A DNA stretch of 37,500 nt from positions 1 to 37,500 of IMG/VR virus record IMGVR_UViG_3300020195_000076; one strand, written 5' to 3'. The notes below the pieces were generated by a model, which saw only the letters and a list, made by a program, of their open reading frames with translations, was not told where the DNA came from and ran no database searches. Shown piece by piece: positions 1 to 37,500 of this stretch. The DNA is from a virus. The position numbers and the translations under genes are program-made. Every line of letters starts with the position of its first letter. Positions within the stretch are counted from its first letter, which is position 1.

Positions 1-86
1 GTCGGCGACTTTTATGCGCGGAAAATCGCAGGAGAAGAAATAGAGCGGCAAGAATGGATCTCCGCCCGCGAAAATTGTTGGTCAGT
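1..86. repeat. terminal direct repeat, left copy
   Basis: These 86 bases are identical to 37415-37500. The reading frame of the gene starting at 37025 continues without interruption from the right copy into the sequence after base 86. The overlap is therefore best read as the join of a circular assembly or a terminally redundant phage genome, giving a unique length of 37,414 bp. Whether the repeat is physical (a short terminal repeat) or only an assembly overlap cannot be told from sequence alone. Confidence 0.95.
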
Positions 87-516
87 CCGTGCTGCTGCTG
101 CTGCTGCTTATGCTGCTGATGCTGCTGATGCTGCTGCTGCTGCTTATGCTGCTGATGCTGCTGATGCTGCTGCTTATGCTGCTGCTTATGCTGCTGCTTA
201 TGCTGCTGATGCTGCTGATGCTGCTGCTTATGCTGCTGCTGCTTATGCTGCTTATGCTGCTGCTTATGCTGCTGCTGATGCTTATGCTGCTGCTGCTTAT
301 GCTGCTGCTTATGCTGCTGCTTATGCTGCTGATGCTGCTGATGAAGCGCGTCTATCGGCGCGGAAGAAACAAAGAGACAAGCTTCTTTCGTTGCTCAGCG
401 AGTGCGGCTTCACGGTAAGCGGTGCAGTGCGTCGAGGAGAGAAGGCGTTGGATACCGCGTGTGGCGAATCGAGAACAATAAGAGAAAGGGCTGATAAGGG
501 AGTAAATCGGACATGA
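1..516 (+). CDS. 3' part of Ala/Tyr/Asp-repeat phage protein (5' part at 37025)
   Basis: This is the C-terminal 171 codons of a 301-aa protein that starts with GTG at 37025 and crosses the genome join. Read in frame 1, the sequence continues the upstream domain to about codon 30. It then becomes an 84-codon tract of only Ala, Tyr and Asp (91-342), followed by a charged tail beginning DEARLSARKKQRDK and ending at TGA 514-516. That stop overlaps the next start as ATGA (513-516), which supports this frame as the translated one. Phage proteins of unknown function with a similar N-terminal domain and Ala-rich degenerate repeats are known; no activity has been established to my knowledge. The Leu/Met reading in another frame of the same tract is a shadow. 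Confidence 0.85.
   Translation, partial: VGDFYARKIAGEEIERQEWISARENCWSVRAAAAAAYAADAADAAAAAYAADAADAAAYAAAYAAAYAADAADAAAYAAAAYAAYAAAYAAADAYAAAAYAAAYAAAYAADAADEARLSARKKQRDKLLSLLSECGFTVSGAVRRGEKALDTACGESRTIRERADKGVNRT
91..342 (+). repeat. GCT/TAT/GAT codon microsatellite
   Basis: Eighty-four consecutive codons are drawn only from GCT (62), TAT (13) and GAT (9). Single Tyr or Asp codons are separated by one to six Ala codons, most often by two or three. No synonymous codon (GCC, GCA, GCG, TAC, GAC) occurs anywhere in the tract. This points to recent expansion by slippage or recombination rather than to selection on the protein alone. The tract sits immediately beyond the terminal 86-bp overlap, so its exact copy number may also be affected by assembly. 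Confidence 0.95.
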
Positions 517-764
517 CTATAACAAGCAGCGGGCCTATCTGCGATGTTTGCGCAAAGTACATTCTGCCGCCCTTCGACGATTCTGTTAATCCGTTTGAGG
601 TGGGTGGGATTGACCAAGTGCTGCACTGTCATGACAGATGCAAGGCCGTTGTTGAAGAGATGTCGGAAAAGCAGGATTGGCGCATTCTCCCTGAAGGCCC
701 GTTGCGTAGATGCTACGAGGAAAATTACAAAGACGACGTAAAGGAAGATAAGAAGGAGAAATAA
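513..764 (+). CDS. small Cys/His-rich phage protein, putative zinc-binding
   Basis: 83 aa. The N-terminal half has ICDVCAKYI followed by LHCHDRC. This CxxC ... CHxxC spacing resembles a treble-clef or zinc-ribbon site. The C-terminus is a highly charged Lys/Asp/Glu tail. The ATG at 513 overlaps the stop of the upstream repeat gene (ATGA), and GGGAG lies about 10 nt upstream, indicating translational coupling. It is the first of a run of tiny rightward accessory genes. I do not recognise a specific family; zinc binding is inferred only from residue spacing. Confidence 0.65.
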   Translation: MTITSSGPICDVCAKYILPPFDDSVNPFEVGGIDQVLHCHDRCKAVVEEMSEKQDWRILPEGPLRRCYEENYKDDVKEDKKEK

Positions 765-767
765 AAC

Positions 768-1058
768 ATGCCCAGCCACACAGAAACAGTACTCGCAAAC
801 CCCCGCAAGATCGGGACGCTTGAAAACCAGATTCAGACTGCCCAACTAGAGCAGCTAAAGCGGATAGCAGACGCGCTGGAGGCTAGGAGCGGCTGGATTA
901 GCACCCTGGATAGATTCCCGGCAAAGCACCAAAAGGTAATTGTGCCGGGCGGCATGGCTCAGTATCGAGGCGGTCTTTGGTATTCGGGCATGGAAGAGCC
1001 GATGTTTCAGCGGCCTATTCAGTGGGAAGTAACTCGGTGGATGCAGTTACCAGAATGA
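768..1058 (+). CDS. DUF551-type phage protein
   Basis: 96 aa, beginning 4 bases after the preceding stop with a strong AAGGAG ribosome site at 753-758. The C-terminal half (about residues 42-96) has the DUF551 pattern: GWISTLDRFP near the start of the domain, a Gly-rich middle, and a final IQWEVTRWMQLPE that matches the usual 'VTHWMPLPEPP' end of that family. Residues 16-40 look like a short amphipathic helix (EQLKRIADALEAR). DUF551 proteins are common in phage accessory regions and have no known activity. The stop overlaps a possible ATG of the next gene. Confidence 0.75.
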   Translation: MPSHTETVLANPRKIGTLENQIQTAQLEQLKRIADALEARSGWISTLDRFPAKHQKVIVPGGMAQYRGGLWYSGMEEPMFQRPIQWEVTRWMQLPE

Positions 1059-1075
1059 CAGTTATGGAGCGTTAC

Positions 1076-1372
1076 ATGGCGATGAAAGTAATGAATTTCG
1101 CACAGCCAGGCAAAAGAACCGTGTGGGGTCGCCTGGGATTCGGCAGCAAGCGTATCCCGCGTTTTGAGGACGACGAGCACCCCGACTTAGCGCCCCACTG
1201 GATGACATCGCATGTCATTGGAGTGCTTGACTGGAAGGACCGTCTCCGCGTGCTTATCAGCGGAAAGATTGAGGTAGTGGTATCGACCAAAACCGACGTG
1301 CCGGTGACCAAGGCTGTGTCCAAAAGTAATCTGGGGGTTCTTCCTCCTAGTTATCACGTTAAGGCCCAATAA
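1076..1372 (+). CDS. conserved hypothetical phage protein
   Basis: 98 aa from the ATG at 1076, chosen because GGAG at 1066-1069 lies 6 nt upstream. An earlier in-frame ATG at 1055 overlaps the upstream stop as ATGA and would add 7 residues; it has a weaker ribosome site. The protein has a basic N-terminus (WGRLGFGSKRIPRF), an acidic stretch (EDDEHPDLAPHW) and a conserved-looking beta-rich C-terminal half (LDWKDRLRVLISGKIEVVVS, then PVTKAVSKSNLGVLPPSY). The pattern resembles hypothetical proteins seen in other phages. No function can be assigned. Confidence 0.7.
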   Translation: MAMKVMNFAQPGKRTVWGRLGFGSKRIPRFEDDEHPDLAPHWMTSHVIGVLDWKDRLRVLISGKIEVVVSTKTDVPVTKAVSKSNLGVLPPSYHVKAQ

Positions 1373-1382
1373 GGCGGAAACT

Positions 1383-1619
1383 ATGGCGGACTTAATGGTT
1401 TCTTTGATCAAATACGCAGAGGCTACCGTAAGCCAGAACCCGGTTAGAGCTACCGAAATACTTGGTGAGTTCAATGTGAGCTTGAGAGAGCTTGAGGCCA
1501 AGGCGGCGCGGTATGATTGGCTTAGTAAAAATCACGACTACTACAATCTTAATTGTATGTCGCCGGAAGCAATAGATGCGTTGATTGATCAATCAATTAA
1601 GGACGGCGACGGCCAATAA
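1383..1619 (+). CDS. hypothetical phage protein
   Basis: 78 aa, starting 10 bases after the previous stop with AAGGCGGAA upstream of the ATG. It is predicted to be helical. The segment AKAARYDWLSKNHDYYN followed by SPEAIDALIDQSIKDGD resembles the 'AAKYRWLRDN ... AIDAAID' C-terminal pattern of small phage proteins of unknown role. It has no cysteines, signal peptide or membrane segment. It lies in the same direction and spacing as its neighbours, so it is probably part of the same transcript. Confidence 0.65.
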   Translation: MADLMVSLIKYAEATVSQNPVRATEILGEFNVSLRELEAKAARYDWLSKNHDYYNLNCMSPEAIDALIDQSIKDGDGQ

Positions 1620-1628
1620 TAGAGATTT

Positions 1629-1740
1629 ATGGGCCTACCTGACTACGAAGAAGAGCGTCGCGATTTGATGATTGAGTGCTGATCTGGATTGGGCTTTTGA
1701 GCGTTTCAGGGTCAGCCGTCCCGCTTTTTTGAATGAATGA
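1629..1740 (+). other. 132-bp gap with possible frame-broken mini-gene
   Basis: Between 1620 and 1751 there is no clear gene. An ATG at 1629 opens a 17-aa frame (MGLPDYEEERRDLMIEC) that stops at 1682. The frame shifted by one base then reads ADLDWAFERFRVSRPAFLNE to a TGA at 1738-1740. Together the two pieces look like one small acidic/aromatic protein interrupted by a frameshift, but each is too short to be sure. It may equally be non-coding spacer. Confidence 0.25.
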
Positions 1741-1751
1741 TTTGAGGGATT

Positions 1752-2069
1752 ATGGGACACGTTCGACGAATCACCGCCAAGGATAAATGCAATAACGCAG
1801 CCAAGAAAGCAGGAGACATTCTGAGCGTCTTCGGCTTCGGAAGCACTGGCGAGGCCGTGCAGTATTACTTGAGACGACGCAAGCGCGGTGCAGAGATATG
1901 GCTTGTCTATGCCGGGGGCTTGAATTTGAATCTCTCAATCAATTCTAATTACTACCCCCGGACATACGCAAGCGCCCGGAAGTATATGGCTAAGCACTTC
2001 GGTTTGCCGGAGAAGTCAAAACGTAAACGCCCAAAGCTAGCGTTAGTGAAGGGCGGCAAAACGGAATAG
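1752..2069 (+). CDS. hypothetical basic phage protein
   Basis: 105 aa with GAGGGA just upstream of the ATG. The protein is strongly basic at both ends (MGHVRRITAKDKC and PEKSKRKRPKLALVKGGK). The middle has GAEIWLVYAGGLNLNL and a Tyr-rich stretch (NYYPRTYASARKYMAKHFG) that may form a short helix. The charge suggests nucleic-acid or phospholipid contact, but that is inference only. It is followed 3 bases later by the Lar-like gene, so co-transcription is likely. I recognise no family. Confidence 0.6.
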   Translation: MGHVRRITAKDKCNNAAKKAGDILSVFGFGSTGEAVQYYLRRRKRGAEIWLVYAGGLNLNLSINSNYYPRTYASARKYMAKHFGLPEKSKRKRPKLALVKGGKTE

Positions 2070-2072
2070 TTT

Positions 2073-2249
2073 ATGAATTATCAGCTAGAAGAAAAGAAGC
2101 CTTGTCCATTCTGTAAAAGCGAAAATCTGGATGGCAGCGTAGAGCACGATGACGGCTATCAGGTTTTTTGCTGCGATTGCGGTGCCGGTGGGCCAGGAGC
2201 GGCTACGACAGTAGAAGCCCATCTGAAATGGAATGACAGGTATCTATGA
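2073..2249 (+). CDS. Lar-like restriction-alleviation zinc-ribbon protein
   Basis: 58 aa. The N-terminus KKPCPFCKSENL, the central VFCCDCGAGGPGA and the C-terminal EAHLKWNDRY match the short 'PCPFCG ... V.C..CGA.GP ... EA...WN.R' pattern of the Lar restriction-alleviation family. The two CxxC knuckles (residues 11-14 and 33-36) would hold one zinc. Rac-prophage Lar modulates type I restriction and modification of unmodified DNA, but many phage proteins with this short domain are untested. An anti-restriction role is therefore a family-based guess. It begins 3 nt after the upstream gene and overlaps the next start (ATGA at 2246-2249). Confidence 0.75.
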   Translation: MNYQLEEKKPCPFCKSENLDGSVEHDDGYQVFCCDCGAGGPGAATTVEAHLKWNDRYL

Positions 2250-2386
2250 CTTACTGGGTGTCAGTTAGTGGTCAGCTACATTTACCTTACGAAGATCTTG
2301 AGGCCGCTAAACGTGCTGCCGAAAACTTCGAGAAGGAAGGTTTCAGTTGCGAAATATTAAGCGATGTAGAATCGGACGATAAGTAG
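2246..2386 (+). CDS. 46-aa hypothetical protein
   Basis: A 46-codon frame (MTYWVSVSGQLHLPYEDLEA at the start) whose ATG overlaps the stop of the Lar-like gene as ATGA. It has an N-terminal beta-like segment, a helix (EDLEAAKRAAENFEKEGF) and an acidic end (DVESDDK). The coherent helix and the tight coupling argue for a real gene. No family is recognised. Confidence 0.5.
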   Translation: MTYWVSVSGQLHLPYEDLEAAKRAAENFEKEGFSCEILSDVESDDK

Positions 2387-2397
2387 CGAGGTAAACC

Positions 2398-2526
2398 ATG
2401 GGACACGAAATGGAACTAACTATTTACGTTGTGTGTGCAGTGCTTGTTGGCGGGGTTGTGGGCTGGGTATTCGGTGTGTGGGATAGGAAACAACTGACAG
2501 CAATCGACAAAGCGTTAGGACGATAA
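2398..2526 (+). CDS. small single-span membrane peptide
   Basis: 42 aa with GAGG at 2388-2391 upstream of the ATG. Residues 8-28 are hydrophobic and Gly/Val-rich (TIYVVCAVLVGGVVGWVFGV), a clear transmembrane helix, followed by a short cationic tail (WDRKQLTAIDKALGR). It lies between the Lar-like cluster and a secreted-protein gene. It could be a membrane-acting accessory peptide, but nothing specific can be assigned. Confidence 0.5.
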   Translation: MGHEMELTIYVVCAVLVGGVVGWVFGVWDRKQLTAIDKALGR

Positions 2527-2556
2527 GTAAATCACAGAGATAGCAAAGGAGAAACC

Positions 2557-2934
2557 ATGAAAAAACTACTACTGACCGCCCTACTACTAACGAGCACGGC
2601 GCAAGCGGATACTGCTGCTAGCCAGCTGCAATACTATGCCGGGAATACCAAGCAGGCCGCGAGCTTTCTCGACGTGTGTCAGCCGGATTGGCGTGACTAC
2701 GCGGCATGGTTGAAGTGCACGACTGACCAGATGACGCCGAAGGTTATATTGCCGGATGACGTGCATACGGCGGTAGAGTTCTACTTGTATGTGGGCTCGC
2801 TTCACCCGCGTGAGACTATCGAGGTTCCCGTCAAGGAGCTGTATCAGAGCGAGGTTAAGCGCGTATGGACGGAGGCTTGTGTGCAGTGCCTCAAGACGGC
2901 GCGGAACCGTAAGCGGCAGTGCGGGGGGTGCTAA
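2557..2934 (+). CDS. secreted Cys-containing hypothetical protein
   Basis: 125 aa with a very good AAAGGAGAAACC ribosome site. The N-terminus (MKKLLLTALLLTSTAQA, cleavage predicted after residue 17) is a typical Sec signal peptide, so the mature ~108-residue protein should reach the periplasm. The mature part has six cysteines (CQPDW, LKCTT, then EACVQC and a terminal RQCGGC), which could form disulphides there. A periplasmic role such as envelope modification or superinfection interference is possible but unproven. The family is not recognised. Confidence 0.6.
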   Translation: MKKLLLTALLLTSTAQADTAASQLQYYAGNTKQAASFLDVCQPDWRDYAAWLKCTTDQMTPKVILPDDVHTAVEFYLYVGSLHPRETIEVPVKELYQSEVKRVWTEACVQCLKTARNRKRQCGGC

Positions 2935-2936
2935 AC

Positions 2937-3098
2937 GTGTATAGCCCACACTTTGCGTTTATACTTGCGGTTGTCCTTGCAGCACTACTGATCTTGGCCG
3001 TTGCGGTGTTCGTGCGGGAGAACAGCGAATCGCTGGCGATTACTTCTTATCGTAGTATTTTCGCGCTTCCGATACAGGCGGCGGTAACGGCGTTCTGA
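2937..3098 (+). CDS. possible 53-aa membrane peptide
   Basis: GTG at 2937, 2 bases after the previous stop, with a G-rich stretch upstream. The frame encodes SPHFAFILAVVLAALLILAV, a strong transmembrane helix, then a charged turn (FVRENSES). The end overlaps the convergent holin-like gene (stop at 3040) by 59 bp. It is the last candidate rightward gene before the strand switch. The hydrophobic segment and position make it plausible, but the start codon and overlap keep confidence modest. Confidence 0.4.
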   Translation: MYSPHFAFILAVVLAALLILAVAVFVRENSESLAITSYRSIFALPIQAAVTAF

Positions 3099-3405
3099 GC
3101 GCCTCTGTTACGGCAACAGTAGACTGTGAGCGCCCGCGCTTGATAAGCCACGCAGCGGCGGCAAGCAGCACTGTGTTGAGATACGGCCCGACAATCACAG
3201 TTACCCATCCCGGAAGGATGCCAAGTAAGATCGCTGCGAGGTCCGGGGCAACGGACTGCATGAACTGACCTGCTCCGGTGAGTAGCACCAAGCCAAGGCC
3301 GAGCAGCAAGTTATGCCAAGCCGGTTTAGCTTGGGTAACTTCCTCAGCGATTAGCTGCTTTTCTGCTACTGTGGCAGTTGCGGGTTTGTCGTTTGCTTCG
3401 GGCAT
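3040..3405 (-). CDS. putative holin-like membrane protein
   Basis: 121 aa from the ATG at 3405, chosen because the reverse strand shows AGAGGA 4 nt upstream; an earlier in-frame ATG at 3453 lies inside the lipoprotein gene. After a polar N-terminus (about 27 residues, EAND...TQAKPAWHN) there are two hydrophobic segments: LLLGLGLVLLTGAGQFM, and ILLGILPGWVTVIVG running into LNTVLLAAAAWLI. A charged, Pro-rich C-terminus follows (LPPPVSEARKYYDKK). Size, topology and position at the end of the late operon next to a lipoprotein fit a holin or antiholin. No sequence family is recognised, so the call rests on context. Confidence 0.55.
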   Translation of the reverse strand: MPEANDKPATATVAEKQLIAEEVTQAKPAWHNLLLGLGLVLLTGAGQFMQSVAPDLAAILLGILPGWVTVIVGPYLNTVLLAAAAWLIKRGRSQSTVAVTEALRTPLPPPVSEARKYYDKK

Positions 3406-3545
3406 AATTCCTCTAACTTTTTGTCGATTCGTTCTAGTAAATCTTTTGGGCATTCAAGCGTATCGCCGTAGTCGTAGAGCACGAGTTCTGCGCCGGGAGC
3501 AGCGCAGCCGGATAAGAGCAATGCGATCAGGAGAATTCTGTTCAT
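3366..3545 (-). CDS. small lipoprotein, possible outer-membrane spanin (Rz1-like)
   Basis: 59 aa. MNRILLIALLLSGCAAPGAE has a classical lipobox (LLSGC, Cys14 lipidated), giving a mature ~46-residue lipoprotein. A charged helix (CPKDLLERIDKKLEEL) and a Gln/Pro-rich end (QTTNPQLPQ) follow. Its 3' end overlaps the start of the holin-like gene by 40 bp in a different frame. Small Pro-containing lipoproteins in late lysis regions are usually o-spanins, which link to an inner-membrane i-spanin to fuse the membranes. The coiled-coil membrane protein at 4511-5014 could be the partner, although the two genes are not nested as in lambda. Confidence 0.6.
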   Translation of the reverse strand: MNRILLIALLLSGCAAPGAELVLYDYGDTLECPKDLLERIDKKLEELCPKQTTNPQLPQ

Positions 3546-3553
3546 TCAGTCCT

Positions 3554-4432
3554 CTACGGGAATAGGCTCACAACGCGGTCGAATATCTCCCTGCTGGGCC
3601 AGTTGGTTCTGTTTCTCGGGTCGTTGAATCGCTTGCTGCGACCGTTAAATTCATGAGTCCAGAGAAATGCCGCACCGCACTGCTCATACCTGGCGACGAA
3701 TCTCCTGGCCTGCCGCTCGCTGATGAGGTTCTTGTAGAACTGCCTTCGCTGCTCTTGCCGGTTGTTCGCAAGGTCAAGGGCTATGTCGGCGCCATCGAGG
3801 TTAGTGATGCACGGAGCTTGTAAGCGCGGGCTTTTGCCATGCACCTCGTAGATGAACGGCTGCTGTTCTTGCCCCCTGTTCTTGAGCGGGTTGTAAACAA
3901 TATGACAGCGCCCTAGAAACTGATGGTAGGCAATCTCCGCTAGTGGGTAGAAGGCATCAGGCGCCAGGTTCGATTCCAACGCCGGGCTTATCCAGCAGAC
4001 CGTCTCAGGCCGAATCAGCGGCAGTATCTCACCCGCCAATTCAGTGAAGAATACCCCAGCTCTGTTCAGAGTTGCCGGATCGCGTGCCAGTAGGCCGTCT
4101 CGAAATTCCGACTGCGGCAGTCCATACATGAACTCATAAGCGCCACACCCCCCAGGGCGCTCGCTACAGCGTTCATTTATCAGGTGCGCCTCTACTCCGG
4201 TAACGCGGGGATCTGCTAACAGGCGGGCAAGGCAGGCCGTCTCACGGCCAAAGGAGTTAGCGAGAAAGGCGACCTTGATTTCAGTGCATGGTTCGAGCGC
4301 CGCGATGCTATCTTCGCACGGCCAAGCGGGGTGCTGAATACCGTAGTAAGATAATGCGCAAGACTTAGCGCTGGCCCAAGCAGGCGAGCCGAGCATGCAG
4401 CCCAGCAAGAAAATGGGTATGAGTGATTTCAT
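3554..4432 (-). CDS. secreted phage protein of unknown function
   Basis: 292 aa with GAGGGG upstream of the ATG. The N-terminus (MKSLIPIFLLGCMLGSPAWA) is a signal peptide, cleaved about residue 21. The mature protein is Cys-rich (SCALSY, WPCED, PCTEIK, TACLA, INERCSERPGGCG, VCWIS, GRCHIVY, APCIT, EQCGA), suggesting a disulphide-bonded periplasmic or envelope protein. Repeated aromatic motifs (FLANSFGRET, VCWISPALESN, FLWTHEFNGR) are reminiscent of TIM-barrel glycosidase-like folds, but I cannot place it in a family. It lies between a coiled-coil membrane protein and the lipoprotein and holin genes, so a late role at the envelope is likely. Confidence 0.6.
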   Translation of the reverse strand: MKSLIPIFLLGCMLGSPAWASAKSCALSYYGIQHPAWPCEDSIAALEPCTEIKVAFLANSFGRETACLARLLADPRVTGVEAHLINERCSERPGGCGAYEFMYGLPQSEFRDGLLARDPATLNRAGVFFTELAGEILPLIRPETVCWISPALESNLAPDAFYPLAEIAYHQFLGRCHIVYNPLKNRGQEQQPFIYEVHGKSPRLQAPCITNLDGADIALDLANNRQEQRRQFYKNLISERQARRFVARYEQCGAAFLWTHEFNGRSKRFNDPRNRTNWPSREIFDRVVSLFP

Positions 4433-4510
4433 TACAGCCCCTCGCTACTTCATCTAAATTGTAGTACGGAAAGCTGCGGTAGTACAGGGGAGATTTACGG
4501 GGCGATAACG

Positions 4511-5014
4511 CTATGAACTTCGCTGGATTTCATCGGCCTGTAACTTCTTTGCTAGGTAGTCCGAATATATCTGCTCAGCGAGTTCGGCGGCCTTAAGGCA
4601 TTCCTCTTTTTGCGTAATGTGTGCAAGTCGCCGCGAGGTTTCGGCGTGGAGCCTCAGCCTTTCTCCCGTTGCGGTATCAACTATTTGTCTCGTCTCCTGA
4701 GTTGTCTTACTGATTTCGTCGAGCTTGTTCTCAGTGGCCACTGTAGCAAGGTTAAGCTTTAACCCAACTTCGTTTGCTACATTGTTTGCATTGTGTGACG
4801 CATTGCGCACGGCTTCCCTTACCTGCTCGGACTTAATAAGGGTAGCTTCGGCGGACCTATCAATCGCCTGCTTAGTGCCTCGATTAATCCAGGCTACGGC
4901 TACGAGCTGAAATGAGGCTATCAGGGATAGCAAAACCGCATCAGACATGCCACCGGTATTACGGGGCGGCTCCGCTAACAGCTGCGCAATTATCGATAAT
5001 AGGTAATCAATCAT
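4511..5014 (-). CDS. membrane-anchored coiled-coil protein, spanin/holin-like
   Basis: 167 aa with AGGAAGG directly upstream of the start. It has two short hydrophobic stretches near the N-terminus (IDYLLSIIAQLL and AVLLSLIASFQLVAVAWI). A long alpha-helical coiled coil of roughly 110 residues follows, rich in Glu, Lys, Gln and Asn (KQAIDRSAEATLIKSEQ onward to AKKLQADEIQRSS). This architecture fits an inner-membrane spanin subunit or a tail-chaperone-like membrane protein. It follows the last virion gene by 121 bp and precedes the secreted protein and lysis-type genes. Family not recognised. Confidence 0.55.
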   Translation of the reverse strand: MIDYLLSIIAQLLAEPPRNTGGMSDAVLLSLIASFQLVAVAWINRGTKQAIDRSAEATLIKSEQVREAVRNASHNANNVANEVGLKLNLATVATENKLDEISKTTQETRQIVDTATGERLRLHAETSRRLAHITQKEECLKAAELAEQIYSDYLAKKLQADEIQRSS

Positions 5015-5135
5015 CCTTCCTGCCCTGCCCCTCGCCCATAGAAACCTAGTCTAATACGATTCCCGCGTTCAGTACACCGGAAATGCTTATCGTACCGTGC
5101 TTGCCCGGATTCTTGAGCCTAGCCCTTGAGTAGTT

Positions 5136-7832
5136 TTATGCGTAGCTGATAACACGCTTAACGTAGTTCCGCGTCTCTTTTGGTAGGTATGGCCGGATAG
5201 CTTCGTAGTCGCTAGACCCCGCAAGCTTGATGGCCTTTTTCACAGCAGGAGAACCGGCGTTGTATGCAGCGATAGCGAGTAGAGGATCGCCGAAACGCTC
5301 AAGTTCTTCTTGGATCAGTGCTACACCGCCCCTGATGTTCTCTGCTGGGTCGAAGGGATCGGCTACCTCGAACGCTTTTTGGATTGCCGGCATAAGCTGC
5401 ATAAGACCCTGAGCGCCTTTATTGCTCACGGCTTTATGGTTGCCGTTTGACTCGGCCCTGATGATTGCTTGAACTAACGGCGGCTGCTCGGATATGAGCG
5501 CCGCTACATTTGACGGAGTTGTAGATGATGATGATCGGGTTAATGATCCTGCTTGTGGCGATGCTGGCAATCGCCCTGTATTGGCTTGAGGCGCTATCGT
5601 CGAAGCTTGACCGGATAGTGGAACGGCTATCGATTCTTTACGATAAGATTGAACGGGTAGAGCAGAGCTACCGGAACCTTCCGACTCTTGAGCAGATCCA
5701 ATCCCTGCAATCGTGCGGAGAGGAAGGGTTTGCGCAGCGGTCTGCCCATTCTTAGCGCTCTTTGCAATAGCGAACCTGACTGCATCAAGCTTGCTTGGCG
5801 TGTAGGTGCTTATCAAGTCCTTAGCAATTTTCTTATCAAAGAAGGCGGCTGCTAGAATGTCGTCTGCTGCTCTAACTTTCTTGTCGATCTGGTCCTTGGT
5901 GAAAGCTTTGATTGCCCTACCGAAAGGAATCTTACTTGCAAGAGCATTTTCACCCATGATCATAGCTTGCGCTGTGGTTGGTTGCCCCACGGACGCAGCA
6001 TAAGCAAGCTGCTTAACGCTCTTCGAAGAGCTTGGATCGAGAAAGGCAATATCGTCTGCTATTTGCTCAAGCGATTTTACGTGGCCCTCTTCGAATAGAG
6101 CCTTTCCGCTCTTAGTCTTTGCGGTAAGCCCTTCCATGTTCTTCCGCAAATATGTCCTGAACTTACCAGGCGATATAAGATTGTCGTTTTGGCGCGTCTC
6201 GCGGAGAATATGATCCCGCACCAAGCCTCTGGCGTCATCTATTGCGGCAGGCGTATCCGGTAATGCGGCTAATAGCTTCTTAGTCCCCTCAGCCTTGCCG
6301 TTGAACAGACGCCCGACAACATTGCTTTCTCTCATACTGTAGTTACCTTCGCCCATCTTGCGAAGCGCGTCCCCTACCGGGCCGTTCTGATAGGTCTTGG
6401 CGAAATCGGCGTAAGCTTTCTTGGCCGTATTGAAGGTAGAAACGTCCGTAGGCGTCATGCCGCCCGATCTGCCCGCTTGCTCGATAGCGCCATCGATCTG
6501 CTTCACTAACCCGTTAGCGGTCGCCGCCGCTCTGTTATCGCCTACGCTCTTAGCTTGTAGCCAAGCATCTTGAGCCCGTTGTCGTAGAGAGTGCATGTAG
6601 CTGAACGGCTTGACGGCATCTCCCACCGCCGCTGGTGCCTCTGTAACAATCTGGCGGACCCGAGCATCGAAAAGTGCCGAGACAAGTGGATCATCTTGTT
6701 TTGCAACGCGGGCCGCCGAGGACAGTTCGTCTGCCGTGCTTGTAAGTGACCGTGGAGCCCCGCCCGCCTCATACATTTTGCCCATCGACGCGCGAAATGC
6801 GTCATTTACCGGACCGACCGGGATTTTCCCGTCAGGTGCTATTTCGCCGAACAGATCCTCTGCCTTGCCTCTAACTTGGTTGCCTTCCTTTTCGAGTAGG
6901 GCTCGTAAGTCTAAACCGCCTTCCTCTGCTGTGCGCTTAGGAGCTGCCGATAGATTAGCGGCCAATTCATCGTATGCCCCGAGCCTTGCAGCACGATTCT
7001 CTACCAGTAGTTCATTTGCCTTCTCTGAGGCTTTTCCTACGCGCTGTTCAAGCTGGGCTAGCCTTGGGCTCTGTGTTGCCTCTGCTAGCGTTTGGAAGTC
7101 ATAGAACGGATTGCCTGGAACTCTATCAGGTAAGGCTTCAATCGCTTTGGCTGATGGCGCTAGCTCTTCGGCGGCCATTGTTCGCGGGTTTCTAAAGGCA
7201 GGTGTTACTTTTCCAAGTAAAGTATTGGCACCTCTCAGAAGTGATGCGCCCCCAGAAATCCCACCATAGAGCGCTGGTGAGACAACCGCGCCGATCTTGG
7301 CTGCACTAAGTGCTTCGGCTAAACGATCCTCGCTGCCTTCCCCGCCGCCGTATCCGTAAGCGCCACCAAGCGACGCGCCCTCTGCTGCCAATACTCCGAG
7401 CTTAGGCAAAAGGCCCTTGACCTTAGACACCGCACTACCAAGCGGCATCCCAACGCCAGCGCCTATATCTAAAGCGGTTGCCCAGTTTCCCGCCTCCTGG
7501 CCAAAAGCATCTTGATAATCCCTAACCTGGCTAAGCCGATTGTCATAAGATTCGCTAAGCCCGCCGCGGCCCAATGCCGCATCGAACAGAGCCGAACCGC
7601 CCGCAACTATCTCATCGCCCACATTGAAAGGAATCATCCTGGATAGACCGCCAACGCCTAAGCGAGCACGTTGCACACCAAGGCTCTGGTCTGCACCAAG
7701 CAAGTCTGTAGAGCTACGCTGCTTCGGTTCTTCTGGAGCGCCAAAACTACCGGCTTGATACGCCTGATACTCTTGGTAGTCCTGGTAATCCTGATATTCT
7801 TCTTCGTCGGTCATCGCTGCCCACGCTTCCAT
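5136..7832 (-). CDS. internal virion (ejection) protein with lytic transglycosylase domain
   Basis: 898 aa. The C-terminal ~115 residues (about 784-898) are an SLT-type lytic transglycosylase: AIIRAESNGN supplies the catalytic Glu (about residue 794), then GAQGLMQLMP, and IAAYNAG near residue 855. This enzyme cleaves the peptidoglycan glycan strand and, in a virion protein, locally opens the wall during DNA ejection. The first ~700 residues are a long, largely helical region (Tyr/Asp/Gln-rich start YQDYQDYQEYQAYQ). They join the enzyme through a Ser/Thr/Pro-rich linker at about 695-780. The start overlaps the preceding virion gene by 22 bp. The linker region carries a well-formed antisense ORF (5525-5755). 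Confidence 0.85.
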   Translation of the reverse strand: MEAWAAMTDEEEYQDYQDYQEYQAYQAGSFGAPEEPKQRSSTDLLGADQSLGVQRARLGVGGLSRMIPFNVGDEIVAGGSALFDAALGRGGLSESYDNRLSQVRDYQDAFGQEAGNWATALDIGAGVGMPLGSAVSKVKGLLPKLGVLAAEGASLGGAYGYGGGEGSEDRLAEALSAAKIGAVVSPALYGGISGGASLLRGANTLLGKVTPAFRNPRTMAAEELAPSAKAIEALPDRVPGNPFYDFQTLAEATQSPRLAQLEQRVGKASEKANELLVENRAARLGAYDELAANLSAAPKRTAEEGGLDLRALLEKEGNQVRGKAEDLFGEIAPDGKIPVGPVNDAFRASMGKMYEAGGAPRSLTSTADELSSAARVAKQDDPLVSALFDARVRQIVTEAPAAVGDAVKPFSYMHSLRQRAQDAWLQAKSVGDNRAAATANGLVKQIDGAIEQAGRSGGMTPTDVSTFNTAKKAYADFAKTYQNGPVGDALRKMGEGNYSMRESNVVGRLFNGKAEGTKKLLAALPDTPAAIDDARGLVRDHILRETRQNDNLISPGKFRTYLRKNMEGLTAKTKSGKALFEEGHVKSLEQIADDIAFLDPSSSKSVKQLAYAASVGQPTTAQAMIMGENALASKIPFGRAIKAFTKDQIDKKVRAADDILAAAFFDKKIAKDLISTYTPSKLDAVRFAIAKSAKNGQTAAQTLPLRTIAGIGSAQESEGSGSSALPVQSYRKESIAVPLSGQASTIAPQANTGRLPASPQAGSLTRSSSSTTPSNVAALISEQPPLVQAIIRAESNGNHKAVSNKGAQGLMQLMPAIQKAFEVADPFDPAENIRGGVALIQEELERFGDPLLAIAAYNAGSPAVKKAIKLAGSSDYEAIRPYLPKETRNYVKRVISYA
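5525..5755 (+). CDS. candidate antisense membrane/coiled-coil gene
   Basis: 76 codons on the strand opposite the transglycosylase gene. GGAG (5515-5518) sits 6 nt before the ATG. The first 20 residues (MMMIGLMILLVAMLAIALYW) are an ideal transmembrane helix. They are followed by a heptad-like amphipathic helix (LSSKLDRIVERLSILYDKIE and RVEQSYRNLPTLEQI). This resembles small inner-membrane spanin-like or TM-coil phage proteins. On the other strand the same bases encode only a low-complexity Ser/Thr/Pro linker, the part of the protein most tolerant of overprinting. No neighbouring rightward gene exists, so expression is uncertain. It could also be a chance ORF. Confidence 0.35.
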   Translation: MMMIGLMILLVAMLAIALYWLEALSSKLDRIVERLSILYDKIERVEQSYRNLPTLEQIQSLQSCGEEGFAQRSAHS

Positions 7833-9157
7833 GCTTGGAACTCTTGAAAGGTTAGACCTGGCGGAGGACCTCCGCCCGTGTTCTGTTGAGGCATCGCTGG
7901 TGCTTGTTGGCCTTGTCCCGAAAAGAAATCCTGCCAGCTAGGTCGCTGCTGGTTTATGTCAATCGTTCCCTTTGGGGTCGGCGGCGAGAACAGCGGATAC
8001 TGTCGGGTATAGTTTTGCCATAACCGATCCGCCCCTACGGAAGTCCCTTTCTCGGCTGTGTAGGTATCTAAGAAATCCGCGTACTCCGCTTCTAGCTGCG
8101 AAAGGTTGCGCATCTTATTAATCAATACTGCGTTTTGCTCTGGCGTGTTCCCAGAGTTAGGCCCAGCAGCCAAGTACATGACGTTTTCTTTATCGCTAAC
8201 GGCACCGGGAGAGCGCGAAGCTTTAACCATGTCTGGTTTAATAGAGTCCAGCAGCGCCTGTCCGGCAAGCTTGTTAGATTGTTCCTCGTTGCCAAAAAAC
8301 GACGCGACATTAGCGCCCATAGTCGCTAGACTATTATAAGGACCAGTATAGCCCGCCGTTTCCGCCCCAGCAGATGCAGTGTCAGCGAGTGATTTTAAGA
8401 GGCCGGCCTTTTCGCGGGCTTCGTCCATTTTCTTGAAAGACTTTGCCGCATAATCCCGCTCACCCTTCACAAGCTCACCGGCCCGCTTTGATGCTTGTTC
8501 GTCGTCCCACCCGTTAGCCGTCAACTTTTGCTGATATGCAATCAGCTTGTCATCAACTGAAGGAACCCTATCGCCAAAGTTATAAGGTGACATTGGTTTA
8601 GGTGCAGCAACGCTTGATTGCTCCCCGCCGAAGCCCCTAGGTGTCTTTCCTTTCTCTGCTAATGCTTGATTAACTAGCGCCTCTGAGATGTTCGGATCGG
8701 TTGTGTAGCCTTGCCCGTCTGCGCCCGGAACAATACCCTTGAGCCGCAACTCGGCATCTGTCTTCATGTTCATCTGCTCTTGTGCGTCCTGCTTCGCTAT
8801 TCCGCGATTGTACTGTGCCATCTGCAAAGGCATGGCGAACTGAGACAACTCAGGATCTGCGCCAAGCATGGCAGCCGGATCGGCACTGCGTAGAGCGTTG
8901 GTAAAGCGAAGCGAGCGGCCTTGCTCTTCCTCACGAACCTGCTTTTCACCGTAGCCGCCAAGAACACCGCCAAGGATCGCCATACCCATCTTGCCCATCA
9001 GATCCTTTTTCCAGTCGACCTTGCCCGTTTCCCGTTCCTTGCGCGACGGTGCGAACTGAAACTGACTGAGCGCGTCTCTGCTTTGCAGGAGAGCGTTGCT
9101 TGACCGAGTGTTTTTGCTTGTGGCGTTAAGTGCCGCCATCAGATCATCGAGTGCCAT
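7811..9157 (-). CDS. putative internal virion protein
   Basis: 448 aa in the ejection-protein block. The N-terminal ~110 residues contain a Gly-rich hydrophobic patch (MGMAILGGVLGGYGEKQ). The middle is Gln/Ala/Glu-rich and helical (KLIAYQQKLTANG, GERDYAAKSFKKMDEAREKA). The C-terminus is Pro/Gln-rich (QQAPAMPQQNTGGGPPPG) ending in FQEFQAWKRGQR. Composition and position, sandwiched between the Gln/Met-rich protein and the transglycosylase protein with overlapping ends, fit a core or ejection protein of a podovirus. There is no enzyme motif, and the family is not recognised with certainty. Confidence 0.65.
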   Translation of the reverse strand: MALDDLMAALNATSKNTRSSNALLQSRDALSQFQFAPSRKERETGKVDWKKDLMGKMGMAILGGVLGGYGEKQVREEEQGRSLRFTNALRSADPAAMLGADPELSQFAMPLQMAQYNRGIAKQDAQEQMNMKTDAELRLKGIVPGADGQGYTTDPNISEALVNQALAEKGKTPRGFGGEQSSVAAPKPMSPYNFGDRVPSVDDKLIAYQQKLTANGWDDEQASKRAGELVKGERDYAAKSFKKMDEAREKAGLLKSLADTASAGAETAGYTGPYNSLATMGANVASFFGNEEQSNKLAGQALLDSIKPDMVKASRSPGAVSDKENVMYLAAGPNSGNTPEQNAVLINKMRNLSQLEAEYADFLDTYTAEKGTSVGADRLWQNYTRQYPLFSPPTPKGTIDINQQRPSWQDFFSGQGQQAPAMPQQNTGGGPPPGLTFQEFQAWKRGQR

Positions 9158-9631
9158 TTATTTCCACCAGCCTGCTAGTTTGCCCTGCGCTTTTGGTTTG
9201 CCGACCGCCATTGTCTTTTTGGGTGCTATTTGCGACTGCCATGCTGCTGCTTTTACCGGGTCAAGCTTCGGCTTACCTACGCCCACTGCGTCGTAGTGCG
9301 CCTGCATAGTCTCCCTTGTGCCGCCCATCGGCTTGGTTAGCGGCGCGGGCCTTCCGGCGTTCCGTGGGTGCGGCCTGCCTTGATGCGCGGCTGCCGCTGC
9401 CGGAGCCATGCCAGCCGCCGCACCGAGCTGCTGCACAGCTTGTAGCATCTGAGGCGTTGCTGCCTGCATTGAGGTCGGATTAGGACGCGGATTCATGCCG
9501 TAGGGCATTGCACCAGCTGCGCCGCCTACACCCTGCATCATCGCCATTGCTAGCGGGTCCATCTGCTTCGGCTGCATTTGCTGCTGCTGCATCATCTGCA
9601 TCTGGTTTATTTGTTGTTGCCAAGGATTCAT
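9158..9631 (-). CDS. Gln/Met-rich virion-associated protein
   Basis: 157 aa. The first ~25 residues are almost all Gln and Met, read as NPWQQQINQMQMM and then QQQQMQPKQM. A Gly/Ala/Met-rich stretch, AAGMAPAAAAAHQGRPHPR and a basic Pro/Lys-rich C-terminus (GKPKAQGKLAGWWK) follow. The motif NAGRPAPLTKP recurs as NAGRPAPVFND in the 479-aa protein at 12979-14418, so the two may share a binding element. It lies between two putative internal virion genes with no gap on one side. Probably a minor virion or assembly protein; function unknown. Confidence 0.55.
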   Translation of the reverse strand: MNPWQQQINQMQMMQQQQMQPKQMDPLAMAMMQGVGGAAGAMPYGMNPRPNPTSMQAATPQMLQAVQQLGAAAGMAPAAAAAHQGRPHPRNAGRPAPLTKPMGGTRETMQAHYDAVGVGKPKLDPVKAAAWQSQIAPKKTMAVGKPKAQGKLAGWWK

Positions 9632-9651
9632 TGTATTGCCTCAATTGTTAG

Positions 9652-11079
9652 TTAATACCAAGATCCACCGCCGCCGCCGGACGAACCGCCACCTTTACCG
9701 CCGCCTTTGCCCTGTTTTTCCTGCTGCTCCTGCCATTGGTATTGCTCACGAGACAGATTCTGGTCAAAAACGGCCTTATTCTTGTAGACACCCAAGCCGT
9801 AATCTTGACCCACGAAGCTCTGAGCATACCCCCCGAAATCAACCGGCGACGATTGGATCTGACTAGTTGCCGAGAACTGCGGATTCTGCACACCGCCGCT
9901 TAGCGCCCCAAGCCGAGCAACTTCGTCCAACGGCATGTAACGCAAGTCCTTAGCCTCGCTAATGCCCCTAGAGCGCGATCTATCGCCCATATCGAACATG
10001 GACTCTGTTTCCTGCCTGCCCGTCGTAATGGCGCTTGTGCGAGCTCTATTGAGTGCATCGCCCTTGTTCCGCTCAAGGTCCGACATAAGCCGGGAATACA
10101 TCTCAGAGCCTTGCGGGATGCCCTGGTTAGCCATCTTCTGCTCAAACGCTCGGAGCTGCTGCCCCGATTCCCGCTCAATGTCGCCTGAGTATTGCCCGTA
10201 TACCTGGTCCTCAACGCGCCTACGATCTCCCTGCAAATCCTCCATGCCAAGCGCCTTTGGCATAGCGCCGTAATTAAACGGCTGCTGCAAATTGGCTACC
10301 CCCGAGGCCGCAAGGCCGCCCATACCACCGCTAAACGTAGCATCGCGCTGTTGCTGAGAGTCCAACAGCCCCTGCTGCTCCGGGGATAGGCTGCTAATCC
10401 GGCTGTAAGAGCCATCGGGGTTTTGCCGAAACTCGCTCTGGCCGTAAGGATTAAACTCGTTGACGCGGTTGTATTGCGCCTGCTGCTGCATGTTCTGGTT
10501 GTTGATCTGGCCTTGAGTGTTGGCAATCTGCGCCGCTTGGTCAAAACCAGTGCTAGCGCCCCCGCTCTTATTGTATTCGTCCCACAAGCCCTGCACACGT
10601 GCGATCTCTGCGTCTGCTTGGCCTTGATTAATGCCTTTGCTCGCGACTTGAGCGGCAAGTGATGTCTTGAGCTGATCCACCGGCATGTAAGGCGCTGGGC
10701 CTTTGGGCGTTGTGTTCGTCGGGACAATGGGCTGTTGCGGCTGTTGCGGTTGCATCCCAGCGGTAGACTGCTGCCACTGCTGCATAGGCGTGCTGCCACG
10801 GTTCGTTGCTCCGTTTGCCAAGGGTGCTGTGCTAGTCGGAGCTGCCGTTGCCGTTGCCGCTGGTGCTCCCCAGCCGCCGTTGTTGATAGCGCCCTGCTGC
10901 GCTGCTGCCTCAGGCGTGATCCAGTTGTTCTGCACTTGCCAGTCAAGCGTTCCGTAAGCTGGAGCTGCCTTGCCGCCCCCGAGAGTTCCCGGCCCCGATA
11001 CTGGAGCTGCCTTGCCGCCCCCGAGAGTTCCCGGCCCCGATACTACGCCGCTATTTTGTGTTTTTCCGCTAACAGCCAT
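9652..11079 (-). CDS. Gln/Gly-rich internal virion protein
   Basis: 475 aa from the ATG at 11079; a longer frame to 11118 would lie inside the GNAT gene. It begins MAVSGKTQNSGVV and then carries two exact copies of a 14-residue unit (SGPGTLGGGKAAP plus Val or Ala). A Pro/Gln/Thr-rich region, a long Gln/Asn-rich helical body (QAQYNRVNEFNPYGQSEFRQ, SPEQQGLLDSQQQRDA, ESGQQLRAFEQKMANQGIPQ) and a Gly/Ser tail with GKGGGKGGGSSGGGGG follow. This kind of protein is common among podovirus ejection or minor tail components. The start overlaps the end of the acetyltransferase gene by 37 bp, which suggests coupled expression. Confidence 0.6.
   Translation of the reverse strand: MAVSGKTQNSGVVSGPGTLGGGKAAPVSGPGTLGGGKAAPAYGTLDWQVQNNWITPEAAAQQGAINNGGWGAPAATATAAPTSTAPLANGATNRGSTPMQQWQQSTAGMQPQQPQQPIVPTNTTPKGPAPYMPVDQLKTSLAAQVASKGINQGQADAEIARVQGLWDEYNKSGGASTGFDQAAQIANTQGQINNQNMQQQAQYNRVNEFNPYGQSEFRQNPDGSYSRISSLSPEQQGLLDSQQQRDATFSGGMGGLAASGVANLQQPFNYGAMPKALGMEDLQGDRRRVEDQVYGQYSGDIERESGQQLRAFEQKMANQGIPQGSEMYSRLMSDLERNKGDALNRARTSAITTGRQETESMFDMGDRSRSRGISEAKDLRYMPLDEVARLGALSGGVQNPQFSATSQIQSSPVDFGGYAQSFVGQDYGLGVYKNKAVFDQNLSREQYQWQEQQEKQGKGGGKGGGSSGGGGGSWY
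10961..11044 (-). repeat. perfect 42-bp tandem repeat (two copies)
   Basis: Bases 10961-11002 and 11003-11044 are identical. They encode two consecutive 14-residue units near the N-terminus of the Gln/Gly-rich virion protein, and the repeat ends at the stop codon of the overlapping GNAT gene. Perfect nucleotide identity implies a recent duplication. Confidence 0.95.
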
Positions 11080-11477
11080 CGTTCCATGTCCAATCGTGTT
11101 GCACCGTAAATGATGCAATCTTGTTGCCCGTCAAAGCCCTTGCGCTTCCTGCCTTCCTCGATAAACCCCAAGCCCCTAAGCAGCTTTCTTGCCCTGGCGT
11201 TTTTCTTACTCGTTACCGCCGTGAGTCTCACGCATTTAATTTCATCGAATCCAAACTGCATCACGCGTCTAATCCGTCCCGGCGTTGCCCACCTTGGAGT
11301 AGTTGCCGCAATGCTAACAAGCGCGTCAAACCCGTTTAGCTGCGAGAACACTACGCCCGCAACTAACTTCTCTCCGTCGTTAAAACCAAGCGCCCTAAAA
11401 GGCCCCCAGTCCGGGTAATGCTCAACACCGGGGCAAAGCCTTGCTACGAACTCACCTATGGCAAGCTCGGTCTGCAT
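11043..11477 (-). CDS. GNAT-like acetyltransferase in the virion operon
   Basis: 144 aa. The C-terminal half shows the GNAT acetyl-CoA-binding signature: FDEIKCVRLTAVTSKKNARA, then RKLLRGLGFIEEGRKRKGF. The N-terminal half has the beta-strand/helix order of the fold (ALGFNDGEKLVAGVVFSQL). GNAT enzymes transfer acetyl from acetyl-CoA to amines. Small GNAT-like proteins sit in the late operons of several podoviruses; their targets are not known to me. The start codon is shared with the end of the nozzle gene at 11477, and the end overlaps the next gene. It may act during particle assembly or modify host proteins late. Confidence 0.75.
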   Translation of the reverse strand: MQTELAIGEFVARLCPGVEHYPDWGPFRALGFNDGEKLVAGVVFSQLNGFDALVSIAATTPRWATPGRIRRVMQFGFDEIKCVRLTAVTSKKNARARKLLRGLGFIEEGRKRKGFDGQQDCIIYGATRLDMERWLLAEKHKIAA

Positions 11478-12979
11478 TAGAACGGCTCCGTTGCTGGCTC
11501 ATACATGAGCTGCACATTGTTAATGCGCGCATTGATGCTCGTTACCATAAACGACATTGCGGGAGAGATAAGCTTGCTATATGTAGTTGCGCCTACCCAC
11601 CTATTCACGTTTCCACCAGCTGCGGTAAATGTTCCAATCGAAACTAAGCCGCCCCCTGGCGTGGTTCCAAGTTCTCCGTAAACTCCGACATTGGTTGCTA
11701 GTGTTCCAAAGCCGCTATCAAAATCCGAGAAATCGCTAATCGTCGGCCTTATCATCTGCACGTGCTTGTCAAAGCCCCGCGCACCTAAATCGTTATAAGC
11801 CCAACTAACACGCGCGAAGTAAATACCATCGCCTACCGTGGCAAAAACGCCAGTCGGGTTAAATGCTCGCGCTGTGTGGGCCTTGCCGCCATACACGGCA
11901 GTTTCCGCAAACAGCGTCCACGTCCAAGCCGGATACATTATAAACAGCTCACACCAGGCGCCTGTCTCGGTGTTCATTACATACTGCCAGCCGTAATCGC
12001 CATTACCCGATAGATCCACGGTAGGCGGTATATTAATCAGCACGAGGTTGCCGCGGGGGTAATTGTAGATTTCCCAGCCGACCGCAGATCCGTAAGTAGT
12101 AACGCGCTCGCGGTATACGTTCTGTATCTTATCAGTAAGCGCCTTATACTTTCCTGCGTTACCGTTCCCGCGCATCACGTCAGCAGCGGAAAGCATCCCA
12201 TCGCGGGTAAGAAACCAGAGATCCGCGCCAATGTTTTCTTTGCCCCTGCGAGAAAGAGGCTTGCCGACATAGAAGCGGCCCATAAGATAGAAATTCGCTG
12301 TTGGGTCATCGCCAGCATACACAAGCATCTCGCCCTGGCTGGTCATAATAACTAGGTAGTCTTGTAGACCGCTGCCGGTTGATTCTGTCCAGCTCGAGAT
12401 CCATTCAAGGGTGCCGCCTTTTTTAATGACGGTCGCGAGGTCAAAAGCAGTTAGCGCCCCAGTCGTGGCGTTTGTAGCGCCATACCACATTTTCGTGGTG
12501 TCTTTTTCGATGAAGTAAAGGCGTGACTGATACACCGTTACATCAACAAGCTTGTTATCGTCGGCAATGATCGTATACACGGCATCGGAAATTGCAGGGA
12601 CGGAACTGATCTGCTGCGGCTGGTCTGCACCATTCACCATCACCAGCGTATTGTTGATAAAGGCGTGCTGCCAGTTATCAACGGTTTGCCCGGTCTTAAG
12701 GTCTGTTTCAGTGCTGCTGGTTAGGACAAGAACAATCTTACCGCCATAGCAGACAAATAGCTTTTCGCCGCCCAGGTAGGCTGCTGTGATAGCCGTCTTA
12801 ACATCCCCGCCGCTACCCGCTGCGTCATGGATGATGACGCCATCCCCGACGAACTCCCCGTATCCCGAGCGCGGAAGAATGTTGCGCATTTCCCATGCGT
12901 CACTTGCCGGCATAGCATCAAGCGGATCTCTTGCGTTAAGCCCTCCAGACGGAAACGGTAGCGTGACAGTCTTAGCCAC
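11477..12979 (-). CDS. tail hub/nozzle-type protein (packaged-DNA stabilisation-like)
   Basis: 500 aa. The start (TVTLPFPSGGLNARDPLDAM, then ASDAWEMRNILPRSGYGEFV) is typical of podovirus beta-propeller tail proteins related to P22 gp10 and T7 nozzle proteins. Repeated beta-rich blades follow, for example GEKLFVCYGGKIVLVLTSS, DNWQHAFINNTLVMVNGADQ, YQSRLYFIEKDTTKMWYGA and ADLWFLTRDGMLSAADVMRG. It would form the distal tail tube or hub that retains packaged DNA. The order adaptor, 479-aa protein, hub, ejection proteins is that of short-tailed phages. The 5' end overlaps the previous gene at 12979. Confidence 0.75.
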   Translation of the reverse strand: MAKTVTLPFPSGGLNARDPLDAMPASDAWEMRNILPRSGYGEFVGDGVIIHDAAGSGGDVKTAITAAYLGGEKLFVCYGGKIVLVLTSSTETDLKTGQTVDNWQHAFINNTLVMVNGADQPQQISSVPAISDAVYTIIADDNKLVDVTVYQSRLYFIEKDTTKMWYGATNATTGALTAFDLATVIKKGGTLEWISSWTESTGSGLQDYLVIMTSQGEMLVYAGDDPTANFYLMGRFYVGKPLSRRGKENIGADLWFLTRDGMLSAADVMRGNGNAGKYKALTDKIQNVYRERVTTYGSAVGWEIYNYPRGNLVLINIPPTVDLSGNGDYGWQYVMNTETGAWCELFIMYPAWTWTLFAETAVYGGKAHTARAFNPTGVFATVGDGIYFARVSWAYNDLGARGFDKHVQMIRPTISDFSDFDSGFGTLATNVGVYGELGTTPGGGLVSIGTFTAAGGNVNRWVGATTYSKLISPAMSFMVTSINARINNVQLMYEPATEPF

Positions 12980-14418
12980 TATTGCCCCCAGAATGCTTTG
13001 AGGCGCGTGCTTCCTTTCTTCTGGCCTGGCGCTGCTTTTGGAGCGAGGTTGACCGCTAGCGGGTCATTAAAGACCGGTGCGGGCCTGCCAGCGTTACGAT
13101 CTACTGATGCCGTCGTGGGAGCTGGTAAGGTTGCCGCTTTTGCCTGCTGTCCTGGTAATACCGCTGCCGGAGTAGGCCCACCGTATTGCTCCACAACATC
13201 GACGTTGGCGAGATGCACTTGACGCTCTTGCTCGCTAATGTCCGTCGCCTCTCTGATCCCCTGACGTATTTCCTCATACGTGCGGCCAGAGTTTTTGAAC
13301 ATCTGCTGCACGTTTGCCATAGAATCGCCGCTTGACGTAGCGGCGTTGTAAAACTCACCTGTTTGCCAGGCTCGCTGATCCCCCGTAAGAGGCGATAGGG
13401 CAACGGTCAAGCTATCTAGTCGAGAGATCAGGTCTTCATCGCCTGGCGTACCCTTTGCTTTGTCCCAGTCAATGTCGGTTGTTTCGGTGTTTCTGTTCGA
13501 GCCGATGTTAAAGGTATTTCCACCAGCTAGCCCAATGTCGTTGCCGGCGTAGATTTGCGAGTCGTCCCGGAAGGCGTTGCGGTTTGTCTCGCGCTGAGAG
13601 ACCCCTTCATGCCTACCGCCGCCGAAAAGCTTCTTTACCGGGTCAACTGCAAAGCTTAGCCCAAACGTAGGCAGGGCAAGCGCGGCTTCCTCCTGGAAGC
13701 TCATGTCCTTACCCTTGACCGCGTTCAACAAACCTTTGCCTTGTTGCATTCCAGTGTATGCACCAGCCGCAACGCCCGCTGCGGGAAGGAATGCGCCGCC
13801 TACCGTTCCCGGTGCTGCGTTAAGTCCTAACATGCCGTAGCTATGAGCTGCGGCAGGAACGGTGCTTGCTATCGGCGCACCGCCTATCACCGTGGGCACT
13901 GCGGGTGCAGCTCCGGCAGTTACCGCGCCAGGAACCGCAGATGGTGCCGCCGTCTGGGCAGCGGTTTGGGCTGCATTGAGGGCCGTCTGTCCCGAAAGGT
14001 AGTTCGTTAAAGCGCCAGCCGTGACAGCGCTACCGATGCCTGTTGCAAGCGGCATGATCTGGTCAACCATCCCCGGCTCTTCGGGTTCCTTGGCTACAAA
14101 CCCATTATCTTGCAGATACGATTGCTGCTCCTTATATCTCTGTGCAAGCTGGTCCATCGACATGCCCTGGAACGGGCCATAGGGAACTCTATAGCTTCGC
14201 GGATCTGGGCTATTGAAGCCCCCCTGCATCGCTTCCTCTATAGTCATCTCACCAGAGTTAGCGCTCTGCTGTAGCCCGCTATAGCCTTGCTCCTGCTGTT
14301 GCAGCATCCCGTAGATTTCCCGAACGGTCTTACCGGCAAAGCGACCATCGGGCACCACGTCATCTACGCCAAGATTCCGGCGCTGCGCTCCTGTTAGAAA
14401 ACTATCGGCCTTGCCCAT
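12979..14418 (-). CDS. Ala/Gly-rich virion protein of unknown role
   Basis: 479 aa. The N-terminus (MGKADSFLTGAQRRNLGVDD) and residues 25-110 are polar and Gln/Tyr-rich. The middle (about 125-240) is a long Ala/Pro/Gly/Val hydrophobic region (TGIGSAVTAGALTNYLSG through AFLPAAGVAAGAYTGM) that could insert in membranes. The C-terminal part contains a helical segment (TYEEIRQGIREATDISEQER) and NAGRPAPVF. It lies between adaptor and hub genes with end-to-start contacts on both sides. Such Ala/Gly-rich membrane-seeking proteins often belong to the DNA-ejection apparatus, but no family is recognised. Confidence 0.6.
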   Translation of the reverse strand: MGKADSFLTGAQRRNLGVDDVVPDGRFAGKTVREIYGMLQQQEQGYSGLQQSANSGEMTIEEAMQGGFNSPDPRSYRVPYGPFQGMSMDQLAQRYKEQQSYLQDNGFVAKEPEEPGMVDQIMPLATGIGSAVTAGALTNYLSGQTALNAAQTAAQTAAPSAVPGAVTAGAAPAVPTVIGGAPIASTVPAAAHSYGMLGLNAAPGTVGGAFLPAAGVAAGAYTGMQQGKGLLNAVKGKDMSFQEEAALALPTFGLSFAVDPVKKLFGGGRHEGVSQRETNRNAFRDDSQIYAGNDIGLAGGNTFNIGSNRNTETTDIDWDKAKGTPGDEDLISRLDSLTVALSPLTGDQRAWQTGEFYNAATSSGDSMANVQQMFKNSGRTYEEIRQGIREATDISEQERQVHLANVDVVEQYGGPTPAAVLPGQQAKAATLPAPTTASVDRNAGRPAPVFNDPLAVNLAPKAAPGQKKGSTRLKAFWGQ

Positions 14419-15147
14419 TTAGGTATACCAAGAATGTCGATCCGGCACGTTATCAGGTCCAAGGAACCGAGCCCCCCCGCGATTCGCTAGATCAATTGTC
14501 GGAGCGCCCTGTTTAGCAGTCGCCTCGCTACGCCATGCCACTACCGACTCCGCCATCTCCGCGCCGTAATCCAGCCGCTTGGCCCTCCGCCAGCGCCAGA
14601 TAATGTCCAGCTCAAGCAAATCCTCACGGAAGAAAATCACGTTTGTATCAGCCGTAAACGCCTCTAGCGTAGGAGTAGCCCCGGCGACAGTGGTTAGCCA
14701 GAAAGTAGACTGATACTCGTACAGCAGCGTGTTCCCGGCCTCTGCTGCGGTAGGAGTAGGAATAAGGTTGATCTTATTCGCGCCGAACCCTTTGATCCGA
14801 TACATCGAGCGATTAGGAGCCGGAGTAATGCCCTGTTGCCATGCCTGCCACTCACCCGGCGATAAAGGACCAAGCATCGCTAAATCACCCGCCTGGTCCC
14901 AATGCGTTTCCATTACCGCAGTATTAAAGTCAGTCGGAAGGGAATAGCTAGCCGTAGCATCAATCAGCGTGACAGTCGCTTCCCTTAACAGCTGCGGCCA
15001 GTAATACAGATCCCGGACCTGCTTCCCAGCACGGTTTGCCAACGCGACCATTTGAACGACAATTGGATCGGTATTAGCGTAAGCCGTGCTAGGAGTAGTA
15101 AGCCCGAGTTCTTTCGAAGCGTTCTGAATAACAGTGAGTAGGCTCAT
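14419..15147 (-). CDS. head-tail adaptor (gatekeeper-like) protein
   Basis: 242 aa. It has the plan of podovirus tail adaptors: helical N-terminus (LLTVIQNASKELGL ... IVVQMVALANRAGKQVRDLY) with YYWPQLLREATVTL, a beta-rich middle (SYSLPTDFNTAVMETHWDQ, GANKINLIPTPTAAEAGNTL, YEYQSTFWL), then a C-terminal helix (LLELDIIWRWRRAKRLDYG). These residues match the family often annotated as phage adaptor, gp4/gp11-like. The protein would bind under the portal ring and connect it to the tail hub. It lies directly upstream of the 479-aa virion gene, one base before its start. Confidence 0.72.
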   Translation of the reverse strand: MSLLTVIQNASKELGLTTPSTAYANTDPIVVQMVALANRAGKQVRDLYYWPQLLREATVTLIDATASYSLPTDFNTAVMETHWDQAGDLAMLGPLSPGEWQAWQQGITPAPNRSMYRIKGFGANKINLIPTPTAAEAGNTLLYEYQSTFWLTTVAGATPTLEAFTADTNVIFFREDLLELDIIWRWRRAKRLDYGAEMAESVVAWRSEATAKQGAPTIDLANRGGARFLGPDNVPDRHSWYT

Positions 15148-15154
15148 TTAGGCG

Positions 15155-15508
15155 TTACTCTCTGTTTTTCTTTCTACGCTCTTCGTGGTCTAGCTTAGCA
15201 ATCTTCTCTGCTTCCTTACCGGTTTGGTCGTGCAAAAGCTTGCCAGTATTGACCTGCGGCTCATGCTCGCTCACTTCCTTTACTTCCTGATCGTGAGGCA
15301 ACGGCTGATTCTCCTTCGCTAGATCATCCTGCGTTTTCTTGGCTGCCTCGAACTTCGTATAAGCAGGGCTATACCTTTGCTTGTCCTCGTCGGTAGCCAC
15401 GGTAACGTGGGTGCTGTTCTTATCAAGTACGCGAACCAAAACAACCACGGTTTCCCGCTTGTCCTCGCCTGCGTCCCTTTCCTCTTCTCGAAAAAATATC
15501 TCTGACAT
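15155..15508 (-). CDS. charged hypothetical virion-region protein
   Basis: 117 aa, highly charged (FFREEERDAGEDKRETVVV at the start, KLDHEERRKKNRE at the end). A short beta segment (VVVLVRVLDKNSTHVTVATD) precedes a long helical region rich in Lys, Glu and Gln. Two bases separate it from the upstream gene, and 7 from the adaptor gene. Small acidic/basic helical proteins between capsid and neck genes are common and usually assembly-related. No family recognised. Confidence 0.55.
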   Translation of the reverse strand: MSEIFFREEERDAGEDKRETVVVLVRVLDKNSTHVTVATDEDKQRYSPAYTKFEAAKKTQDDLAKENQPLPHDQEVKEVSEHEPQVNTGKLLHDQTGKEAEKIAKLDHEERRKKNRE

Positions 15509-15510
15509 GA

Positions 15511-16170
15511 TTACTTACCTTTTTGTTTAGCGGCGTCTGTTGCCGGTGCTGTTTGTGCTTCTAATAGTGCGGTTAGTTGGGCAATCTGTGCAGCTTGTGC
15601 AGCAGCAGTAGCCTTCAGCGTTTCTTGGTCCTCTTTGAGGTCCTTCAAGTGCACTAATTCTTTTTGGTCTTGCTGCCAGCCCTGAGCCGCCTTGCGAAGC
15701 GCATAGCCAAACTGCCCGAGTCGAGGCATAGAGTTATCAGGCTGCGCTGCAAGCTGCTCAATTGAGGTAACGCCGTTGCGCTTGAACTCAGCGATTAGCG
15801 CCTCGTCCAATGCAGCATGTTTCATCAGCTTCAGCTCAGTCCCGCCATAGGCTCCACCGCCTTGCTGGAATGCTTGCCAGTGACGCCAGAACCGCTGCTT
15901 ATGCTCTTCGGTCGCCTCGCCTACCCAGCAATCACCGTCCTGGATTTTCGAGGTAGCAGGGAACCTAATAGAGAGATACGTTCTCTTTTCTTCCCCTGCT
16001 AGCCTGTCTACCTGCACGCCAGTTTCACCCATTTTTAACTCAGGCAGGTAAATGGTCTTGGTAAAGAACTCCACGCCTAGCGCATCGTCTGAGCCGTAAG
16101 ACACCATTCCTATACCCTGCAAGTTTGTCGGCACGTGTCCCAGTGCCAGTCCATCGGGATCGGTTTGCAT
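15511..16170 (-). CDS. hypothetical virion-region protein with C-terminal coiled coil
   Basis: 219 aa, with CGGAGA upstream of the ATG. The first ~150 residues form a compact domain (MVSYGSDDALGVEFFTKTIY, DRLAGEEKRTYLSIRFPATS, EEHKQRFWRHWQAFQQG). After it come a helical segment (FKRNGVTSIEQLAAQPDNSM) and a strongly predicted coiled coil (LVHLKDLKEDQETLKATAAA, QAAQIAQLTALLEAQTAP). The domain order resembles phage proteins of unknown role near capsid genes. It is likely a neck or assembly component. Confidence 0.55.
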   Translation of the reverse strand: MQTDPDGLALGHVPTNLQGIGMVSYGSDDALGVEFFTKTIYLPELKMGETGVQVDRLAGEEKRTYLSIRFPATSKIQDGDCWVGEATEEHKQRFWRHWQAFQQGGGAYGGTELKLMKHAALDEALIAEFKRNGVTSIEQLAAQPDNSMPRLGQFGYALRKAAQGWQQDQKELVHLKDLKEDQETLKATAAAQAAQIAQLTALLEAQTAPATDAAKQKGK

Positions 16171-16190
16171 GTTTCATTCTCCGTTATTGG

Positions 16191-16766
16191 TTACACTACA
16201 GCAGCGCTAAACGGCGTTACTTCAGTGCCAGTTGCTTGTAAGAAGCACCGCACAGACCAAGTATCTGTTGCTACGTCCTCAAGCTCGATCACATCACCAA
16301 TCAACCCGCCCTTAGTGCTGCCGTTCATCGTAATAGTGTCGCTATCCGCCGCCGTTTCAAAGGCTACCGCCGTGTCAGCGGCATCCTGCGTAGCCCACGC
16401 AGTTCCCTTCATCACGTCGTTCTCGACTACCTGCACGACGTGGTTGTTCGAGGTAACAGTCGTCTTGGTATAGAAGCGATACCTTGCACCGCCGCCCGTT
16501 GCTGCTGGAAGCGTCACGGTAATGCCCGCAGCCCTATCCAGCGTGACGGTCTTGCCTTCATGCGTTGCCTCAGTAATCGTAAGCGTTGCTGCCGTTGCCG
16601 CAACAATGCGCCCAGAAACATCAGCGAGACGATTCAGCTCTGCTGCGGTAACGGTAAGCACAGTGCCGCCAATGCCGATCTGCCCCTCGAAATTCGGCGC
16701 ATTACCAAGCGCCTTTGCGGTCTGCACCGGAAGCCCTGTGCCCATTAGATTTTTAACGAGTCCCAT
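16191..16766 (-). CDS. capsid-associated (decoration/stabilisation-like) protein
   Basis: 191 aa, Ala/Thr/Val-rich and strongly beta-type. It contains TVLTVTAAELNRLADVSGRI, a motif often found in phage minor structural proteins, and IVAATAATLTITEATHEGKT, VTLDRAAGITVTLPAATGGG and ARYRFYTKTTV, which look like a beta-sandwich. It is the first gene after the strong terminator at 16778-16805, so it may have its own promoter or depend on readthrough. I infer a role on the outside of the head or on the tail; no exact family is certain. Confidence 0.55.
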   Translation of the reverse strand: MGLVKNLMGTGLPVQTAKALGNAPNFEGQIGIGGTVLTVTAAELNRLADVSGRIVAATAATLTITEATHEGKTVTLDRAAGITVTLPAATGGGARYRFYTKTTVTSNNHVVQVVENDVMKGTAWATQDAADTAVAFETAADSDTITMNGSTKGGLIGDVIELEDVATDTWSVRCFLQATGTEVTPFSAAVV

Positions 16767-16777
16767 TTCAAATCCTC

Positions 16778-16805
16778 AAAAAAGGGAGGCCCCGAAAGGC
16801 CTCCC
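16778..16805 (-). terminator. Rho-independent terminator (leftward)
   Basis: On the minus strand a perfect 8-bp stem GGGAGGCC / GGCCTCCC with a 6-nt loop is followed by TTTTTTG. It lies between the 164-aa decoration-like gene (ends 16814) and the 191-aa gene (starts 16766). It would reduce transcription below the scaffold and capsid genes, matching the need for many more capsid than tail subunits. Confidence 0.92.
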
Positions 16806-16813
16806 GTTTGTCG

Positions 16814-17308
16814 TTACGCTGAGAGCGCGTCGTCCACAAAGGGACGATCAATCTCGAAGTCAGCAAGCAAGGTCGTTTCGTTAACCCCCGAAGCGCCCTT
16901 AGCGTTCTTCACACGGTCGCCAGCGACAATTGTATCATCAACACTGCCCGCAGTTGCGGTGCTGTAAACGTTGCCGTTGTCAGCAAATGCAGTGAGCGCG
17001 AGCGCCGGAACTTTGCCCTGGATGCAGTACCAACCATATTGACTGGCTATGTTTGCCGACATCGCTACAGCCACAGGGCCAATAGCGTTAGCGGCAAGCA
17101 GCGCGGAGCCCCCATCATCCAAGTTGTAAGTGACCCAACTACCCACAGCGGTGCTTGCAACACCCTTGAGGTAAATGAACTCACCTACGCCGTAATCAGC
17201 GTCTCTTGCTCTCATGATGTCGCCTAACCCCGCTTCATTCGAAGCCGTGGTAGACGTATCAGTGATTCTTTGAACGCCCGGAAGCGGTTCAATTATTGTC
17301 CATGCCAT
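16814..17308 (-). CDS. capsid decoration-like protein
   Basis: 164 aa, directly downstream of the major capsid gene. It is beta-rich and Ala/Gly-rich (GEFIYLKGVASTAVGSWVTY, AIGPVAVAMSANIASQYG, GWYCIQGKVPALALTAF). The 'GEFIYLKGV ... GSWVTY ... W.C.QG' pattern is typical of small phage head-stabilising or cement proteins (DUF2190-like relatives). Immediate proximity to capsid and the following terminator support high expression together with it. The exact family is not certain. Confidence 0.65.
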   Translation of the reverse strand: MAWTIIEPLPGVQRITDTSTTASNEAGLGDIMRARDADYGVGEFIYLKGVASTAVGSWVTYNLDDGGSALLAANAIGPVAVAMSANIASQYGWYCIQGKVPALALTAFADNGNVYSTATAGSVDDTIVAGDRVKNAKGASGVNETTLLADFEIDRPFVDDALSA

Positions 17309-17336
17309 TTTCTTTTCTCCTTCAAATCAGACTAAA

Positions 17337-18323
17337 TCACGCGATGAGTACACCTTGCAGTCGCGGTTGCCGAACGGTCATATTTCCAGCCCACGCCATC
17401 AAACGAACCATGCTATCCGCGTTGGTTGCGTAACGATCTGGCGTGAGCGGAACGATGTTCCGATCCTTGTGTGGCCGGTAGCTGATTGCTCCCTTGGTGG
17501 TGTTAAGGAAGTACATATGATTCGCTGGGCAGTTCCCACCAATGCCGCCGTCAGAGATTACAGGCGTTCCCATGAACTCAAGGTTCGGGAATCCTGCATC
17601 AGCAACTGACTTATTGGTGATTCGCTGTAACGGCTGGACACTCGCATGATAAAAACCGTAGTAGTTGTTGTCCGCGATAATGCCGGTCGGCTTCAGCTTT
17701 CCAGATGACGTTCTTTGCCACAGGGCAAACATGTAATCCTGGATCGTAGTTGCCGAAACAGCAGCGCCGCCGTCAGTCACGCCGCGGTAGTATTGCGAAC
17801 GTGCCCAGGTATGGGTTGCCCGGTTAATACCGCCGATTACGCCAGTCGTTGGATCGTCAGGAACGATCAACTGCAAACCGCCAATCTGCTTGCCGCCATC
17901 GGCAGTGCCAGCAGAGTAAAGATCCGAAGTCAGGTTGTTCTCAAACGTGATTTCAGCAATGTCTACCCGCGAAGAAAGAAGATCCATTACTGCATCAGGC
18001 CCGGTATTCTGAACGTCGATTTCTAAGCCTGTCGCAGTGACCGCAATAGCGACCTGCTTCCAGGCAAAGCTAAAAGCACTGATGCTTTCAGATGGCCCGA
18101 TGTCCAGCGGTTCCCCACCAGCGTAACGTTTGTAGGTGCTGTTCTCAGCGTAGATAACTTCCTCGATAATGCTTTCCCCGCCAGGCACAGGACGATAGCC
18201 CCCGCCTTTTTTTAGGAAATACATTAATGCGACGTTATCCGAGATTGAATCCGCTAGCTCTCCGCTGCGGTTTTGTAGCGTGACGGTGAGTAATTCACCC
18301 CAGTTGGTGTTTGGTGCTGCCAT
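17337..18323 (-). CDS. major capsid protein
   Basis: 328 aa in the scaffold-capsid-decoration order. The sequence has features of podovirus capsid proteins of the HK97 fold: an N-terminal arm (WGELLTVTLQNRSGELADSI), GGYRPVPGGESIIEEVIYAE (an E-loop-like stretch), SFAWKQVAIAVTATGLEIDV, and a C-terminal beta-rich end (DRYATNADSMVRLMAWAGNM, TVRQPRLQGVLIA). The length is right for a capsid protein without a delta domain, with a separate scaffold encoded upstream. It would form the icosahedral shell. Confidence 0.85.
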   Translation of the reverse strand: MAAPNTNWGELLTVTLQNRSGELADSISDNVALMYFLKKGGGYRPVPGGESIIEEVIYAENSTYKRYAGGEPLDIGPSESISAFSFAWKQVAIAVTATGLEIDVQNTGPDAVMDLLSSRVDIAEITFENNLTSDLYSAGTADGGKQIGGLQLIVPDDPTTGVIGGINRATHTWARSQYYRGVTDGGAAVSATTIQDYMFALWQRTSSGKLKPTGIIADNNYYGFYHASVQPLQRITNKSVADAGFPNLEFMGTPVISDGGIGGNCPANHMYFLNTTKGAISYRPHKDRNIVPLTPDRYATNADSMVRLMAWAGNMTVRQPRLQGVLIA

Positions 18324-18342
18324 TGTTGTTGCTTATGAGTCA

Positions 18343-19455
18343 TTAGATTTTCCCCTCATAAGCGGCCTGCATTGCTTCACGCGCTGAGCCAAATCGTTGC
18401 GGCGATCCGGCTGCCCCGTTTGGGGCACCTCTCACCGATGAACCCATTTTCCTAGCCTGTTCTACTTGCTGCCGCTCCCTTTGCTGGCGTGAGCGATCCG
18501 AGTCGGCAGTAGCTTTTTGGGATAGCGTAGGATCAGCATTGATAGCTGCTCTGTAGCAAATCCTTAAAAACTCCTGTGCTCCGGCCTCGGGATAGCGCTC
18601 TCGCAAGCCCGCTGCCATGCTCTGCATTAGTGGGTAAGCTTCTTGCCAGTAGGGATTGACTAGGTTGCCTTGAGCATCTGCCTCATTTGCAAAAGCGCTG
18701 TAATGCGAATTCGCAAACTCTGTTTTCTGCTCAATGACCGCCTGTTCTTGCTGCTGCCTAAACGCCCGAATCTCGTTAAACTCTCGCTGTAGCTCCGGGT
18801 GTATCTGCGGCTGCCCCTGCTGTGCTCGTTGCTGCCCTTGCTGTTGCTGTGCATGGTTTGTTTGCAGTGCGTGAGCCGCATGCGCGGGAGTAACCCCATA
18901 CATGCTGCCGAGTCTAAACATCGCGTTAAGCGGATCGGTTTCGAATTGCTTTGACCAGGTTAGGGCTTGTTTAAGCACCTGCGCTGGCGTAATGCCTCGA
19001 ACTTCCCAATCAGCTACATGCTCTTTTAAGACTTCGTTAAGTTCATGCACTTGCCGCCCTTGGTCGCTAAGCTTTTGGCTGGTTTCCAGATCTCGTTTGG
19101 CATAATACTCCTGCCATTCGCGTGGGAGCTGGCTCCATGCTTGTCGTAGCTCTCCGGGCACGCTCAAGGGTGCGGTGATGGGAGCAGCTGCTTGCTGTTC
19201 TTCTGTCACCCCTTGAGCGGGCTGTGTGCCCGTATCGTCGCCTTGCGGCTCTGAATCCTTTTTAGCGAATCGCCCCTTTTCGTCCCGCTGCCTATCGGCG
19301 CGTTGCTCAGGCGTTTCGTTCTCTAATTCTGTTGCTGCCGGTGCTTCTACTTCCGGCTCAGCGGTCTGCGACTCCTCGTAAGCACGCTGCATCGTATCGC
19401 GTGCGCTTTCCGGTTCGCTTGCTTCTGGCTCTTCGCGTTCTAGCTCTTCGGACAT
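18343..19455 (-). CDS. capsid scaffolding protein
   Basis: 370 aa, upstream of the major capsid gene by 19 bp. It is composed mainly of Glu, Gln, Ala and Arg. It starts with a very acidic region (SEELEREEPEASEPESARDT), contains RDEKGRFAKKD, and has long Gln-rich helices (QTNHAQQQQGQQRAQQGQPQ, REFNEIRAFRQQQEQAVIEQ). The C-terminal segment (GSAREAMQAAYEGKI) resembles the basic/helical capsid-binding end of scaffolds. Disordered acidic N-terminus, coiled-coil body and position are classic for phage scaffolding proteins, which guide shell assembly and leave before maturation. Confidence 0.8.
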   Translation of the reverse strand: MSEELEREEPEASEPESARDTMQRAYEESQTAEPEVEAPAATELENETPEQRADRQRDEKGRFAKKDSEPQGDDTGTQPAQGVTEEQQAAAPITAPLSVPGELRQAWSQLPREWQEYYAKRDLETSQKLSDQGRQVHELNEVLKEHVADWEVRGITPAQVLKQALTWSKQFETDPLNAMFRLGSMYGVTPAHAAHALQTNHAQQQQGQQRAQQGQPQIHPELQREFNEIRAFRQQQEQAVIEQKTEFANSHYSAFANEADAQGNLVNPYWQEAYPLMQSMAAGLRERYPEAGAQEFLRICYRAAINADPTLSQKATADSDRSRQQRERQQVEQARKMGSSVRGAPNGAAGSPQRFGSAREAMQAAYEGKI

Positions 19456-19814
19456 ACGGCTCCAAATTGCTTTTCAAACGCGGCAATAGATTCTGCTGGC
19501 GCGGGCTTTGGTAGCGCCCCGTTTTTCTGTAATTGGTAGTTCTTTTCGAGATGCTCGCGGGAGCTAAGCAACGTTCGCGGCTTGCGCTGTTTAGGCGGCA
19601 TGACGTCGTTGCCTAGCTCTATTCCCCCTGTGCGCTTCGTCTCAGCGCGGAATGATGATACCGAGTCAAACATCTTGCCGGTAGTCGGGTGCCACAACGG
19701 CTGCATAGAATCTTGATGAATAGCCGGAGCCTTTTGCTCAACACGAGGCAGCGTTGCCACATCAATCAGGACAAGATTACCGCCGTCGTTATAGCAAATG
19801 TAGCGTGTTTTCAT
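19440..19814 (-). CDS. small hypothetical protein ahead of scaffold gene
   Basis: 124 aa, overlapping the scaffold gene by 16 bp. It has a beta start (KTRYICYNDGGNLVLIDVAT), a Pro/Gln stretch, then GKMFDSVSSFRAETKRTGG and PPKQRKPRTLLSSREHLEKN, a pattern seen in short phage proteins just upstream of portal or scaffold genes. It is the first gene after a 131-bp gap that carries hairpins. No function known; likely head-morphogenesis related by position only. Confidence 0.55.
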   Translation of the reverse strand: MKTRYICYNDGGNLVLIDVATLPRVEQKAPAIHQDSMQPLWHPTTGKMFDSVSSFRAETKRTGGIELGNDVMPPKQRKPRTLLSSREHLEKNYQLQKNGALPKPAPAESIAAFEKQFGAVCPKS

Positions 19815-19827
19815 GCGCGTTTAGCCC

Positions 19828-19850
19828 GCGTATGGCGAATTACCATACGC
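19828..19850. promoter_or_regulatory. hairpin in the leader of the head operon
   Basis: A perfect 8-bp inverted repeat (GCGTATGG / CCATACGC) separated by 7 nt lies about 14 bp upstream of the leftward gene starting at 19814. A second hairpin (GGAGTTA, 3-nt loop, TAACTCC) lies at 19908-19924 in the same gap. Neither is followed by a T-run, so they look like an operator, attenuator or mRNA 5' structure rather than terminators. I see no convincing promoter in this gap. Confidence 0.45.
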
Positions 19851-19945
19851 AAACCATATTAAGGCATGAACTCGCTTAAGTACAGCGGAATTTTACGCGG
19901 GTAGGATGGAGTTAAAATAACTCCGCGCTATTGGTAGGATATAGC

Positions 19946-20197
19946 TTAGTGCGAAGTAAGGATCCGGCTCTCCGGCTTAGGCACACCAGCACGCTGATGT
20001 AGGATTAGCCCGATGGCCTTTGTTGATTTAGTCAGAAGCTCTAGCCCGCTCACGGTGATGACAGCCATCTCGCCAGCGGGCTTCTCGAAGTTGAGCATCG
20101 TCACGTCTTGGTTAGCGGGCTGAAATAGCCCCTTGAAGCGCCAATCATGCTTCTCGGCTATCTCAGCGCCTAGCTTCTTGAGGTTATGCTTAGACAT
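19946..20197 (-). CDS. hypothetical phage protein
   Basis: 83 aa from the ATG at 20197, which overlaps the previous stop as ATGTCTAA (translational coupling). A longer frame from 20218 would lie inside the upstream gene. It contains an amphipathic start (MSKHNLKKLGAEIAEKHDWR) and a beta-like section (GEMAVITVSGLELLTKSTKA, IGLILHQRAGVPKP). It has no signal peptide or membrane segment. The partner upstream is a two-span membrane protein, so they may act together. The function is unknown. Confidence 0.55.
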   Translation of the reverse strand: MSKHNLKKLGAEIAEKHDWRFKGLFQPANQDVTMLNFEKPAGEMAVITVSGLELLTKSTKAIGLILHQRAGVPKPESRILTSH

Positions 20198-20375
20198 GCA
20201 CAGCACCAAGCCCCGCAAGTAACCCGGTAGCGCGTAGCAGCCACAGCACTAGGATGATCAGCACCGCGATATTCATCAGCTGCTTAACCCGCGCCTCCAT
20301 CGGAATATAGGCATTGATTAGGTAAAGAACTAGGCCGACAACCACGAAAGTAATTATGATAGAAAGTAGATCCAT
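20190..20375 (-). CDS. Thivi_2564-family small membrane protein
   Basis: 61 aa with two hydrophobic segments: LLSIIITFVVVGLVLYLINA and, after YIPMEARVKQLMN, IAVLIILVLWLLRATGLL. The 'LYLINAYIPMEARVKQLMNI' loop is the hallmark of the Thivi_2564 family of small two-span membrane proteins found in phages and bacteria. Its role is not established. Size and topology are compatible with a holin-like or membrane-channel protein, but it lies among tail-fibre and head genes rather than next to the endolysin. It overlaps the next gene by 8 bp. Confidence 0.72.
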   Translation of the reverse strand: MDLLSIIITFVVVGLVLYLINAYIPMEARVKQLMNIAVLIILVLWLLRATGLLAGLGAVHV

Positions 20376-20383
20376 TATTCCCC

Positions 20384-22033
20384 CTATTGCATCATAAACT
20401 CATGTAATAACTGTACCACAGTTTCATCCTCTTCAAGCTGCAACCGCTCAAGCTCAGCATCGATGTGCATCTGCATTGCAAGCGCCTCAAGCCGCGTCTG
20501 TGCCCACATCTCAAGCAGTTGCCGCTCATGTGCTAACCGCGCGGCTTCCTCTAGCGCCGCCCTTTGCTGGGCCTCTAGCAGTATCTGAGCTTGTATCAGC
20601 TCAATCGCGGCAAGAAGCCCGTCTAGTTGCTCAAGGCTTGGTCCTAGCGGCAACTGAGCTACTTGCTCAGCCTTGCGCTCTATCGCCTTCTTAGGCGGCA
20701 TTGGCAGCGTATCAGGGGCTATTTCCGGAGCTGCGCTCTGCGCATCGTCTTGCTTCTTTAGCGCCTGGTAAACTTCTAGAAAACTAACGATGCTCGGCTT
20801 AGGGTGCTTCTTACTCTTTTTGCCCTTTTTCTTTTTCTTTTTGCGGTAGCCGTCCCACTCAGAGTCATCATCATCATCGACCCAGCCAGTGAAGTAGGGC
20901 GCGGAATCGGCAGCGGTGCCGGTAGCACTTTGCCCCGCACTTGGGGCTACTTGTGAAACTGTGCCGGTAATGGTTTCTAGGGCACTTACGGACTGCTGAG
21001 AAACTGGCGCAGTTTGTAAAATAGATCCGGTAATAGTTTCAGTGCCGCTTGCTGCTTGCTGGGCACTCGGAGCTACTTGCGCAGCAGTGCCAGTAAGCGT
21101 CTCTAAAGCAGCAGCAGACTGAGAAACAATTGAAATGGTCTGCCCAACAGTGCCAGTAATTGTTTCGGTGGCAGAGGCAGACTGTTGAGCAATTGGAATT
21201 GCCTGAGCGGCACTTCCAAAAACAGTTTCTAATGCCGTTAAAACTTGGGCTGCTTTTGTAATGGTCTGAGCTGCTGTTCCAGTAATTGTTTCTAGGGCAG
21301 AGGCAGACTGTTGAGCTTTTGTAATGGTCTGCGCAGCGGTGCCGGTGATCGTTGCCGTAGTTAGCTTGAGTATCTGTGAGGGAAGTGAGTAAATAATAGG
21401 AACATGCGCCGCCTCGGTAGGGCTTGCGTTTAGCGTCATGTTATACCCACCGCGCACATCAATTTCAGGGGAGTACGCGCCGAGCAATGGCCAGTAGGCG
21501 ACAAGGTTTTGTCGCGCGACTAGGAGTGGAGAAACTTTATTCGCTAACTGCAACATTTCAGCTGCTGTCAATACCGCGTCGTAAACTGCTGCTTCAGCGA
21601 TTAAGCCGCCGTGATAGTTCCTTGTTGTTCGCATAGCGCGACCAATCGACATGCCGGTTAGTGTGCCGGTTGGAGCATTTGAAGTGGTGTTAGATCCGCT
21701 TGCTGTGTTCCAATACGCATTACGTAGCGTAGAAGAAGTGAAGGTCGCACCGTAAAAATTCCATGTGTTGATCGCACCGCCCCCGGTGCCGGCAAAGGCA
21801 GACACGCCCGTTGCCGCCGCATAGCTATAGGCGCGGGCGCGGCCATCGCTGTTCATGTATAGGCCGACGAACGTGCCGACTGTAGTATTGATCCCTACGT
21901 TGATCAGCGCGGATTCAACAACATCAACAGATCGGGTTGCCCAGCAGACAAGAGAACAGCCAGTGAATCCAACAGGCGGTGTTGAAGTATTTTCTAAATA
22001 CTGACTGCTGGCCGTAGTGAATGAGCGAGCCAT
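20384..22033 (-). CDS. LamG-like repeat fibre or appendage protein
   Basis: 549 aa. The first ~215 residues look like a LamG/concanavalin-like jelly-roll lectin domain (RSFTTASSQYLENTST ... SLVCWATRSVDVVESALINV ... HGGLIAEAAVYDAVLTAAEM, then LVAYWPLLG). Seven copies of a 21-residue Thr/Gln/Ala repeat follow (about residues 229-375). Next come an acidic-basic switch (VDDDDDSEWDG then YRKKKKKKGKKSKKHPK) and a C-terminal coiled coil (LEQLDGLLAAIELIQAQILL and onward). A lectin head, repeat stalk and coiled-coil end suit a receptor-binding fibre or head fibre. Polymorphic repeat number would change its length. Confidence 0.68.
   Translation of the reverse strand: MARSFTTASSQYLENTSTPPVGFTGCSLVCWATRSVDVVESALINVGINTTVGTFVGLYMNSDGRARAYSYAAATGVSAFAGTGGGAINTWNFYGATFTSSTLRNAYWNTASGSNTTSNAPTGTLTGMSIGRAMRTTRNYHGGLIAEAAVYDAVLTAAEMLQLANKVSPLLVARQNLVAYWPLLGAYSPEIDVRGGYNMTLNASPTEAAHVPIIYSLPSQILKLTTATITGTAAQTITKAQQSASALETITGTAAQTITKAAQVLTALETVFGSAAQAIPIAQQSASATETITGTVGQTISIVSQSAAALETLTGTAAQVAPSAQQAASGTETITGSILQTAPVSQQSVSALETITGTVSQVAPSAGQSATGTAADSAPYFTGWVDDDDDSEWDGYRKKKKKKGKKSKKHPKPSIVSFLEVYQALKKQDDAQSAAPEIAPDTLPMPPKKAIERKAEQVAQLPLGPSLEQLDGLLAAIELIQAQILLEAQQRAALEEAARLAHERQLLEMWAQTRLEALAMQMHIDAELERLQLEEDETVVQLLHEFMMQ
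20909..21349 (-). repeat. seven 63-bp coding repeats (21-aa stalk)
   Basis: Seven imperfect 63-bp units encode a 21-residue repeat of the form ITGTAAQTITKAQQSASALE plus Thr. The ITG.. start, the central Q/A segment and the LET end are the most conserved parts, and the units drift in the middle. This would form an extended beta or collagen-like stalk between lectin and coiled-coil parts. Confidence 0.88.
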
Positions 22034-22524
22034 TAGGTTTCTTTAAGCTCAATCGCTAAAAAATCAGCGTCCCCCGTAGCCGTGTCGTTAGCAACATCCC
22101 TTCTCAGCCTCAGCCTAAACAACTCGCCCACCGCAATTGAATCCATGTTCGCGCCGTTCGTTACCGCGACGTTTGAGATCATCACATTCCCAGCAGTGCC
22201 GTTGACCGTGACTGCTGTGACAGTCTGAGCAGTTGCAAAGCCGTCTGCATCAATATCTTGCTGTGCTGCGCCGATGCGCTCGAAAGAAACATCCCATCCG
22301 ATTGTGCCAGTGGTTGCCGTTGCAGCAGCAAAATGCAGATACACAGTAATACCGCCCCCGGCATAGTTGCGGGGAAGCACGGCTTTGAATATGGCAATCT
22401 CTTGCGTGGTCGTATCGAACTGCAAGATCAGATGTCCGTTACGCAAAGCAAAGGTAGCCGGGTTGGAGCTTGGTGCCTCATTACACTGCGGCGTAAATAT
22501 CAAGAGCGAATCGCCGGAAGCCAT
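22033..22524 (-). CDS. beta-rich virion protein, fibre-associated
   Basis: 163 aa. It is beta-rich (GHLILQFDTTTQEIAIFKAV, GGGITVYLHFAAATATTGTI, GWDVSFERIGAAQQDIDADG) with a conserved-looking end (SIAVGELFRLRLRRDVAND and DFLAIELKET). The last base of the gene is shared with the first base of the LamG gene at 22033. Proteins of this type occur beside tail-fibre genes in many phages and may be a fibre base or chaperone-like subunit. The function is unproven. Confidence 0.6.
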   Translation of the reverse strand: MASGDSLLIFTPQCNEAPSSNPATFALRNGHLILQFDTTTQEIAIFKAVLPRNYAGGGITVYLHFAAATATTGTIGWDVSFERIGAAQQDIDADGFATAQTVTAVTVNGTAGNVMISNVAVTNGANMDSIAVGELFRLRLRRDVANDTATGDADFLAIELKET

Positions 22525-22527
22525 AGC

Positions 22528-22956
22528 TTAAGACTCGGGTACGGTAAATGTCCAGGCCGTAATAGACACCTGAGCACCCGCAACAATAGAGACTGTATTT
22601 ATATTTAAGTCTGCGCCTGACGTTCCAACACTGCCGTCAGTGATCGCTACGTTATTAGAATCGAGAACTCGAAACCAAGTGGCAGTGCCCGTAGCATCTG
22701 CCGAAGCATCACTAGTAACCGCGCTTGCCGTTGCTCTTCCGCCCGGCGCAGCATCGGCTGCATTGCCAAATGCTGGATCGCTTAGTGGTAGCTCTGCGAG
22801 CAATACCTGAGCACCGATAGCAGTATCGGGATCTGTTGCTTGTGTCCCTGAATAAATCCGCAACTTGCCAGCGGTAGCACCGCCATCGATTAAATCCACG
22901 ATTGCGTCACATGCCGCTTTTGCTGCGGCGTTTGAAAGTCTAGTTACTAGTGCCAT
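22528..22956 (-). CDS. beta-rich conserved phage structural protein
   Basis: 142 aa. It starts MALVTRLSNAAAKAACDAIV and contains DLIDGGATAGKLRIYSGTQ, followed by LLAELPLSDPAFGNAADAAP and a Ser/Ala/Thr-rich beta segment ending in SITAWTFTVPES. The 'DLID.GA.AG.LRIYSG ... LL..L.LSDPAFG' pattern occurs in a known group of small phage structural proteins of unknown function. It lies 17 bp downstream of the portal gene and 3 bp upstream of the next beta-rich gene. Confidence 0.65.
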   Translation of the reverse strand: MALVTRLSNAAAKAACDAIVDLIDGGATAGKLRIYSGTQATDPDTAIGAQVLLAELPLSDPAFGNAADAAPGGRATASAVTSDASADATGTATWFRVLDSNNVAITDGSVGTSGADLNINTVSIVAGAQVSITAWTFTVPES

Positions 22957-22973
22957 AATTTTCCCTTTTCTAG

Positions 22974-25310
22974 TTAGGCTTCCTGATCTGTTATTTCTTG
23001 CATATCCACAATGCGTTCCCCGTTCTCGCCGGTGTATATACGGGCCTGCGAGCGTTTAGGCTTGGGATTCTTAACGAGCTTTGCAGGGTCAACCCCTTTA
23101 GTGATTATATCCGCAAGCGCCTTCTGCTCTGCAATGTGCGACTGCGAAGCATTTGTCTGCCGCTTGAGTTCTAGCTCATCGATTGCTATTGCCCGCTTAA
23201 GCGCTAACTCTTCCGCCTTAAACGCAGCGTCTTGAATCATCTGTTCCCGCTGTGCCTTGAGCTTTTCCTGCTCTAAGAGCATCTTTCCTTGTTCTGCCAT
23301 CGTCTGCATCTGTGATGCGGCTGCCTTTTCCTGTGCGTCTTGCTGCATCTTTTGCTGCTGCATCTGGCCGTCTTGCTGCACTTTAGCCATAGCCGGATCG
23401 GGTTGCTGCCCTTGTGCTTCCTGTGCTGCCGCTGCTGCCTGAATAGATTCATCTAACGCTCGCTCAATCGATTCCTCCATACCGCGCCCTGCCTTGTAGC
23501 GGCGAATAATGAACATCAGTAGCTCTTTTGCTACCGGCCCAAAGGAAGGCATCACCTGCACAATCGGCATAGCGTTCTGGAAGTATTGCCCGATGTTAAC
23601 CACAAGCTCCGTTGCATCAGCCTTTTCTTGCTGCTCATCTAGTGCGACGGTCGAATCAGTCTCAATGTCGATTCGGTAAGCCCGCATCGTGTCATCACGC
23701 ATCAACTGCAATGCCTGGCCAAATACCATCTCAGGCGGCATCATTTGCGGCTCTGGTGGAGGCATAGGCGGTTGGCCTGGCATCGGCGGAGGCTGAGGCG
23801 GCATCGGCAAGGGGATCTGCGGTATGCTTAAATCTTGCTCACTCTTCTGCGGGTCAAAGCCCACCATCTGTGCGATAGTTTCCGGCCTAAACTTCTCACA
23901 GATAATCTCAGCCTTAATCCTAAACAGATCCCGCGCAAACCGCGCAAACTCATCTTGCTTGCTCTTAAGACGCTTGCTGACAAAAGTCATCTTCCCCTGC
24001 TGAGCCGTTGCCGTCTCCCTAGGGTCCGTCGCACCGCGCATCAGGTCTGAGTTACCCGATATCTCGTAAATCAGCGCCTTGGTGCGTTCCCGTGCGTCAT
24101 AGAGCACTTGTAGCACCGCCACAAGCTGCTCAATCGGCATGAAAAGTATCAGCTTATGCAAATCCGGTGTCCCGGCAACGCTCAGAAACTTCGTCAGGTC
24201 GATAGGCACAAGCTTGTTATCGTCTGCGCTGAGAAGCTTGGTCAAGTCCCCTAGCGACTTTTCATACCCACCCTTGACCTTAATCGCATCGGTAATCAGC
24301 TTAATGCGGGCGGTAAGCAAATCCAGCTCTGAGCATAGATCCTGTATCTGCGCGTAGTCCGGTATCGGTATCAGCGAATCGTTTGTCAGTGTTCCATAGG
24401 CGGGCTTCGGGCATGGAAAGAAACCGCGTAACCCCATCGGCGCATCCATTACATCTAACGGCTCGTTGGGATACTCCTTAGAAATCCAATACACCTTACC
24501 GCTAGAGCGGTCGTGAATCTCGTAGATAGTGCCCTTCTTAAAGTGGGAATACTTCTCACCGGTATCTTTCTTCGCAGAGATACGCTTAGGCGTGTAGTCC
24601 AGTGGGACATCTGCGCCGAGTAGCTTTGTGCCAGCGCGGTTCTTCTTATTGAACCGCTTTACCAGTTCGTCCCGGCTCATGTAAGCCCGGCGGTAAACCA
24701 TCGATACCTCTTCCCACGCACGAGCGCCGGAGGTATGCCCGAAGTCCTCGTAATGCAAATGCTCTGTGCAAGTATGCTCGTAGGCTACCCGCTCTTCCTG
24801 CGGCTGCTGCTCCTCGCTCTCGCTAGCTTGCCCGGTCTTGTCGTCTGTTACTTGCCCCGATACTATGACCGGCTCATAGCGCTCCCAGAGCACACCACGG
24901 CCAAGCAATACAAAATCTTGCCTAGCCCGCATTATTACCCCGTCAAAATCGTAGCGGTCATCATCAAGCGATAGTGATACTGCCCGCTCGATTATCTCGC
25001 AGGACAATCTGCCGATAGGATCGCGGTCGTGAAAGCGCCGTGACGCTTCAAGCTTAGGCCGCTGCGAGTAAGTGCTAGGCTCGATGACGTTGTTGTTGCT
25101 CCAGAGGAGATTCAAGCGCGGTAGCTTCTTTGTGCCCTCTGTCTTGCGCTCATCCCGGTAGCGCTCTAACAACTCAGAGCATCGCGTGTGGTAGTCCTTA
25201 TACTCCTCCTCATACAGCTCGATCTCAGCAACCCAACGCTTAACGATAGCAGCGCTATCCTTGCCGTAGTCCTTCTCAACCGTTTCAATCTGCTTCTGCG
25301 TTGCGTCCAT
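22974..25310 (-). CDS. portal protein
   Basis: 778 aa. The N-terminal region (LPRLNLLWSNNNVIEPSTYS, QRPKLEASRRFHDRDPIGRL) is the portal signature of many podoviruses. The central helical core contains GNSDLMRGATDPRETATAQQ and a Pro-rich segment (PMPPQPPPMPGQPPMPPPEP). The C-terminal third is a Gln/Met/Glu-rich helical barrel or tail (AKVQQDGQMQQQKMQQDAQE and onward). Twelve copies would form the portal ring that anchors the packaging motor and the tail. Its start overlaps the terminase stop as TAATG at 25310. Confidence 0.85.
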   Translation of the reverse strand: MDATQKQIETVEKDYGKDSAAIVKRWVAEIELYEEEYKDYHTRCSELLERYRDERKTEGTKKLPRLNLLWSNNNVIEPSTYSQRPKLEASRRFHDRDPIGRLSCEIIERAVSLSLDDDRYDFDGVIMRARQDFVLLGRGVLWERYEPVIVSGQVTDDKTGQASESEEQQPQEERVAYEHTCTEHLHYEDFGHTSGARAWEEVSMVYRRAYMSRDELVKRFNKKNRAGTKLLGADVPLDYTPKRISAKKDTGEKYSHFKKGTIYEIHDRSSGKVYWISKEYPNEPLDVMDAPMGLRGFFPCPKPAYGTLTNDSLIPIPDYAQIQDLCSELDLLTARIKLITDAIKVKGGYEKSLGDLTKLLSADDNKLVPIDLTKFLSVAGTPDLHKLILFMPIEQLVAVLQVLYDARERTKALIYEISGNSDLMRGATDPRETATAQQGKMTFVSKRLKSKQDEFARFARDLFRIKAEIICEKFRPETIAQMVGFDPQKSEQDLSIPQIPLPMPPQPPPMPGQPPMPPPEPQMMPPEMVFGQALQLMRDDTMRAYRIDIETDSTVALDEQQEKADATELVVNIGQYFQNAMPIVQVMPSFGPVAKELLMFIIRRYKAGRGMEESIERALDESIQAAAAAQEAQGQQPDPAMAKVQQDGQMQQQKMQQDAQEKAAASQMQTMAEQGKMLLEQEKLKAQREQMIQDAAFKAEELALKRAIAIDELELKRQTNASQSHIAEQKALADIITKGVDPAKLVKNPKPKRSQARIYTGENGERIVDMQEITDQEA

Positions 25311-26737
25311 TAAATCCTCTGATACCCGCCGCCGCCCGTTTCCCTAAGCGCCCACAAATCGTTCAGGCTAATCTCGTGTATGGTTTTGCTCGCAGGCTTG
25401 AGACTATCAAGCGGAATCCAGGGCCGCGCCATTAAGCAATAGCGGGCTGCCTCTGCGCTGTGGTCCTCACCGTCACCGTCCACATCCTCAGGATTGAGCT
25501 TGTCGTGCTGTAGCAGCGGTAACGTGCGTCTAAAATCCGAACACGTTGAGAACACGCGCAGCATCGGTATACGCTCATACCCGTTGAGCCGAGTTAGCAT
25601 CTGCTGCCAGCCCGCTACGCGCTTATCATCTGCTCTGCGAAATGGTATTCCCGCCTCCCAGAATGTTTCCATAATTGGAGGGCCGCCTTCCGACTTGAAT
25701 CTATCAGGGCTTGCTACGTTGTCTGCGTATGTCTCACCCGCGCTTAGCCGCACGATCTCAGCCGCAATGTCTTTATTATCCATACGTAGGCCCTTGTTCG
25801 GCCCGCTCTTCCCATACCACTCGCGGTACATGACCATGCACTCTCGCGGGAAGTATGGCCTTTTCTCTAGCGGTACATGCGATAGGTCCGGCTGCTCTCC
25901 ATTCGACACCGCCCACCACTGAACGGAGAACGGAGCTGCACTACCCCAGTCAAATGACCTAATCCTTGGCCAGCTAGTAGGAACTGCAAACGGCTGAACA
26001 ACGTGCAAGTCGGTATCGAATATCTCGAAGAATGCACCAATGATCTGGTCCCACTTGCCCTCTAGCAGCGCCTTAACAAGCTTAGGCGAACCCATGCCTT
26101 TCAGCCTGCCGATATACCCAGGGTCGTTATCAAGTCCGATCAGATTGTCTTTAGGCAGCGAAGGTATAAACATCCGGCGCATGTTCGTCTCAGGATCGAG
26201 AAACGATGTGTAACCATCCGGCGCGTAGTCAATGAAATAGTCTTTAACTTCTGCTACTCCCGGGCCCATTGGATTACCTGTCGCCCTCATGCGCTTAGTT
26301 GGTACGTGCTGCTCCGCCCACCGTAAACAGCCCTTCATTAGCTTGTAGCCATCCAAGCTTGGCCACTGCGGTAGCTCGTCGAGAGCGATCCAGCAGTAGG
26401 AATGGCCGTTGTACTTATAGAAATCCTCTGCCCGCTCCATTTGGCGCATCTTTAAACTCGCACCACACGGCCAAGTCCAAGTCTTCTTCTGCTCTGCCCA
26501 CATAGCGCCCGTATCGGGGTAGAGAACATGCGAGCGCTTAATAATGTCCTCAAGCTCCGGCATCGTCTGGCGCACAATGATGCCCTGCCAGTGACGCCCA
26601 TACGTCGGAACGTCTTGCAGGAAATCTCCTAGCAGAAAGTCAGACTTGCCCCCGAACTTCGCACCGCCAAAGAACAGCTCATCACACCACGTTGAGAGTA
26701 TCGCCTCTAGTTGAGGGCCTTTCTGCGGTGCCCACAT
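25310..26737 (-). CDS. terL: terminase large subunit (packaging ATPase/nuclease)
   Basis: 475 aa. The ATPase motifs are a Walker-A-like GGAKFGGKS at residues 24-32 and Walker B YCWIALDELPQW at about 114-125 (Asp120 and Glu121 catalytic). The RNase-H-like nuclease half has SFDWGSAAPFS (Asp263), TYADNVASPD (Asp339) and GEDHSAEAARYC (Asp425). These are the features of a headful or cos packaging terminase large subunit, which pumps DNA into the prohead and cuts it. It is coupled to the portal gene; the small-terminase-like gene is separated from it by the tailspike. Confidence 0.92.
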   Translation of the reverse strand: MWAPQKGPQLEAILSTWCDELFFGGAKFGGKSDFLLGDFLQDVPTYGRHWQGIIVRQTMPELEDIIKRSHVLYPDTGAMWAEQKKTWTWPCGASLKMRQMERAEDFYKYNGHSYCWIALDELPQWPSLDGYKLMKGCLRWAEQHVPTKRMRATGNPMGPGVAEVKDYFIDYAPDGYTSFLDPETNMRRMFIPSLPKDNLIGLDNDPGYIGRLKGMGSPKLVKALLEGKWDQIIGAFFEIFDTDLHVVQPFAVPTSWPRIRSFDWGSAAPFSVQWWAVSNGEQPDLSHVPLEKRPYFPRECMVMYREWYGKSGPNKGLRMDNKDIAAEIVRLSAGETYADNVASPDRFKSEGGPPIMETFWEAGIPFRRADDKRVAGWQQMLTRLNGYERIPMLRVFSTCSDFRRTLPLLQHDKLNPEDVDGDGEDHSAEAARYCLMARPWIPLDSLKPASKTIHEISLNDLWALRETGGGGYQRI

Positions 26738-26745
26738 TGCAGCTC

Positions 26746-27048
26746 CTAGGACGCTCGCCAGCCGTCAGTGATTTTAACGGTCGTAGTGTCAGTGCTCTCC
26801 GTTATCGCAGCAGCAAAGCCATCGTTGCCGGGACCCTTCGGGACAACCACTTGCTGATTAGGCCCAAGCGGTAGATCCGCCGTTGTCGCGGTCGAAGTAG
26901 CTGCGGTAATTCGGACATACACCCACTTGTCGCCCTTGTTGCTAAGCAGCACCGCGTTTCCGCGAGTCCCTATAGCTAGAGCAGAGCTAGTGTTTGTTAC
27001 GTTAATGGAAACAGTGCTCGCTAATATCGGTATAAAACTTTGTGCCAT
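26746..27048 (-). CDS. small beta-rich virion-region protein
   Basis: 100 aa from the ATG at 27048, where the reverse strand shows GAGGAAA as ribosome site; a longer frame to 27150 reads through the tailspike gene and lacks such a site. The start overlaps the end of the tailspike (stop at 27057) only by proximity (9 bp gap). It is beta-rich (MAQSFIPILASTVSINVTNT, NAVLLSNKGDKWVYVRI, PLGPNQQVVVPKGPGNDGFA) and Ala/Thr-rich. It may be an adhesin or fibre-associated subunit. Family not recognised. Confidence 0.6.
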   Translation of the reverse strand: MAQSFIPILASTVSINVTNTSSALAIGTRGNAVLLSNKGDKWVYVRITAATSTATTADLPLGPNQQVVVPKGPGNDGFAAAITESTDTTTVKITDGWRAS

Positions 27049-27056
27049 ATGTTTCC

Positions 27057-29552
27057 TCAGTGAAAGCCAAATCCAAAAGCAGCAGCAAACCCGGCCTTTG
27101 CTCGGGCTAGTGCTGTAGTAACAACTGCGCTTACGTCCTTTGCAGGCCATGTTACGATTGCCGCCGCAAAATCACCTGTATGAGCCCCTGGGCGACCTTC
27201 GCGCTTTTCGAGCGCGGTGGTCGAAGTTAGGCGGTAGTTACGCGAAAACCTCGTATAATTCTGTGCGGTGTCCGAGGAGTCGGCATAGCACCAGACAGAG
27301 GCCCGCGCCAGGTCGGTAATCGCTATTAGCGCGTAGCTCTGCGTGGTCTGCGCGTTATCGAAATCAGCAGCGCCGCCGGTTATCGAGTTTATGTGCTGCA
27401 CCAGCAGCTCGGGGTTACTAATAACCCAGCCGGTGATAATTCCGCCGTTAACAACTGCCGTAGACCGGACCCTGTTGTAGACCTTGTTTGCCGCAGAGCC
27501 GGGCCGCGAGGTCCATCCGACATCGCAGCAGAGGAAATTGCCTGATACCGGACGGTGATAAGAAACGATAAACTTACTAGTCCACGCGACGGCATCAGTA
27601 ATCGTGATTTCTTCATCGGTGCCCTTAGCTGCAATGGTATGGGTAAAATACTCTACGTTGTAGTTAGCGCCCATCTTGAGAACAGCAATATCGTAGTTTG
27701 CGCTGATAGAAGAGTTATTAGCGGAGCGAGTGACCCGAGCAACAAACACACCCGGAGAGGACTCAACAAAAGCAAACGTCGGCGCTACCCGATCCCAGTT
27801 GCGAATCGTGCTGGAAGAATCCATACCTTTCAGAATGACCACGCATTGATCGGCATGGGCCTGTGTTGTTATTCCAGTAAGCGCCGTGGAGTCCTTGGTA
27901 AGCTGGACGGTAGTCATTGCTACCGTGCCCTCGAACACTATCTCGAACGAGTTAGCGTTTCCGGGGTAGAGCGCCTCTAGCGTCTCTAGTGCGCTGATGC
28001 AGTCTACGTTATCGCCAGTTGATGGTCGCGATATCGTTACGTCATTACCGACAATTGAGCCCACACGGCAGAACATCTCATCATCATTGTATGAAATGGC
28101 CGAAGTCGCTGCATCTGCAAGATTGGCAGAGTTTGTATTCGTGAGTCGAACAAACGCGCTAGCCGGAGTTGTTACCGTTACCGGCAAGACAACGGAGTCA
28201 GCGCTTACACCCCATGTCTGAGTGGTCCGGGTAACTTTGATCGCAGAGTCAAACTCTCCCGCACCGCCTGATGCTTGCTCTACGCCTTCGCGGTATGTCG
28301 TTACCCACTCCTCTGCAACTGTGTATCCCGAAGGTTGCACCGTGTTAGGGCTAGCTGGAGCGGTGAGTGTTCTGCTCGCACTGTTGTATGTCGGAAACCC
28401 GCCCAGGCTTGCCATTGTGCCGTTGGCGCGTGCAACACCTGTGGCAACATCGTTCAGAATCCGCGTATCGGGCTGATGGCTGTTTGCCTTCCGGTCCTCC
28501 GGTCGGCTGCCGACGTTTCCATTAGTGATTAGATCCGCGTATGCATCGACCGCGCTGGAGGCAGTTATTGTTCCTGAGCTGGCTACGGGCGTGACGCTCT
28601 TGTCGTCAGTCTCATTGATCTGTGTCGACGTGGTGCCGGTCTTGACGGCATCCCACTCTGCTTGAGCATCGCTTGTGCGGTTGCCGCAGATGACTCCGGC
28701 AACGTGGTAGCGGGTATCCGCGTGATTGGGGCCACGGTCGGCCTGCACAGCATAGATGTTTGATGCAGAGAGCGAGGCCGGCTGCTTGTAGTAGCAACCG
28801 ATTAAATCAAAGAGCTGCTTCGTGGGCGTAGATCCTACGGCATTGGTTAGATTGTTCCACCCCGCGTTCCCATACATATTATAGCCAACGCAGTTGATTT
28901 TCTCGATAGTAAAGCCGTTGTATGCACGGAGCCAACGCTCTGCCATGGTCGCGCCGACGCACTTATGGAACGTGATTAAATGCTGACCGTCCTTGTAGAG
29001 CAGCACCCCGTAATCGTGATCTCCTTCGGGATGTCCCCCAGTCTTCAGCGGTTCAGCAAAAAGACAGCGGTCAAAGGTTATAGTACTTGCCGGGTTTGGC
29101 GTCCCGCAATCCATGAGCTCGTCGATACTCCACACGAAGGTGCAATTTTTGAAATACATTGACGAACTGCTGACCGTAAGACAATCCCGGCTATCCTTCG
29201 TTGGGTTGGTCCCCTCATCGGTTGCAATAAAGCGGATATGTTCGATAAAGATATTTTGTGCACGTGCTCGTAGGCACGTCTGTCGGAGCGTAATCCCCGG
29301 AGACGGTGCGGTGCATCCTGCAATCCAACAGTAGGAATTATCAATGGTCAAATACTGCCCGACGTTTATAATCCCCGCCACTTCAAAAACAATGATGCGT
29401 GGGCCGCTGAGAGCTACCGCTGCTGCAAGTGAGCCAGCGCCGGTAGAGTTTAGGTTGGTGACCTTGACAATCGTCGCTGCTGGCGTTGTATGCCTGCCTG
29501 AGCCGTGAGTGATGTTGACCGCGTGGCCGATAGCTCCTGGAAATGCTGGCAT
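27057..29552 (-). CDS. tailspike with pectate-lyase-like beta-helix domain
   Basis: 831 aa. The first ~270 residues match the start of pectate-lyase/PL1-like right-handed beta-helices: FPGAIGHAVNITHGSGR, IVKVTNLNSTGAGSLAAAVA, RIIVFEVAGIINVGQYLTI, and WIAGCTAPSPGITLRQ. Coiled strands with GGHPEGDHDYGVLLY and NMYGNAGWNNLTN follow. The remaining ~550 residues are beta-rich, probably a trimerisation and C-terminal receptor region. Such proteins bind and cut surface polysaccharide (capsule or O-antigen). The substrate is not readable from sequence. The start overlaps the 27-aa membrane peptide's stop (TAATG). Confidence 0.78.
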   Translation of the reverse strand: MPAFPGAIGHAVNITHGSGRHTTPAATIVKVTNLNSTGAGSLAAAVALSGPRIIVFEVAGIINVGQYLTIDNSYCWIAGCTAPSPGITLRQTCLRARAQNIFIEHIRFIATDEGTNPTKDSRDCLTVSSSSMYFKNCTFVWSIDELMDCGTPNPASTITFDRCLFAEPLKTGGHPEGDHDYGVLLYKDGQHLITFHKCVGATMAERWLRAYNGFTIEKINCVGYNMYGNAGWNNLTNAVGSTPTKQLFDLIGCYYKQPASLSASNIYAVQADRGPNHADTRYHVAGVICGNRTSDAQAEWDAVKTGTTSTQINETDDKSVTPVASSGTITASSAVDAYADLITNGNVGSRPEDRKANSHQPDTRILNDVATGVARANGTMASLGGFPTYNSASRTLTAPASPNTVQPSGYTVAEEWVTTYREGVEQASGGAGEFDSAIKVTRTTQTWGVSADSVVLPVTVTTPASAFVRLTNTNSANLADAATSAISYNDDEMFCRVGSIVGNDVTISRPSTGDNVDCISALETLEALYPGNANSFEIVFEGTVAMTTVQLTKDSTALTGITTQAHADQCVVILKGMDSSSTIRNWDRVAPTFAFVESSPGVFVARVTRSANNSSISANYDIAVLKMGANYNVEYFTHTIAAKGTDEEITITDAVAWTSKFIVSYHRPVSGNFLCCDVGWTSRPGSAANKVYNRVRSTAVVNGGIITGWVISNPELLVQHINSITGGAADFDNAQTTQSYALIAITDLARASVWCYADSSDTAQNYTRFSRNYRLTSTTALEKREGRPGAHTGDFAAAIVTWPAKDVSAVVTTALARAKAGFAAAFGFGFH

Positions 29553-29635
29553 TATCTACTAGCCCCCGAGTAAACGGCGTATGCAATGACCGATGTCCAG
29601 AGTGCCGCTGCGAATAGCCAATAGTGGCGCCTCAT
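29552..29635 (-). CDS. 27-aa coupled membrane peptide
   Basis: ATG at 29635 overlaps the stop of the small-terminase-like gene (ATGA), and its TAA overlaps the tailspike start (TAATG), so it is coupled on both sides. The peptide begins MRRHYWLFAAALWTSVIAYA and has a single hydrophobic segment (WLFAAALWTSVIAYAVY) flanked by Arg/His and Ser/Arg. Tight overlaps on both ends argue that it is real. The function is unknown; it could be a membrane peptide or simply a coupling device. Confidence 0.5.
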   Translation of the reverse strand: MRRHYWLFAAALWTSVIAYAVYSGASR

Positions 29636-29991
29636 GAGCCAGCACCGTTCGTGTGCGTGCCGTTGGTCCCGTTGAGCTTCAGCGCAGCGCGTCTTGCTTC
29701 CCATTCCTCGCGGGTTTCTGAACGAGGAGCGTCGATACCGGCATGGTGCAGTGCCCCGGTTAGCTCGATGACTTGTTGCTGTGTGGGCTTGGGCAGGCTG
29801 TAGGAGAGAACTATCTCTATCGCCCTGAGGCGTATCTGTGCGCTGTCCGCTTGGGTCATCTCAAATAGCCTCGCTAATACCTCAGGAGTTTTCTCCTTTA
29901 GCAATTCCCGCCATTCCGCGTTTTTTGGCTGCCCTCCTGGGTTGCCTGATTTCCCAGCAATGAACTGCCCTTTATTAGTCCTATCCGCCAC
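29632..29991 (-). CDS. DUF5681 protein, putative terminase small subunit
   Basis: 119 aa. The N-terminus TNKGQFIAGKSGNPGGQPKN is the DUF5681 motif ('KGQFKPGKSGNPGGRPK'), common in proteins next to phage terminases. Helical DNA-binding-like segments (EWRELLKEKTPEVLARLFEM, AQIRLRAIEIVLSYSLPKP) and a Glu/Arg/Gly-rich tail follow. A small-terminase role, recognising the packaging site, is inferred from the motif and the upstream location of the late operon, next to a phased GGTCCC array. DUF5681 itself has no proven activity that I know of. Confidence 0.65.
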   Translation of the reverse strand: MADRTNKGQFIAGKSGNPGGQPKNAEWRELLKEKTPEVLARLFEMTQADSAQIRLRAIEIVLSYSLPKPTQQQVIELTGALHHAGIDAPRSETREEWEARRAALKLNGTNGTHTNGAGS

Positions 29992-30098
29992 AGCGTTACC
30001 TCAACTGAGGGATCAATCAGCCATAAGTTTAGTACCATTTGGCTAGCGAGTACAGCATTAATTGATGCAGATTAACTCCAGGCGTGGTTGCGGGAGTA

Positions 30099-30193
30099 GG
30101 TCCCCGTGTGGGCCGGTGACGGTCCCTCTTTTCGGGACTTAGGGACCCTGTTTTTCCAGACGAGGGTCCCTGTTTTTGTGTCTTGCAGGTCCC
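30099..30193. promoter_or_regulatory. phased array of five GGTCCC boxes
   Basis: GGTCCC occurs at 30099, 30121, 30165 and 30188, and its reverse complement GGGACC at 30142. The starts are 22, 21, 23 and 23 bp apart, about two turns of DNA. Two of them form a perfect 9-bp inverted repeat (30141-30149 and 30163-30171) with a T-rich loop. The regular phasing suggests a protein-binding array on one face of the DNA, next to the small-terminase-like gene. A pac/cos recognition site or a repressor cluster are both possible. Confidence 0.55.
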
Positions 30194-30263
30194 ACGGGAC
30201 GTTCTCCTAACATCAACCATTTAAACTATTGGGTATTATTTTGTACTACAGGTAAGAAGAACG

Positions 30264-30292
30264 TTGAGTATCTGAAACGAACGTTCGATACT
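30264..30292 (+). promoter_or_regulatory. putative early promoter with palindromic operator
   Basis: TTGAGT at 30264-30269 and GATACT at 30287-30292 are separated by 17 bp, each matching 4 of 6 sigma70 consensus positions. The perfect palindrome CGAACGTTCG (30278-30287) lies in the spacer and touches the -10 box, and AGTATC ... GATACT flank it as an inverted pair. AACGTTGA (30260-30267) also occurs in the replication-gene repeat at 35002-35009. It would drive the rightward pair at 30383-30903. Confidence 0.5.
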
Positions 30293-30359
30293 AACATCTG
30301 AAATGATTCGCAGGGCTCATGCGGTGCTTGTAACACCGTGTAGAGCTTATCCCTACAAA

Positions 30360-30380
30360 CTTAATCGAATAAGGATTAAG
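30360..30380 (+). promoter_or_regulatory. hairpin enclosing the ribosome site of the first early gene
   Basis: CTTAATC and GATTAAG form a perfect 7-bp stem with a 7-nt loop (GAATAAG). The AAGGA ribosome site (30371-30375) for the ATG at 30383 lies half in the loop and half in the stem. When folded it should hinder translation, so initiation may be regulated by structure or a bound factor. No T-run follows, so it is not a terminator. Confidence 0.55.
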
Positions 30381-30382
30381 CC

Positions 30383-30631
30383 ATGAACCAAAACAATACT
30401 ACCGTTGTACCTACGCCCCCGCAATACAGCCTGTTTGCTGACGTAATAGAAACCTTGCAGATTGGTGCGTTTGTCGGAGCGTTTATCTGGTGCCTGCTGG
30501 CGCTTAGCGCGTGCGGTGTGTCTGCCGGTCCGGTGACCATCGGCACGACTAGCTACCTAGCGGAAGCGAACAAGGGCCGGATTGCTCTGAGCCGTCAGCC
30601 CATCGTTGCCGCTAGCCGCGAGGTGCAATAA
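30383..30631 (+). CDS. early membrane or lipoprotein-like protein
   Basis: 82 aa. A polar N-terminus (about 26 residues, NNTTVVPTPPQYSLFADVI) is followed by a hydrophobic segment (GAFVGAFIWCLLALSACGVS). Within it LLALSAC resembles a lipobox, but it lies unusually far from the N-terminus, so a simple membrane anchor is more likely. The stop overlaps the next start (TAATG at 30631), and the ribosome site sits in a hairpin. It is the first rightward early gene. The function is unknown. Confidence 0.55.
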   Translation: MNQNNTTVVPTPPQYSLFADVIETLQIGAFVGAFIWCLLALSACGVSAGPVTIGTTSYLAEANKGRIALSRQPIVAASREVQ

Positions 30632-30903
30632 TGCAAAAGACTATCGAGCTTACATCCCCCATTGCTGCTGTGCATCCCAAGCGCCGTTTAGACGCCTACA
30701 CGGTGTTTATCGCATCACTTGGTATGCTGGCCGGAGTTGGAGCGCATAACCTCGCTGTGTGTCACCTGGGCCTTGACCCTGTGTTGCCCGGTGCTGCGGT
30801 CAGCGCTGCCCAGGCTGCGGAAATGGCTGAGGCCGAACAGCTTAGGCAGTATGACGAGGCTGCAAAGCGAATCAAAAAGCCAAACCTCAAGGCTAAATCG
30901 TAG
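30631..30903 (+). CDS. early single-span membrane protein
   Basis: 90 aa, coupled to the previous gene by TAATG. After a basic N-terminal stretch (VHPKRRLDAY) it has a hydrophobic helix (TVFIASLGMLAGVGAHNLAV). A linker with LGLDPVLPGAAVSAAQAAEM leads into a charged helix (AEAEQLRQYDEAAKRIKKP) ending in Lys. Topology suggests membrane anchoring with a cytoplasmic or periplasmic helix. It may work with its coupled partner; no family is recognised. Confidence 0.55.
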   Translation: MQKTIELTSPIAAVHPKRRLDAYTVFIASLGMLAGVGAHNLAVCHLGLDPVLPGAAVSAAQAAEMAEAEQLRQYDEAAKRIKKPNLKAKS

Positions 30904-30911
30904 TCCGACTT

Positions 30912-30941
30912 GGGAGCCCTGCGTTAAATTGCGGGGTTCCC
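30912..30941 (+). promoter_or_regulatory. 11-bp hairpin after the early membrane pair
   Basis: GGGAGCCCTGC (30912-30922) pairs with GCGGGGTTCCC (30931-30941), with two G-T wobbles and an 8-nt loop. It begins 9 bp after the stop at 30903. No clear T-run follows (next bases CCTTACAAC), so it is a weak terminator, RNA-processing site or mRNA 3' stabiliser. Confidence 0.5.
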
Positions 30942-30956
30942 CTTACAACATTTCCC

Positions 30957-30985
30957 TTTACCTCTGTATAGCAGAGTGCTATACA
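30957..30985 (+). promoter_or_regulatory. sigma70-type promoter with autoregulation-like operator
   Basis: TTTACC (30957-30962) and TATACA (30980-30985) are 17 bp apart, and TGC before the -10 gives an extended -10 element. The perfect inverted repeat TGTATAGCA ... TGCTATACA (30965-30985, 3-nt centre) overlaps the -10 box. This arrangement, a palindrome on the -10 element before a small operon encoding a ribbon-helix-helix protein, is typical of autoregulated operons. That it is bound by the product at 31380 is inference. Confidence 0.72.
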
Positions 30986-31016
30986 TTAGACATCAACAAA
31001 AGCGGAGAGAACGAAA

Positions 31017-31229
31017 ATGGAATTAGAATTAACAGACAAAGAAGAAGCTCAAGCGCGACACATGGTTAAAGTCATGGAGATGGTAGGAGCGCCGGTCACT
31101 ATCGACGAGGCGCGTCAACGAGTTGCGGCATCGAAAGCAGCCGCTGGACCAGACCGTAGCGCCTACGACCGCTTACAGAGCGAGGGCTACAGCGACAAGT
31201 CAGAAACCAATGATTGCATGGAGCAATAA
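31017..31229 (+). CDS. hypothetical early protein
   Basis: 70 aa with GGAGA upstream of the ATG. It is helical and charged: LTDKEEAQARHMVKVMEMVG, then TIDEARQRVAASKAAAG and a polar end (YDRLQSEGYSDKSETND). It is the first gene behind the palindromic promoter and precedes a 51-aa protein and an RHH protein. The overall layout resembles small toxin-antitoxin-like or control operons, but I see no toxin fold. The function is unknown. Confidence 0.55.
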   Translation: MELELTDKEEAQARHMVKVMEMVGAPVTIDEARQRVAASKAAAGPDRSAYDRLQSEGYSDKSETNDCMEQ

Positions 31230-31234
31230 CAGGC

Positions 31235-31390
31235 ATGGCAACGGTAAAAGAAACCCTGACAAAATTAAATTTAGAAACAGATAACACCGAAGATCTCGAA
31301 ACCGAGGTAATAAAAGTGGAGGAAACCACAGATGGGGCGCGTCTCTACATCCAACCCGGCTATTACGTAATGGCGACCCATGCAAACTAA
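31235..31390 (+). CDS. 51-aa hypothetical protein
   Basis: ATG at 31235 begins five bases after the previous stop. The sequence has an acidic helical half (TLTKLNLETDNTEDLETEV) and a beta-like end (TTDGARLYIQPGYYVMATHA). It overlaps the following RHH gene by 11 bp, so it is probably translated in tandem with it. No family recognised. A weak ribosome site keeps confidence moderate. Confidence 0.5.
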   Translation: MATVKETLTKLNLETDNTEDLETEVIKVEETTDGARLYIQPGYYVMATHAN

Positions 31391-31562
31391 ATCCGAGCAA
31401 GTTAATTTCAGAGCCCGCCCTGCTGAGGTAGAGCAGTGGCGGGAGGCGGCGAGTGCCGATGGCCGCTCGCTCAACACCTGGTTAGAGCAAGCAGCGCGGG
31501 AGAAACTGGCACATCAGAAACGAATTAGGTACCCGAGTCCCCTCGCGGTCAAAACGGCTTAA
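31380..31562 (+). CDS. ribbon-helix-helix DNA-binding protein
   Basis: 60 aa. SEQVNFRARPAEVEQWREAA gives the beta-strand (EQVNFRAR) and first helix, and DGRSLNTWLEQAAREKLAHQ the second helix of a MetJ/Arc/CopG-type (RHH) fold. Such proteins are dimeric repressors that bind palindromes. The perfect palindrome over the -10 box of this operon (30965-30985) is a natural target, giving negative feedback. Antitoxins also use this fold, but I see no recognised toxin beside it. Confidence 0.75.
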   Translation: MQTKSEQVNFRARPAEVEQWREAASADGRSLNTWLEQAAREKLAHQKRIRYPSPLAVKTA

Positions 31563-31588
31563 TCGAAACGAAAACAAGGAAAGCATAA

Positions 31589-31714
31589 ATGGAAACAGAA
31601 ATACAAGAACTACAATCAACACTGGAACACATAATAGCAAGCGGCGCGGAGCAGTGGGAGATTGACCAAATTGCAGATGCTCTGCTTGAGCTAGAGCATG
31701 AGGTTACGCTCTAA
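31589..31714 (+). CDS. 41-aa acidic helical protein
   Basis: AAGGA (31576-31580) lies 8 nt before the ATG. The sequence is METEIQELQSTLEHIIASGA and then EQWEIDQIADALLELEHEVT plus Leu, acidic and helical throughout, suitable for a small coiled-coil adaptor. It is the last gene of the RHH operon and ends just before a terminator-like hairpin. It overlaps a tiny convergent zinc-ribbon gene by 11 bp. The function is unknown. Confidence 0.5.
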   Translation: METEIQELQSTLEHIIASGAEQWEIDQIADALLELEHEVTL

Positions 31715-31859
31715 TCCCCTTCCCCGGCTGCTTGTGCAGGGCCGGGCTTTCTTGCGCGCAATTTCGGCAGACCATCAGATCGTAGCATGGCACCATCACG
31801 CCGATCCGGCACCAATCCCCGCATTTGTCACAGGCCCTAGCGCCTTTTGTATTGCTCAT
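31704..31859 (-). CDS. 51-aa zinc-ribbon-like protein
   Basis: Its ATG at 31859 overlaps the stop of the upstream zinc-ribbon gene (ATGA at 31856-31859). The sequence contains ACDKCGDWCRIG and, about 20 residues later, VCRNCAQES, giving two CxxC knuckles for one zinc. Tight coupling downstream of the endolysin implies late expression. No family can be named. Confidence 0.55.
   Translation of the reverse strand: MSNTKGARACDKCGDWCRIGVMVPCYDLMVCRNCAQESPALHKQPGKGIRA
31723..31752 (+). terminator. likely terminator of the RHH operon
   Basis: CCCGGC (31723-31728) pairs with GCCGGG (31741-31746), with TGC/GCA extending the stem inside and a 2-nt bulge. CTTTCTT follows. It closes the rightward operon ending at 31714. 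The T-run is interrupted by C, so efficiency is uncertain, and the site lies inside the convergent gene at 31704-31859. Confidence 0.6.
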
Positions 31860-32032
31860 GGTGGCTCCTTATCCACATCGACCTTGTTCTCCGCTTTAAA
31901 CGCATCTTGGAAGCACTTCGGGCATAGCAATACTTCACCGTGAATGTATGTTTCTGGCACGCTGCCGTAGTAGGGCTCTAGCTGGTCCCTTGGGAATAGC
32001 TTATAGCAATGGGAGCAAGGTTCGTCAGTCAT
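31856..32032 (-). CDS. 58-aa zinc-ribbon-like protein
   Basis: Start ATG at 32032, overlapping the endolysin stop (TAATG). A longer frame to 32113 reads through the endolysin and is not needed. The sequence has EPCSHCYKLFPRDQLEPYYG and LLCPKCFQDAF, so two CxxC pairs about 30 residues apart, a plausible zinc ribbon, plus an acidic end (AENKVDVDKEPP). Coupled to the lysis gene, but its role in lysis, if any, is unknown. Short zinc-ribbon proteins also act as transcription modulators in phages. Confidence 0.6.
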   Translation of the reverse strand: MTDEPCSHCYKLFPRDQLEPYYGSVPETYIHGEVLLCPKCFQDAFKAENKVDVDKEPP

Positions 32033-32499
32033 TAGTGTAGCTCCATTGGCCATTCGTTGAATTGCATCATTTCCGCTAGCCGATACGCCCGAGCTCCTAC
32101 CTGCCTTGCCCATCGCGATTGCGTCATCTGGAGTGATGCTTTCCGGTAGTTGCCCGCGGCCACACTAGCCAGCGTTTGCTCAAACCGCTTGAGCCGTTGC
32201 ATACCCAAATTGTGGTGCATATCGAGTAGGACGGCCCGGCGCACATCGGAGAGTGAGTCAAACCAAGGGAATGTGCGGGCTAGTAGGTGCTCGCCCTCTT
32301 CGAGATCGTTAGCTAGCATAAACTGGATCTCGGACTCTCTGAGCCCAGGCCCGCCGCGCACGTCGATGTTCCGGCCGACGCCAATGGTTACTCGGGCGTC
32401 TCCCGCTGGGCATACGGGCTTACCCGTACGGTCGTTGTAGGCAAACTGCTGGCTACTCTCGTGTAAGATGATAAGCTTTTTGGTGCGCCCCAGGTCCAT
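32032..32499 (-). CDS. endolysin, GH24 (T4-type) lysozyme
   Basis: 155 aa, a normal size for a single-domain phage lysozyme. The catalytic residues are visible: ILHESSQQFAYNDRTG (Glu14 and Asp23, the same 9-residue spacing as T4 lysozyme Glu11/Asp20) and VTIGVGRNI (Thr38). The C-terminal lobe is recognisable by LLDMHHNLGMQRLKRFEQT and RWARQVGARAYRLAEMM. It hydrolyses the peptidoglycan glycan bond at lysis. There is no signal peptide or SAR helix, so it needs a holin for access. It is far from the lipoprotein and holin-like genes (3.0-3.5 kb) and heads a small operon with two zinc-ribbon genes. Confidence 0.88.
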   Translation of the reverse strand: MDLGRTKKLIILHESSQQFAYNDRTGKPVCPAGDARVTIGVGRNIDVRGGPGLRESEIQFMLANDLEEGEHLLARTFPWFDSLSDVRRAVLLDMHHNLGMQRLKRFEQTLASVAAGNYRKASLQMTQSRWARQVGARAYRLAEMMQFNEWPMELH

Positions 32500-32752
32500 T
32501 GAACAAGCGTACCATGGCGATTGCCCAATAAGGTACGGGGTAATCGCCTGATAACTTGTACGGGGTACCCCGTATTTCGCTTGAGCAAGTAGAAGGGTCT
32601 TGCTTTTTGTTAGACACTTATCGCCCTATTTGGTACAAATGGTGGGTAGGTGATTAACAAGCCTATCTACTTTCCCCCGCCTATTTCTTCGACGAGAAGA
32701 CACCTTATCGGGCAAAGGATAGTAGATAGCCAAAGAATAAGGGCTTCTACTC
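32500..32752. promoter_or_regulatory. divergent operator-rich intergenic region
   Basis: 253 bp between the leftward endolysin and the rightward replication genes. It contains a 16-bp perfect palindrome TACGGGGTACCCCGTA (32559-32574) and a matching half-site TACGGGGTA 25 bp before it (32534). It also has a 7-bp inverted repeat GGCGATT / AATCGCC (32516-32522 and 32542-32548) and a 9-bp inverted repeat CTATCTACT / AGTAGATAG (32663-32671 and 32721-32729). A near-direct repeat AGACAC(C)TTATCG occurs near 32612 and 32698. No convincing -35/-10 pair is seen, but the density of dyads points to control of both flanking operons. Confidence 0.6.
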
Positions 32753-33028
32753 ATGTCTGCACTTTCCCAGCTACATCAAGAACTTGGGCAATGCTGCTCC
32801 TGCGGTCTATCTGAGAATGATATTTTCCCGCTGTTTGACCAGCTAAATCAGGAAATAAACGAACTCAAAAAGCAGCTGGCGGAGGCCAACGAGGACATCG
32901 AAAACATGGTCGAGTCTCAGCTCGCTATGTCTCGCATCCAGATAAGACTCTTTACTCAGATCAACGAGCTGCGAGCCGAAAACACTAAACTCATCCGCAA
33001 AAATCTCACGCTACGGGGGATCATATGA
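32753..33028 (+). CDS. coiled-coil protein at start of replication operon
   Basis: 91 aa with a long coiled coil (QLNQEINELKKQLAEANEDI, ENMVESQLAMSRIQIRLFTQ, INELRAENTKLIRKN) and a Cys pair plus Cys near the N-terminus (QCCSCGLSEND). It overlaps the next start by 4 bp. It may be a multimerising accessory of the replication module or a regulator. No family recognised. Confidence 0.55.
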   Translation: MSALSQLHQELGQCCSCGLSENDIFPLFDQLNQEINELKKQLAEANEDIENMVESQLAMSRIQIRLFTQINELRAENTKLIRKNLTLRGII

Positions 33029-33216
33029 ACCTCCCCGAAGCCCGCGGGCCTTACTGCACATGCATACCCGGGCAATCCACATACACCTTCGGCACCACGG
33101 TTCCAAGCCGTATCTCACACCGCGAATTGCTAGAGCGCGACTACGCCATTTGGCAAGAGGAGCTAGCAATGGCGCGTGCTGAGTCTGTAGCATCCAAAGC
33201 AGGAGCAATCCGATAA
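33025..33216 (+). CDS. hypothetical protein of the replication operon
   Basis: 63 aa, ATG overlapping the preceding stop, and its own stop overlapping the ATG of the ATPase gene at 33216. It has an aromatic/Cys-containing start (NLPEARGPYCTCIPGQSTYT) and a helical end (HRELLERDYAIWQEELAMAR). Full coupling argues it is translated. Function unknown. Confidence 0.55.
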   Translation: MNLPEARGPYCTCIPGQSTYTFGTTVPSRISHRELLERDYAIWQEELAMARAESVASKAGAIR

Positions 33217-34133
33217 TGGAACTAACGATTAGAAAAGCCCAACGCAGCCAGCGGCCATTTAAGGGCTGTATAGCCGCACCATCGGGCGCTGGTAAAACCT
33301 ATACCGCTCTATCCCTTGCAGAGGGTTTAAAGAATGGCGGGCGTGTTCTGCTCATTGATACGGAAAACAAGAGCAGTGAGCTTTATGCTGACCGCTTTGA
33401 CTTCGATGTGATCGATATTCCTGAGCATTCGGTTGAGACGCTCCTAGTCGCGCTGCGGTTAGCGATAAAAGGGAAATACGATGTCACCATCGTTGATTCC
33501 GGCACGCACGCTTGGCAATTCATTCTTGATGAGAAAGGGAAGATAGACCTTCGGGGCGGTAACTCCTTTACCAATTGGGGCAAGGTAACGCCGCAATATG
33601 AGCAACTGATCAACGCTATCGGCAAATTCCCTAACCACCTGATTTTCACACTACGGGCCAAGACTTCCTATGTGCTGGAAGAGAACGACCGAGGCAAGCA
33701 GGTTCCTAAGAAGGTCGGCATGGGCGCTGTGTTCCGTGATGGCGGCGAGTATGAGTTCGACTTCTACGGCACGATGGACCTGGCGCACAATTTTTTTGTG
33801 GAAAAAAGCCGCATCGACTTCCTTGCTGACAAGGTTATCGCAAAGCCGGGTAAAGAGCTGGGGCAAGAAATTAGGGACTGGCTGAAAGCGGGAAGCCACT
33901 CACCTACAACACCAAGCAAACTAGCGCTTTCGCAGGGCGAGTCCTTTATTGGGCAAGACCTCCAATCCCTGAACTTGCCCCAGCTAATTGCCTATTACGA
34001 TAAGCATGTTGCCGTGATGCCTGCCGACGAGAAAGAAGCTTGCGAGCGACAGCTCGAGAAGCTTCAGAACGACATTAAAGCCACAAAGAAAAAGGAGCTA
34101 GAAAATGGGAACGCTACTGCCTACCCCGCTTGA
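33216..34133 (+). CDS. Sak4-like/RecA-fold recombination ATPase
   Basis: 305 aa. The P-loop APSGAGKT lies at residues 21-28, and the Walker-B-like VTIVDS at about 90-95 with hydrophobic lead-in (GKYDVTIVDSG). The fold order with VLLIDTENKSSELYADRF resembles phage Sak4-type single-strand annealing ATPases, often annotated as AAA/NTP-binding proteins. These load on single-stranded DNA and promote strand annealing, aided by a phage SSB. The DUF669 gene that overlaps its 3' end by 29 bp is the expected partner. No DNA polymerase is encoded nearby. Confidence 0.78.
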   Translation: MELTIRKAQRSQRPFKGCIAAPSGAGKTYTALSLAEGLKNGGRVLLIDTENKSSELYADRFDFDVIDIPEHSVETLLVALRLAIKGKYDVTIVDSGTHAWQFILDEKGKIDLRGGNSFTNWGKVTPQYEQLINAIGKFPNHLIFTLRAKTSYVLEENDRGKQVPKKVGMGAVFRDGGEYEFDFYGTMDLAHNFFVEKSRIDFLADKVIAKPGKELGQEIRDWLKAGSHSPTTPSKLALSQGESFIGQDLQSLNLPQLIAYYDKHVAVMPADEKEACERQLEKLQNDIKATKKKELENGNATAYPA

Positions 34134-34593
34134 TTTAGACGCGCCAATTGAGGAGTCAGACGACATGGAATCATACGAACTGCTGAAGCCTGCTGATTAC
34201 GTGGTTCGCGTGAAGGAAGCCGACGTAGGGCCTAGTAAGAAGGGAGATTGCACGCTGCTGAAGCTAACCTTTGAAGTTGCTCAGGCGAAGTACAAGGGCC
34301 GCTTGCTTTGGGACTACATCATCCAGCAGCACCAGAAGCCGAGCGCTGTGGTGATGGGTAAGAAGCGCACGAAAGAGCTTTGTGACGCCATTGGTATTCA
34401 CGGGGTGCTGCGGGATGCTGCGCTGTTAATCGGGCAAACCTGCATTGCTGCTGTGAGCATTGAGCCTGAGCAGAAGGGCTACAAGCCGAAGAACGTGATC
34501 GATAGCTATCGATCACGATCCGAGCCGCATGTATCCCCTGCTGTTAACGGGGCGCCTGTTGCTTTTGATGATGATGATGATATTCCCTTTTGA
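34105..34593 (+). CDS. DUF669 single-stranded-DNA-binding-like protein
   Basis: 162 aa with AAAAAGGAG upstream of its ATG. The body (LKPADYVVRVKEADVGPSKK, LKLTFEVAQAKYKGRLLWDY, LIGQTCIAAVSIEPEQKGY) has the DUF669 layout, an OB-fold-like protein. The C-terminus ends DDDDDIPF, an acidic tail with a hydrophobic end like that of SSBs, which recruits partner proteins. DUF669 proteins pair with Sak4-type ATPases in phage recombination modules; that is the inferred role here. Confidence 0.75.
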   Translation: MGTLLPTPLDLDAPIEESDDMESYELLKPADYVVRVKEADVGPSKKGDCTLLKLTFEVAQAKYKGRLLWDYIIQQHQKPSAVVMGKKRTKELCDAIGIHGVLRDAALLIGQTCIAAVSIEPEQKGYKPKNVIDSYRSRSEPHVSPAVNGAPVAFDDDDDIPF

Positions 34594-34605
34594 TTAGGTG
34601 AGTAA

Positions 34606-35430
34606 ATGGCGCCGGGCTATCTGCTTCTGCATAGAAAAGCACGCAGCAATGACCTTTGGACTGAGCGAAGGGTCTTCTCAAAGTGGGAAGCATGGCTCGA
34701 TCTTTTGTTTGACGCTAACTGGAAAGATGGAAAAATGACAATAGATTTAACCACCGTTGAGATCAAGAGAGGCGAGCAAATTACCTCCATGAAGAAGCTC
34801 GCCAGGCGCTGGAAATGGTCTCAGCCGAAGGTCAAAAGGTATTTCCTCTTTCTGCAAACCGCTGAGCAAGTCAGTTTCAAAACAGGCCGAAAATGGACAT
34901 CACTTAAGATCCTAAATTACGATAAATATCAACCATCTGCGGAGACGACGTTACTGAGACGTGGATCAAACGTTAACCAAACATTACCCAGACGTGGATC
35001 AAACGTTGACAATAGAATGAAGAATAAGAACTTAAAGAAGAATAATGAAGGTAATGAAGAAATACATACAGGCGTTCCGCCCGCCGCTGAAGCGGCTCCC
35101 TCACCTATCTGGCCCGGTTGTGAGCATTTGCGAATGACCGAGGCCGAACACAGCAGAGCTTTAGCGGCAATCCTTAAGCGCGGACTTGCGCCGGAAATGA
35201 TCGACGCTTGCATCGAGGAAGTCGATAGCTGGCTCTCTCAGCAGAACAACCCCAAGGCAGCTAAGGCCCGTAAGGACTCAACACATTACCGCCGAATATA
35301 CGCGGCTTGGGTAGTGCGTAATGTGCTGGTGGTTAGAAACGGCAGTAGCAACGGTAGGCCCGGCGCTGAGAGCCTAGATGCTCTAGTTGCTCGCCTCGCA
35401 GCACAGGAGGCCCAAGATGCGACAAAGTGA
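34606..35430 (+). CDS. replication-initiation-like protein with HTH and internal iterons
   Basis: 274 aa. The N-terminal ~105 residues look like a winged helix: LWTERRVFSKWEAWLDLLFD, LTTVEIKRGEQITSMKKLAR, RWKWSQPKVKRYFLFLQTAE, as in phage replication or primosomal proteins (lambda O/DnaT-like). A Ser/Lys/Asn/Glu linker follows, then a helical C-terminal domain (EAEHSRALAAILKRGLAPEM, AAWVVRNVLVVRNG). The linker DNA carries two 33-bp tandem repeats and an A-rich tract. As in lambda O, the initiator could bind an origin inside its own gene. It precedes a helicase-loader-like gene. Confidence 0.65.
   Translation: MAPGYLLLHRKARSNDLWTERRVFSKWEAWLDLLFDANWKDGKMTIDLTTVEIKRGEQITSMKKLARRWKWSQPKVKRYFLFLQTAEQVSFKTGRKWTSLKILNYDKYQPSAETTLLRRGSNVNQTLPRRGSNVDNRMKNKNLKKNNEGNEEIHTGVPPAAEAAPSPIWPGCEHLRMTEAEHSRALAAILKRGLAPEMIDACIEEVDSWLSQQNNPKAAKARKDSTHYRRIYAAWVVRNVLVVRNGSSNGRPGAESLDALVARLAAQEAQDATK
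34948..35070 (+). repeat. 33-bp tandem iterons plus A-rich tract, candidate origin
   Basis: Two adjacent 33-bp units (34948-34980 and 34981-35013) match at 27 of 33 positions, with an identical 18-nt core (AGACGTGGATCAAACGTT at 34957 and 34990). Immediately after them, bases 35014-35070 are strongly A- and purine-rich. This copies the lambda ori plan, iterons beside an A-rich unwinding element within the initiator gene. It is a candidate replication origin; no function is proven here. Confidence 0.55.
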
Positions 35431-36133
35431 GGCAACCAAGCTCCTGGGCCGAATCTCGGGGCTCTATAACGGGCGGGTTCGTTTCGACGTTGAGACATCC
35501 CGGAGCTGGGCGCAGATGTTCCGTGAGTTCACCGCCGCCGAAGTGGAGGAAGCTACTGACGCGTGGCTGAACAAATCCGGCGAAGGCAACTTCAGCGCCC
35601 ACCCGCCAAGCGCCCCGGAGATTCTGCAAGAGCTTAAGCGCGTCAAGGCTCGCACCAGAAAGCGGGACTACGTTAAGGCCCCATCTAACGCCTTCGCGGA
35701 ACATGGGCGGCGCTACGGGCTTGTTGAGGCACGTATGCGTGCTAGTGACGGCAAGCTGTTTAAGCGCTGGGAGTTCGCCAAGGACTGCGTTCAATTCCAG
35801 GATCGTTACTACCGCCGTATTGATTTCATTGCGAAGTGGGCACCGGAGTTTCTGGCTGAAGAATGTCGGCGGGTATTTCCGGGAGGCTCTATCAGCAAGG
35901 TGTATGAGCTATTTGAGGGAGCAAAGGACGGAGAACCCAGGGCGCTAAAGGCAGTAAAGCGCTGGGAGGAAGTTAAAAATTTCATGCTGGAAATAGCCAT
36001 AGAGAACGCATTCAAAACAACCGGCAAGTTAGTCACGACAGTGGAGGAACATGAGAGAACCGAAAGAATGCCTTACAGTGAGAATGAATCCGAAGTACCT
36101 GCGGTACATCGAGAGCGTAACGAACAACCGTAG
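35417..36133 (+). CDS. helicase-loader-like replication protein
   Basis: 238 aa from the ATG at 35417, chosen because of AGGAGG at 35405-35410 (6 nt spacing); an earlier in-frame ATG at 35387 lies inside the upstream gene. The N-terminal part (EATKLLGRISGLYNGRVRFD, SRSWAQMFREFTAAEVEEAT, DAWLNKSGEGNFSAHPPSAP) resembles the small helical domain of G39P-type helicase loaders and related phage replication proteins. The rest is helical and basic. Position after the initiator-like gene suggests it brings host DnaB to the origin, as lambda P does. Family assignment is tentative. Confidence 0.5.
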   Translation: MRQSEATKLLGRISGLYNGRVRFDVETSRSWAQMFREFTAAEVEEATDAWLNKSGEGNFSAHPPSAPEILQELKRVKARTRKRDYVKAPSNAFAEHGRRYGLVEARMRASDGKLFKRWEFAKDCVQFQDRYYRRIDFIAKWAPEFLAEECRRVFPGGSISKVYELFEGAKDGEPRALKAVKRWEEVKNFMLEIAIENAFKTTGKLVTTVEEHERTERMPYSENESEVPAVHRERNEQP

Positions 36134-36290
36134 CAGGTGGGTCGAGGAAGCCTGCGAACGGCGCATAGCAGACGAAGAGCCGGTGTTGATGAATAAAATT
36201 ATACAGGGCCGGAAGGCCGAAGAGGAGCTGGGCAATGTTTGCAAAAATAGCTTAAGAATCGGGCACGGTAATGGAAGCAAGAATAATTAG
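36051..36290 (+). CDS. possible RHH/CopG-like small protein
   Basis: 79 aa, overlapping the previous gene by 83 bp in a different frame, with GGAGG close before its ATG. The start KECLTVRMNPKYLRYIESVT followed by NNRSRWVEEACERRIADEEP fits a strand-helix-helix plan like small RHH regulators. The C-terminus is Asn/Lys/Gly-rich. The long overlap reduces confidence, but the strong ribosome site and coherent fold support it. Confidence 0.5.
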   Translation: MREPKECLTVRMNPKYLRYIESVTNNRSRWVEEACERRIADEEPVLMNKIIQGRKAEEELGNVCKNSLRIGHGNGSKNN

Positions 36291-36369
36291 TCGAGTCATT
36301 AGGCGGCACAATCGCAGGGCAGCAGCAGCAAGGGCATTAGCAGCATGGCTAGGGCACGCAAAGCGTTAG
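36271..36369 (+). CDS. possible 32-aa Arg/Ala-rich peptide
   Basis: ATG at 36271 opens a frame of 32 codons (MEARIISRVIRRHNRRAAAA at the start, then RALAAWLGHAKR). It overlaps the end of the RHH-like gene by 20 bp and the start of the nuclease gene by 25 bp. Cationic and helical, but there is little upstream ribosome signal. It could simply be spacer between two genes. Confidence 0.25.
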   Translation: MEARIISRVIRRHNRRAAAARALAAWLGHAKR

Positions 36370-36785
36370 CAACGGGCGACGCGATCAGCATCGAGGAGTA
36401 CCAAAGTGGAACGAAGCGCAAGCATAAGTTTAACGCTACCCGCACCTTCGTTAACCACATCGGGTTCGACTCAAAGCGGGAGTCGGAGCGCTACATCGAG
36501 CTACTCACTGTGCAAACGCACAGCAGCGCCCAGCTTATCCGTAACTTACAGACGCAGCGCACTTTCGAGTTCTTCACATGCGGCTGCAAAGTCGAGCGCT
36601 GGCGAATTGATTTCTGTTACGAGGAATGGAATCGGCGCGAGAATTGCTGGAACCGCATCGCTGAGGATGTCACAGGCTTCATGACGGCACGCAAGACGCG
36701 GCTAATACGGCTGTTTGAGGAGCAGTATGGATTGGATAACAACTACACGGATTTCGAAAAATGGGACCTACGAATAAGCAAGTGA
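36345..36785 (+). CDS. DUF1064 resolvase-like nuclease
   Basis: 146 aa. GTKRKHKFNATRTFVNHIGF, DSKRESERYIELL, LQTQRTFEFF, ERWRIDFCYEEW, IAEDVTGFMTARKTRLIRLF match the DUF1064 (phage Holliday-junction resolvase-like) pattern 'KYNA... FDSK.E..RY ... Q..F ... Y..DF.Y ... EDVKG'. These are PD-(D/E)xK-type nucleases thought to resolve branched DNA before packaging. The acidic residues RWRIDF and AEDVTG fit the catalytic positions; the conserved Lys is less clear. It fits the recombination module upstream. Confidence 0.75.
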   Translation: MARARKALATGDAISIEEYQSGTKRKHKFNATRTFVNHIGFDSKRESERYIELLTVQTHSSAQLIRNLQTQRTFEFFTCGCKVERWRIDFCYEEWNRRENCWNRIAEDVTGFMTARKTRLIRLFEEQYGLDNNYTDFEKWDLRISK

Positions 36786-36952
36786 GTAGCACGGAAATGT
36801 TTGAGGATTTGCAGCAAGAGTTTGAATATCGCGAAACTGCGGCAACGCTACGCCATCATGCGGAGATTTGCGAGCTGGAAAGAATCGTCCAGCAGCAAGC
36901 AGAAATGATTAGTAGGCTGCAAGCAAAGCCCGCGCTACACAGAGTGAAGTAA
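36782..36952 (+). CDS. 56-aa coiled-coil protein
   Basis: The preferred start is the GTG at 36782, overlapping the nuclease stop as GTGA; an ATG at 36761 (63 aa) or 36797 is also possible. The body is a coiled coil (MFEDLQQEFEYRETAATLRH, ELERIVQQQAEMISRLQAKP). No cysteines or membrane segment. It is followed by a 72-bp gap and the repeat-protein gene. Function unknown. Confidence 0.5.
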   Translation: MSSTEMFEDLQQEFEYRETAATLRHHAEICELERIVQQQAEMISRLQAKPALHRVK

Positions 36953-37024
36953 ACAAGTGTCTGCCCGTAGTGGTACGACACAAAGACAGAGGAAGCCCAG
37001 TTGGCGAAAATAGGAGATTGAAAA

Positions 37025-37500
37025 GTGATTGCATACCACGGAAGCGAAGCTATTAAAGCGAAGTATCTAGCTAGAGTTAGATTGCATAGAGAGGCTGATG
37101 AGATTATTCACGGTTTTTACTGGAAGGACGGCAAGGGTTGCGCGGTCGGCTGCACTATTCACAGCGGTTCGCACGCGGCATACGAGACTGAGCTGGGAAT
37201 TCCACAAGCTATCGCTCGCCTTGAGGACGGTATCTTCGAAGGGCTGAGTAATGGCGATGCAAAGCTATTTCCAGAACAGTTTCTAACGGCCATAAACGTA
37301 GGCGCGGACCTCACTGGCGTCGCTGATAAGTTCTTGCATTGGCTGCTGGTCGATCCGAGCGACGGTGTGATGCGCTATGCGCGAACTGATGACCAGCGAC
37401 GAGCCATCGAGCGAGTCGGCGACTTTTATGCGCGGAAAATCGCAGGAGAAGAAATAGAGCGGCAAGAATGGATCTCCGCCCGCGAAAATTGTTGGTCAGT
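37025..37500 (+). CDS. 5' part of Ala/Tyr/Asp-repeat phage protein (continues at base 1)
   Basis: GTG at 37025 with AGGAG at 37012-37016 (8 nt spacing). The N-terminal domain of about 155 residues includes GFYWKDGKGCAVGCTIHSGS, then HAAYETELGIPQAIARLEDG, GLSNGDAKLFPEQFLTAINV and FLHWLLVD. This Cys/His-containing GCAVGCTIHS...HAAYE pattern is shared by a recurrent group of uncharacterised phage proteins that end in Ala-rich repeats. After the join it continues into the GCT/TAT/GAT tract and stops at 516, giving 301 aa. The conserved domain and repeat tail suggest a regulatory or multimeric protein; no function is known. Confidence 0.85.
   Translation, partial: MIAYHGSEAIKAKYLARVRLHREADEIIHGFYWKDGKGCAVGCTIHSGSHAAYETELGIPQAIARLEDGIFEGLSNGDAKLFPEQFLTAINVGADLTGVADKFLHWLLVDPSDGVMRYARTDDQRRAIERVGDFYARKIAGEEIERQEWISARENCWS
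37415..37500. repeat. terminal direct repeat, right copy
   Basis: Identical to 1-86; see the left copy. The reading frame of the gene at 37025 passes through this copy unchanged and, when joined to base 87, continues into the codon microsatellite. Confidence 0.95.

Follow-up and report, generated by a model that had tools for sequence, protein, structure and literature searches.

A codon-pure alanine-rich tract in a phage gene and its variation among relatives

Domain II of Escherichia coli TolA, a long helical domain, resembles the gene described here in that it contains an in-frame Ala-rich repeat; according to the accessible part of the report, copy number of this repeat varies between E. 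coli strains and its contractions are RecA-dependent (PMC3477136). Archaeal Borg aaTRs, as far as the available text describes them, are rapidly evolving whole-codon repeats whose homologues are alike in amino acids without being identical in DNA (PMC9879509). The type I antifreeze proteins of fish are Ala-rich helices in which the main Ala codon differs by lineage, and the consulted sections of one study argue for separate origins of their genes (PMC3855684). In low-complexity regions of prokaryotes and phages, Ala is described as enriched and aromatic residues as under-represented (PMC6821194, in part). A literature search of limited coverage found no paper on codon-switching Ala-rich tracts in phages. 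Here, we analyze such a tract in a window of 37,500 nucleotides, which makes up most of a 39,242-base virus record (IMGVR_UViG_3300020195_000076), and compare it with tracts in related and unrelated phage proteins.

The tract gene and its surroundings in the window

Codon-by-codon counting of positions 91-342 gave 62 GCT, 13 TAT and 9 GAT codons and no synonyms, exactly the 84-codon composition reported in an earlier sequence-only reading of this DNA. Based on codon usage in 15 long ORFs of the window, where GCT accounts for 26% of Ala, TAT for 43% of Tyr and GAT for 56% of Asp codons, the probability of such purity is ~10^-43; chance is therefore excluded and the observation is real. All four Ala codons occur in the remainder of the gene (GCT 7, GCC 3, GCA 5 and GCG 10). 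Tandem Repeats Finder placed the array at 90-343, with periods of 9, 12 and 54 at 78-84% match; given these periods and the phage genes that surround the tract, a regular one-unit array of the Borg type was rejected. As DNA, the tract folds better than shuffled sequences on both strands (z of -3.25 and -2.84). A search of IMG/VR with an exact 24-mer of the tract gene found no near strain.

The last 86 bases of the window (37415-37500) are identical to its first 86. Since the ends are identical, the gene is read as starting at 37025 and as being split by the ends of the record (Table 1). The joined gene encodes 301 aa. Its GTG start is in frame and preceded by AATAGGAG, with AGGAG before the GTG, and its TGA stop (514-516) overlaps the ATG of the downstream gene, for which no Pfam match was obtained at E 0.01. 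Positions 346-405 encode ARLSARKKQRDKLLSLLSEC, which by eye corresponds to the C-terminal 'RxAQADKLxELL' conserved in the family, whereas the residues past it are not common to the family. Together with the homologues of the N-terminal domain (N-domain) described below, the AGGAG, the start and the overlapping stop bear out the claim that this is a real gene. The sequence-only reading also had the frame link a conserved N-terminal domain to a coupled downstream gene. Both are present, but positions 1-90 hold only the tail of the domain. Similarly, the Leu/Met-rich +1 frame that it noticed is indeed open at 89-418, but its openness follows from codon make-up and its product is not conserved in the family. 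Tract codons seldom give a stop in the +1 frame, which therefore stays open in 47 of 49 family tracts; it encodes mainly Leu/Met in 16 tracts and mainly Pro/Thr in 15, and the remaining tracts give other residues.

Table 1. Features of the tract gene and of selected neighboring genes (window coordinates)
Feature	Position	Strand	Basis or remark
Codon-pure Ala/Tyr/Asp tract	91..342	+	Codon count, Tandem Repeats Finder
Exact copy of window 1-86	37415..37500	+	Taken as start of the record's end repeat
N-terminal domain of tract gene, 130 codons from GTG 37025	37025..37414	+	Continues at window position 1
End of N-terminal domain and linker before tract	1..90	+	
C-terminal part of tract gene	343..513	+	
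Downstream gene, 83 aa	513..764	+	ATGA overlap with stop of tract gene
Sak4-like single-strand annealing protein gene	33216..34133	+	PHROGs; possible driver of repeat recombination
Single-strand DNA-binding protein (SSB) gene	34105..34593	+	PHROGs
Holliday-junction resolvase-like gene	36345..36785	+	PHROGs

A PHROGs scan of ten other window proteins gave matches for seven (terminase, portal, lytic tail protein, Sak4-like protein, SSB, DnaD-like helicase loader and Holliday-junction resolvase), and the virus is a tailed phage. Pfam matched two of ten scanned proteins, a Lar-type restriction alleviation protein (PF14354, E 2.1e-9; 2073-2249) and DUF551 (768-1058). On Roseomonas plasmid p1-AD2, too, a member of the N-domain family has a Lar gene nearby. 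Because the tract gene sits among small genes including the Lar-like one, a role in early host takeover or counter-defence may be guessed at. For each window gene close to the tract gene, homologues occur beside at most one relative. The larger neighborhood clusters among the relatives consist of the tract gene itself and its shadow ORFs, and the remaining clusters occur in three or four loci; in L059, L067 and L069 a gene that by eye resembles pentapeptide-repeat genes lies downstream of the tract gene. Elsewhere in the window there are a perfect 42-bp tandem duplication (10959-11044, in the region of the minus-strand ORF 9652-11118) and degenerate 63-bp repeats (20952-21358) within a minus-strand ORF of 549 aa (20384-22033).

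The N-domain family and the codon sets of its tracts

A search with the N-domain (P0003) identified 32 IMG/VR loci, and a search with their alignment 54, the two sets overlapping. By contrast, with the whole frame 1-516 as a query 322 stretches matched a word but none was confirmed as a relative. Distant members were found in named phage records, namely, 11 Xanthomonas records (including cases of two entries for one phage) and Mycobacterium phage Bobby. The N-domain is also present on three plasmids, two of which, from Sphingomonadales, lack both the tract and two conserved Cys residues. The tract-less homologues on Sphingomonas and Novosphingobium plasmids (L095 1-5456 and L096 1-5447) adjoin trxA and genes for TldD-related peptidases and an M3 metallopeptidase, as well as trxB in L096.

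The window N-domain is 40-67% identical to the 31 other aligned rows. Residues invariant in all 32 rows include K11, C39, C43, H50, Y53, P83, F86, G93 and the LED-IFE stretch, the invariance of which is partly selected, as it served as a search word. The window protein has the conserved N-domain residues followed by the codon-pure Ala-rich tract and the C-terminal helix, like its family. PHROG 3416 matches eight of the 32 N-domains (E up to 0.01); P0003 gave E 4.7e-4. No Pfam match was obtained for the window protein, and its NCBIfam matches lie far under their cut-offs; for the 32 N-domains the best Pfam E-value was 0.04. Several candidate relationships were discarded: the phage anti-defence families Acb3 and Tad8 (one N-domain member each, not better than E 0.04), Plasmodium_HRP in L068 (E 4e-4, under the cut-off of the model and due to low complexity) and an SH3 domain (the best PDB sequence match, not credible at E 0.019). 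The single hit of a scan of genome contigs, L037, has the look of a leucine-rich repeat and was dropped.

The AlphaFold2 model of P0003, built from the 32 rows, is confident and mostly helical (pLDDT 87.3, pTM 0.76). In the full-length model of the homologue L068, confidence is high for the N-domain and the last helix but not for much of the tract (pLDDT <50 at residues 191-242). We infer from these models that the N-domain and the last helix would form one folded unit, into which the tract is inserted. A Foldseek search of PDB with the full-length model gave a best E-value of 1.0. Structural fragments of kinases, 14-3-3 and other proteins (Z ≤5.4) involved mostly the last helices and were not taken as evidence of kinship. 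In BFVD there was one match at E <0.001, the uncharacterised phage protein A0A6J5QCR4 (TM 0.81).

To describe the tract across the family we used 59 genes (the 54 loci, the window and four genes from named records) and defined the tract as at least 18 codons by protein Ala content alone; only L075, with Leu/Ala triplets, was marked by hand. The tract is present in 50 of the 59 genes, 49 of which are different (L056 and L057 represent one gene). Nine genes lack a tract of this length; contig ends truncate seven of them, and the other two (L044 and L085) are complete and have a short tract. Among complete different genes, 43 of 45 carry an Ala-rich tract of 29-142 codons (median 66). In all 49 tracts, synonymous purity is higher than outside the tract (median 0.986 versus 0.561), the smallest margin being 0.016 (L083). 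Purity is not total: it reaches at least 0.95 in 37 of 50 tracts and is below 0.8 in nine. The main Ala codon is GCC in 21 tracts, GCT in 16, GCG in nine and GCA in three. The third base tracks the residues, such that NNT and NNC tracts contain mainly Tyr/Asp and NNG tracts Trp/Glu/Arg. The codon class is also partly tied to genome G+C, with means of 0.43 for T, 0.59 for C and 0.62 for G loci. In L075 (860-1120), the tract consists of SAL/RAL/RDL triplets instead of AAY/AAD and is still codon-pure. Comparison of homologues, a check proposed in the sequence-only reading, revealed the opposite of one length and one codon choice shared across distant phages.

Internal long repeats exceed those of codon-order shuffles in 29 of 49 family tracts. 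The window tract is one of the 20 negative cases, its longest internal repeat (52 nt) being reached by 19 of 200 shuffles. We found no helical face common to the family tracts: best-fitting periods of 3.0, 3.7 and 4.0 all occur (3.74 in the window tract), which lends no support to the regular Tyr/Asp spacing suggested earlier, and a conserved face was rejected as a rule for the family.

In a tree of 49 N-domains, in which the branches of L092 and L097 are long and unsure, codon class is clustered, yet needs at least 14 changes (the least possible number is 3 and the shuffled mean 23.2). Strongly supported branches force only 4, 3, 2 and 1 changes (four classes), so the figure of 14 is soft. 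Differences are found between strongly supported sisters. L038 and L040 use GCC in 33 of 33 and GCT in 32 of 33 Ala codons, respectively, and L077 and L079 use GCT in 31 of 31 and GCC in 23 of 24, the tract of L079 being cut by the contig end. N-domains of L048 and L053 are 75% identical in DNA, whereas their tracts differ in both codons and residues: L048 has 50 GCC, 10 GAC, 9 TAC and 1 GCT, and L053 has 26 GCG, 24 GCT, 8 GAT, 6 TGG and 6 CGG. Likewise, L059 and L067 have N-domains 91% identical in DNA and rearranged tracts. Since the tract differs while its flanks are conserved, it appears to have been rebuilt in place, and it seems to be remade at a much higher rate than other parts of the gene.

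Length variation between near-identical phages and its explanations

The tract type is not unique to the window. Two 24-base patterns (NNT and NNC) matched at least 120 IMG/VR stretches each, at least 240 altogether. The 240 listed loci contain 250 tract ORFs, 24 with the N-domain of the window and 43 cut before any such domain could be seen. Of the 250 ORFs among the matches listed, 203 have an Ala purity of 0.95 or more, a figure biased upward because the 24-base patterns favor pure tracts; the family tracts, on the other hand, were not chosen by codons. In L260 (1329-2638) two tract ORFs lie side by side, both identical in L331.

Among the 250 listed ORFs there are eight near-identical gene pairs (flank identity of 97% or more, compared across up to 400 bases per side) on seven contig pairs. 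Tracts are identical in six pairs and different in two. L180 and L212 are identical over 537 of 537 upstream and 1999 of 2000 downstream bases, yet their tracts have 85 and 59 codons. The difference of 26 codons is one 78-nt block, bounded by a 19-nt direct repeat and absent from the shorter copy. In L173 and L190 (flanks 240/240 and 2000/2000), the tracts have 64 and 50 codons, 14 apart, and more than one change has occurred inside. In addition, L201 and L202 are distinguished by a 15-codon tandem duplication and other tract changes; their nearest upstream flank agrees at 239 of 240 and the downstream flank at 1992 of 2000 bases, agreement being lower further upstream. These pairs are direct evidence for in-frame gain or loss of blocks between strains. 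All such length variants come from metagenome contigs (L201 and L202 from neighboring sample numbers), and none of the three pairs has the N-domain of the window; near-identical pairs within the window's family (L056/L057 and L196/L197) have identical tracts. Length polymorphism, as anticipated in the sequence-only reading, is thus seen for the tract type in two of eight pairs, but on proteins with other N-domains, and three-base steps do keep the frame.

The Xanthomonas phages behave differently. KPhi1 and phiXaf18 have tracts of equal length and BsXeu269p/3 has one codon more, with three substitutions in the tract relative to KPhi1 and a fourth immediately beyond its end. Tract length is constant in XapPhi3 to XapPhi6, which show up to four substitutions in the tract (four in XapPhi3 versus XapPhi5 and XapPhi6). 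Between the two groups, N-domains are 84% identical and tracts have 142 versus 70 codons. These tracts belong to the less pure G type (purity 0.82-0.89).

GCT, GCC, GCG and GCA repeats belong to the CTG/CAG and CGG/CCG triplet classes, which form hairpins and expand. We consider it probable that the tract is an in-frame Ala-rich arm turned over by slippage or recombination. The product would be a phage accessory protein composed of the conserved helical N-domain, an Ala-rich arm of variable length and the conserved C-terminal helix, and the DNA of the arm a trinucleotide-based tract which is repeatedly lost and then regrown. Slipped-strand synthesis, or annealing between short direct repeats, would delete or duplicate blocks of whole codons in frame. 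If blocks are copied faster than third bases mutate, the tract would become uniform in its third base, and regrowth from small seeds would provide different phages with different, similarly pure codon sets (NNT, NNC and NNG). The purity of the window tract fits the recent expansion proposed earlier. Slippage or single-strand annealing is the molecular step suggested by these patterns, and the Sak4-like annealing protein and the SSB of the phage are plausible helpers, perhaps aiding either process. In a neutral simulation with 10^-4 substitutions at third bases for each codon and block event, median purity was 0.986; at three times that rate it was 0.89. The Xanthomonas isolates, which differ by substitutions rather than blocks, do not display the excess of block events that the simulation needs, whereas L180/L212 and L173/L190 could. 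Selection at the protein level may maintain the frame and the make-up of the arm (mainly Ala, interrupted at intervals of a few residues by an aromatic and a charged one) and leave its exact order, period and length free; for selection on make-up, we regard the chances as about even. The arm itself might act as a helical spacer that tolerates changes in length and separates two parts of a single fold.

The same turnover could act on a tolerated low-complexity insert devoid of function, with selection only against frame loss and harmful residues and with no role as an arm. Order, length and period of the tract are free, two plasmid homologues from Sphingomonadales dispense with it and such tracts occur on many proteins with other N-domains, all of which would agree with a passive insert. 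However, the combination of aromatic and charged residues with Ala recurs across codons (Tyr/Asp in NNY and Trp/Glu/Arg in NNG), and only L044 and L085 of the 52 genes not cut before the region have a short tract. A passive insert is thus a real possibility, though one we incline against. It is also conceivable that third-base uniformity reflects selection on the letters themselves, for a DNA or mRNA function such as structure, pausing or protein binding, rather than recent copying. Under such selection, one could understand the better-than-shuffled folding of the window tract, the high Ala purity in the 203 of 250 listed ORFs, which encode many different proteins but were chosen by pure 24-mers, and the change by substitution instead of blocks in close Xanthomonas isolates. 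Yet third bases differ among related genes, and therefore no common sequence has been kept; the arrangement of the tract also changes between close relatives. Accordingly, we deem selection on the letters unlikely.

Assembly could in principle have created or collapsed repeats. Contig ends fall within the gene in 13 of the 54 family loci, as opposed to 1.33 expected, and the records of XapPhi1 and XapPhi2 stop inside the tract, an excess suggesting that assemblers fail at these tracts. Nevertheless, named phage records display the same architecture and the extra block of L180 has sequence wholly absent from L212, so that collapse of identical units cannot explain it, and a pure artefact is highly unlikely. 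Because contig ends and circular permutation cut such genes, they are likely to be undercounted and mis-annotated. Triplet repeats and length variants would also be expected of a phase-variable contingency locus, in which the protein is switched on and off or into the Leu/Met frame, as had been suggested from the sequence. That suggestion is not borne out: length differences between near-identical genes comprise whole codons, with no frame-changing variant in the pairs compared, close Xanthomonas isolates differ by at most one codon (two groups) and the residues encoded by the +1 frame vary with the codon class. Such switching is most improbable. Finally, variable codons differ mainly at bases one and two, with the third base fixed, as would be the case if a diversity-generating retroelement altered NNY codons only at these positions. 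But a reverse transcriptase (PF00078) was found in none of 34 records, some of which are fragments (the record of the window was searched to 37500), and the window tract is limited to Ala, Tyr and Asp, making a retroelement target exceedingly improbable.

If turnover in frame is the correct reading, the tract family offers many natural replicates of one event, growth of a protein arm from triplets, for which the flanking domains serve as a clock, and the turnover speed of coding triplet tracts in phages becomes measurable. Because the same residues are encoded with different third bases, selection at the protein level could be separated from selection at the DNA level. In addition, the function of Ala-rich arms containing Tyr or Trp in small phage proteins could be studied in this family, which lends itself naturally to testing how viruses extend protein arms and change their length. 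It is tempting to speculate, although we are doubtful, that tailed phages share a self-renewing triplet tract on different small accessory proteins, with arm length set within a few generations by the phage's own annealing recombination so as to tune, in a quantitative way, binding to a rapidly changing host partner.

Comparison with known systems

Imm5 is an immunity domain that accompanies DYW-deaminase and CdiAC toxins, according to the available portion of its description (PMC3482391). Among 136 scanned tract proteins, Pfam at E 0.001 matched Imm5_like (PF21805) in 27 and Imm5 (PF14423) in eight. Like the window protein, these phage proteins carry a codon-pure GCT/TAT/GAT or GCC/TAC/GAC tract near the C-terminus, but the window protein and nine relatives have no Imm5 match over the cut-off. 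An hhalign comparison of Imm5-type domains with the window domain before the tract, using 41 of 90 segments, gave a probability of 1.5% (E 0.035) over 31 columns of the last helix, to which the likeness is also confined by eye. By this profile comparison, no clear kinship between the two domains is detectable. For phrog_3416, a family of unknown function, the match to the window protein covers 102 of 248 positions.

TolA differs from the window protein in that it belongs to the cell envelope and has a segment rich in Lys and Ala with units of 15 or 18 bp, and the accessible part of the tolA report makes no mention of codon-set switching (PMC3477136). The family of the window shares with Borg aaTRs the whole-codon repeats similar in amino acids and not in DNA. 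As described in the available text, however, Borg aaTRs occur in other proteins, are commonly disordered and are nearly free of Trp and Phe (PMC9879509), whereas here Ala is combined with Tyr or Trp.

A regular 11-residue spacing of Thr on an Ala helix is the pattern of type I antifreeze proteins. Thr is absent from the 84-residue window tract; hence there is no such pattern, and the ice-binding-like surface proposed earlier is not supported. In contrast to the type I antifreeze genes, the flanking domains are homologous here and only the tract appears to be rebuilt. The tract phenomenon is real and general, and it represents a variant of known in-frame coding repeats.

Follow-up and report, generated by a model that had tools for sequence, protein, structure and literature searches.

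A probable SPP1 oriL-type replication origin within the initiator gene of an IMG/VR virus

We analysed positions 1–37,500, one strand, of the virus record IMGVR_UViG_3300020195_000076 from IMG/VR. This whole stretch is referred to as the window, and it represents the readable 37.5 kb of a record of 39,242 bases, the last 1742 of which lie outside it. The features of the locus are listed in Table 1. In addition to its Pfam match, the ATPase gene of the upstream recombination module matches phrog_1366 (E=6e-66) and the Sak4-like family phrog_124 (E=4e-15). Near the putative origin, at 36345–36785, there is also a gene of the DUF1064 / phage Holliday-junction resolvase-like type (PF06356, 25.0 bits; phrog_190, E=4e-9), as in phage EH-TP1.

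Table 1. Coordinates of the genes and sequence elements at the locus (positions of the window)
Feature	Position	Strand	Remarks
AAA_24 / Sak4-like ATPase gene, recombination module upstream	33216..34133	+	PF13479, E=8e-19
DUF669 / phage SSB-like gene, upstream in the operon of the initiator	34105..34593	+	Pfam DUF669, 22.0 bits (cut-off 21); PHROG SSB families
Initiator (replisome organizer) gene, 274 aa, ATG start	34606..35430	+	SPP1 gp38 / PHROG 2514 family
Codons of residues 71–80, start of the recognition helix (WSQPKVKRYF, Gln73 and Pro74)	34816..34845	+	Covaries with the repeats
Six tandem 11-bp iterons, probable (predicted) initiator binding sites	34947..35012	+	Consensus about RACRTKRAYCA
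First 33-bp repeat of the first-pass annotation	34948..34980	+	Three 11-mers, shifted by one base
Second 33-bp repeat of the first-pass annotation	34981..35013	+	Within/overlapping the 11-mer array
AT-rich, A-rich tract, probable (predicted) DNA unwinding element	35013..35072	+	Directly after the array
Helicase-loader gene, 238 aa, overlapping the end of the initiator gene	35417..36133	+	N-terminal ~85 aa of G39P type

The initiator matches PHROG 2514, a family annotated as “DnaD-like” helicase loader, with E=4.6e-23, and many phage initiators were retrieved with it by tblastn, including SPP1 gene 38 (37.8% over residues 2–129, E=4e-19). A single-sequence protein search found just two distant relatives, and since this was too sparse, relatives were gathered with profiles. 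The lambda O family (Phage_rep_O, PF04492) gave no match to the initiator, nor did it appear in the Pfam scan. By sequence, the gene is homologous to SPP1 gene 38 and not to lambda O; the phage, which a first-pass annotation of this DNA had called unrelated-looking, acquires kin once the SPP1 gp38 / PHROG 2514 family is searched. The protein consists of a winged helix (around residues 24–108), a disordered linker (around 120–178) and a helical C-terminal region. An AF2 model, built with 25 relatives, bears out the winged-helix N-terminus that had been proposed for the gene holding the repeats: the domain is confidently predicted (pLDDT >90 at about residues 31–110), with a helix-turn-helix formed by residues 62–69 and 73–85 and a wing at 89–102, and the linker is unstructured (pLDDT <50). 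CRP-type winged helices were found for this model with VIA-align (Z about 8); with Foldseek alone, neither this model nor that of the loader had a significant match in the PDB.

The array within the gene reads, in order, GACGTTACTGA GACGTGGATCA AACGTTAACCA AACATTACCCA GACGTGGATCA AACGTTGACAA, and its 11-mers code for part of the unstructured linker. The first-pass annotation had described here two adjacent 33-bp repeats sharing an identical 18-nt core. Both are present, with 26 of 30 nucleotides identical (23/30 for the best chance pair in 60 Markov-simulated windows), and the core, AGACGTGGATCAAACGTT, occurs once in each, at 34957–34974 and 34990–35007. The true repeat unit, however, is 11 bp, in six tandem copies, and 33 bp is a superperiod of 3 × 11. 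The mean pairwise identity of the six 11-mers, 0.655, is the highest among all 66-bp stretches of the window (mean 0.254, sd 0.037), and periods of 8–10 and 12–14 gave no signal at the array. A recent chance duplication of 33 bp, lying by coincidence beside a loader gene and an AT-rich tract, would leave 33-bp copies more alike than the 11-mers within them, as is the case here; yet the 11-mer pairs that are not in a 33-bp relation retain an identity of 0.614, likewise the window maximum, and an array stands at the same place in relatives, which makes this explanation very unlikely. A search with a two-unit pattern, allowing up to three mismatches, gave five overlapping matches in the window, all inside the array, and none in 100 shuffles, so that no second array of the motif was found in the readable window. 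The units are more diverged than in most relatives; a simple lag-11 score of the window linker against codon shuffles is not significant (p=0.16), and the six-unit test is. The A/purine-rich tract that had been noted right after the repeats begins at 35013. It is 73% AT and ranks ninth among the 37,440 60-mers of the window, eight being richer.

No close relative turned up, so conservation was judged on relatives that are ~35–45% identical in the domain. About 200 of them, drawn from phages, viral contigs and genomes, make up a first set (n=100, <75% identity in the N-terminal domain) and a held-out set (n=105, each member <70% identical to the others and to those of the first set). At least three units at an 11- or 12-bp step were found in the linker in 87 of the 100 members of the first set; the corresponding figures are 16% for codon-shuffled linkers and 4% for tiles taken from the coding DNA of the domain. 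In the held-out set, at least four units were present in 93/105, against 6/315 shuffles (2%), and steps of 7–8, 9, 10, 13–14 and 14–15 stayed at background level. The exact 18-nt core found no match among viral contigs; what recurs at the same place in related phages is the 11/12-bp array. Self-similarity of the linkers peaks at lags 11, 12, 22 and 33, corresponding to the array, and at 9 and 18, corresponding to the AT tract, and coding controls are flat. With a step of 11 bp in most cases and 12 bp in the others, the array passes through all three reading frames of the peptide, and only the DNA is conserved. An AT-rich 60-mer comes after the array in 84 of 87 relatives. In relatives of the R73 type (for example, L131 and L208), arrays mix 12-bp GACGGTACAGCA and 11-bp GACGGACAGCA units, which are one inserted T apart. 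The AT tract of the relatives’ linkers (for example, L091, L119 and L017) has a 9-bp repeat of its own, of AATAATGAT and AAGAATGTA types, also found in non-coding form in SPP1; the tract may be more than an AT-rich stretch, namely an ordered element for strand opening.

The direct repeats of SPP1 oriL, which lie within gene 38 beside an AT-rich unwinding element, are bound by gp38, and gp39 is the loader of the helicase (PMC6316719). We found in SPP1 gene 38 a tandem 11-mer array (AAACGACACGA and variants) at 35938–35990 of the SPP1 record, inside the 350-bp oriL clone, which spans 35801–36151 (PMC5615212). A two-unit pattern derived from this array has one other strong match in SPP1, at 4889–4908, with one mismatch; a further match needs three mismatches, as do reversed-pattern controls. 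The 4889 site is non-coding (its longest stop-to-stop stretch is 24 codons). After it comes AACAATATAAACAACAATGATAAACAATGAGAACAAT, the tract that is also present in the coding linkers. Because this copy is non-coding, the array and the AT tract are elements of the DNA and not by-products of the protein sequence. Measured round the circle, the site and oriL are ~13 kb apart, which equals the published spacing of oriL and oriR, and the site is probably oriR. In this non-coding region, at 4797–4950 of the SPP1 record (G001:C1, locus L408), the units fall into two groups.

The window resembles SPP1 in its homologous initiator, in the iterons located in linker-coding DNA just after the winged helix, in the AT tract directly downstream of them and in the helicase-loader gene that comes next. 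It differs in that SPP1 encodes a DnaB-type helicase of its own, gp40 (PMC6316719), and has oriR as a second site; neither is found in the readable part of the window. The iterons also differ, AAACGACAC in SPP1 and RACGTKRAYCA in the window, as does the recognition helix (N73 T74 against Q73 P74). A winged-helix protein bound within its own gene could also block transcription, and the iterons might accordingly be an operator, through which the protein mainly regulates its own operon or blocks transcription, with the true origin elsewhere. This is improbable: sites of the same kind for SPP1 gp38 are proven origins (PMC6316719), the AT-rich tract follows the array almost throughout the relatives, the second SPP1 copy sits at the position of oriR, and the readable window has no other array of the motif.

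The relationship between the iterons and the recognition helix was assessed across the family. Between classes the units cannot be put in a unique phase, which made mutual information per base and residue noisy. A phase-free partial Mantel test was relied on instead; it compares iteron similarity with identity per five-residue segment of the domain, with identity in the other segments partialled out, and does not wholly remove shared ancestry. The partial correlation in the first set is highest at residues 71–76 (0.45) and exceeds 0.2 only at residues 69–78. In the held-out set the six best segments are all within residues 69–79, with values up to 0.35, the best of 60 label permutations being 0.175. 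In both sets, iteron similarity follows residues 69–78 much more closely than it does the remainder of the domain. Among members with R73 only, the helix again ranks first, at 0.261, below the permutation maximum of 0.288. From linker DNA alone, residue 73 was assigned to the right class (N, R or K) in 85% of held-out cases, compared with at most 77% in 2000 permutations; correct calls were 68/74 for R73, 9/13 for K73 and 3/7 for N73, so that the gain is mainly in R and K. The Gln73-Pro74 pair of the window is rare: only two further members have Pro74, and each of them shares 39% identity with the window protein and 45% with the other. At least three CGT[G/T] words, a motif picked after inspection of the data, occur in the linker of all three Pro74 members and in 0/180 others (n=183; Fisher 1e-6, or 6e-5 without the window), and none of 5000 random triples had an equally perfect word.

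These observations also bear on the reading in which the repeats merely encode a low-complexity protein linker and play no role as DNA. The segment does code for a disordered linker; however, the 11/12-bp period takes the peptide through all three frames, codon shuffles abolish the periodicity, the SPP1 copy at 4.8 kb is non-coding and the iterons covary with the recognition helix, all of which leaves little room for such a reading. Family-wide, we favour, with some reserve, a description of the origin as a frame-indifferent 11/12-bp ruler in the linker of the initiator, with a short code at the start of the recognition helix (residues 73, 74 and neighbours) setting the iteron sequence. As the iterons encode a floppy linker, a repeat of 11 bp, which is not a whole number of codons, can be retained in the DNA. 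If this description holds, initiator and origin change specificity together, as one cassette, and the origins of very many phages could be read from their initiator genes. Neither the 11/12-bp rule for the whole family nor its helix code turned up in the literature searched, which did not include the primary SPP1 papers of 1994 and 1997.

The next gene was placed solely by family profile and structural comparison. A profile of 73 G39P-like ORFs, from which the window was excluded, matches the N-terminal 80 residues of its product (E=2.1e-6), and the product matches phrog_2289, a helicase-loader family, with E=6e-4. Tblastn against phages gave no match, direct BLASTP against SPP1 gp39 was not significant, and a search for related loci returned none. 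The best solved matches of its single-sequence model are lambda P in its complex with DnaB (Z 8.4) and SPP1 G39P (1no1; Z 7.5, 65 of 67 residues at 2.0 Å); the top score is middling by the scale of the tool, but phage helicase loaders take both of the first two places. The profile match and the loader-like model agree with the helicase-loader-like gene that had been proposed downstream of the initiator. Searches of the readable 37.5 kb for the DnaB_C, DNA polymerase I and polymerase III alpha families gave no match, in line with the earlier suggestion that the phage lacks its own polymerase. With neither a DnaB helicase nor a polymerase of its own in this part, recruitment of host DnaB is plausible, and its loading is probably carried out by the product of this gene.

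We consider it very likely that 34947–35072 is a theta origin of the SPP1 oriL type, read by the product of the gene in which it lies, with the loader from the next gene bringing host DnaB. We infer the following steps in the window phage. The N-terminal winged helix would bind the six 11-bp iterons of its own gene. With the sites spaced at close to a helical turn, protomers bound to them would line up on the same face of the DNA, and their stacking would strain and open the AT-rich tract just downstream. The G39P/lambda P-type loader would then bring host DnaB to the opened strand. A GC-skew inflection was sought near 35 kb, as the first-pass annotation had proposed, and was uninformative: the minimum of the cumulative skew lies at ~27–33 kb, where the genes switch from the minus strand (structural) to the plus strand (early), and the turn is confounded by this change in gene direction.

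Origins within initiator genes are already well known in SPP1, lambda, 80-alpha and RepA_N plasmids, and that of the window is of the SPP1 kind. The architecture had been called lambda-like, which is correct for the plan alone. As at lambda oriλ, iterons and an AT-rich element lie inside the initiator gene, a helicase loader comes next and the helicase would be host DnaB; the loader domain, too, resembles lambda P. Lambda O is, however, of another family than the gp38-type initiator of the window, and the lambda iterons are four longer repeats of ~18 bp. The window thus shows a resemblance to the O/P plan, not membership. In Staphylococcus phage 80-alpha, ORF20 is a G38P homologue; complementation of its gene in trans fails, and the ori probably lies within it (PMC5499656). 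ORF20/ORF21 are similar to the window genes in having a G38P-like initiator with a probably embedded ori and a loader that recruits the host helicase (PMC5499656), but the loader is a DnaC/DnaI-like AAA+ protein there and G39P/lambda P-like in the window. In RepA_N plasmids of the pSK41 type, a winged-helix N-terminal domain binds Rep boxes located centrally in rep, and the ori-encoded linker is dispensable in the protein (PMC5703833). The pSK41-type Rep boxes and domain belong to another family, and no Pfam match to a RepA_N domain was found in the window initiator.

For the window phage, the location of the putative origin and of both host-takeover proteins makes theta replication directly testable. 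More generally, the rule of 11/12-bp arrays after a winged helix, followed by an AT tract, picks out candidate origins by sequence alone in phages with many different hosts, and the proposed specificity code can be tested with purified natural domains. Initiator–origin pairs of this kind would be relevant to incompatibility between phages, to satellites whose origins imitate those of phages and to the question of how an initiator changes its binding site while keeping its origin.

Two further repeats were observed elsewhere in the window. A long GCT/CTG-type microsatellite at 90–343, with ~21 copies of a 12-mer and 27 of a 9-mer, lies in a frame that is already open where the window begins, and a perfect 42-bp tandem duplication is found at 10959–11044, within a structural gene on the minus strand (9652–11118).
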